Notes under the pieces: generated by a model
Seen by the model: only the letters and a program-made list of their open reading frames with translations
Told to the model about the DNA's origin: nothing
Databases searched by the model: none
IMG/VR virus record: IMGVR_UViG_3300042566_000988
Span: 1-29,957 of that record
DNA length: 29,957 bases
Source of the DNA: a virus
Direction: 5' to 3' (one strand)
Part shown: positions 1 to 29,957 of the stretch, piece after piece
How the letters are laid out: each line of letters begins with the position of its first letter
Numbering within the stretch: the first letter of the stretch is position 1
Program-made: the position numbers and the translations under genes

Positions 1-874
1 TCAGATCGGCAATACCGCTGTTCTGGCCATTGTGCGTGGTGCGGGCAAACAGGTTAGCCGAACCAGTCTTACCGCAACCGGGATACGTGCCGTTACCGTC
101 AGCCACGTAGAGGATAGCCGCGTCTTGCGCATCACCCAGGGCGTTGTTGTTATTGCCCTTCGGGAAGTTATTAGTGGCGTGATACCAGGCACAGTACGTG
201 GTGCTGGTCGAGGCTTGACCATGGGCATAGGCCAGAAGCGCCAGAGCGCCGCGCTGGAACTGGCTGGCGGCAAAGAAGTTGGCGCCACGAGTCTTGGCAG
301 CAGCAATCGAGCCGCCCAGGTTATTTGCCGGAGCGCCGGTCAGCGCCGAGTACACGGCGGTAGACAGAGAACCGCGTTGGCCAGAAGTCAGCACGATGCC
401 GTTCTTCAGGCTGGAAGCGATGCCACCGTTGTTGCTGACAATATACTTGTCGAAAAAGAAGCCTTGTTGCACAGCGCCGCCATCGTAGAAAGCGCGATGC
501 AGGGCGTAGCCAGCGGCATTAGCGTCTGCCACGGTGGCGTAGGCAGAAAATGGCTTGATGTCCACAGCATTCAGCGTCAGGCCATTGGCGCCCGTGCCGT
601 ACTTATAGAAGAAAGCCGGTACCCAGACCATGACCGAGCCGTCGGTGTACTGGTAGTTGCCGTAGTTATCTGAGGCCGGGTCGTTATAACCCATCATGGC
701 ACCCATGCCGGCAGGCAGCGGACCGGGGCAAATACCGGTGCCAAAGCCGCGCTGGCCAGCAACACCGATCTGGTTGATGCCGTTGCTGTAGCCATTGGCA
801 ATACGGATGCCGAATGGGAAATAGGCCGGCTGGTTACCCGGCGCTTGGAAGTTGTCAAAAACTGCTGTGCTCAT
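1..874 (-). CDS. Tail tip/fibre protein with C-type-lectin (formylglycine-enzyme-like) fold, partial
   Basis: The gene opens at an ATG one base after the stop of the preceding fibre gene, with a GAGGG ribosome site 9 nt upstream, and runs 291 codons without a stop off the left edge. The product is rich in Gly, Asn, Tyr and aromatic residues. It contains the motifs DGSVMVWVPAFFYKY, AGYALHRAFYDGG, GFFFDKY and, near the visible end, TTHNGQNSGIADL. These recall the C-type-lectin/FGE-sulfatase fold found at the tips of phage tails and in target proteins of diversity-generating retroelements. I infer a receptor-binding role, since it is the last visible gene of the tail module. The C-terminus, where a variable region would lie, is outside the window. 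Coding sequence is certain; the fold assignment is from motif memory. Confidence 0.8.
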   Translation of the reverse strand, partial: MSTAVFDNFQAPGNQPAYFPFGIRIANGYSNGINQIGVAGQRGFGTGICPGPLPAGMGAMMGYNDPASDNYGNYQYTDGSVMVWVPAFFYKYGTGANGLTLNAVDIKPFSAYATVADANAAGYALHRAFYDGGAVQQGFFFDKYIVSNNGGIASSLKNGIVLTSGQRGSLSTAVYSALTGAPANNLGGSIAAAKTRGANFFAASQFQRGALALLAYAHGQASTSTTYCAWYHATNNFPKGNNNNALGDAQDAAILYVADGNGTYPGCGKTGSANLFARTTHNGQNSGIADL

Positions 875-875
875 T

Positions 876-1736
876 TTATAGCCCTCGTAAAGTGGAATTG
901 CCTAGCCCGGTCACGGTGACGTTTGGGCCAACTTCAACATCGCCAAACCAGACGCCGTTGTAGCCGTCTGGTACTGAAATATCGGTATCGATACGGTTGC
1001 TTTGCATAACAACCGTTCCGGTAAATGCGGCGGCAGACGACGCGCTAATCGCTGCAGCAGCGGCATGATCAAGAGCCGCTTGTGCGCTGGTAGTAGCCTC
1101 TGACGCCTTGGTGGTTGCAGTGCCTGCGCTGGTTGATGCACTGGATGCTGAAGAAGCGGCGGCTGTGGCGCTAGCGCTGGCTTCTGAGGCTTTGGTGGTC
1201 GCCGTACCAGCACTCGTTGAAGCGTTACTAGCCGAGGTGGCTGCAGCCGTGGCGCTGGAGCTTGCTTCAGATGCTTTGGTAGTTGCCGTGCCTGCACTGG
1301 TAGACGCGCTACTGGCAGAGGATGCGGAAGCCGTAGCACTAGTGCTGGCTTCCGATGCTTTGGTAGTCGCTGTGCCAGCGCTGGTTGAGGCGCTGGTGGC
1401 TGACGAGGCGGCTGCGGTTGCGCTAGCGGTAGCTTCTGAGGCTTTTGTTGTGGATGTACCGGCACTGGTTGAGGCGCTGCTTGCCGATGCGGCTGCAGCT
1501 GTGGCGCTTGTACTAGCCTCGGATGCCTTGGTAGTTGCAACCCCGGCCTTTGTTGTTGCGGTTGCTGCAGCTGCCTGGGCATCAGCCACAGCTTGGATGC
1601 TGAGCGGATTGACATCGCCGATGTCGCCCTTTTGACCAATCTGAACCAGTGCCAGCTCAACAGAGAAATTGCTTTCAGGTTCCGTCAGCGTAACGCTAGG
1701 CGTTACGGCTGGTAATAGCTCAACGGTAATAGTCAT
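876..1736 (-). CDS. Tail fibre shaft protein with 28-residue Ala/Ser/Thr repeats
   Basis: The protein has 286 aa. Residues 1-60 form a non-repetitive N-terminal head, with a short Gly-containing stretch QKGDIGD. Residues 68-207 are five exact-length 28-residue units, each beginning TTKASEA and ending STSAG plus T/S/A, with a sixth degenerate unit to about 235. The last 50 residues ([20 protein letters not shown]) look like a small folded tip. Twenty-eight residues equal four heptads, so a long alanine-rich trimeric coiled-coil or similar shaft is likely. It overlaps the preceding gene by an ATGA and ends one base before the lectin-like gene, so shaft and tip proteins are probably made and assembled together. 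Many phage fibres have such low-complexity shafts. Specific function is inferred. Confidence 0.85.
1116..1535 (-). repeat. Five in-frame 84-bp tandem repeats in the fibre gene
   Basis: Five consecutive 84-bp units encode 28-residue blocks, and a sixth partial unit extends to about 1032. Protein identity between units is high, but synonymous sites differ, so the repeat is kept at protein level rather than being a recent DNA duplication. Unit number could vary between relatives through recombination. Confidence 0.9.
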
Positions 1737-2065
1737 TTTGTCACCTCTTCAACAACTGGCACTAAAAAGGTTTCTGTCGATTTCTTTCTGCCGCCAGAGG
1801 GCACAAACTCAATATCTGACTGCAGGTTTCCAATTGGCCATGTTGTTGTATCTGTTCCGGATGGGATGCTTAATACGAATCCGCCAGGGGTTGTTGTCTG
1901 ATTCGCCTTTGTGACCGTTAATTCTGAAATCAGGTTTAAATTGGCATCTCGCAACTGGCAACGAATTGTGAAATCAGTGATATTCACGCCGACGCCATTT
2001 TCTTTGTAGACACCAACCAGCGACCAGTCATCGCCGCGCTTAGTAGAAGGGACTGTGATTGTCAT
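1733..2065 (-). CDS. Small tail-module protein of unknown fold (110 aa)
   Basis: This 110-aa protein starts [18 protein letters not shown] and is rich in beta-forming and polar residues ([34 protein letters not shown]), consistent with an immunoglobulin-like or baseplate-type beta domain. It overlaps its upstream neighbour and the fibre gene by 4 nt (ATGA) on each side, so it is part of the translationally coupled tail-fibre operon. The position between tail chaperone and fibre suggests a connector or fibre-attachment role. That is inference from location; I do not recognise a named family with certainty. Confidence 0.75.
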
Positions 2066-2505
2066 TGCGACCTCTCAAATACAGAAGGGAGCGGCGGCCA
2101 CTCAATATCGAGTGGGTAGCCAAATTGGTTGGTGATATCGAGTAATGCCTGACGATATTGGGAAACTTCAGACTGTTCGGCAGCGCTCATTGATTCCCAC
2201 CACATCGGATTGACCCGATCTGGACCAGAAGCCAGAAGCTGGTCTCGTTTTTTAAGAGCGTCTTTTTCTGCGCCTTTGATGTCCGGAACCCATGTTTTAA
2301 GCGAGTAACTGAAAATATAGTTACCGGTCGGCTTTGGCGGCATGTTTACAACAGCGCCGTTACTGACGTACTGAAGCGCGCCGCTGATTTCAAAAATACA
2401 TTTCTGGCCTGGCCCCGCTTGCCAGCTAACGTCTCTTTCAGCAAGGGTTGTTCCGGTGATAATAATTTCACCAGAGGCCTCGTCATAGATGGTGTAAGGA
2501 ATCAT
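2062..2505 (-). CDS. Tail fibre assembly chaperone-like protein
   Basis: The product has 147 aa. The C-terminal half carries the pattern MWWESMSAAEQSEVSQYRQ followed by ALLDIT and DIEWPPLP, typical of phage tail assembly chaperone proteins (Phage_TAC/Gp38-like), where Trp-x-x-Tyr-Arg-Gln-Ala-Leu and a Trp-Pro-x-x-Pro end are common. The N-terminal half is beta-rich and may contact the fibre. Such proteins help trimerise or attach fibres and usually lie beside them. Here the gene sits between the J-like tip protein and the fibre genes, with ATGA overlaps on both sides. Family assignment is by motif; which fibre it serves is inferred. Confidence 0.75.
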   Translation of the reverse strand: MIPYTIYDEASGEIIITGTTLAERDVSWQAGPGQKCIFEISGALQYVSNGAVVNMPPKPTGNYIFSYSLKTWVPDIKGAEKDALKKRDQLLASGPDRVNPMWWESMSAAEQSEVSQYRQALLDITNQFGYPLDIEWPPLPSVFERSQ

Positions 2506-5500
2506 CGCATTGTCCCTAAAACAGATAGCGTTCTATTGGAAATACGGACAGATCCGTCTTGGCCGTGCCAATCCACTGTTATCGTGTGAAACCCAACGCT
2601 TAATACACCTGACCAGCTAATTGCAACATAGTCGTTAATGGCGCCTGCAATACCGTTGGCAGTTACGCCCCATCCATCAACAAGGATGTTTGCTTGAGTG
2701 TTTCTGGATCCTGAGTCGTAGTTCTGTCGGCCATTAAAAATAATCAATACAGAGCTCGGGTAAGCCGCGTAGTAGTAAATTGTATTGATTGTTTGTGTGC
2801 CGCCGTTTCCGCCAATCGCATCGTAAGATGTTTGCGATAGCGGAATCGTTACTGAGTTATTGGCAAGCCCATTGGTGACAATCGTACCGTCGACAATCAG
2901 GTTACCTTTGATGCCGACGGCAGTAGTACCATTGACGGTGCCAACCTGGAACATCGGCATTGACGTATATCCAGGCTTGTAGACTTTAAAGAAATCAGCG
3001 CTGACGATAAAGCTGCCTGTGCCCACCCCATTGCTGTTAAGCATGATGCCAACTACACCACCATTGGCATCGACCTGGACGCTATATTTGGCATTAAGAC
3101 CAGTAATTGCGCTTGCGCTGGCACTGGACTGCACTTTGACTGCAGCATAGTCCCCCGTATCTAGTCGCGCTTGCACCTGATTGATCGTTGTGGCATTAGC
3201 CGAATCGCCGTTGGCCCGTGCCGTTGCTTCGCTTTGGATTGCCGCAGCATTGGTATTGGTTGTTGCTGCAATCGTTGCTACCTGAGACTGCAGCGCTGAA
3301 TCTGCGGTTGTACGATTCGTCGTCTCTGTCTTGATCAACGCACGCACAGATCCGGGTACGGTATCCGGATCATCAATCAAGTCAATGCGCTGGTTAAGTT
3401 CCTCGGCGAGCTGCGTGGTGTCGATAGCGCCATTCAGTTGATCCAGAATGATTGTCGGATCCGTGCTCGGCGATGCCGAGACGCCGCCCGTTGATGAGAT
3501 CGGGTACCATTCAGAAAAGCCGCCTTTGCCATCAACGAATCGGATCCAGTAGTACCAGGTGCTACCAGGTACCAGGCCAACGTGGTGGTAGACCTTCTGA
3601 GGTACAGCAACCTTGGCAACCAGGCCGGCACTTGCCCGGTTATTTGTTGTTCCACCCCAAAGCTCGGCAAAGGCTGCATCGAACCCGGTATTGGCATAAT
3701 TCCAGCTGAGGATAATCTCAAAGACGCCGCCCACTGCTGTTAGAGTTGCCGCGCTGGCTGACGGATCGACGATTGGGGTAACGCTGACGCTGGCGGCGGT
3801 TTCAGGCGGATATGAGCTGCCATCTGCACCGACACCGCTGACGGCAAATACCAGGGAGCGGCCGGCCATTTCTAGCGGGTTACCATCGGCATCAACAAAC
3901 TGGTAGTTGTCGAAGGCAATATAGGACAGATCCACCGTCTGACCGATCTGTTTCCAGGTGCCGCCGTCTCGGTGATAAATTTTGTAGCTGACGGCCGTGC
4001 CGCCGGTAACTGGCTTACCCCAGCTCAGTGTTATGCTGATGCGGGGTGCCTTGTTGTCATACGTGACAATGGCGCTGGCCTTAAGCGCCGTAACCTGCCC
4101 GGGCGTTGTTTTGTTGCTGGTACCGGTACCGCCCCCAGCGGATCCACCGGTCCACTGGTTACCATTGGGATCGTATTCCGGGATTTCGCTCACTTCGGCG
4201 GTATAAATGGCCGGGGCGTAGGGGATCAGTTCGAGCTGTGCCGTGAGGTCTGGGCCGGGTCGGATCGACTTCACCAGGCAATCCATGGTGATCCGGTTGG
4301 ATTCGCCATAGACCAGCACATCGCCTTCAGAGATTACGCTGATATTGCCAGTCAGCGTGGCACGATTGCCCTGTGCAGCCGAGATCGGAAAGTCGATTTG
4401 CTCGCCTGTTTTTGTGCGGACGCGTGCTATCAGGCTGCCGGTAGTGACTTTGAAGTCTTCATCCAGGGTGATCGTCTGGCCAGTGATGCCGGTAATGCGC
4501 CCCCATCCGGTACCGAGCTTTGGCACATCATGTGCCAAACGTACAAAGCTGCCACGGGTTGCCAGCAGGTTTTCAACATCGGTATTGATTGTCCAGGTCT
4601 CGATCCGGAGCTTGCCCTGGGCAATGGCGCGGCGCGCCATGGTGTAGGCCTGCTCATAACGCGATATGCCGACCAGCTTCAATGGCTCAAAGTTGGTGGC
4701 CTGCTGTTTGCCGCCAGTTCCTGTAGCGTTGTAGCCATCGTCATAAACAATGACCTCATCAGCAGTCGCGCTGTCTTCCGGGGTGTAAGACACCCGCAGT
4801 GCGTGGGGTCGGGTCAGGTAGTTGATCGATGCCGAGAATGACAGCGTATTGCGTGGGGTAAAGAGCTGCACCGGGGTATCTTTGATGCGATCAATTGCAA
4901 TCGAGTGCTTGCCGCCAGCTAACGTCGGTGCGCCATAGCCGGTTGCAGCAATCAGTCGTAAGGTTTCCCAGATGGTGCTCTGGCTTGATATCTCCAGGTC
5001 GCACATCGCTCTGGGCATACCCGGTGCGTTGAGCATCGCGCCATTGCACCAGTCGGCCCATTCCTTAAATGCATCCAGGTCAATACGCTGATCGGCAATG
5101 GGCTTTTTAATGGCATTACCACGCAGCACGTCCAGATAGGCCCATGCGGGGTTTCTGGTTGGCTGGATCACCCAGTTATTGCCGTCATAGACCGGCAGCT
5201 TGCTGGTGACGATGCAAGACAGGTTGTTGATCGAGCCATTTAGCTGGTCGGTTGCCTTAATCTTGACCTCAATCAGGCTAATCGGCTTGTCCGGCGCAAC
5301 GGGCGGCGCGTTCTTGTAAGTTCGGATTGATGACAGGTAGGAATTGCAGTAAACAGCCGTAGTGGCTGGATCCTGGTCGTCAGACAATCGGGTGACGCGA
5401 ATCTGGTATTGGCCAGCCGTTGGCAAGGTGGCATAAATCGTCGCAAAAAAGGCGCGGGTAAACTGACCGGAAACCCGAACCGTGTTGCTGCTACCTGATA

Positions 5501-6749
5501 ACGTGTAGTGATTGACGTGGTTCTGGTAGGTCGCGTAGCCGTTTTCGTCGTAAGACACCGTCGTCAGCATCTCGCCATCGGTGCGGCTACTGGATTCTGG
5601 CAAGGCATCAACTACTGGGTAAGCGGGGTTTTCAGCATAGGGGCTGCCGACCGCCTCCCAGCTATTCGACGTAACTGCTGAATAGATTGAAACCCCGTTG
5701 CCGTCTACCGTCGGCGCAAAGGCGCTGATCGGAGACCAGGTGCTGCTACCCACCGGGGCAATTTCAACGCTGAAATCAACCGACCATGCCTGCTGATTGC
5801 CGTTGGATTTATTGACCTGATAAAGCCCCATCGGAAACTGAATATCAATGGCAACCCGCTCAGCGTCTTCAGTGGTATTTCGGACGCTAGCCGAGTTTTT
5901 CAGCAGGTTGATTGAGTAAGGATCTGTCCAGACATCCTCTTTGCAGATCTTGAGTTCATCGCCGGCTAGAAATGCCTCATGGATGAAATACTCAACGTCT
6001 TTGTAGTTACCGATCGGCGTATCGCCAATCATGATCTGTTCAATGGCTAATGGTCCATAGCCCGCTGTAAAGATCTGATACAGAAATTGATTGCTGCCAG
6101 AGCTGATGATGTACGGATTCATCGCATGTAGCGGCAGCACTTTACGGCGACCGTATACCCTGGGGATACAACCATAAGGGTTGGCAGTGTTGCTGGTGCG
6201 GTTGAATCCATACACCGGGTCTTCTGCGACGCCTGAGCTACCTGTACTAGCAGTTGAAGGGGCTGGCGGCGGGAATAGCGCATTAAGCGCAAGGCTTGCG
6301 GCTAGACCTGCGACAGCGCCAACAGCCGCACCTGCAGCGGCCGCGCCTGCAGATGAGAGCAATCCCATGCCGCCAGCTGCGGTCGGGCCTAATGCACCCG
6401 CTGTGAAATAGGAAACCACGGCGACGACTACAATCACTGCAATCATCTTGAAAATCTGGCCAGCATCGCCACCCTGCGGCACCAGAATGATATTCAACGT
6501 GTCGTCTTTGCAGGGTACAGTCAGCGCCCAATCGTCTTTGGCGATTACCTCATCATTCAATACAACGCGCAAATAAGGATGCTGCCAATCCGGGGCGATG
6601 TCTTCAATAATTTCGGCAATGCTCTGCCCTGCACGGGCGTGGTGGGTGATGAAGTCACCCGGTACCGCAAACGGCGAAGGCCGGTAGCTGGTAACAATGC
6701 CCTCATAGACTGGCTTGAGAGGAATGGTTTTAACGGCCTGCTCAAGCAT
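2502..6749 (-). CDS. J: Tail tip attachment / host specificity protein, lambda J-like
   Basis: This is a 1415-aa central tail-tip protein. I chose the ATG at 6749 because CAGGTGG sits 6-7 nt upstream, and the overlap with the NlpC gene is then the 8-nt ATGCTTGA. A GTG at 6758 would add three residues. Residues about 100-166 are hydrophobic and Gly/Ala-rich (as in lambda gpI/J-type tips). The middle is the large conserved J region. Residues about 880-1090 look like two fibronectin-III-like domains, then a helical Ala/Thr-rich stretch, then a DUF1983-like segment near 1220-1280, and a variable beta-rich C-terminus. The J C-terminus determines receptor binding in lambda; here further fibre proteins follow, so receptor recognition may be shared. 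Confidence 0.92.
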   Translation of the reverse strand: MLEQAVKTIPLKPVYEGIVTSYRPSPFAVPGDFITHHARAGQSIAEIIEDIAPDWQHPYLRVVLNDEVIAKDDWALTVPCKDDTLNIILVPQGGDAGQIFKMIAVIVVVAVVSYFTAGALGPTAAGGMGLLSSAGAAAAGAAVGAVAGLAASLALNALFPPPAPSTASTGSSGVAEDPVYGFNRTSNTANPYGCIPRVYGRRKVLPLHAMNPYIISSGSNQFLYQIFTAGYGPLAIEQIMIGDTPIGNYKDVEYFIHEAFLAGDELKICKEDVWTDPYSINLLKNSASVRNTTEDAERVAIDIQFPMGLYQVNKSNGNQQAWSVDFSVEIAPVGSSTWSPISAFAPTVDGNGVSIYSAVTSNSWEAVGSPYAENPAYPVVDALPESSSRTDGEMLTTVSYDENGYATYQNHVNHYTLSGSSNTVRVSGQFTRAFFATIYATLPTAGQYQIRVTRLSDDQDPATTAVYCNSYLSSIRTYKNAPPVAPDKPISLIEVKIKATDQLNGSINNLSCIVTSKLPVYDGNNWVIQPTRNPAWAYLDVLRGNAIKKPIADQRIDLDAFKEWADWCNGAMLNAPGMPRAMCDLEISSQSTIWETLRLIAATGYGAPTLAGGKHSIAIDRIKDTPVQLFTPRNTLSFSASINYLTRPHALRVSYTPEDSATADEVIVYDDGYNATGTGGKQQATNFEPLKLVGISRYEQAYTMARRAIAQGKLRIETWTINTDVENLLATRGSFVRLAHDVPKLGTGWGRITGITGQTITLDEDFKVTTGSLIARVRTKTGEQIDFPISAAQGNRATLTGNISVISEGDVLVYGESNRITMDCLVKSIRPGPDLTAQLELIPYAPAIYTAEVSEIPEYDPNGNQWTGGSAGGGTGTSNKTTPGQVTALKASAIVTYDNKAPRISITLSWGKPVTGGTAVSYKIYHRDGGTWKQIGQTVDLSYIAFDNYQFVDADGNPLEMAGRSLVFAVSGVGADGSSYPPETAASVSVTPIVDPSASAATLTAVGGVFEIILSWNYANTGFDAAFAELWGGTTNNRASAGLVAKVAVPQKVYHHVGLVPGSTWYYWIRFVDGKGGFSEWYPISSTGGVSASPSTDPTIILDQLNGAIDTTQLAEELNQRIDLIDDPDTVPGSVRALIKTETTNRTTADSALQSQVATIAATTNTNAAAIQSEATARANGDSANATTINQVQARLDTGDYAAVKVQSSASASAITGLNAKYSVQVDANGGVVGIMLNSNGVGTGSFIVSADFFKVYKPGYTSMPMFQVGTVNGTTAVGIKGNLIVDGTIVTNGLANNSVTIPLSQTSYDAIGGNGGTQTINTIYYYAAYPSSVLIIFNGRQNYDSGSRNTQANILVDGWGVTANGIAGAINDYVAISWSGVLSVGFHTITVDWHGQDGSVRISNRTLSVLGTMR

Positions 6750-7152
6750 TGCTGCCACCTGCGTATGATATGTGTCGATAAAAACCTGAGATCCGGTGTT
6801 GCCAGTTCACGCTATCAGTTCTGGCAATACCGCTGTCATGACCGGCATTGGTATGCAGCATTTCGTTATTGCCGAGCCAGACGCCCACATGGCAATCAAG
6901 GCCGCGAATTCTGCAAAGCACGGCATCCCCGTAGCGCGGCTCGCTAACGCGAACCCACTGCTGGTTATGGTTGTGAATCGCCATACTGGTGGTTGCCCGA
7001 TCAAAGGCGTCTTCATAGGTATCGCTGTAGCTCGGCAGATCGATGCCCATTACATCCCGATAAAAGACGCGCAGTAGACCCCAGCAATCCAGGCCAACCA
7101 GCGGGTCGCGACCCTGGTTTTGATAAGGGATGCCGATCAGGTGTTCAATCAT
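6742..7152 (-). CDS. NlpC/P60-family tail tip peptidase (lambda K-like)
   Basis: The 136-aa protein carries the NlpC/P60 papain-like triad: Cys23 in GLDCWGL, His88 in DCHVGVWLG, and a probable third residue His100 in EMLHTNAG. In lambda-like tails this protein sits at the tip and is thought to cut peptidoglycan peptide cross-links during DNA entry. Lambda gpK also has an N-terminal JAB-like domain; that domain is absent here and the protein is the minimal peptidase only. The start overlaps the upstream DUF1833 gene by ATGA and the end overlaps J. No separate lambda I homologue follows; the I-like hydrophobic region appears within the N-terminus of J. Confidence 0.92.
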   Translation of the reverse strand: MIEHLIGIPYQNQGRDPLVGLDCWGLLRVFYRDVMGIDLPSYSDTYEDAFDRATTSMAIHNHNQQWVRVSEPRYGDAVLCRIRGLDCHVGVWLGNNEMLHTNAGHDSGIARTDSVNWQHRISGFYRHISYAGGSNA

Positions 7153-7619
7153 TTGAACATCCCCGCAAACGAGCGCGGCAAAAAGTCATCTGCCGGAAAC
7201 CGCTGATTCAGCAGGTCTTCAACCTTTGCCGTCAGCATGATCTGGTTTAGGTCGTAATCAACGCTTTTAACGCTGAGCTGGTCAATGCTGTATTCGGGTG
7301 CATCCGGGTTGGATGCCAGTACGATTTCTGCCGTGATTGATAGCCCGTCCGCGTACTGACGAATCAGCTGGATCAGGTCATCACTCACGTATCGAATGGC
7401 AATCTGTACCTCTGGCAGCGTATTGCCGTCGTCTTCTGGAAGCACAAACTCAAACGGGAAGGCTGTATAAACATTGCCCCGGCTGGTAATGCTGTCTAGG
7501 TTATTGACGATGTAATGTTTGGTGCCGGATTCAAGATGCTCTAGCGTCATCAGCCAGAGAAATACCTGGCTGGTGCTCTGCTCCACCATGGCGCGCACAA
7601 AGTTGGTCGAGAAGGTCAC
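7149..7619 (-). CDS. DUF1833-family minor tail protein (lambda L position)
   Basis: The protein has 156 aa, starting from a GTG that forms a GTGA overlap with the preceding gene. Its sequence, including HYIVNNLDSITSRGNVYTAFPFEFVLPED and a C-terminal DLNQIMLTAKVEDLLNQRFP, matches what I know of DUF1833 phage proteins. These occupy the place of lambda gpL between gpM and gpK and probably form the hub that closes the tail tube. No metal-binding Cys cluster, as seen in lambda gpL, is present. Position and family agree; the structural role is inferred. Confidence 0.82.
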   Translation of the reverse strand: MTFSTNFVRAMVEQSTSQVFLWLMTLEHLESGTKHYIVNNLDSITSRGNVYTAFPFEFVLPEDDGNTLPEVQIAIRYVSDDLIQLIRQYADGLSITAEIVLASNPDAPEYSIDQLSVKSVDYDLNQIMLTAKVEDLLNQRFPADDFLPRSFAGMFK

Positions 7620-7978
7620 GGCATGATCTCCAGCTGAAACGAGATCTGCCAGATATTGGGTGCCAGGTATTTGGGGCCGGTGACCGGGCCTGTCATCTGA
7701 ACAACCTGGGCAGCACCGGTTAACGGGTGCGGCCAGTTGTAAGCATAGGCACCGCCACCAATGGTGGATAAAAATGTCTCAAAGGTTGCTTTCTGGGTTG
7801 TGCTCATCTGAAAGGCAACATCTACCAGCTTACGAAGCCGGGTATAGCGCTGACGCGCCTTGCTAGCGCCTGACTCAACCTTGGAGCGGATGACCGTATC
7901 CTGAAAGCCTTCGTTATAGCCATTGGCCAATGGCTTTTGCGGCAGGCTGGCTGGCCAGGTATAGATGGATGTCGTCAC
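7616..7978 (-). CDS. Minor tail protein, lambda M position
   Basis: This 120-aa protein starts with a GTG (GTGA overlap with the tape measure stop) and has the pattern of distal tail proteins: an N-terminal WPASLPQKPL, a basic ARQRYTRLRKLVDVAFQMST segment, and a beta-rich end with YNWPHPLTG and WQISFQLEIMP. The position directly after the tape measure matches lambda gpM, the protein that starts the tail tip complex. Sequence similarity to gpM itself is not evident to me, so the role comes from gene order and general pattern. Confidence 0.75.
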   Translation of the reverse strand: MTTSIYTWPASLPQKPLANGYNEGFQDTVIRSKVESGASKARQRYTRLRKLVDVAFQMSTTQKATFETFLSTIGGGAYAYNWPHPLTGAAQVVQMTGPVTGPKYLAPNIWQISFQLEIMP

Positions 7979-10299
7979 TTGCCTGCCCTCCGCAGATTAA
8001 AGGCGCCCTGCATTGCCGTATCCAGCCGGCCTGAGACAAGGCCTTTTGCGACTACATCTGTAATCATGATTTCAATCTGCCGAATGCCAAATCCGTCGGT
8101 ACCACGGTCATTAGCTGTTGCCTGGGCATTGTTGCCATTGTTGTTAACGGTGATATTGACGCCGCCGCTGCCGCTAGATTGCACGCCGAGCTTGCCATTG
8201 CCCATTCTGCTCAATGGCAAGATTGCTTCAGCTCCTGCTTCGCCAGCAACAGATAAGGCTCCGCCTTGCGCAAAGGCATGAAGCTTTCCTGCTTTAAAAA
8301 ATGTTGGGCTAGTTACGATGCTGTTGCTAAATTGAGATAGCGATGGCGTTCCGGAAAAGACATTGCCATCGGCGTTGGCCATGGCGCCGCCATTCTCAAG
8401 ACGGGTGCTTCCTGTCATGTCTCCAGTTGACCCTGCTGTAAACATGCTGCCAAGTGTTTGGCCGAGATATTTAATAAGACCAGCAGTTGCCGCCTGCGCT
8501 TGCATGCGAAGAATGTCTGAAATAATCCCGTTCGCCAGATTTGTGAAATTGAGCTTTCCGGTCATAGCGAACTGAACTAGCGCATCTTCCATGCCACGAA
8601 ATGCGTTGCCAAAAAGCGTTTCCATTCCCTTCGCAGCATTTCCTGCGCTATCAACATATTCTCGAAATGCTCTATCTGCACCCGTTTCCCATCGGCGTTC
8701 GATTGCCAGGCGCGATGTCACGCTTGCTTGCTGGATAGCAACTGATGCTTCCATGGCTGCCTGCATCTGGGCTAGAGATTCAGCAGATACGGCGCCTTTG
8801 CTGCGCTCGATTTGATCGATTTGTTTCTTGAGCTCAAGCTCAGCCTTATGCTGCACATTGAGCAATGCGACTTCGCTGGCTGTTTTTCCGATTAGGCTTG
8901 CCTGGTATTCCAGCTCAAGATTCTGGTCGGCCAAGGCATCTCGGTAGCTTTCGACAGCCCGTGCCTCATCGAGGCGCTTAAGTTGGTCAATAAGAGGTGC
9001 GGCAGCTTCGAGAACACCCTTTTCTGCAGCCTGCAAGCGGAGCATGGCGTATTCGCCCTGGTCCGCCTTCTCGATACGGGCTTGTAGGCCCTGCAAGAAT
9101 CCGTCACCTGCCTTATTTGCTGGAGCAGATCCAGCATTTGATTCAAGTAAAGGTTTGCTGACTGAGCCGGCTACAGCTGCCGCAACGGCGCCAGCACCCA
9201 TCTTTTCCTGCAGGCGGCCAGAGAGATACGTACGACTGGCAATCTTTTCATAATCGGCATAAAACTCGGTCATGACCTGACCGGCCGCCTTAAATTCTCC
9301 CTGAAATAACAGCGCAATCTGGGCTGCCTGGGCGCCCATAAATTTTCCCGTTACCTGGAATCCGCGTTGCAAAACATCAAGCGAGTCGATAACCAGTGCT
9401 AAGCCAGTCACGGCGGCCTCTGACCAGTCCTTGATACTTCCATCTTGCGCTAATCCATCGACGCTGCCGCGCAGTCTATCTGTTGATGTATTTGCTTCTG
9501 TTAGGGCCTTAACAAATGCGTCAGCAGCTGGCAGCACTTCCATGCTGATGCTCTTAAACAGGGAGTCCTGGCTAATCTGGAGGCGCTTGAGGTTTTTATC
9601 AAACGCGTCGGCCATCTCAGCTTGCTCTGCTGTAGTTTTTGCAGCCAGCGTGCCAGCTTCGGCCATGTCGTTGAATAATGGCAGGAGTGTGCGGCCTTGT
9701 TTGCCAAAGATTTCAGTTGCGACTGCTGCCTTGACGCCAGAATCCTCGTATTTATTCATCGCCTCGGCGATTTTGATAAACATGGCACCGGTATCCATGC
9801 CGGCGAGTTCTTTGGAAGTCAGTCCGATACGGTTAAGAGCATCACGGACCTTTTCAGAAGGGCCGCCCGTTGCTTCCATGTTGACGGCAAGCTTACCCAG
9901 AGCGCCGCCGAGGTTTTCCATATCCATACCGCTGATTTTTGCCACGGCGCTAATGGCTGACAGGCTTTTTACTGATGCCCCAGTCTGTTCTGACATGTCT
10001 TTCAAGGCTGCAACGCTATCAACCGCCTTGTTGAATTGCATGATTAGTGCACCAATACCTACACCTGCGCTTAATCCGGCAATAGCGAGTCCTGCTTTTC
10101 CAACGGCGCCATCCAGCGTAAAGGCGCTTTTCAAGCCAGCGGCAATCTTCGTGCTTGCTTCGTCAGTGCTTCGAAGTAGCCCCGCTTTAATAGTTTGGCC
10201 GCTTTGTTCGGCAATCGTTGCGGCCTGGCGTAAACCTGTCTGCAGACTTGCAAGGTCTACCCCAAGCCGAATAACTGCAGTTGGTGACATAGTTGCCAT
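7975..10299 (-). CDS. Tail tape measure protein (lambda H-like)
   Basis: The 774-aa protein sets tail length and is probably ejected with the DNA. Near residues 67-85 is a Gly/Ala-rich hydrophobic stretch (GLAIAGLSAGVGIGALIM). The bulk is helical, with many Ala, Lys, Glu and Gln residues, and the C-terminal third (about 560-630, MEDALVQFAMTGKLNFTNLA onward) matches the lambda-type tape measure C-terminal domain. The C-terminus ends in a Gly/Asn-rich segment. The ATG at 10299 follows the GT stop by 3 nt, and the SD-like AGGT overlaps that stop, so translation depends on GT. A second in-frame ATG three codons on is possible. Confidence 0.93.
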   Translation of the reverse strand: MATMSPTAVIRLGVDLASLQTGLRQAATIAEQSGQTIKAGLLRSTDEASTKIAAGLKSAFTLDGAVGKAGLAIAGLSAGVGIGALIMQFNKAVDSVAALKDMSEQTGASVKSLSAISAVAKISGMDMENLGGALGKLAVNMEATGGPSEKVRDALNRIGLTSKELAGMDTGAMFIKIAEAMNKYEDSGVKAAVATEIFGKQGRTLLPLFNDMAEAGTLAAKTTAEQAEMADAFDKNLKRLQISQDSLFKSISMEVLPAADAFVKALTEANTSTDRLRGSVDGLAQDGSIKDWSEAAVTGLALVIDSLDVLQRGFQVTGKFMGAQAAQIALLFQGEFKAAGQVMTEFYADYEKIASRTYLSGRLQEKMGAGAVAAAVAGSVSKPLLESNAGSAPANKAGDGFLQGLQARIEKADQGEYAMLRLQAAEKGVLEAAAPLIDQLKRLDEARAVESYRDALADQNLELEYQASLIGKTASEVALLNVQHKAELELKKQIDQIERSKGAVSAESLAQMQAAMEASVAIQQASVTSRLAIERRWETGADRAFREYVDSAGNAAKGMETLFGNAFRGMEDALVQFAMTGKLNFTNLANGIISDILRMQAQAATAGLIKYLGQTLGSMFTAGSTGDMTGSTRLENGGAMANADGNVFSGTPSLSQFSNSIVTSPTFFKAGKLHAFAQGGALSVAGEAGAEAILPLSRMGNGKLGVQSSGSGGVNITVNNNGNNAQATANDRGTDGFGIRQIEIMITDVVAKGLVSGRLDTAMQGAFNLRRAGK

Positions 10300-10302
10300 G
10301 GC

Positions 10303-10970
10303 TTACCTATTGCTATTGATCACAGAGAGCACTTCAAGCTCAAGCACTTGAAGAGCGGCAAATACTTCAGGCTGGTCGGAATGAGGTACGCGCTGATATC
10401 GCATAACCAGAGGCAAAGCGCTGTAATTGAGGCCATAAATGACCCCATCCATGCCGCCGCGTAGCCATTGCGTCCGCAAAGAACAAAGTACAGATAGCGG
10501 TACTTCGTTTTCTGGCCAGATGTCGAGATCGACGCATTCCTCTTCACGCTCTTCTAAATCGGATTCAAGGCCAAATGCCTTGAGAGCCTCTTTCTGGGCT
10601 GTTAGGTCTTGCCTACCGCCAAGCGCCCAGTGCCTGGCGGCGTCCCTTAGTTTTTTGCTCGGCTCTCCGTTAATGCCAGCACGTAAGCCATGAAAATCTC
10701 ACGCGCTGCAGGTGAGTAATCTCCAAGCAGGTGCGATAGGGCGTCATGGCTAAATGGCACTTGCTCACCGTTGCAGTCAAAGACATTGCTCCAGCCGGTG
10801 ATAATTGGGCCAAGAACTTCTATATCGGGTTTTCCTTTGGATGCTTCGGTCCACTCGCCCAATGCCTTTTTGCCCAGGTGCTTAAATTCGAGCTTGAGTG
10901 GTACCACCCCTTGCGGGGTGGTAATCTTGACTTCAGCTGTAAAAGTCGGGTTCGGTTGGAGTCGAAACAT
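10303..10970 (-). CDS. Tail assembly chaperone gpG-T fusion made by -1 frameshift
   Basis: If ribosomes slip -1 on A AAA AAC at 10656-10650, the G frame (107 aa) continues for 115 more codons to a TAA at 10305-10303, giving a 222-aa fusion. The added T part has no ATG near its beginning and holds a conserved-looking block: DIWPENEVPLSVLCSLRTQW, then GLNYSALPLVMRY. This pattern is that of DUF1799 phage proteins, the usual T-like domain. In lambda, gpG and gpGT coat the tape measure and recruit tail tube subunits, and the fusion is made at a few percent of G. The heptamer, missing start and three-base gap to the tape measure all support a real programmed shift. Confidence 0.9.
10647..10970 (-). 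CDS. Tail assembly chaperone, gpG-like
   Basis: The 107-aa protein begins MFRLQPNPTFTAEVKITTPQ and ends ALTESRAKN. It lies between the tail tube gene (TAATG overlap of one base) and the tape measure, which is the constant position of gpG. It contains a compact alpha/beta core with KLEFKHLGKKALGEW and DALSHLLGDYSPAAREIF. The last four codons form the slippery site described separately, so this is the unshifted, major product. Role is known for the position; the sequence family is recognised only generally. Confidence 0.88.
   Translation of the reverse strand: MFRLQPNPTFTAEVKITTPQGVVPLKLEFKHLGKKALGEWTEASKGKPDIEVLGPIITGWSNVFDCNGEQVPFSHDALSHLLGDYSPAAREIFMAYVLALTESRAKN
10650..10656 (-). promoter_or_regulatory. 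-1 ribosomal slippery heptamer A AAA AAC
   Basis: In the G frame the codons are GCA AAA AAC TAA, so the heptamer A AAA AAC lies in the X XXY YYZ register, directly before the stop codon. After a -1 shift both codons read AAA and the next codon is CTA. A stop immediately after the heptamer often raises slipping by pausing. I did not identify a convincing downstream pseudoknot. Confidence 0.88.
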
Positions 10971-11929
10971 TAGGCCACCACCAGACGTAGTTCATCATTG
11001 CCGGCCGAAGGCAGCAAGCGACCGTCAAAGCCGATCATGCGGCGGCCAGACTGATCCTCTTTCTTTGGGTTGAGGAGCTGTACTGCTGGGGCAAAGATAG
11101 TGACTTTGTAGCCAGCGGTAGCGCCGTGGGTCAGTCCGATGCTGGATGCAATGTTATTGATGACGTTGCCCATCATGGTGATTTCCTGGGCAGCGGTCAG
11201 ATCCAGCGTCACTGCAGCGGTTGCCTCACGGTTAGTGATGTCGATCGATTCGCCACCCACCAGGGCAATGAAGTCAACGCTGTTGCCCAGCTTTGCGGAG
11301 AGGCCTTTGCTCGGGTAGGCAGTACCGCCAGACAGGGAGCCGGCAGCATAGGTGCAACCCAGCAGAATGTCTGAGGTGTTAGCGTCTGTTACGACGGCTG
11401 GGGTTTTGAAGTTGCTCACAGCAATGGTTGGAGTTGATGCTGCGGCAATGCCGCCATCAAGGCCACGAAAGTTGAAAGACAGCACGGGCTTTTCGCCGAC
11501 ACCGGCTTTGATTTCAACATCACCACGGGCGCCCAGCATTTTGTGAACCACGCCGCTGTCGTAGTAATAAATCGTTGCGGATTCAAACCCGGCAGAAATC
11601 GGGGTGTATTCAACGCGGGAGCTCACAGTCACTGCTTCAGCCATGCCGGCAGCGCGGAGCAGCGGGCCATAAGCCGGGGCGGTGCCGGCGGTGCCGGATC
11701 CTTGAAGCTCCACATCAAACGTGAGTTCAATGTACTTTGTGCCAACCAGCTGCTCAGACGCGCCAAGGTATGGGCGGAGCAAGGCCCGATCAACGTTTTG
11801 AGCGTTAAGCGGGTTAACGGTCTGGTTGGACACCAGCATGGCATTCAGGCTGCCTGTAGGCGTGGCGTCTGTGCCGTAGGTGGTTTCAATTTTGGCCAGG
11901 ATGGCCGAGTCGCGTACGTTACGTGGCAT
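10970..11929 (-). CDS. Major tail tube protein
   Basis: The 319-aa protein begins MPRNVRDSAILAKIETTYGT, typical of tail tube proteins of this phage group. It continues with beta-rich sequence: LTFDVELQGSG, VEYTPISAGFESATIYYYD and ISFNFRG-like strands, and a C-terminal Ig-like stretch ending NDELRLVVA. It forms the stacked rings of the siphophage tail tube. It stands immediately upstream of the G/GT chaperone, whose start codon overlaps its TAA by one base. A short 49-aa gene precedes it by 2 nt. The length is above the average for bare tube proteins, consistent with an extra surface domain. Confidence 0.88.
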   Translation of the reverse strand: MPRNVRDSAILAKIETTYGTDATPTGSLNAMLVSNQTVNPLNAQNVDRALLRPYLGASEQLVGTKYIELTFDVELQGSGTAGTAPAYGPLLRAAGMAEAVTVSSRVEYTPISAGFESATIYYYDSGVVHKMLGARGDVEIKAGVGEKPVLSFNFRGLDGGIAAASTPTIAVSNFKTPAVVTDANTSDILLGCTYAAGSLSGGTAYPSKGLSAKLGNSVDFIALVGGESIDITNREATAAVTLDLTAAQEITMMGNVINNIASSIGLTHGATAGYKVTIFAPAVQLLNPKKEDQSGRRMIGFDGRLLPSAGNDELRLVVA

Positions 11930-11931
11930 GG

Positions 11932-12081
11932 TTATTCCTTTACGGGCGAAGCAGGCTCGGCTGCCGGATCAGTCGGTTGATGGTTTGTGGCGCGGGTCAG
12001 CGCGCCTGTTTTGTCATCACGGATATAGCTACCGCCTTCGGAGGGAACGGGCATATCAACGGGGTTTTGCTCTTTGGCCAT
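11932..12081 (-). CDS. Small conserved-type phage protein (49 aa)
   Basis: This short ORF begins MAKEQNPVDMPVPSEGGSYI and ends PAAEPASPVKE. Its ATG overlaps the preceding stop (TAATG) and its stop is 2 nt from the tail tube start, with AAAGG-type sequence near its end acting as the SD for the tail gene. Short proteins with the pattern GGSYIRDxKTG are often found just before tail tube genes. The Pro/Ala-rich C-terminus looks disordered. It fills a gap that would otherwise be empty in a tightly packed operon. Function unknown; perhaps head-tail or tail assembly. Confidence 0.75.
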   Translation of the reverse strand: MAKEQNPVDMPVPSEGGSYIRDDKTGALTRATNHQPTDPAAEPASPVKE

Positions 12082-12491
12082 TAGGCTTCTCCTGCGGGTC
12101 GGACGTAGCTGGCAGCCACGCGGAATGTGGCGCGGCCTAAGTCAATGCTGTCGTCGGTAAATTCAATGTCGTGGTCTGGGCCGATAAGCACCCCATCGTC
12201 GGGCGTGCCGGCGCTGATGCCTGACTCCAGCAGCTGCTGAATCTGGCTCATCAGAGTGTCGTTTTGCGGGTCGGTCACGGCACCGGTAAACAGCACCGAA
12301 ACGGCAACCGTCAAAGACGCATCGACACGGCCAATCACCTGCTGGGTGTTTGGCTCTCTATCGGGTTCAATAACAATGACCGGCAGCTTTTCTTCCGGAA
12401 TCGGGTCTCGCCGGGTTCGGTAGATCGGTGCACCGGTGGCTGCTGACAATGCAGATTCAATGGCTTGAAGGATGATTGCCCGCAAGCTCAT
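12081..12491 (-). CDS. Probable tail terminator / tail completion protein
   Basis: The 136-aa protein has an N-terminal helix (MSLRAIILQAIESALSAA), an YRTRRDPIPEEKLPVIVIEPD segment, then beta strands with SLTVAVSVLFTG, and ends DLGRATFRVAASYVRPAGEA. The pattern (N-terminal helix, a proline-rich turn before an IVIEPD-like strand, long final strand) and the place between head-tail joining protein and tail tube match lambda gpU/tail-terminator proteins. Starts with an ATGA overlap. Assignment is from layout and secondary-structure pattern. Confidence 0.68.
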   Translation of the reverse strand: MSLRAIILQAIESALSAATGAPIYRTRRDPIPEEKLPVIVIEPDREPNTQQVIGRVDASLTVAVSVLFTGAVTDPQNDTLMSQIQQLLESGISAGTPDDGVLIGPDHDIEFTDDSIDLGRATFRVAASYVRPAGEA

Positions 12492-12805
12492 GATGCCTTC
12501 CTTACGGGAAACTCCCAGAACCCATCCACCGGATATGGCATGGCGCGCACGTTATGAATAACGCCATCAATCAGAATCTGTCCGCCGCCTTCAATGTGCA
12601 AAAGCGCGTCTGATGTCATGTCAGACTGGCTGACCTGGATAATGTCGTTATTGGCTTGCACCATGCCATCCAGCGCATCGGGCCGGTTTGGAACAAAGAT
12701 GCCTACTGCCCGGAAGCCCAGACCGGAAATCGCGACATCGGCATTGCCGATTTTGGCGATAATCCCGGTCTGAATCCGGCGTTCCATGGCAGCAAAGCTT
12801 CCCAT
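12488..12805 (-). CDS. Probable head-tail joining protein (gpFII position)
   Basis: The 105-aa protein has a beta-rich sequence: DVAISGLGFRAVGIF, DIIQVSQSDM, ILIDGVIHNVRAMPYPVDGF and a final WEFPVRKAS. It follows the decoration protein and precedes the tail terminator, the place of lambda gpFII, which caps the portal for tail attachment. Two starts are possible, ATG at 12805 or at 12787 (MERRIQTG). Neither has a strong SD; the first leaves 12 nt after the upstream stop. The function is inferred from position. Confidence 0.65.
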   Translation of the reverse strand: MGSFAAMERRIQTGIIAKIGNADVAISGLGFRAVGIFVPNRPDALDGMVQANNDIIQVSQSDMTSDALLHIEGGGQILIDGVIHNVRAMPYPVDGFWEFPVRKAS

Positions 12806-12817
12806 TTCCAGAACCGA

Positions 12818-13144
12818 TCAGCCGTTGATCTTGACGTTGACGCTGGTAACCGAGGCGGCAGCGGCGTTTGCTGCAAAGCCGGCCAAGGTGTTGCCCGATG
12901 CGGTGGTCGTGATCTGGCTGTTGGTAGCATCCCAGTACACCAGTGCGCCCTGGGCGATGGTGTCAGCAGCCTTTTTCGGGAGCTGGAATACGCCAGTTAC
13001 TTGCAGCGAGCCGGTAGCATTGGCGGCAATGTCTGCCAAAGCCACGCCGACGCGTGCGCCGATAACAACGACAGCACCTGAGGCTACGGCAGCCGCCGGG
13101 CTGTGATCCAATACATTACCCGGCTGAACAAACAATTTAGTCAT
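12818..13144 (-). CDS. Capsid decoration/cement protein, DUF2190 family
   Basis: The 108-aa protein begins MTKLFVQPGNVLDHSPAAAV and contains GAVVVIGARVGVALADIAAN and a QGALVYWDAT motif, all typical of DUF2190 proteins. Several of these act as capsid cement (lambda gpD-like role) that stabilises the expanded shell. It follows the major capsid gene, with an AAAGGAAA ribosome site 6 nt before the ATG. The independent, strong ribosome site and the hairpin in the preceding gap fit a protein needed in high amounts. Confidence 0.85.
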   Translation of the reverse strand: MTKLFVQPGNVLDHSPAAAVASGAVVVIGARVGVALADIAANATGSLQVTGVFQLPKKAADTIAQGALVYWDATNSQITTTASGNTLAGFAANAAAASVTSVNVKING

Positions 13145-13161
13145 GATGTTTCCTTTCGTGC

Positions 13162-13184
13162 GCCGCCCGGGCTCTCCGGGCGGC
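13162..13184 (-). other. GC-rich stem-loop between capsid and decoration genes
   Basis: A perfect 9-bp stem, GCCGCCCGG with CCGGGCGGC, encloses a 5-nt loop. On the coding strand no T-run follows, so it is unlikely to end transcription. It may protect the upstream capsid mRNA end, or set relative expression of capsid and decoration proteins. On the plus strand a short TTT follows, too weak to call a terminator. Confidence 0.6.
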
Positions 13185-13201
13185 TTTGATTAAGAGGTCG
13201 G

Positions 13202-15262
13202 TTACTGGCCGGCGTTGGTCACGGCGCCGCGGTAGTCGACGGCATCCACGCCAAAGTCCAGACGGACTTTCCAGCGAGCGCCATCCACGTCGAAGCCCTG
13301 TTCGGTTTCCAGGTACGGCTCTTCCATGCCGTCGAGGAACGAGACTTCAACCACCGGTGCAGTGGCCGGGTCAGCGAACAGATAGCGGCGGGTGCCTGTC
13401 AGACGCGGCGAGTCGACGATGTCGCCTACCATGCCCATGACAATGTTCGGCTTTTGCAGCTTGTTGGCAGTGTCCGGGTCGTATTGCGCGCCGATGATGC
13501 CGCGAGCCTGACCGCCAAGACCCAGGGCCACCAGCAGTACAGCCGGGGTCAGATCCAGGAAGTCGATGCCAGACACATCCTTTTGGCTGCGCATCAGAAC
13601 GCGGTCTGCATCCAGCGACAGCATGCTGATGGCGGCGCCGGTACCGAGGTTGCCGTGGTCTGCGTGGAACAGCGTTTTGCCGTCTGCCAGAACCGGGCCA
13701 AGGCCGCTGTTTAGTGCCAGCAGTGCATACACATCGGATTCGATGGTGCGTGCTGCAGCACGACCCAGCGTATCGGCCAAACCGATAAAGGCACCCAGAT
13801 CATCATTGATGATTGTCTGGCGGCTGATGTTGATGATGTTGCCCTTGGTGTCGGCTTGCACTTGTGCTTTTTCGCCGTCCGGCACGGTTTTGTTTTTGAA
13901 CTCGCCAAGTTCGTTCAGGGTATCCAGGTTGCCGATGCTGCCGGTGCGGTAGCGGTTATGGGCACGGAAATCCGAAACGCTGCCGATCTTACAGAAGCGC
14001 TTCCAGGTATCTGCAGCAACGGTGTAACCAGTTTGCAGAACCTTGTGCATGGTGTTTTCCAGCAGGATCGGGAAATCGCTGGTCGACTGGGTGAACGCCA
14101 TGGCGACGATCTTGCGCTGATCGAGGCCGGCACAGCTGACGCCAGAGCGCTCAAGCGATGCTTTAGCCAGATCCAGCAGCTTCATGCCGGCAAACGGGTT
14201 GCCTTGCATGGCTGCGCGGCGCTTGTCTGAATCTTGCATCAGGCCAGCGCGGGCAATGATGGCGTTGACGGCGGCGGCACGCATGGTGTCTGCTTCGTCT
14301 TGCACGGTGACTACATGGTTACCGGCGGCCGAAGTCGAGGCTTTACCGAGATGTGCCAGCAGCTTTGCCTTGGCGTGCTCGGCCGAGCACTCCAGGTCGC
14401 CTTCGCAGGAAGCCTGCAGATCGGCAACGCCGGTTTGGCTGGCGAACGGCTTGAATGCGTCTTGAATCGAAGCGCGGCGGCCCGCTTCGGCGCGAGCGCC
14501 TGCGGCCAGAACTTCGGCTTCGTTAATGGGTGTGGTTTGCGTGGCGGTTTGCGTTTGCTGAGCCGCCGGATTGGCTTGAGGCATAGATTGCTCCTTGGGT
14601 GATGTGGCGGCTGCCACAGGGGTACCGGCTGCCGTAACGGCAGGCGGGTTCTTGGATCGGGCGGCAAATGCCGTCCGATCAAAACTTGCGGCTACCGCTA
14701 GCGCCGGAGAAAGGCTATCGACATAGCCTTCAGCCATGGCTTCGGCAGCGGTAAACCAGTGGTCAGCACCGTCTGTCAGCAAAGCCAGGCAGTCGTCAAT
14801 CGACTTGCCCGTCTTGTTGGCGTAGCTGGTGCTCATGGCTTGTGCATACTTATCAAGCAGGTCAGCGTATTCGCGCATATCAGCGCTATTGCCTCGCGCA
14901 GCGCCCCAAGGGGCGTGCACCATAAACAGGCCGTTTTCTGCCATCTCAACCGTGTCGCCAGCCATGGCAATCAGACTGGCGATGGATACGGCAACGCCAT
15001 CAATCGAAACGGTGACAGTGGCCTTATGGCGCTTCAAGGCGTTGTAAATGGCAATGCCGTCAGAGACCGAGCCGCCGTAACTGTTGATGCGCACCGTTAG
15101 TGCTTCAACGTCCAATGCGGCGATGTCTTTAACGAACTCGGCAGCAGTGACCGATTCGCCCCACCAGGATTCACCGATGTCGCCATAAATAAAGACTTCT
15201 GCAGAGCTGCCCTGCTCTGCGGCGTTGGGGTTGCTACGGGCTTTAATGTCGTACCACTTCAT
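13202..15262 (-). CDS. Fused ClpP-like prohead protease / major capsid protein
   Basis: The 686-aa fusion starts at the ATG at 15262, which has GGAG 8 nt upstream; an in-frame TTG at 15274 would place that SD inside the gene. Residues about 20-190 are a ClpP/S49-type protease: GVAVSIASLIAMAGD gives nucleophile Ser93, MVHAP gives His116, and DHWFTAAEAMAEGYVD gives a likely Asp167. Residues about 200-250 are a Pro/Ala/Thr/Gln-rich linker, which may include the cleavage site and scaffold-like region. From about 255 to the end is a HK97-fold major capsid domain of the Mu gpT-like type. Such fusions are known in many prophages. No separate scaffold gene is present. The protease probably cuts itself from the capsid domain during maturation. 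Confidence 0.92.
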   Translation of the reverse strand: MKWYDIKARSNPNAAEQGSSAEVFIYGDIGESWWGESVTAAEFVKDIAALDVEALTVRINSYGGSVSDGIAIYNALKRHKATVTVSIDGVAVSIASLIAMAGDTVEMAENGLFMVHAPWGAARGNSADMREYADLLDKYAQAMSTSYANKTGKSIDDCLALLTDGADHWFTAAEAMAEGYVDSLSPALAVAASFDRTAFAARSKNPPAVTAAGTPVAAATSPKEQSMPQANPAAQQTQTATQTTPINEAEVLAAGARAEAGRRASIQDAFKPFASQTGVADLQASCEGDLECSAEHAKAKLLAHLGKASTSAAGNHVVTVQDEADTMRAAAVNAIIARAGLMQDSDKRRAAMQGNPFAGMKLLDLAKASLERSGVSCAGLDQRKIVAMAFTQSTSDFPILLENTMHKVLQTGYTVAADTWKRFCKIGSVSDFRAHNRYRTGSIGNLDTLNELGEFKNKTVPDGEKAQVQADTKGNIINISRQTIINDDLGAFIGLADTLGRAAARTIESDVYALLALNSGLGPVLADGKTLFHADHGNLGTGAAISMLSLDADRVLMRSQKDVSGIDFLDLTPAVLLVALGLGGQARGIIGAQYDPDTANKLQKPNIVMGMVGDIVDSPRLTGTRRYLFADPATAPVVEVSFLDGMEEPYLETEQGFDVDGARWKVRLDFGVDAVDYRGAVTNAGQ

Positions 15263-15313
15263 GGGGTTCTCCAAAATTCCTAGGCTTTTGGTGCGTCAAG
15301 CGTCAGTGTGTTG

Positions 15314-15358
15314 AAAAGCGATTCCGGTTTTTACCCAAAAACCGGACTATTTTTTATG
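15314..15358. repeat. 45-bp hairpin repeat, copy 1 (after portal)
   Basis: This 45-nt sequence is identical to 17079-17123. It holds a perfect 9-bp inverted repeat, CCGGTTTTT / AAAAACCGG, around a 4-nt loop. On the plus strand the hairpin is followed by ACTATTTTTTA, so it resembles a terminator for antisense transcripts. On the coding (minus) strand it is followed by only AATCGCTTTT. The portal stop codon TAA lies inside it. Confidence 0.9.
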
Positions 15359-16841
15359 GGGTCGGATCCGGTGCGTTGGGGTCGGGTTTTGCGGTCCAGT
15401 CTGTTTCTGCGTTTGACTCAAGCGTCAAACCCTTTTCAGCGGTCTTTTTCCGGAAAGACGAGATCTGTTCCAGCACATCCTGCGGGCTTGCACCACGTCT
15501 ACGGATTGCCTCGTGTTCGCTAGCAAAGCCAGAGCGCACCAGTTGGTTCCAGGCATTCGCTTCTTTGAGCGGGTCGATCCAGGGCATGGCCTGGGCAACC
15601 ATCATGCAATCGTCAGCGGTTTCACGGACCACGTCAGACGGGATCGGCACCACGCCAGATAGGTCGGCGATGCGCACAAACCATTCCCAGACGGGTACAA
15701 CTACCATGCCGCAGAAGTCATCGCTCAGTACCGCGTAGTGGATGTACTGCTCCACAAGTTCCTGCCGCTGTGCGGAATAAGTACCGTCGTAATCTTTCGA
15801 CAAGCTGCTATTGGAAATGCCAAAACCAGCAGCGCCGGCCCGTAACTGGCCCTGACGCCAAGTCACGGCATTGGGGTTTGGCCGCTTACTATCAATCAGG
15901 CCGACCTCTTCACCGACGCCAAGGCCGTCAAAGATGGTGCCGGCTTCAATCTCGATTTCACGCGGGATCGGGTTGCCGTCTTCATCTGTCTGGATCTGAT
16001 CCGGGTTATACATGTCTGGCGTGCCGCGCTTCACGTACATCGCCAGCCGGGCCGCTAGTTTTGCGGCAACGCGCTCAGACTCTTCGTAATCTTTGAGGTC
16101 ATCTAGACGGGTGATAACGCTGGCCAGCTCAGAAACGCCCCGCAGCTGGTGAAGCCGGTCCGGCGTGTACAGGTGGATGACGTTGTCGAAAGAAATACGC
16201 TTCAGGTTGCCAGCGCTGGGGAAAACGTTCAGATCATTGAGCGGTGAGGTTTTATAAACCCACAGTGCCCGTTTGCGGCCCCATTCATTGACTTCAATGC
16301 CCTGCCGGATCCGCTTACTGGTGTCGTTGTAATCCAGCGGCACCATGTCGGCTTCGAAAAGCTCGAGGCTCATGGGCACCCGGGTGCCGTGATCAAGCCC
16401 CGGCACCGGACCCATGATAGCTTGGGCAAAGCCCTCGCCGTCGCGCCACCAGCTGTAGGCCAGCATGCGTTGACAGCGCGCCCAGTTCATCTGCCATGTC
16501 ACTTCCGGGCGGCGGCACCAGTCTTTATACGCAGAGCGCAGCGCCGCGGCGTACTCTTCGTGGATCGTGCCATCAGCCCGACGGGGCTGCGGCTCGATGC
16601 CAATGCCATTGGGGCCGACCACGTTATTGACCAGCGTACGCAAGCCGCCACGGGTAAGGTCGTGATTGCGCTGGAGGTTGCGTACCTGGGCGCGCAAAGG
16701 CAGAGCGGCGGCCTCTGTCATCCGGTTTGGCGGAGTGTTCTTGCGGATAACCTTGCGGTACCGGGTTTCCTTGGCGGCGTCGTAGCTTGCCGATGGGGAA
16801 ATGGCGGCGCGCAGCCGCTGGAATAATCCTGGGCGCTTCAT
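15354..16841 (-). CDS. Portal protein, lambda gpB family
   Basis: The 495-aa portal starts at MKRPGLFQRLRAAISPSASY (ATG 16841), forming an ATGA overlap with gpW. A longer frame to 16928 overlaps gpW and has no ribosome site. The sequence carries lambda-type portal features: LRAQVRNLQRNHDLTRGGLRT early, YSWWRDGEGFAQ, the central PDRLHQLRGVSELASVI, and GISNSSLSKDYDGTYSAQRQ. The C-terminus is charged and Pro-rich. It forms the dodecameric DNA entry ring and docks the terminase. The stop lies inside a 45-bp hairpin repeat, and the protease-capsid gene follows after about 90 nt. Confidence 0.94.
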   Translation of the reverse strand: MKRPGLFQRLRAAISPSASYDAAKETRYRKVIRKNTPPNRMTEAAALPLRAQVRNLQRNHDLTRGGLRTLVNNVVGPNGIGIEPQPRRADGTIHEEYAAALRSAYKDWCRRPEVTWQMNWARCQRMLAYSWWRDGEGFAQAIMGPVPGLDHGTRVPMSLELFEADMVPLDYNDTSKRIRQGIEVNEWGRKRALWVYKTSPLNDLNVFPSAGNLKRISFDNVIHLYTPDRLHQLRGVSELASVITRLDDLKDYEESERVAAKLAARLAMYVKRGTPDMYNPDQIQTDEDGNPIPREIEIEAGTIFDGLGVGEEVGLIDSKRPNPNAVTWRQGQLRAGAAGFGISNSSLSKDYDGTYSAQRQELVEQYIHYAVLSDDFCGMVVVPVWEWFVRIADLSGVVPIPSDVVRETADDCMMVAQAMPWIDPLKEANAWNQLVRSGFASEHEAIRRRGASPQDVLEQISSFRKKTAEKGLTLESNAETDWTAKPDPNAPDPTP

Positions 16842-17062
16842 CGCAGTCTCCCAACAGAAACGCGTAAACCGCCAAAGCTCGGAACGCCAGCAATTTGCGC
16901 TTTCTCGGCAGCAACTTTGGCCTCCCACTCACGGCGGCCAGCAATGATCTGAACAAGGTCTTCTGATCTAAACACCCGGTCGCCGATGCGTGCCTCTTTC
17001 CCTTCAAGGACAGCGGCTTCGGCAGCAAGGTATTTTTGGAGCATGTCGGTGGCAGTAGTCAT
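16838..17062 (-). CDS. Head-tail joining protein, gpW family
   Basis: The 74-aa protein is mostly helical: MTTATDMLQKYLAAEAAVLE, then GKEARIGDRVFRSEDLVQII and a basic helix before GVPSFGGLRVSVGRLR. This length and pattern fit the lambda gpW-like joining protein, which binds beneath the portal. I chose the ATG at 17062 over a TTG at 17080, which falls within the 45-bp repeat. No clear SD is seen before either start. Directly upstream is repeat copy 2 and then the AT-rich toxin-like cassette, so the gene is separated from the rest of its usual terminase neighbours. Confidence 0.8.
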   Translation of the reverse strand: MTTATDMLQKYLAAEAAVLEGKEARIGDRVFRSEDLVQIIAGRREWEAKVAAEKAQIAGVPSFGGLRVSVGRLR

Positions 17063-17078
17063 GCCGCCGAGGCTACGC

Positions 17079-17123
17079 AAAAGCGATTCCGGTTTTTACC
17101 CAAAAACCGGACTATTTTTTATG
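17079..17123. repeat. 45-bp hairpin repeat, copy 2 (before gpW)
   Basis: Identical in all 45 bases to 15314-15358, 1765 bp away and in the same orientation. The two copies bracket the gpW-portal pair. As in copy 1, a frame coming from upstream ends on the TAA within the repeat (17121-17119). Confidence 0.9.
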
Positions 17124-17265
17124 TGTTTTGTTTTTTAGCCTTTGCAGGCGCTTTTACAGCTAGGTTTGCTTCAAGATCGGTCTGAAGTAGCCCTTGATGC
17201 AATCCGTATTTCTGACGCAAAGTTGAATATGCGTATCTTTTTGAAATCCTGCCCCAGTGTATAGC
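17119..17265 (-). pseudogene. Possible truncated gene end overlapping the ART-like gene
   Basis: In another frame overlapping the 3' end of the 200-aa gene, 48 codons are open and read through QTDLEANLAVKAPAKAKKQN to a TAA in repeat copy 2. The C-terminus looks like a real Ala/Lys-rich tail, and its TAA is the same base triplet of the repeat that ends the portal gene in copy 1. No ATG is present; TTG codons at 17220 and 17202 are the only starts. A plausible reading is that the toxin-like cassette was inserted into, and removed the front of, a gene that once preceded gpW. It could also be chance. Confidence 0.35.
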
Positions 17266-17762
17266 TCACCGCCCTCTAAGAATGGGCCTCTGATCGAGTC
17301 ATATGCTGGTTGGTTTCTGGCTGAACGGTACAGATGCAGAGTATTGAGAACCATGCAGTCAAGTTTTCTGCCGGCCTTATCTGGCGTTTCTCCAACATTG
17401 ATTGGAGGCTGCATGCCTGCGATCCTGTAGGTCTCAATAAGCTCATCATGGACAACCAGAACATTATCAAGCGCGCCTTGGTCAAATAGATCAAGACAGC
17501 GACCAAGATCAATGATTGCCCCAAGAACAAAGGGCTTTTTAATTTTTTTGGATTTTTTGCGGTTTTCTGCCCACTGGAAAGCCCTTGCCGGGTTTCCTTC
17601 CCAGAAGTAGATACCGTGGCCTAACCAGTCATAGTCTTTCTCTGATGGAATGAGATGATCCTCTTTTCCTCTCAGGATAGCTTCGCCTACCTTTTCATCG
17701 CAACCATGAAAGCCAAGAACGAAGCTTGGCTGGTACTCATAGGTTGACCAGATTTGAGACAT
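17160..17762 (-). CDS. ADP-ribosyltransferase-like protein, candidate toxin of a two-gene cassette
   Basis: The 200-aa protein starts MSQIWSTYEYQPSFVLGFHG. His19 in GFHG, Tyr52 in WLGHGIYFWEGNPARAFQWA, and a late segment GPFLEGGELYTGAGFQKDTH with IQLCV (Glu164 or Gln180 as third residue) fit the H-Y-E/Q pattern of PARP/DUF3990-type ADP-ribosyltransferase folds. It is not a phage structural protein by any sign. The start overlaps the stop of the 67-aa upstream gene (TAATG), so the small protein is made first, as with many antitoxins. The sequence is AT-rich and Lys-rich unlike the flanking head genes, suggesting a moron acquired by transfer. Family resemblance is from memory; enzymatic activity is unproven. 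Confidence 0.68.
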   Translation of the reverse strand: MSQIWSTYEYQPSFVLGFHGCDEKVGEAILRGKEDHLIPSEKDYDWLGHGIYFWEGNPARAFQWAENRKKSKKIKKPFVLGAIIDLGRCLDLFDQGALDNVLVVHDELIETYRIAGMQPPINVGETPDKAGRKLDCMVLNTLHLYRSARNQPAYDSIRGPFLEGGELYTGAGFQKDTHIQLCVRNTDCIKGYFRPILKQT

Positions 17763-17965
17763 TAGGCGCGATAAGGCTCTGCAAGGTTCCCTTTGTCATC
17801 AATGAACCCTGCTCTTTTTAGAAAATCAATCGCGCTGGCTTTGCTTTTACGGATCTCTTTTCCATACTGTTTAAGGTCAGCAATCTGCTGCTCAGGCGTC
17901 ATAATCGTAACGATAGAGCCAGATTTGAGCTTTTTGACAGTCACTGTAGTTTTTTTGATGCTCAT
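17762..17965 (-). CDS. Small partner protein, candidate antitoxin
   Basis: The 67-aa protein starts MSIKKTTVTVKKLKSGSIVT and ends AIDFLKRAGFIDDKGNLAEP plus YRA. I chose the ATG at 17965, which has AGGGGG about 10 nt upstream; an ATG at 17983 would put that SD inside the gene. The basic beta-rich N-terminus could bind DNA or the partner, and the C-terminal FLKRAGFIDDKGNL is a pattern I associate with small antitoxin-like proteins. It is coupled by a one-base overlap to the ART-like gene. An interrupted inverted repeat overlaps its probable promoter. Assignment as antitoxin is inference from operon structure. Confidence 0.65.
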   Translation of the reverse strand: MSIKKTTVTVKKLKSGSIVTIMTPEQQIADLKQYGKEIRKSKASAIDFLKRAGFIDDKGNLAEPYRA

Positions 17966-17980
17966 GTCTAACATCCCCCT

Positions 17981-18016
17981 CATGAGATATTCATATTCTA
18001 TCCAAATATCTTCATG
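17981..18016 (-). promoter_or_regulatory. Inverted repeat over a -10-like box, candidate operator of the toxin-like cassette
   Basis: The arms CATGAGATATT (17981-17991) and AATATCTTCATG (18005-18016) are inverted copies differing by one inserted base, with 13 nt between. On the minus strand a TAGAAT box lies between the arms, 20-30 nt before the gene start. No good -35 is seen. This is the layout expected of an autoregulated promoter. Confidence 0.5.
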
Positions 18017-18095
18017 CTATGGGGATAATTAACTCTAAGGCAAGAACCCTATAAAAAACCTCAATAATGCAGAATTACGTAAAGATTGCGACTAA

Positions 18096-18407
18096 TTACC
18101 TCTTTACGATGTCGTAAATCTGGGTTTTTGAGAGGCCATGTCGAGACATAAGCTCTTTTAGGTTGGTGCCGTTAAATTCACGCTTGATGCTGGCATCTCG
18201 CTCGCGCTTCTCTTGCGTGCCATTGAACTTGGGGACGTATACATGGTTACCGCCCAGTCGGCGTCGTAATCCCCGGGTGATGGCTTCGGCAATCTGGCTG
18301 GCAAACGCTTCGGCCATGCCGACCTCTTCCTGGATGGCGGCGGTAACTTCGTAGACCAAAGACACGGATGCGTCATCAATCTGCGACAAAGACTCACGGT
18401 TGATCAT
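18096..18407 (-). CDS. Mor-family transcription activator
   Basis: The 103-aa protein has an acidic N-terminal helical half (DASVSLVYEVTAAIQEEVGM, ASQIAEAITRGLRRRLGG) and then NHVYVPKFN followed by RDASIKREFNGTNLKELMSR and GLSKTQIYDIVKR. This is the pattern of Mu Mor/C proteins: a dimerisation half, a VYVPK-type linker strand, and a helix-turn-helix at the C-terminus. Mor binds as a dimer and recruits RNA polymerase to promoters lacking a good -35. Here it sits in the head gene block, overlapping its upstream neighbour by ATGA. It may activate late genes or the following cassette, whose promoter has a -10-like box and no -35. Confidence 0.88.
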   Translation of the reverse strand: MINRESLSQIDDASVSLVYEVTAAIQEEVGMAEAFASQIAEAITRGLRRRLGGNHVYVPKFNGTQEKRERDASIKREFNGTNLKELMSRHGLSKTQIYDIVKR

Positions 18408-19222
18408 GACTTTGCCTCCAGAATTGATTTCAGGTGGCGTCCAACCATAGGCATGAACTTCGTTTCCTGGTAGCTGGCTAGTATCTGCTCCAGGTCAATA
18501 ACTTTGCTGTAGGTGCCTTGCTTCACAAAAAGGAAGACGGGCTGTACTTTGACGCCATGGATGCCGCTCTTTTTCCAGATGCCCATTGGTAAGTTCTGGG
18601 ATCGACCGTATTTCCAAGATCTGGCACCGAACCAGTTACCCTTGCCTCGGCTGATGAAATACACGGCGCCATTGATGGTTTTATAGCCGCTTTCTGTCCG
18701 GCCGACATTGGCTAATTTTGCTTTGCGCTTATCGGTCATATTTGCCCGATAGCCGAGGTTCATTTCAGCGGCCCCAAGATAACTGAGCAACTGGCGTATA
18801 AAGCTTGCTGGGACGTTGCCAAACGCATCGAGCGGTGCGGCTGCTCCGGGTACCATAGCGTAACCCGGCGGCAAATAGCCTGTCTTAAGGAAGGCTCCTT
18901 CCATTTTTTTCCAGGCACGGGTGCCACCAGTGAATAAGTGGCCAAGCGCTTTGTTGTATTCGGTGCCCTTTCCCGGTGAATCCTGGCGAAGCTCAACCCT
19001 TGATTCTAGGGTATCTGGTGTCGACTTGATCACCCGGAACGAGCGCAAGGCATAAGGCGTGGCGCCGCCCTTGAACCGTTGTTGCATGGCGGTCTTGATT
19101 TCGGCGTTAACGTCAAATGCGGCTGATGTCAGTATTTTTGACGATACGGCCCGTGCTTTATCTGGTATGCCGCGAAAGTAGTCGATGACCTGCGACATAT
19201 CAACGTGCGCTTTGATTTCCAT
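18404..19222 (-). CDS. Phage protein of unknown function, perhaps minor virion protein (272 aa)
   Basis: The protein starts MEIKAHVDMSQVIDYFRGIP. The N-terminal part (DKARAVSSKILTSAAFDVNA, EIKTAMQQRF, then a beta-rich SFRVIKSTPDTLESRVEL) recalls phage gp10/gpZ-like tail proteins, which start with a helix, a long helix, then strands. The middle (GTRAWKKMEGAFLKTGYLPPGY) and the C-terminal region are basic, with many Lys and aromatic residues. It is placed between large terminase and the Mor-like gene, 10 nt after the terminase stop. That is an unusual place for a tail protein, so I leave the role open. Confidence 0.7.
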   Translation of the reverse strand: MEIKAHVDMSQVIDYFRGIPDKARAVSSKILTSAAFDVNAEIKTAMQQRFKGGATPYALRSFRVIKSTPDTLESRVELRQDSPGKGTEYNKALGHLFTGGTRAWKKMEGAFLKTGYLPPGYAMVPGAAAPLDAFGNVPASFIRQLLSYLGAAEMNLGYRANMTDKRKAKLANVGRTESGYKTINGAVYFISRGKGNWFGARSWKYGRSQNLPMGIWKKSGIHGVKVQPVFLFVKQGTYSKVIDLEQILASYQETKFMPMVGRHLKSILEAKS

Positions 19223-19232
19223 AAGTAATCCA

Positions 19233-21173
19233 TCAGAGACGCGATCCCCAATCGCTTTTTGTCACACCTGATGTTTTTTGTTTTTTATGGATACGGCTTG
19301 CTGCATTATTAGGTTTAACTGCTGGTTTTGCAACGGTTTTTGAGTCTGACACATTAGAAATATAAGCTTCGGATGCGGCAGACTCCGGTTCTAGCATCAT
19401 TGCCCGACGCCGCCAATCAGCAATACGCCACTTGTGCAGGTACAGCTCAGGATGCTGGCTGGCTGCGATGGCGTAAACGCGGGTATCCAGTGGCTCGTTG
19501 CGCTTACCTTTTTTGATCTCCCAGCGGTTTTTGCGTGGGTTATAAGTTTCTGAGACCAGACCATCGAAATATTGCGGGTCTAGCGCCGTCGAAAAGTGCA
19601 TCTTGCGGTCGCTGGGGTCTTTGTCTGCATCGCCATTAAGCCGGGCATAAATCAGGTGCTTTGCGGTATCTGTGCCGACGGTATAGAGCGCCACGCCTTT
19701 TTTGATGGTCTGGCCTCGCCAGTTCACATCCTGATGGCTGGGCTTACCAAGAATGATTCGACCGGGCTGGCTGGCACCTTTGATGGCTATGCAACGTCTT
19801 ACTCGCTGGCTGCGCACAAAGTTGTAGACAGCATGGGTATGGTGACCGCCGGTATCAATAGCGGTGGCTTCAATGCGGAGTGCTTTGCCATAGGCGTTGG
19901 TAAACTCAGCCGATAGGTAGTCTGCCAGGGCATCCCAAACGCGCTGCTCTGCCGGGTTGCCAAAAATAACGTGGTAGTCGATGGTCCACTCTTTTTCGCC
20001 AATCCCATGGCCAACAATCTGTATCTCGAGTCGGTCATCTTGCGTATCAACACCGGCAGTTAGAACCAGGCATCCCATAGGGATGGTACGCAACGCATAA
20101 GGCTCTGCACGCGCCATGAGCACGTTTGGCTTTAGGTCATGTGACCTGTCGGCCCACGTTTCTCCGAGGCGGGTATTGACGAACCGCATCAGCTTCGACG
20201 GATCGTCCTGCGCCTCAATCCATTCATCAGCCAGCTCTGCCCACGATAGGCCAAGACCGATTGGCGAGTACAGCGCGTTGATATGATACGAGCGCCAGAG
20301 CCCTTCAGGGTTATGCGCCAGCCAGCGGCCTTGCGACATCATGGATGACTTGAGGTGCTCGCCAATCTCGCCACCGCAATGCTCGCAAACGTACCAGGCA
20401 TGCGAGCAATGCCGCCCTGTTTTAGTCCAGCGTAGGTTCGGCCATTTCAGATGCTGCCGCTCATCACAATGCGGGCATGGCACCATGAACCGGCGCTGGT
20501 CGCCAAGCTCAAACTGCTCTTCGATTCGGCTGGCATCTTTCATGGTCGGTGTACTGACGACAAACAGCTTTCGATCATGGAAGGTGGTCAGACGCACTTC
20601 CAGCAAACCGAGCGGGTCGCCCTGCAGGGTGGACCAATCGTATTCGTCGATTTCATCAGCCAGGGCATAGCGCAGCGATGTAGACTTGAGTTCGGCTGTC
20701 GAGCCGGCCGTTTTGGCGTAGAAGATGCCGCCGGTAAAGCGTTTGCGGAATGCCGAGTTATCCCCTGCCCGATTGCTACGGCTGGCCATGACTTCGGCAA
20801 TGGCCGGTGTATCTTTGGCCATTGGGTCAAACTTCTGGCTCATCCAGTCCTGCAAAGACTTCTCGGTTGGCATGACAATGGCGACCGGACCCTTGGCATG
20901 GGTCATGATGTAGCCAAGCCAGTTGCTGCCAGCCTCGGTACCGCCGACTTGAGACGATTTCATGAAGACTACTTTGCGGACTGGAGACTCTTCTGACAAT
21001 GCATCCATGATCTCGCGCAGGTAGGGCGTGCGCGATGTTTTCCAGCTTCCGGCCTCAGCGCTACCCTCGCCAGAAAGTACGCGATTGGCATCCGACCACT
21101 CGGATACCGTGAGCGGCGCCTTTGGGCGAATCGCCCGGCGTACCGCAGAAATCGTTATTGCCAGCGCGCTCAT
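19233..21173 (-). CDS. Terminase large subunit, lambda GpA family
   Basis: The 646-aa protein has an N-terminal ATPase with a variant Walker A around residues 71-79 (MKSSQVGGTE) and Walker B RYALADEIDEYD at 169-179. A zinc-ribbon-like insert follows: Cys233-x2-Cys236 and Cys263-x2-Cys266. The nuclease domain begins with LTAGVDTQDDRLEIQIVGHG (Asp374), continues with AIDTGGHHTHAVYNF, and is followed by a Lys-rich disordered tail. It cuts concatemers and pumps DNA into the prohead through the portal. The family usually recognises cos sites with a Nu1-type small subunit. It overlaps the small subunit gene by ATGA. Confidence 0.96.
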   Translation of the reverse strand: MSALAITISAVRRAIRPKAPLTVSEWSDANRVLSGEGSAEAGSWKTSRTPYLREIMDALSEESPVRKVVFMKSSQVGGTEAGSNWLGYIMTHAKGPVAIVMPTEKSLQDWMSQKFDPMAKDTPAIAEVMASRSNRAGDNSAFRKRFTGGIFYAKTAGSTAELKSTSLRYALADEIDEYDWSTLQGDPLGLLEVRLTTFHDRKLFVVSTPTMKDASRIEEQFELGDQRRFMVPCPHCDERQHLKWPNLRWTKTGRHCSHAWYVCEHCGGEIGEHLKSSMMSQGRWLAHNPEGLWRSYHINALYSPIGLGLSWAELADEWIEAQDDPSKLMRFVNTRLGETWADRSHDLKPNVLMARAEPYALRTIPMGCLVLTAGVDTQDDRLEIQIVGHGIGEKEWTIDYHVIFGNPAEQRVWDALADYLSAEFTNAYGKALRIEATAIDTGGHHTHAVYNFVRSQRVRRCIAIKGASQPGRIILGKPSHQDVNWRGQTIKKGVALYTVGTDTAKHLIYARLNGDADKDPSDRKMHFSTALDPQYFDGLVSETYNPRKNRWEIKKGKRNEPLDTRVYAIAASQHPELYLHKWRIADWRRRAMMLEPESAASEAYISNVSDSKTVAKPAVKPNNAASRIHKKQKTSGVTKSDWGSRL

Positions 21174-21733
21174 GAGTCGCCTTTTTCCTGATTCATGCGC
21201 TTCGAAAACTCGCGCTCCATATCCGTGAGTGCCGCACGAATGTCTTGCCGCAGCACGGCGCGAATGGCATCCAGGTCTTTCCCAACCAAATCGGGCCCCG
21301 TGCGATAAGGCAGCTGCTCGAGCGCCTGCCGGAATGTAGTGACTACGTCAGCCACAGCCAACCGCATATCAGCAATTGGCACCAGTTCGCCAATCTCCCG
21401 CTCGTAATCCAGGCGGGCTCGCTCTGCCAGAAAGTGCTCTTTTTTTGCTCTGGCACGCTGGTAGCTGTGCTCTTCCGGTGAATCGTCGACAGGTAACTCT
21501 GGAGGTACGGAGTTAAGCTCTGGAGATTGACCACCGCGCTCATCTCTCCAGCGGTTTACAACGTCATCTCTGTTGGGGTCGGCAGTTTCTTTAATCCGTG
21601 CTTTGGATGCTTTAACAAGTACGCGGCCATCCTGATCGATTACTAGGCGGTTTTCTCGTTTGAGCTTGGTGATGTAGCTGCGATCGACGCCGAGCATTCT
21701 GGCGAATTCGATCTGTTTAACGGAATGTATCAT
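21170..21733 (-). CDS. Terminase small subunit (Nu1-like)
   Basis: The 187-aa protein starts MIHSVKQIEFARMLGVDRSY (ATG 21733), with GGGAG 8 nt upstream and a TAATG overlap with the preceding stop; an ATG at 21748 has no SD. The N-terminal ARMLGVDRSYITKLKREN is a winged-helix/HTH recognition unit. The middle (residues about 60-110) is charged and possibly disordered with SYQRARAKKEHFLAERARL, a motif seen in phage terminase small subunits, and DYEREIGELVPIADMRLAVA follows. The C-terminal helices form the oligomerisation and large-subunit contact region. It would bind the packaging start site; that site has not been located with certainty here. Confidence 0.88.
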   Translation of the reverse strand: MIHSVKQIEFARMLGVDRSYITKLKRENRLVIDQDGRVLVKASKARIKETADPNRDDVVNRWRDERGGQSPELNSVPPELPVDDSPEEHSYQRARAKKEHFLAERARLDYEREIGELVPIADMRLAVADVVTTFRQALEQLPYRTGPDLVGKDLDAIRAVLRQDIRAALTDMEREFSKRMNQEKGDS

Positions 21734-21945
21734 TAACGGCACTCCCATGGCACTGTGAGCGATTCAAATGGTTTACTGCGGGGTGTGCCAATCTCTATGC
21801 CGTTTTCACGCGCCCAGAAGGTTTCTTGACCATCCATGCCGGCTTTAATGGATTGGTTGATGCTGTCAGCGCCGAATACTTCCCGGCACTCATCAATAAA
21901 CGCCGTGACGATGGGCATAGATTCGCGGAGGCTTTTCTTGCTCAT
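21733..21945 (-). CDS. Small phage protein upstream of terminase (70 aa)
   Basis: The protein starts MSKKSLRESMPIVTAFIDEC and ends PFESLTVPWECR. The ATG at 21945 lies 6 nt after the last iteron of the mirror array, so any upstream extension would read through the repeats and is unlikely. The core ECREVFGADSINQSIKAGMDGQ is a pattern found in short proteins before terminase genes in several prophages. Only a weak SD (GGAA within the iteron) precedes it. The stop overlaps the terminase small subunit start. Function unknown. Confidence 0.75.
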   Translation of the reverse strand: MSKKSLRESMPIVTAFIDECREVFGADSINQSIKAGMDGQETFWARENGIEIGTPRSKPFESLTVPWECR

Positions 21946-21950
21946 GCGGC

Positions 21951-22209
21951 TGTTCCAGCTCTGTTCCAGCTCTGTTCCAGATGAACTGAAAATAAAATCC
22001 AATAAAAACAACTGTGTTCCAGATGTTCCAGATGTTCCAGATGATTTGTATACGCGCGCGAGAAAAATATATGTGTAAGTTGTCGTTTTTGTTTTCTTAC
22101 GCCCGTGCGCGTGAAAGTGCTGGAACATCTGGAACATCTGGAACAGCTATGATTTAAAACATATTTTTTTACGAAGCAGCTGGAACAGAGCTGGAACAGA
22201 GCTGGAACA
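21951..22209. other. Mirror-symmetric array of 12 iterons, probable replication origin
   Basis: Twelve exact 8-mers are present: TGTTCCAG at 21951, 21962, 21973 (11-bp step) and 22015, 22024, 22033 (9-bp step), then its reverse complement CTGGAACA at 22120, 22129, 22138 (9-bp step) and 22180, 22191, 22202 (11-bp step). Every position is mirrored exactly about base 22080. The outer arms are identical over 30 bp, the inner arms over 26 bp, while the spacer sequences differ. The centre (22041-22119) is AT-rich with flanking CG-rich patches. The array starts 5 bp after the primase-helicase stop. P4-type primase-helicases bind iterons of the form GGTGAACAG, which these resemble. An alternative is a terminase binding (cos/pac) site. 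Confidence 0.8.
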
Positions 22210-22213
22210 CGCA

Positions 22214-24694
22214 TCACGCAGCCATCCTTTCGAACTGGTTTTGGCTGCTCTGCAGTGCATCTGCAAACTTTTTACAGCACCGACTCAGCCAGGCTGTCTC
22301 TGTTTCAGTCTCTGATCGTTGAGACTCCTGCGAGACATCGCGGACATGGATGGTGGCCGCCGGGTCGCCTTTGCCGGGTGGTATGACAATGTTTTTTACG
22401 GACGTTTGTGTGCTGGTAGCAGACTCGTAGATCCGGGCTTTCTTTTTCACAAAGCCGTGATGCGTCAGCTGGCTATAAAACTGAGATGCGCTACGTGGCC
22501 GCGATTCCCCGTTACGCTGGCAATAGGCCCGATAGGCGGCATAAAGATCTGGTGACTGGCATGGGCAAACAGGTAGTCCAAGGTCACCATCCATCCAGTC
22601 GTTTGCAAAGCGGATCTCGCTGCCTGCAGATAGATCAATGAGCCGTTGCTTTGCCTCGGTCATAGGAGGCTTTGATCCCTGGTGAAAATCCGTTAGATCG
22701 ATATTGAGCAGGTAGTCGTAAAACGCAGCCAGGCCACCGTTATCCATCTGTTCAACGACTTCTCGATAGGTGGCACCAGACATGGGTGGCGGTGTATAGA
22801 TCACCAAGTGGCGGCGGTCGCCAATATCCAGCGGAATCGGCTGGCCTTCATTCGAAAGAAAGACCATATTCATCTGGTTTTTCTGATGCACGGCATTGGC
22901 AAACTTCCCTTCGATTCTGATGGTGTCGCCGGTGATGAGCTCTTTCAGCTCGTTTTTAAGCTGCCACTTATCAGAGCTATTGACCACTTCCTCTGCCAGG
23001 ATGAACAGCTTTGAATCCCAGTCCGGGTTGAAGTTACTCTGCAGCGCTTTCTGATCGAGAACGATGGAGTAGTTCAGGTATGGATTGCCTTTGTAACCAT
23101 AGAGTTTTGCCAGCGTTTTGAACACCATCGACTTACCGGTGCCCTGCGGGCCGTGCATGATGACGGCGCTCTGCATTTTTGCGCCTGGGTTTTGCAGCGG
23201 GTAGGCCATCCACTTAATCAGAAAATCGAAAGAGCGCTGGCTGTCTGGATCATTACCGCAGAGATACTGGATCAGCTCAAGGAATAGCTCGCAATTACCC
23301 TTCGCTGGTTTCATTGGCCAGCCACGCCAGGTGTTGAGCTTAATGTGCGCGTCTTTGCAGGATGGGTCGAATCCAACCTGATCGATGTAGTACGCACGCG
23401 ATAGCCACACCGGGTGACGTTTTACATCATCACCCCGAACACCGGCTGGCAGCATGCCAATCATCTTGCGCTGATGCACGACCTTATTGGTCCAGGTGTC
23501 GAATACCGACTCCCCTGAGTCGTCATCTAGCTTGACGAAGCGCATCACCAGGTCATCGAGCGGCATTACGGAAACCGCATCATTGCGGCCGCTTTCCCCT
23601 CCCCCCTGGTGTAGCGCTCCCGCCGGAACGACGGTGGCTGAAACATCCCACTGCAAGCCGGCAAGGTGGGTTTCGATCTGGGCACGAACTTCCTGCAGGC
23701 CTTCGGCCATGTGCAGGTCGTTAAAGTCGGTCGGCCCTTTGTGGTCAATCGGTCGTTCTGCTGAAAACTTCGGTGCTACCACGCTGCCGCCAACGGCCAA
23801 TGCGGCATTAGCAGCATCGACAACGCCCTGGTTGATACTGCGATGTTCTGCGCCACAGTTGGTACAAACCTTCTGCGCAACCAACGTCCATTCGCGGCAT
23901 TCCTTACATTTCTGCAGGTAATCGTCATCGGCACAGATCAGAATCTTCGTCCGGCGGTACCGATCATGCAGCGCCTGGGCGACCGGCATTAGATTGCCAG
24001 CGTCAAACGCTACTGCCACCGGGTGGCCGGTGGCCATGTGCAGGCTAGCAGCAGTTGCGTATCCCTCTGCAATCAGTAGCACTTTGTCCGGGATTCCACC
24101 GATCAAAAAGAAGTGCCCCTTCTTGGCAAGACCAGCAGGCCAAAAATCCTTGTCACGGTCACCCTTCTTTTTGGCGTAGATGACCTGCAGACCGTGGATC
24201 TGGCCATTGGTGTCCAGCATCGGAATGACCATATTGCCGCGCTCAGAGAATCTAACGCCAAAGCCTTCAACGCCCTTGCGCTTCAGATACTCACTTTCGC
24301 CAACTGGCAGGCACTTACCCCATCCAGCCCGGGCGCGATGCGCAGCCGATTCGTTGCGTCGGCGTTGCTCGGCTGCCGCGCGTTTTTTATCCTCAGCCAT
24401 TTTTGCCCGGAGCGCTGCCATCTGGTCAGCACTCATGGCTTTGCGATCAGCCTTTGGCAGCTCGATTTTCTGGACAATATTCTCTGCGCCCCAGAAGGCA
24501 CCAAAGCTACCAACGATCAGCGTGCCAGATCCATCATCTTTATTCAGTTCGTAGAGCTGATACCAGCCGCGCTTCTCTTTGCCGCCATCCTTGTGACGGC
24601 AGCGGCGGCGCTGGCCAATGACCAGGTCAGACTGAGTAACATCAAGGCCAAACGCCTGAAGCTGCGCAACAACGTCATCGAAGTTCAGCCACAT
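22214..24694 (-). CDS. Primase-helicase, P4-alpha/DUF5906-type replication protein
   Basis: This 826-aa protein combines several domains. An N-terminal region (Cys32, His34, then a Trp-rich stretch) may be the primase zinc finger. A Toprim-like domain has Glu210 in LLIAEGYATA and Asp256-258 in ILICADDDYL, with an unusual zinc-knuckle insert Cys263-x2-Cys266 and Cys277-x2-Cys280. The SF3/D5-type helicase has Walker A MHGPQGTGKS (513-522), Walker B KLFILAEEVV (562-571) and NMVFLSNEG (609-616). A C-terminal winged-helix follows (YAAYRAYCQRNGESRPRSAS), likely to bind the origin. The ATG has AGGT upstream. The iteron array 5 bp downstream is its probable target. Confidence 0.92.
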   Translation of the reverse strand: MWLNFDDVVAQLQAFGLDVTQSDLVIGQRRRCRHKDGGKEKRGWYQLYELNKDDGSGTLIVGSFGAFWGAENIVQKIELPKADRKAMSADQMAALRAKMAEDKKRAAAEQRRRNESAAHRARAGWGKCLPVGESEYLKRKGVEGFGVRFSERGNMVIPMLDTNGQIHGLQVIYAKKKGDRDKDFWPAGLAKKGHFFLIGGIPDKVLLIAEGYATAASLHMATGHPVAVAFDAGNLMPVAQALHDRYRRTKILICADDDYLQKCKECREWTLVAQKVCTNCGAEHRSINQGVVDAANAALAVGGSVVAPKFSAERPIDHKGPTDFNDLHMAEGLQEVRAQIETHLAGLQWDVSATVVPAGALHQGGGESGRNDAVSVMPLDDLVMRFVKLDDDSGESVFDTWTNKVVHQRKMIGMLPAGVRGDDVKRHPVWLSRAYYIDQVGFDPSCKDAHIKLNTWRGWPMKPAKGNCELFLELIQYLCGNDPDSQRSFDFLIKWMAYPLQNPGAKMQSAVIMHGPQGTGKSMVFKTLAKLYGYKGNPYLNYSIVLDQKALQSNFNPDWDSKLFILAEEVVNSSDKWQLKNELKELITGDTIRIEGKFANAVHQKNQMNMVFLSNEGQPIPLDIGDRRHLVIYTPPPMSGATYREVVEQMDNGGLAAFYDYLLNIDLTDFHQGSKPPMTEAKQRLIDLSAGSEIRFANDWMDGDLGLPVCPCQSPDLYAAYRAYCQRNGESRPRSASQFYSQLTHHGFVKKKARIYESATSTQTSVKNIVIPPGKGDPAATIHVRDVSQESQRSETETETAWLSRCCKKFADALQSSQNQFERMAA

Positions 24695-24825
24695 ATTGTA
24701 ACCTGCTGATTTTGTTGACTATGTTGACAAGCGACCCACTCTAGACAAATCGAGGTCCGCATTACCCTTTCACCTCCATTCCAGGGAGGACCCATCCAAC
24801 TGGAAAGCCGTTGACCAGTAAACAT
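24685..24825 (-). CDS. Candidate small protein before the primase gene (46 aa)
   Basis: The ORF begins MFTGQRLSSWMGPPWNGGER and ends CQHSQQNQQVTICG. The ATG at 24825 has a strong ribosome site (AGGTGATAGGT directly upstream), and its TGA overlaps the primase start by 10 nt, so it could couple primase translation. Three Cys in the last 20 residues. An internal ATG (MRTSICLEW) is also possible. I do not recognise it. It fills most of the 170-nt gap between the CII-like gene and primase. Confidence 0.45.
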   Translation of the reverse strand: MFTGQRLSSWMGPPWNGGERVMRTSICLEWVACQHSQQNQQVTICG

Positions 24826-24867
24826 ACCTATCACCTGATTGCTTATATTTTTTATGGGGCGCGGGGC

Positions 24868-25305
24868 TTAATCGATCAGCTGTTCAATGCGTCCAAGCAG
24901 AGACAGCGCCGCGGCGATGGTCTGGTTCATCTCTTCCCGCATGTGATCAAACTCTTTCTTGCTGATCCTGCCGTCTGAAAGGGATTGATTGAACGCTCCT
25001 GAGAACTCGCCGAGCTCTGCCAGCATGGCGGTATAGCTCTCCAAAATCGCGGCGTCGCTGATCTCGTAAGACGGTAGCTTGATGATTGAATAGCCAAGCT
25101 GCTCAGCCATAGCGGCAAGAATACGCGCGTCGTCTGTGATCGACATTAACTGGCAGGCACGCTCAATGGTGAGCGAATGGTCCTGGTTGTGCGGGTTAAC
25201 GGCAGTGCGCAGGAAAGACGCAGAGAGGCCCATCATCGGTCCGAGCGCAATGCTGCCGCCTGGGTAATCATGAACGGTTGCGTGCGCTGCGAGTCTTGGA
25301 GTCAT
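24868..25305 (-). CDS. CII-like phage regulatory protein
   Basis: The 145-aa protein starts MTPRLAAHATVHDYPGGSIA (ATG 25305, with GAGGC 7 nt upstream). The motif LGPMMGLSASFLRTAVNPHN followed by HSLTIERACQLMSIT is the N-terminal HTH pattern of the phage CII/CP76 (YmfL-like) family. The rest is helical and ends AAALSLLGRIEQLID, likely an oligomerisation segment. In lambda-like circuits CII activates repressor establishment and lies after a terminator (tR1), as it does here. A longer reading frame to 25566 crosses the terminator and has no ribosome site, so I rejected it. Confidence 0.83.
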   Translation of the reverse strand: MTPRLAAHATVHDYPGGSIALGPMMGLSASFLRTAVNPHNQDHSLTIERACQLMSITDDARILAAMAEQLGYSIIKLPSYEISDAAILESYTAMLAELGEFSGAFNQSLSDGRISKKEFDHMREEMNQTIAAALSLLGRIEQLID

Positions 25306-25369
25306 GTTTGCCTCAATTGATTCTGGAATTGATCGGGTGCGTCTGTAACAATCGGCGCGAATTACAAAT

Positions 25370-25399
25370 AAAAAGCGCCCCGCCCTAATGGGAAGGGCG
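25370..25399 (-). terminator. tR1-like intrinsic terminator between cro-like and CII-like genes
   Basis: On the minus strand CGCCC and CCC pair with GGG and GGGCG around an ATTA loop, with a two-base internal mismatch, followed at once by CTTTTT. A second perfect hairpin (GCCGAG / CTCGGC, 25402-25417) lies just upstream. It stands where lambda has tR1, so read-through into CII and the replication genes probably needs antitermination. Confidence 0.72.
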
Positions 25400-25440
25400 A
25401 AGCCGAGGGGGCTCGGCACACCAGGTGAAGGAGGTGTTCG

Positions 25441-25527
25441 GTGAAAAAGGCGAGGCCATCCGAGGCGGTAGAATTGAAGTTCCACCAACAACGCCACCAC
25501 ACAAGGAGGCCTCATGAAAACTGTTAA
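25441..25527 (+). CDS. Possible 28-aa upstream ORF of the 63-aa gene
   Basis: A GTG at 25441 is preceded by AAGGAGGTG with 5-6 nt spacing, an excellent ribosome site. The frame reads MKKARPSEAVELKFHQQRHH and ends by overlapping the next gene start by 14 nt. The short basic peptide might be a leader that couples translation of the following gene. The evidence is the ribosome site only. Confidence 0.35.
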   Translation: MKKARPSEAVELKFHQQRHHTRRPHENC

Positions 25528-25705
25528 AACGATTACCGTAGGAGAACTCATCAAAGAATTGAGCAATTACCCTAATGAGGCACCGTTGTTCTTTGGGAGC
25601 GGCGATCTCCAGTTTTACCGGGTTAAGGATCGGGGGTCTGATGGCGGTCATCTTGTTCAAATTGAATTCAGTGATTTGTATGAAGTCACTCAGGACAACG
25701 GTTGA
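25514..25705 (+). CDS. Small phage protein of unknown function (63 aa), antisense to the PR transcript
   Basis: The protein starts MKTVKTITVGELIKELSNYP and contains LFFGSGDLQFYRVKDRG and LVQIEFSDLYEV. It reads as a compact alpha-beta protein, of a kind I have seen as hypothetical in other phages. AAGGAGG precedes the ATG by 6 nt. It lies on the plus strand between the cro-like and CII-like genes, and its last 16 bases overlap the end of the 82-aa gene on the other strand. A rightward promoter must lie within 25306-25440; I see no clear one. Its mRNA would be complementary to the PR transcript. Confidence 0.75.
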   Translation: MKTVKTITVGELIKELSNYPNEAPLFFGSGDLQFYRVKDRGSDGGHLVQIEFSDLYEVTQDNG

Positions 25706-25938
25706 GTGTTTGGCGTTGGAACTTCCTCGGAACACCATTGCCGCACCATATGGGCAATTTGTTCTGGGGTCTTAACCAAGGCATACGCCTCAAGCATTCG
25801 GCCAGATGGTGAGTAGACCCTTAATGAATAACCGTTCTTGCTAACGTCGACCGTCAGGATGCATCCAAGTCTTGGATAGTCATCACCTGAGTAGTCAACG
25901 CATGGATGCTGGTCTCGATCTGGGATCTGGATATTCAT
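25690..25938 (-). CDS. Hypothetical early protein (82 aa)
   Basis: The protein starts MNIQIPDRDQHPCVDYSGDD and contains CILTVDVSKNGYSLRVYSPS, then a helical end with EQIAHMVRQWCSEE. Its ATG overlaps the cro-like stop (ATGA), so it is the second gene of the PR transcript, before the terminator. Two strands followed by a terminal helix suggest a small alpha/beta fold. I do not recognise a family. It takes the place between cro and tR1; lambda has no gene there but related phages carry small accessory genes. Confidence 0.7.
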   Translation of the reverse strand: MNIQIPDRDQHPCVDYSGDDYPRLGCILTVDVSKNGYSLRVYSPSGRMLEAYALVKTPEQIAHMVRQWCSEEVPTPNTQPLS

Positions 25939-26168
25939 GCCGCCTCCGGTTTTTGTGATTTGCGCAGGTATGCCCAGTCAACATCCGGGCGCAGGTCTTC
26001 GCAGCGGATTGCCCCTGAAGTTGCTTTTTCTATCGCTGGGCAATGCTCTGCGGGAACAGATTTTCTATTTACCCATGCCCAAATGGTTTTTGGGCTTACA
26101 CCAATGGCATCAGCAAGAGCCTTTTGAGAACCCAACAAATAGATCGCTTGATTGAGTGATTTTTCCAT
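25935..26168 (-). CDS. Cro-like regulator, YdaS-type HTH
   Basis: The 77-aa protein starts MEKSLNQAIYLLGSQKALAD and has an HTH (QKALADAIGVSPKTIWAWVN), followed by VPAEHCPAIEKATSGAIRCE and DLRPDVDW. This is the classic YdaS/Cro-like arrangement of lambdoid phages, where the protein opposes the repressor at shared operators. It is divergent from the repressor gene across an 80-bp operator region. The PR -10 box ends 6 nt before its ATG, so the transcript should begin at or next to the start codon, and no SD exists. It is therefore probably read from a leaderless mRNA. Confidence 0.88.
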   Translation of the reverse strand: MEKSLNQAIYLLGSQKALADAIGVSPKTIWAWVNRKSVPAEHCPAIEKATSGAIRCEDLRPDVDWAYLRKSQKPEAA

Positions 26169-26174
26169 GCGTCA

Positions 26175-26203
26175 ACTCTACAGTTGTCGAGTGCTCAAGT
26201 CAA
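26175..26203 (-). promoter_or_regulatory. PR-like early promoter
   Basis: On the minus strand a -35 TTGACT (26203-26198), 17-nt spacer and -10 TAGAGT (26180-26175) precede the cro-like ATG (26168) by 6 nt. Both boxes lie within repressor operators. The -35, spacer length and -10 are the same as in the plus-strand promoter at 28826-28854. Confidence 0.82.
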
Positions 26204-26239
26204 CAGTTGTAGGTATGTTTTTCTCTACTTTTGTAGAAA
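26175..26239. promoter_or_regulatory. Three repressor/Cro operators (OR-like)
   Basis: Three 18-bp imperfect palindromes with consensus ACTCTACnnnnGTAGAGT occupy 26175-26192, 26198-26215 and 26222-26239. Their centres are 23 and 24 bp apart. The first covers the PR -10, the second the PR -35, and the third lies next to the repressor start, where it could affect the repressor's own promoter. Confidence 0.8.
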
Positions 26240-26248
26240 CATAGATTT

Positions 26249-26653
26249 ATGCACAATTCCACACTTGGCAACCGAATCGACTTTAGGCTAAAGCAGCTTG
26301 GAAAAGGTCAGCAATGGCTCGCTGATAGGATATATGAGCGTTTCCCACTGTCTAAATGTGACGTGAAGGTCATTCATGCCCTTGTTACCAGAGGAAGTCA
26401 AAGGACCAAGTACGCCTCACAAATTGCAGAGGTGCTGGAGGTAAGCTTGGCCTGGTTGATAGATGGCACAGGAATGACGCCGACGGCTAAGAACGGTTAC
26501 AAAGCCAACCAAAATATCGCAAATTATGCTTCCGACCTATCCGCGGAAGAAACCAAGATCATCAATTCTTACAGATCAAAGCCAAGGCACGATCAGTTGA
26601 ATGTACTAAAACTTTTAGACGTTGAACCTGAAGATTTCGCCAAGAGCGCCTGA
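26249..26653 (+). CDS. Short CI-like repressor without peptidase domain
   Basis: The 134-aa protein starts MHNSTLGNRIDFRLKQLGKG, with an XRE-type HTH covering about residues 8-75 and ending with the typical VSLAWLIDGTGMTP. The remaining 55 residues (ASDLSAEETKIINSYRSKPR, NVLKLLDVEPEDFAKSA) form a small helical segment. The S24/LexA autocleavage domain of lambda CI (about 230 aa) is missing, so direct RecA-induced self-cleavage is not expected; induction may use an antirepressor or another signal. No SD precedes the ATG, so the maintenance transcript may also be leaderless. A terminator follows at once. Confidence 0.85.
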   Translation: MHNSTLGNRIDFRLKQLGKGQQWLADRIYERFPLSKCDVKVIHALVTRGSQRTKYASQIAEVLEVSLAWLIDGTGMTPTAKNGYKANQNIANYASDLSAEETKIINSYRSKPRHDQLNVLKLLDVEPEDFAKSA

Positions 26654-26680
26654 TCCACCCCCGGGATAGGCGCTTTTTTT
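26645..26680 (+). terminator. Intrinsic terminator after the repressor
   Basis: AGCGCC (26645-26650) pairs with GGCGCT (26669-26674), followed by seven T in all. The left arm overlaps the last codons of the repressor gene. It would partly isolate the repressor from the four-gene operon downstream. Confidence 0.8.
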
Positions 26681-26738
26681 ACGGGGTAAAAGGCAAAGTG
26701 ATTGATTTTATTGTTTGGAAGCAATCGAAAGGCAAATC

Positions 26739-27347
26739 TTGAAGCCCGTAGCCTTATTCGCTATAGCTATGCTATCCATGACCGGTTGCGTGACGCGACC
26801 GCCACCTTCCATTCAGGAACTTGCTGAAAGCCTCAATAAGAGCAAAGCTGAATCATCCAGAACGTTCCCAGGGAAAACAGAGGACCAAGTTAGATCGGCC
26901 TCTCAGAACGTGCTTTATTTGCTAGATCCAGCAGACATGAAGTTTGACCTAATTGATCATCAGGTTTTGGCTACTCGCGCAGGAATTATCATTGGACTAG
27001 GTTCGGTTTTTAACCAAAGAGACTGGTATAGCGTTTCAACATCAAACACTGCTACCGGAACACGCTCAATACTTGGTCTGAAAAGTGAACTCAATCATTC
27101 GTTTATCGCAGGTGGTCAGATACCTCAAAGCTTCAAGGAAAGCATTCCGGCGACAGCGAATAACAACTGGGTTGACTACAAGCTCTTCCATGACCGCGTT
27201 GAATACATTTTGGGAATGAGGCCTGACTGGCCTACTTGCGACGAGGCAAAGAATGGGTCGCCAGATAAGCCCATGTTGCTTTGCGATTCAATCGGTCTAG
27301 AAAACTCTCTTCCAGATTCCGAAAATCTAATGGTTGCAAAGCCATGA
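26739..27347 (+). CDS. Predicted lipoprotein, first gene of the rex-position operon
   Basis: The 202-aa protein starts at a TTG (26739) with AAAGG 7 nt upstream; an earlier TTG at 26715 lacks an SD. The N-terminus MKPVALFAIAMLSMTGC is a lipoprotein signal with Cys17 at the cleavage site; Val at +2 favours the outer membrane. The mature part is globular, with SASQNVLYLLDPADMKFDLI, a central GIIIGLGSVFNQRDWYSV and two further Cys near the end (about 188 and 200 region by sequence). I do not recognise the family. It opens a four-gene cassette with overlapping starts, between two terminators, downstream of the repressor. A lysogen-expressed envelope role such as exclusion is possible but unproven. 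Confidence 0.75.
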   Translation: MKPVALFAIAMLSMTGCVTRPPPSIQELAESLNKSKAESSRTFPGKTEDQVRSASQNVLYLLDPADMKFDLIDHQVLATRAGIIIGLGSVFNQRDWYSVSTSNTATGTRSILGLKSELNHSFIAGGQIPQSFKESIPATANNNWVDYKLFHDRVEYILGMRPDWPTCDEAKNGSPDKPMLLCDSIGLENSLPDSENLMVAKP

Positions 27348-27571
27348 CCATCACCAAACAATGCACCGACCGCATCGTGACCATCATGCCGAATGGTCAG
27401 TTCTCGCTTGACCGAGTGCTAGCTGTGCAGACCGATGTGGTACTCGACCCTACCCTGCCCGGTTATGACCAGGAAGCTGCCGACAAGGTGGTCTATGAGG
27501 TTACGGAGATGATGCAGGCAGCTGGGGATCTGCACGACAGGGCTGAGGTTTATACGAAGGTGACAAAATGA
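27344..27571 (+). CDS. Unknown small protein, second gene of the cassette (75 aa)
   Basis: The protein starts MTITKQCTDRIVTIMPNGQF (ATG 27344, ATGA overlap with the lipoprotein stop) and ends GDLHDRAEVYTKVTK. It has a short beta hairpin at the start, a VVLDPTLPGYDQEAADKVVY linker and a C-terminal helix. No signal or membrane segment is present, so it is probably cytoplasmic. Codon use is nearer to phage core genes than its AT-rich neighbours. Its stop overlaps the zinc-ribbon gene (ATGA). Not recognised. Confidence 0.7.
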   Translation: MTITKQCTDRIVTIMPNGQFSLDRVLAVQTDVVLDPTLPGYDQEAADKVVYEVTEMMQAAGDLHDRAEVYTKVTK

Positions 27572-27870
27572 GTGAAAAAAAACGTGAAATACTGACTTTT
27601 GACAAAATTGTTAAGTATTTGGTCGAAAAGAAAATACACTCCAACTGCATATCATGTGGGTCACAAGATCCTCAATGGACTATTCAAGCTGAGGAAAGCG
27701 ATCTGCAGACTGGCCTAGCAATGACAATGACGCTCGTTGGTGACAATATCAACATGGGTGGCATGGCTATGGTTCCGATTGTTTGTCAAAACTGTGGTTT
27801 CATAAAATTCTATTCTGCGGAATCAATAGCTAGCTGGTTGGAAGCCAACAATGAATCAGAAAAGCAATGA
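27568..27870 (+). CDS. Zinc-ribbon protein, third gene of the cassette (100 aa)
   Basis: The protein starts MSEKKREILTFDKIVKYLVE. Two Cys pairs, Cys27-x2-Cys30 (NCISCGS) and Cys73-x2-Cys76 (VCQNCGF), frame a beta-rich region and make a zinc ribbon. The N-terminal helix is basic and the last residues are acidic. The segment MTLVGDNINMGGMAMVPIVC is unusually Met/Gly-rich. It overlaps both neighbours, by 4 nt upstream and 20 nt downstream, so it is made together with the membrane protein. Small zinc-ribbon plus coiled-coil membrane pairs occur in accessory phage loci. Function not known. Confidence 0.75.
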   Translation: MSEKKREILTFDKIVKYLVEKKIHSNCISCGSQDPQWTIQAEESDLQTGLAMTMTLVGDNINMGGMAMVPIVCQNCGFIKFYSAESIASWLEANNESEKQ

Positions 27871-28444
27871 AATCGATATGCCGCCGGTAGATAACTACCT
27901 AAAACAGATGCGTCCATCTAAGGAACAGCCGAAAAAGGTGGTCTACCTACCTAAATCAAGTGTTGCCCAGGTGGCGTTTAACGATGATAATGACTGGATG
28001 GCAAACGAAATTACCCGCAATGAGCTTGCTGCTGAAATCAAGGCGATTGAGGCTAGTACTGATAGCAAAGTTGCCGAAATTCGTGGCGATATAAAGACGC
28101 TATCAGCCGAAATGCGCGGAGATATGCAAGCTCTAGTTTCTGATATTCGTGGAGAGCTTCGCGGTTATGTTTCAGAGGGCAAAGAGCGTGATAAACGGAT
28201 TGAGCTGCTAGTCGCTAACGCCGAACGCAATTCCCAGATAGCTTCCGATGCAGCCAGAGACGCTGCCGGTTTAAGAAGTGAAGCGCGTACCGCCATGATT
28301 ACGATTGTGCTATCTGTGTTTGCTATAGCCGCAGGAAGCGTTATAGCAATTAAATCTTCAAACGAAGCGATTGTGCAAACTGTCACCTCTGTATACCAAC
28401 AAGGCCAGGCTAACCCTCCGCCACCAGCAGCAAGCAAGAAATAA
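27851..28444 (+). CDS. Coiled-coil membrane protein, fourth gene of the cassette
   Basis: The 197-aa protein starts MNQKSNEIDMPPVDNYLKQM. Residues about 55-147 form a charged heptad coiled-coil, including a repeated MRGD / IRGE / IRGD element every 11 residues (EIRGDIKTLSAEMRGDMQAL). A single membrane segment spans about 148-168 (AMITIVLSVFAIAAGSVIAI). The end is Pro/Ala-rich. A protein with a cytoplasmic coiled-coil anchored by one C-terminal membrane span could sense or block events at the inner membrane; that is speculation. A strong terminator follows the stop by 2 nt. Confidence 0.78.
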   Translation: MNQKSNEIDMPPVDNYLKQMRPSKEQPKKVVYLPKSSVAQVAFNDDNDWMANEITRNELAAEIKAIEASTDSKVAEIRGDIKTLSAEMRGDMQALVSDIRGELRGYVSEGKERDKRIELLVANAERNSQIASDAARDAAGLRSEARTAMITIVLSVFAIAAGSVIAIKSSNEAIVQTVTSVYQQGQANPPPPAASKK

Positions 28445-28446
28445 CC

Positions 28447-28469
28447 AAACCCGCTTCGGCGGGTTTTTT
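28447..28469 (+). terminator. Strong intrinsic terminator after the cassette
   Basis: AAACCCGC pairs with GCGGGTTT around a TTCG tetraloop, and the T-run extends to six. This is a canonical rho-independent terminator, closing the four-gene operon before the second operator region. Confidence 0.92.
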
Positions 28470-28813
28470 ATTGCCCATACGGCTGGCGACTGGACGAGGC
28501 TTGCGGGATTTAGACACCTTCCAGCTCGGCACCCGCACACCCGGCGCTACCCGGTCTTGTCTATTCCGCCCTCTCTAGCTTTTCGAGGGACCGTAGAGGC
28601 TGGCTATTGCCTGCCAGTCGCCATGCGTATTGGCCCCGGTCTTTCCCGGGTGTCACCAGATCAGCAGATTTCCCCACTGGTAGGGCTACCGTCAGGAGAC
28701 GGCCGGAGTGTCCATCGGGAGGCAGTTCCCGACCCATCTGCAATAGGCGTGCTTCAGTCATTACCCGCCCTGCTCTGCGATGCAGATCAGAACGGGATCT
28801 ATTGTGCCACAAA
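28470..28813. other. 344-nt region without a convincing gene, several hairpins
   Basis: No frame here is clearly coding. The best candidate is on the minus strand from an ATG at 28761 to 28561 (66 aa, starting MTEARLLQMGRELPPDGHSG), with AGGGCGGG just upstream. Its codons are mixed (CTA, CGG, GGG, AGG) and unlike those of neighbouring genes. Several stems exist, for example TCGGGA / TCCCGA at 28715-28732. A segment GTGACACCCGGGAAAGACC (minus strand) resembles GTGACAGCCGGAAAGACGG at 29862-29880 on the plus strand. The region may hold a structured RNA or degraded sequence. Confidence 0.5.
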
Positions 28814-28854
28814 ACTCTACACTTGTTGACTTAATTACTCTACTGTTGTAGAGT
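28814..28854 (+). promoter_or_regulatory. PL-like promoter with two repressor operators (OL-like)
   Basis: Operators at 28814-28831 and 28837-28854 have the same pattern as those beside the repressor and are also 23 bp apart. The second, ACTCTACTGTTGTAGAGT, is a perfect dyad in its 7-bp arms. A promoter within them has -35 TTGACT (28826-28831), 17-nt spacer and -10 TAGAGT (28849-28854), the same core as PR. Start would be near 28861. The position beyond the rex-like genes matches lambda OL/PL. Confidence 0.85.
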
Positions 28855-28860
28855 TCTATT

Positions 28861-29154
28861 AACCGCACCACTCTCCCGCCGAAGGATGGCGTGCTGAAAC
28901 GGGGGAAACGGCCTAGCAAGCCGGAGTGGGCAAACCGCAATAGGCCAAGGCCGCAGTCGGTTAGCAGCGGCAGGCAGTACCGCTCTTTAACAACTTGGGA
29001 TTGGGTTGTTGGTCCTCTCCGGAGGGCCAACACGGCTGGTGGCTATTACAGAGAGATTGCTGCCGCGCCTACAGGTTATGCGGTCTGAGCGGATCGGGCC
29101 CAGTAGTCACCAGCCGTGTTGGAGCTTTTCCAACGACAACACAAGGGGTATGAC
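28861..29154 (+). ncRNA. Structured early leader with boxA and competing stems
   Basis: This untranslated leader runs from the PL start to the first small gene. It contains a boxA-like CGCTCTTTAACA (28981-28992), close to the rRNA antitermination boxA. A 9-bp hairpin with a TCCG tetraloop follows (29009-29030). A perfect 15-bp stem joins 29027-29041 to 29108-29122, enclosing 66 nt. A third hairpin is TTGGA / TCCAA (29119-29133). The first and third hairpins each share bases with the 15-bp stem, so they are mutually exclusive with it. This fits a nut- or put-like antitermination site or an attenuator. A 65-aa frame crosses it (28891-29088) but lacks a ribosome site. Confidence 0.65.
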
Positions 29155-29325
29155 ATGGAAATCAAGTTTAAGTTTGTGCTGGATCAGTCAGTCAAAACGC
29201 CGTTCGGCAGCACGGGAATCGTGTCTATGATGGCCTTCGACGATAGCGGTAACACCTACTACGTGAAGACAGAGACCGGCGGTAACTGGTTCAAAGAAGC
29301 GCATCTCAGCTCTGTAGTTGCCTGA
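29155..29325 (+). CDS. Small early protein, first gene after the PL leader (56 aa)
   Basis: The protein starts MEIKFKFVLDQSVKTPFGST. The ATG at 29155 has AAGGGG 6 nt upstream. The sequence is beta-rich (GIVSMMAFDDSGNTYYVKTE) and ends GNWFKEAHLSSVVA, similar to a small SH3-like barrel, with Trp and Phe near the end. Lambda N would be in this position, but this protein lacks an arginine-rich RNA-binding N-terminus. The first gene behind a repressor-controlled promoter is often an antitermination or host-takeover factor. Not recognised. Confidence 0.72.
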   Translation: MEIKFKFVLDQSVKTPFGSTGIVSMMAFDDSGNTYYVKTETGGNWFKEAHLSSVVA

Positions 29326-29343
29326 TGGGCCGAGGGAAAAAAG

Positions 29344-29547
29344 ATGACTGATCGAGAAAATAAGGAACTCGAAATCAAGCGGCAGGTTTTTGAAGCGGTG
29401 CTTGAACGGGTTAGAGTTGGGCATATTGAAAACCCATCGCGGGTTCTGGTGGATCTATCTAAGGCAGCGATTGAGCTTCTGCTTGGCGACAAAGAAGAGA
29501 AGCCGCCTGCTAAAGCAATAAAAGGTATCTTGATTTTTGAAGATTGA
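29344..29547 (+). CDS. Small helical early protein (67 aa)
   Basis: The protein starts MTDRENKELEIKRQVFEAVL, contains ERVRVGHIENPSRVLVDLSK and ends KEEKPPAKAIKGILIFED. It is almost all helix and strongly charged. GAGGGA lies 7-8 nt before the ATG. It is the second gene of the PL transcript, 18 nt after the first. Its stop is 1 nt from the stop of the convergent gene on the minus strand, and no terminator is seen between them. Function unknown. Confidence 0.72.
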   Translation: MTDRENKELEIKRQVFEAVLERVRVGHIENPSRVLVDLSKAAIELLLGDKEEKPPAKAIKGILIFED

Positions 29548-29548
29548 G

Positions 29549-29794
29549 TCAAAGCCTGGACAGTAGGGATATGGCGGTTTCTCTTGAGGCTCCTATGGCT
29601 TCAACGTAGACGTATAGCTTATGTCCGGTTGTTTGATTGGTTAATACCTGAGAGCCATGCTCATTAAGGTATCCACTAATAACATCACCAGATTCAACCT
29701 CACCGTCTTCGATGTCGAACACGGTGTAGCCATAGTCGGTGATGACAGCAATACGCTGCTTATTGGCAGAAATGCCTTTTACGGTGCCTTGCAT
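29549..29794 (-). CDS. Beta-rich small protein behind a second structured leader (81 aa)
   Basis: The protein starts MQGTVKGISANKQRIAVITD, continues YGYTVFDIEDGEVESGDVIS and ends EAIGASRETAISLLSRL. I chose the ATG at 29794 because the leader before it (GGGTA, 6 nt, ATG) matches the ribosome-site region of the plus-strand leader at 29145-29157. The frame is open to 29953, but that part reads through the repeated leader block. The fold resembles a small OB- or SH3-type barrel (VKGISANKQRIAVITDYGYT), so nucleic-acid or protein binding is possible. Not recognised. Transcription must start beyond the right edge. Confidence 0.65.
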   Translation of the reverse strand: MQGTVKGISANKQRIAVITDYGYTVFDIEDGEVESGDVISGYLNEHGSQVLTNQTTGHKLYVYVEAIGASRETAISLLSRL

Positions 29795-29957
29795 AGCAGT
29801 TACCCATGGTTGTTTGTGGAAACTCCATGGTAGCACCACCCTGGAAGGTGCATTAAAACGGGTGACAGCCGGAAAGACGGCACCCAATCCCAAGTTGTTA
29901 ATAAGCGGTGTAGCACCTAACCGCAGTTCATCCTGCGATTCGCCAGGCTTCATTACG
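29795..29957 (-). ncRNA. Second structured leader, minus strand, related to the PL leader
   Basis: A 28-nt block at 29882-29909 (minus) matches 28979-29006 (plus) at 26 of 28 bases, covering the boxA-like segment and what follows (AACAACTTGGGATTGGGT). Downstream are a GGGTG / CACCC stem with inner CCG / CGG, a GCACC / GGTGC hairpin, and a TGGA-GTT-TCCA hairpin (29817-29827), then GGGTA and the ATG. The order of elements is that of the PL leader. The boxA core is changed here (CTTATTAACA). The leader continues past the window. Confidence 0.6.

Follow-up and report, generated by a model that had tools for sequence, protein, structure and literature searches.

The question raised by this locus is what reads, and what is done by, a 259-bp array of twelve short repeats (iterons) lying directly beside a primase-helicase gene in the virus record IMGVR_UViG_3300042566_000988, of which a stretch of 29,957 bp was analysed here (the window). 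We conclude that the array is very probably the replication origin of the phage, bound by the 826-aa primase-helicase, two hexamers of which would be arranged as mirror images for a bidirectional start. The parts of the array are as follows.

21951..21980, + strand: distal outer triplet, TGTTCCAG at 21951, 21962 and 21973, 11-bp steps
21981..22014: distal spacer, AT-rich (76%), holding the tract AATAAAAACAAC at 22001-22012
22015..22040, + strand: distal inner triplet, TGTTCCAG at 22015, 22024 and 22033, 9-bp steps
22041..22119: centre between the half-arrays, 79 bp, candidate melting and loading region
22047..22060: alternating pyrimidine-purine block TGTATACGCGCGCG in the array centre, 14 nt
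22104..22113: second alternating block CGTGCGCGTG in the array centre
22120..22145, - strand: proximal inner triplet, inverted TGTTCCAG at 22120, 22129 and 22138, 9-bp steps
22146..22179: proximal spacer, AT-rich, unrelated in sequence to the distal spacer
22180..22209, - strand: proximal outer triplet, inverted TGTTCCAG at 22180, 22191 and 22202, 11-bp steps

The twelve perfect 8-mers, in four triplets with steps of 11, 9, inverted 9 and inverted 11 bp, were located exactly where the earlier note had placed them. Its description of a full mirror was also correct, as all six mirrored site pairs sum to 44160 and the centre of the array therefore lies at 22080 with zero deviation. When the gaps and strands of the twelve window sites were shuffled, twelve mirrored sites were reached in 0 of 200 shuffles. 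Downstream of the primase, the commonest 8-mer within 600 bp was present in 12 copies, compared with a maximum of 3 in 100 dinucleotide shuffles, and only two copies of the TGTTCCAG 8-mer (15466 and 2946) were detected outside the array in the 30-kb window. The last base of the array is 22209, and the stop codon of the primase runs from 22214. The reported adjacency to the primase-helicase was thus confirmed, but the distance is 4 bp and not 5 bp; the latter is the gap on the other side, to the ATG (21945) of a 70-aa ORF. The array occupies the entire gap between this stop codon and this ATG. The statement that the spacers are unrelated applied to the two 34-bp spacers within the arms but not to comparisons between phages, where the distal T-rich tract and the CG-rich blocks of the centre were kept; the tract AATAAAAACAAC itself was found in the two closest relatives. 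The AT-rich distal spacer with AATAAAAACAAC is a possible unwinding element.

The genes next to the array are all encoded on the - strand, in the order primase-helicase, array, 70-aa ORF, terminase small subunit (TerS) and terminase large subunit (TerL), followed by head and tail genes.

22214..24694, - strand: primase-helicase, 826 aa, with Toprim_3, DUF5906/VapE SF3 helicase core and Pox_D5; proposed initiator
22433..22447, - strand: KKKAR codons, residues 750-754, first strand of the wing
22382..22591, - strand: codons of the predicted C-terminal winged helix, residues about 702-771; proposed iteron-binding domain
21733..21945, - strand: 70-aa ORF, starting 5 bp beyond the array
21170..21748, - strand: TerS, phrog_57; rival binder
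19233..21173, - strand: TerL, GpA family

The window encodes a portal, a capsid protease, a tape measure, tail protein J and terminase; with this gene content it is a complete tailed phage, unlike satellites. As CII-, Cro/YdaS- and repressor-like genes are also present, the phage is presumably temperate. A match to a late transcriptional activator (phrog_532) was seen amid the terminase and head genes (18096-18407, - strand), and a YdaS/Cro-like protein (Pfam YdaS_toxin) is encoded in the early region beside the CII-like regulator (25935-26168, - strand). No DnaA box (TTWTNCACA) was found inside the array; the nearest one is at 22443, in the gene, and the window contains three against 1.9 expected. 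A DnaA-dependent iteron plasmid origin was rejected on the absence of these boxes from the array. The search for terminators near the array gave one weak terminator-like match only, inside the gene, and GC skew showed no clear switch. The DNA of the array region gave no similarity match to public phages and E. coli genomes, and only partial relatives of the primase were found in host genomes.

A profile search for the primase identified 80 relatives, and the array was scored in the 78 having enough sequence. It was present at the primase 3' end in 74 of them. The relatives were reduced to 54 lineages at <85% primase identity, mostly metagenomic contigs, and among the 52 testable lineages 48 carried an iteron array 3' of the primase, whereas the controls gave 0/38 upstream of the gene and 0/54 inside it. 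Across lineages, the distance from the primase stop codon to the first iteron had a median of 9 bp (IQR 4-16). Relatives having the same primase without the array, named in the earlier note as grounds for refutation, were very rare: four of the 52 lineages were below the array threshold, and L260 and L292 had low exact counts, yet showed degenerate sites at the expected places. When one mismatch was allowed, 12, 12 and 11 copies were counted in the Pseudomonas phages pAN, Turba and SC9, respectively, and the copies in phage AXL_3 were not above those in its own shuffles.

Two close relatives, with primase identity of about 78-79%, shared the array of the window. The steps in L124/L255 were 11, 11, 42, 9 and 9 bp around the centre. 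L123/L252 had CGTTCCAG at every one of the twelve sites and inner steps of 8, 9 and 9, 8 bp, indicating that even the deviation was mirrored. A single-base change running through all twelve copies is what a binding-site array co-evolving with its protein would show. At primase identities of 30-45%, GTTCCA was absent and the design of the array was retained: Stenotrophomonas phage S1 carried GTGCGG twelve times in a 6+6 arrangement, and the iterons were TGTGCGGT in L126/L127, TGTGAAG in L125 and TGCCGGA in L128/L129. The iteron sequence was specific to each lineage while the layout recurred, and the expectation that relatives keep spacing and symmetry as the sequence varies was borne out.

Some of these loci showed peculiarities of annotation or gene structure. 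The primase-helicase of L128 (2224-5060) and of L129 (2569-5405) is divided between two overlapping ORFs (392 and 553 aa), with the TGCCGGA array directly behind the second. In phage S1 (L133), the annotated hypothetical protein gp2 (2454-2804) overlaps the 12-site array (2471-2733); as this CDS sits squarely on the array, it is probably a mis-annotation.

The sites in each lineage were counted by a position-weight scan, whose threshold admits approximately 0.4 false sites per 400 bp, so that an occasional surplus site (13 instead of 12) is to be expected. The most frequent number of sites was 12 (20/48 lineages). Six was also the most frequent number in each half, being counted in 21/48 lineages on the left and in 21/48 on the right, so that 6+6 is the commonest count. 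Mirror pairing exceeded that of gap and strand shuffles at p<0.05 in 35 of the 48 lineages. Exact 12-site mirrors were observed in the window, L274, L266, L295, L282, L252, L255 and L279, and the iterons of the exact mirrors (TGTTCCA, CGTTCCA, TGTCACA, GTTCCGG, CGATACG, ACGTTCC and ACCGCAC) included at least six unrelated sequences. In S1-like phages, L303 and L315, the grouping was 4+2 in one half and 3+3 in the opposite half, with six sites per half retained. The spacings across lineages clustered at 9, 11-12, 20-21, 31-34 and 42-43 bp, with about 42 bp between groups. The constants of the family are therefore the position, six sites per half and the steps of 9, 11-12 and 42 bp, and the window, with its exact mirror, stands at one extreme of the variation. 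Unsymmetric spacing in relatives had also been named as evidence against the proposal. Symmetry was indeed incomplete in many relatives, and an exact mirror is therefore not required; the 6+6 count was the steadier feature.

The base composition of the centre differed from that of the spacers. The mean AT content over the family was 0.39 in the centre, close to the 0.40 of the gene, whereas the distal spacer reached 0.54; in the window itself the centre has 57% AT and contains CG-rich blocks. The distal spacer (0.54) was richer in AT than the proximal one (0.46, p = 7e-4), placing the AT-rich part between the distal inner and outer sites. In 27 of 28 lineages, the longest alternating purine-pyrimidine run in the centre was longer than those in 95% of equally long windows of that locus, with a median of 15 nt and a maximum of 35 nt. 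In more distant helicase families (L168, L170, L171 and Moraxella phages) the centre was AT-rich (75-87%). The alternating centre, which would be easily kinked, unwound or converted to the Z form, may take over the role that AT-rich DNA has elsewhere.

The protein that reads the iterons was sought by comparing iteron similarity between lineages with domain similarity, using 500 permutations and correcting for the helicase core or TerS. Iteron similarity tracked the C-terminal domain of the primase given the helicase core (8/500 permutations as high) but not the TOPRIM half (157/500). Within the C-terminal domain, wing residues 752-753 were K/R followed by a small residue in 17 of 18 lineages with TTC iterons and in 0 of 19 others. 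The TTC label changes approximately seven times on the helicase tree, at least three of these on well-supported branches. In an unbiased scan of all columns, the strongest columns were clade markers of the helicase core, and the C-terminal domain was not singled out; the independent switches with good support numbered three, too few for a sign test. As the scan was dominated by clade and independent pairs were too few, the match of 17/18 against 0/19 is suggestive and not proof. The covariation of the iterons with the C-terminal domain is confounded by clade.

The predicted fold also pointed to the primase-helicase. An AF2 model of residues 357-826 had a pLDDT of 88.8, and the best structural match of this helicase half was the C-terminal region of the NrS-1 primase (Z 24.4, 358 residues aligned), which also matched the window protein in a sequence profile comparison (E 3e-24). 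The SaPI5 primase-helicase matched with Z 17.5, and the further SF3 matches after it were PriRep1 (with dsDNA, Z 13.9), poxvirus D5/E5, papillomavirus E1 and AAV Rep. The C-terminal domain alone was modelled as a winged helix with weak matches to ORC, RFX and PadR (Z up to 4.5), and residues 750-754 of its wing are predicted to form the DNA-binding surface of the initiator. In sequence comparison, the domain barely matched the origin-binding domain of P4; the solved structure of the P4 C-terminal domain (1KA8) was absent from the structure match lists, but the two domains may nevertheless be related.

The recurrence of the array, the covariation with the C-terminal domain and the fold all favour an origin read by the primase-helicase, which had been the first hypothesis in the earlier note. 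The C-terminal winged helix of the 826-aa protein would bind the twelve iterons. Six sites per half correspond to one per subunit of an SF3 hexamer, so two hexamers in mirror orientation may flank the centre; going by the number of sites alone, each half-array probably holds one hexamer. The DNA would then melt at the alternating purine-pyrimidine centre, at the adjacent AT-rich spacer, or at both. Loaded on the separated strands, the hexamers could travel as a pair in opposite directions, with priming by the TOPRIM domain.

A packaging site of cos or pac type, recognised by TerS and cut in its centre, has to be taken as a serious alternative because terminase genes follow the array in nearly all lineages. 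A terminase gene was found downstream in 39 of the 40 lineages having at least 3 kb of downstream sequence, TerS and TerL come next in the window, and lambda cosB likewise lies upstream of the lambda terminase genes. The array is anchored, however, at the stop codon of the primase (median 9 bp) while the TerS match starts 274-2242 bp away, a placement that does not fit a lambda-type cos/pac site. Moreover, iteron similarity tracked the C-terminal domain given TerS (1/500) but not TerS given the C-terminal domain (72/500). In Marinobacter phage PS3, lysis genes come after the primase and its array, and P4, which needs the terminase of its helper, has iterons 3' of alpha too. Binding by TerS, put forward in the earlier note as the outcome that would overturn an origin, is therefore compatible with the gene order but disfavoured by anchoring and covariation, and we consider a packaging site improbable.

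Two other explanations appear less likely than the packaging site. The intergenic DNA from the primase to the next gene is entirely taken up by the array, which runs up to the next ATG, as might be expected of an operator array through which a regulator, perhaps the primase-helicase itself, controls transcription into the terminase and structural genes, the origin role being secondary. No sigma-70-type promoter was detected in 21700-22400, however; an operator would not need as many as twelve mirrored sites around an 80-bp centre, and the layout does not change with the identity of the following gene, which makes this explanation very improbable. The folded single strand, as a cruciform or as an RNA hairpin in the primase message, could be the functional form, since the strand of the array forms a much more stable fold than its shuffles do (z -13.6) and other lineages behave likewise. 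Inverted iterons pair by construction, however, and the spacers between the triplets stay unpaired. The clustering of steps at 9, 11-12 and 42-43 bp suits the reading of duplex DNA, and the array region matched no Rfam family; a functional fold is accordingly given only a very slight chance.

The earlier note regarded the plan of the array as unlike described phage origins, and this was right only in part, as the origins of SaPI/PICI elements and P4 crr share its place and iteron logic. In SaPI/PICI elements (SaPIbov1, SaPI5 and EcCICFT073), the origin lies immediately 3' of the D5-like SF3 rep/primase-helicase gene, and the rep-ori segment of EcCICFT073 replicates a plasmid (PMC6092414). Two sets of short iterons flank a central element there (PMC6092414, PMC7581432), and the C-terminal domain of SaPI Rep recognises them, apparently as two hexamers (PMC7581432). 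The window has the same 3' position (4 bp; family median 9 bp), two iteron sets and a D5-like SF3 fold with a predicted C-terminal winged helix, for which iteron binding is likewise predicted. It differs in that the SaPI/PICI centre is AT-rich, whereas that of the window family is alternating purine-pyrimidine, and in that SaPI/PICI elements are satellites while the window phage has its own structural genes. The SaPIs were compared by published description, and neither exact mirror geometry nor six sites per half appears in the descriptions in PMC6092414 and PMC7581432. Cch2 of SCCmec is a D5-like helicase that loads itself; its C-terminal domain binds direct repeats situated immediately behind the gene that encodes it, at a putative origin (PMC7581432), although with only three 5-nt iterons and no mirrored double array.

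P4 resembles the window in that the iterons of crr lie directly 3' of the initiator gene alpha with spacings of 9 and 43 bp, and in that the six type-1 sites of its ori equal one half-array of the window in number. In contrast, the P4 sites are split over two places approximately 5 kb apart, with type-1 iterons GGTGAACA in separate ori and crr, and crr is a direct repeat and not a mirror, while the window has one continuous TGTTCCAG array. The window protein also scored 30.5 bits with the P4-family model TIGR01613, below the cut-off of 108.7. By analogy, the window array may work like the SaPI/PICI and P4 systems. The closest solved structure to the helicase half, that of the NrS-1 phage primase-helicase C-terminal region, belongs to a protein from which the window protein differs by its TOPRIM primase domain. 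SV40 large T and papillomavirus E1 are SF3 hexamers acting on inverted site pairs, and the E1 helicase domain matched the window model (2gxa, Z 13.3); in these eukaryotic viruses, however, the origin-binding domain is on the N-terminal side and the sites are far fewer.

The chances are about even that these arrays represent a large, uncatalogued class of phage origin, characterised by a 6+6 mirror code, two SF3 hexamers, a Z-DNA-prone centre, and an iteron and winged helix rewritten together in each lineage. What is new with respect to SaPI/PICI and P4 is the occurrence in complete temperate phages, the 6+6 mirror kept under iteron turnover and the alternating centre. If such a class exists, phages with a common helicase would become replicons blind to one another, with an unchanged geometry of loading. 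How two ring helicases come to be loaded in opposition is central to understanding the start of replication, and dozens of lineages with varied site sequences and one geometry make spacing rules separable from sequence. The origin reading predicts the initiator, its DNA-binding surface (750-754) and a stoichiometry of six per half, and offers a practical rule for locating phage origins. Culturable cases are Stenotrophomonas phage S1 and the Pseudomonas phages Turba, PG1 and pAN.

A pattern search based on triplets only also hit many protein-coding repeats with steps of 9, 12 or 15 bp, and the analysis was therefore confined to non-coding arrays with sites on both strands. Viral contigs such as L016, L029, L041, L058 and L099 carry long GTTCCA arrays with steps in multiples of 3 bp, which resemble coding repeats and flood motif searches. 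The occurrence of the same GTTCCA core beside unrelated D5/VapE helicases was not counted as proof of a shared code, because these loci had been found by the same pattern. Marine contigs (L149, L037, L025, L157, L151 and similar ones) have GTTCCA arrays with inner 8-bp steps and gaps of 42, 98 or 119 bp, adjoining a family of 200-290-aa proteins without a Pfam or PHROGs match and not a primase-helicase; they possibly represent a different initiator with the same kind of array. A group of contigs of 10-14 kb from isolate genomes (L147, L171, L172, L191, L200, L214, L228 and L233) have a 12-site GTTCCA array with an AT-rich centre 10 bp behind a 531-aa phrog_864 primase, and look like satellites or islands. 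Finally, L239 carries a 12-site GTTCCA array (8834-9086) that is an exact mirror with its outer sites flipped, located inside a 1282-aa open frame.
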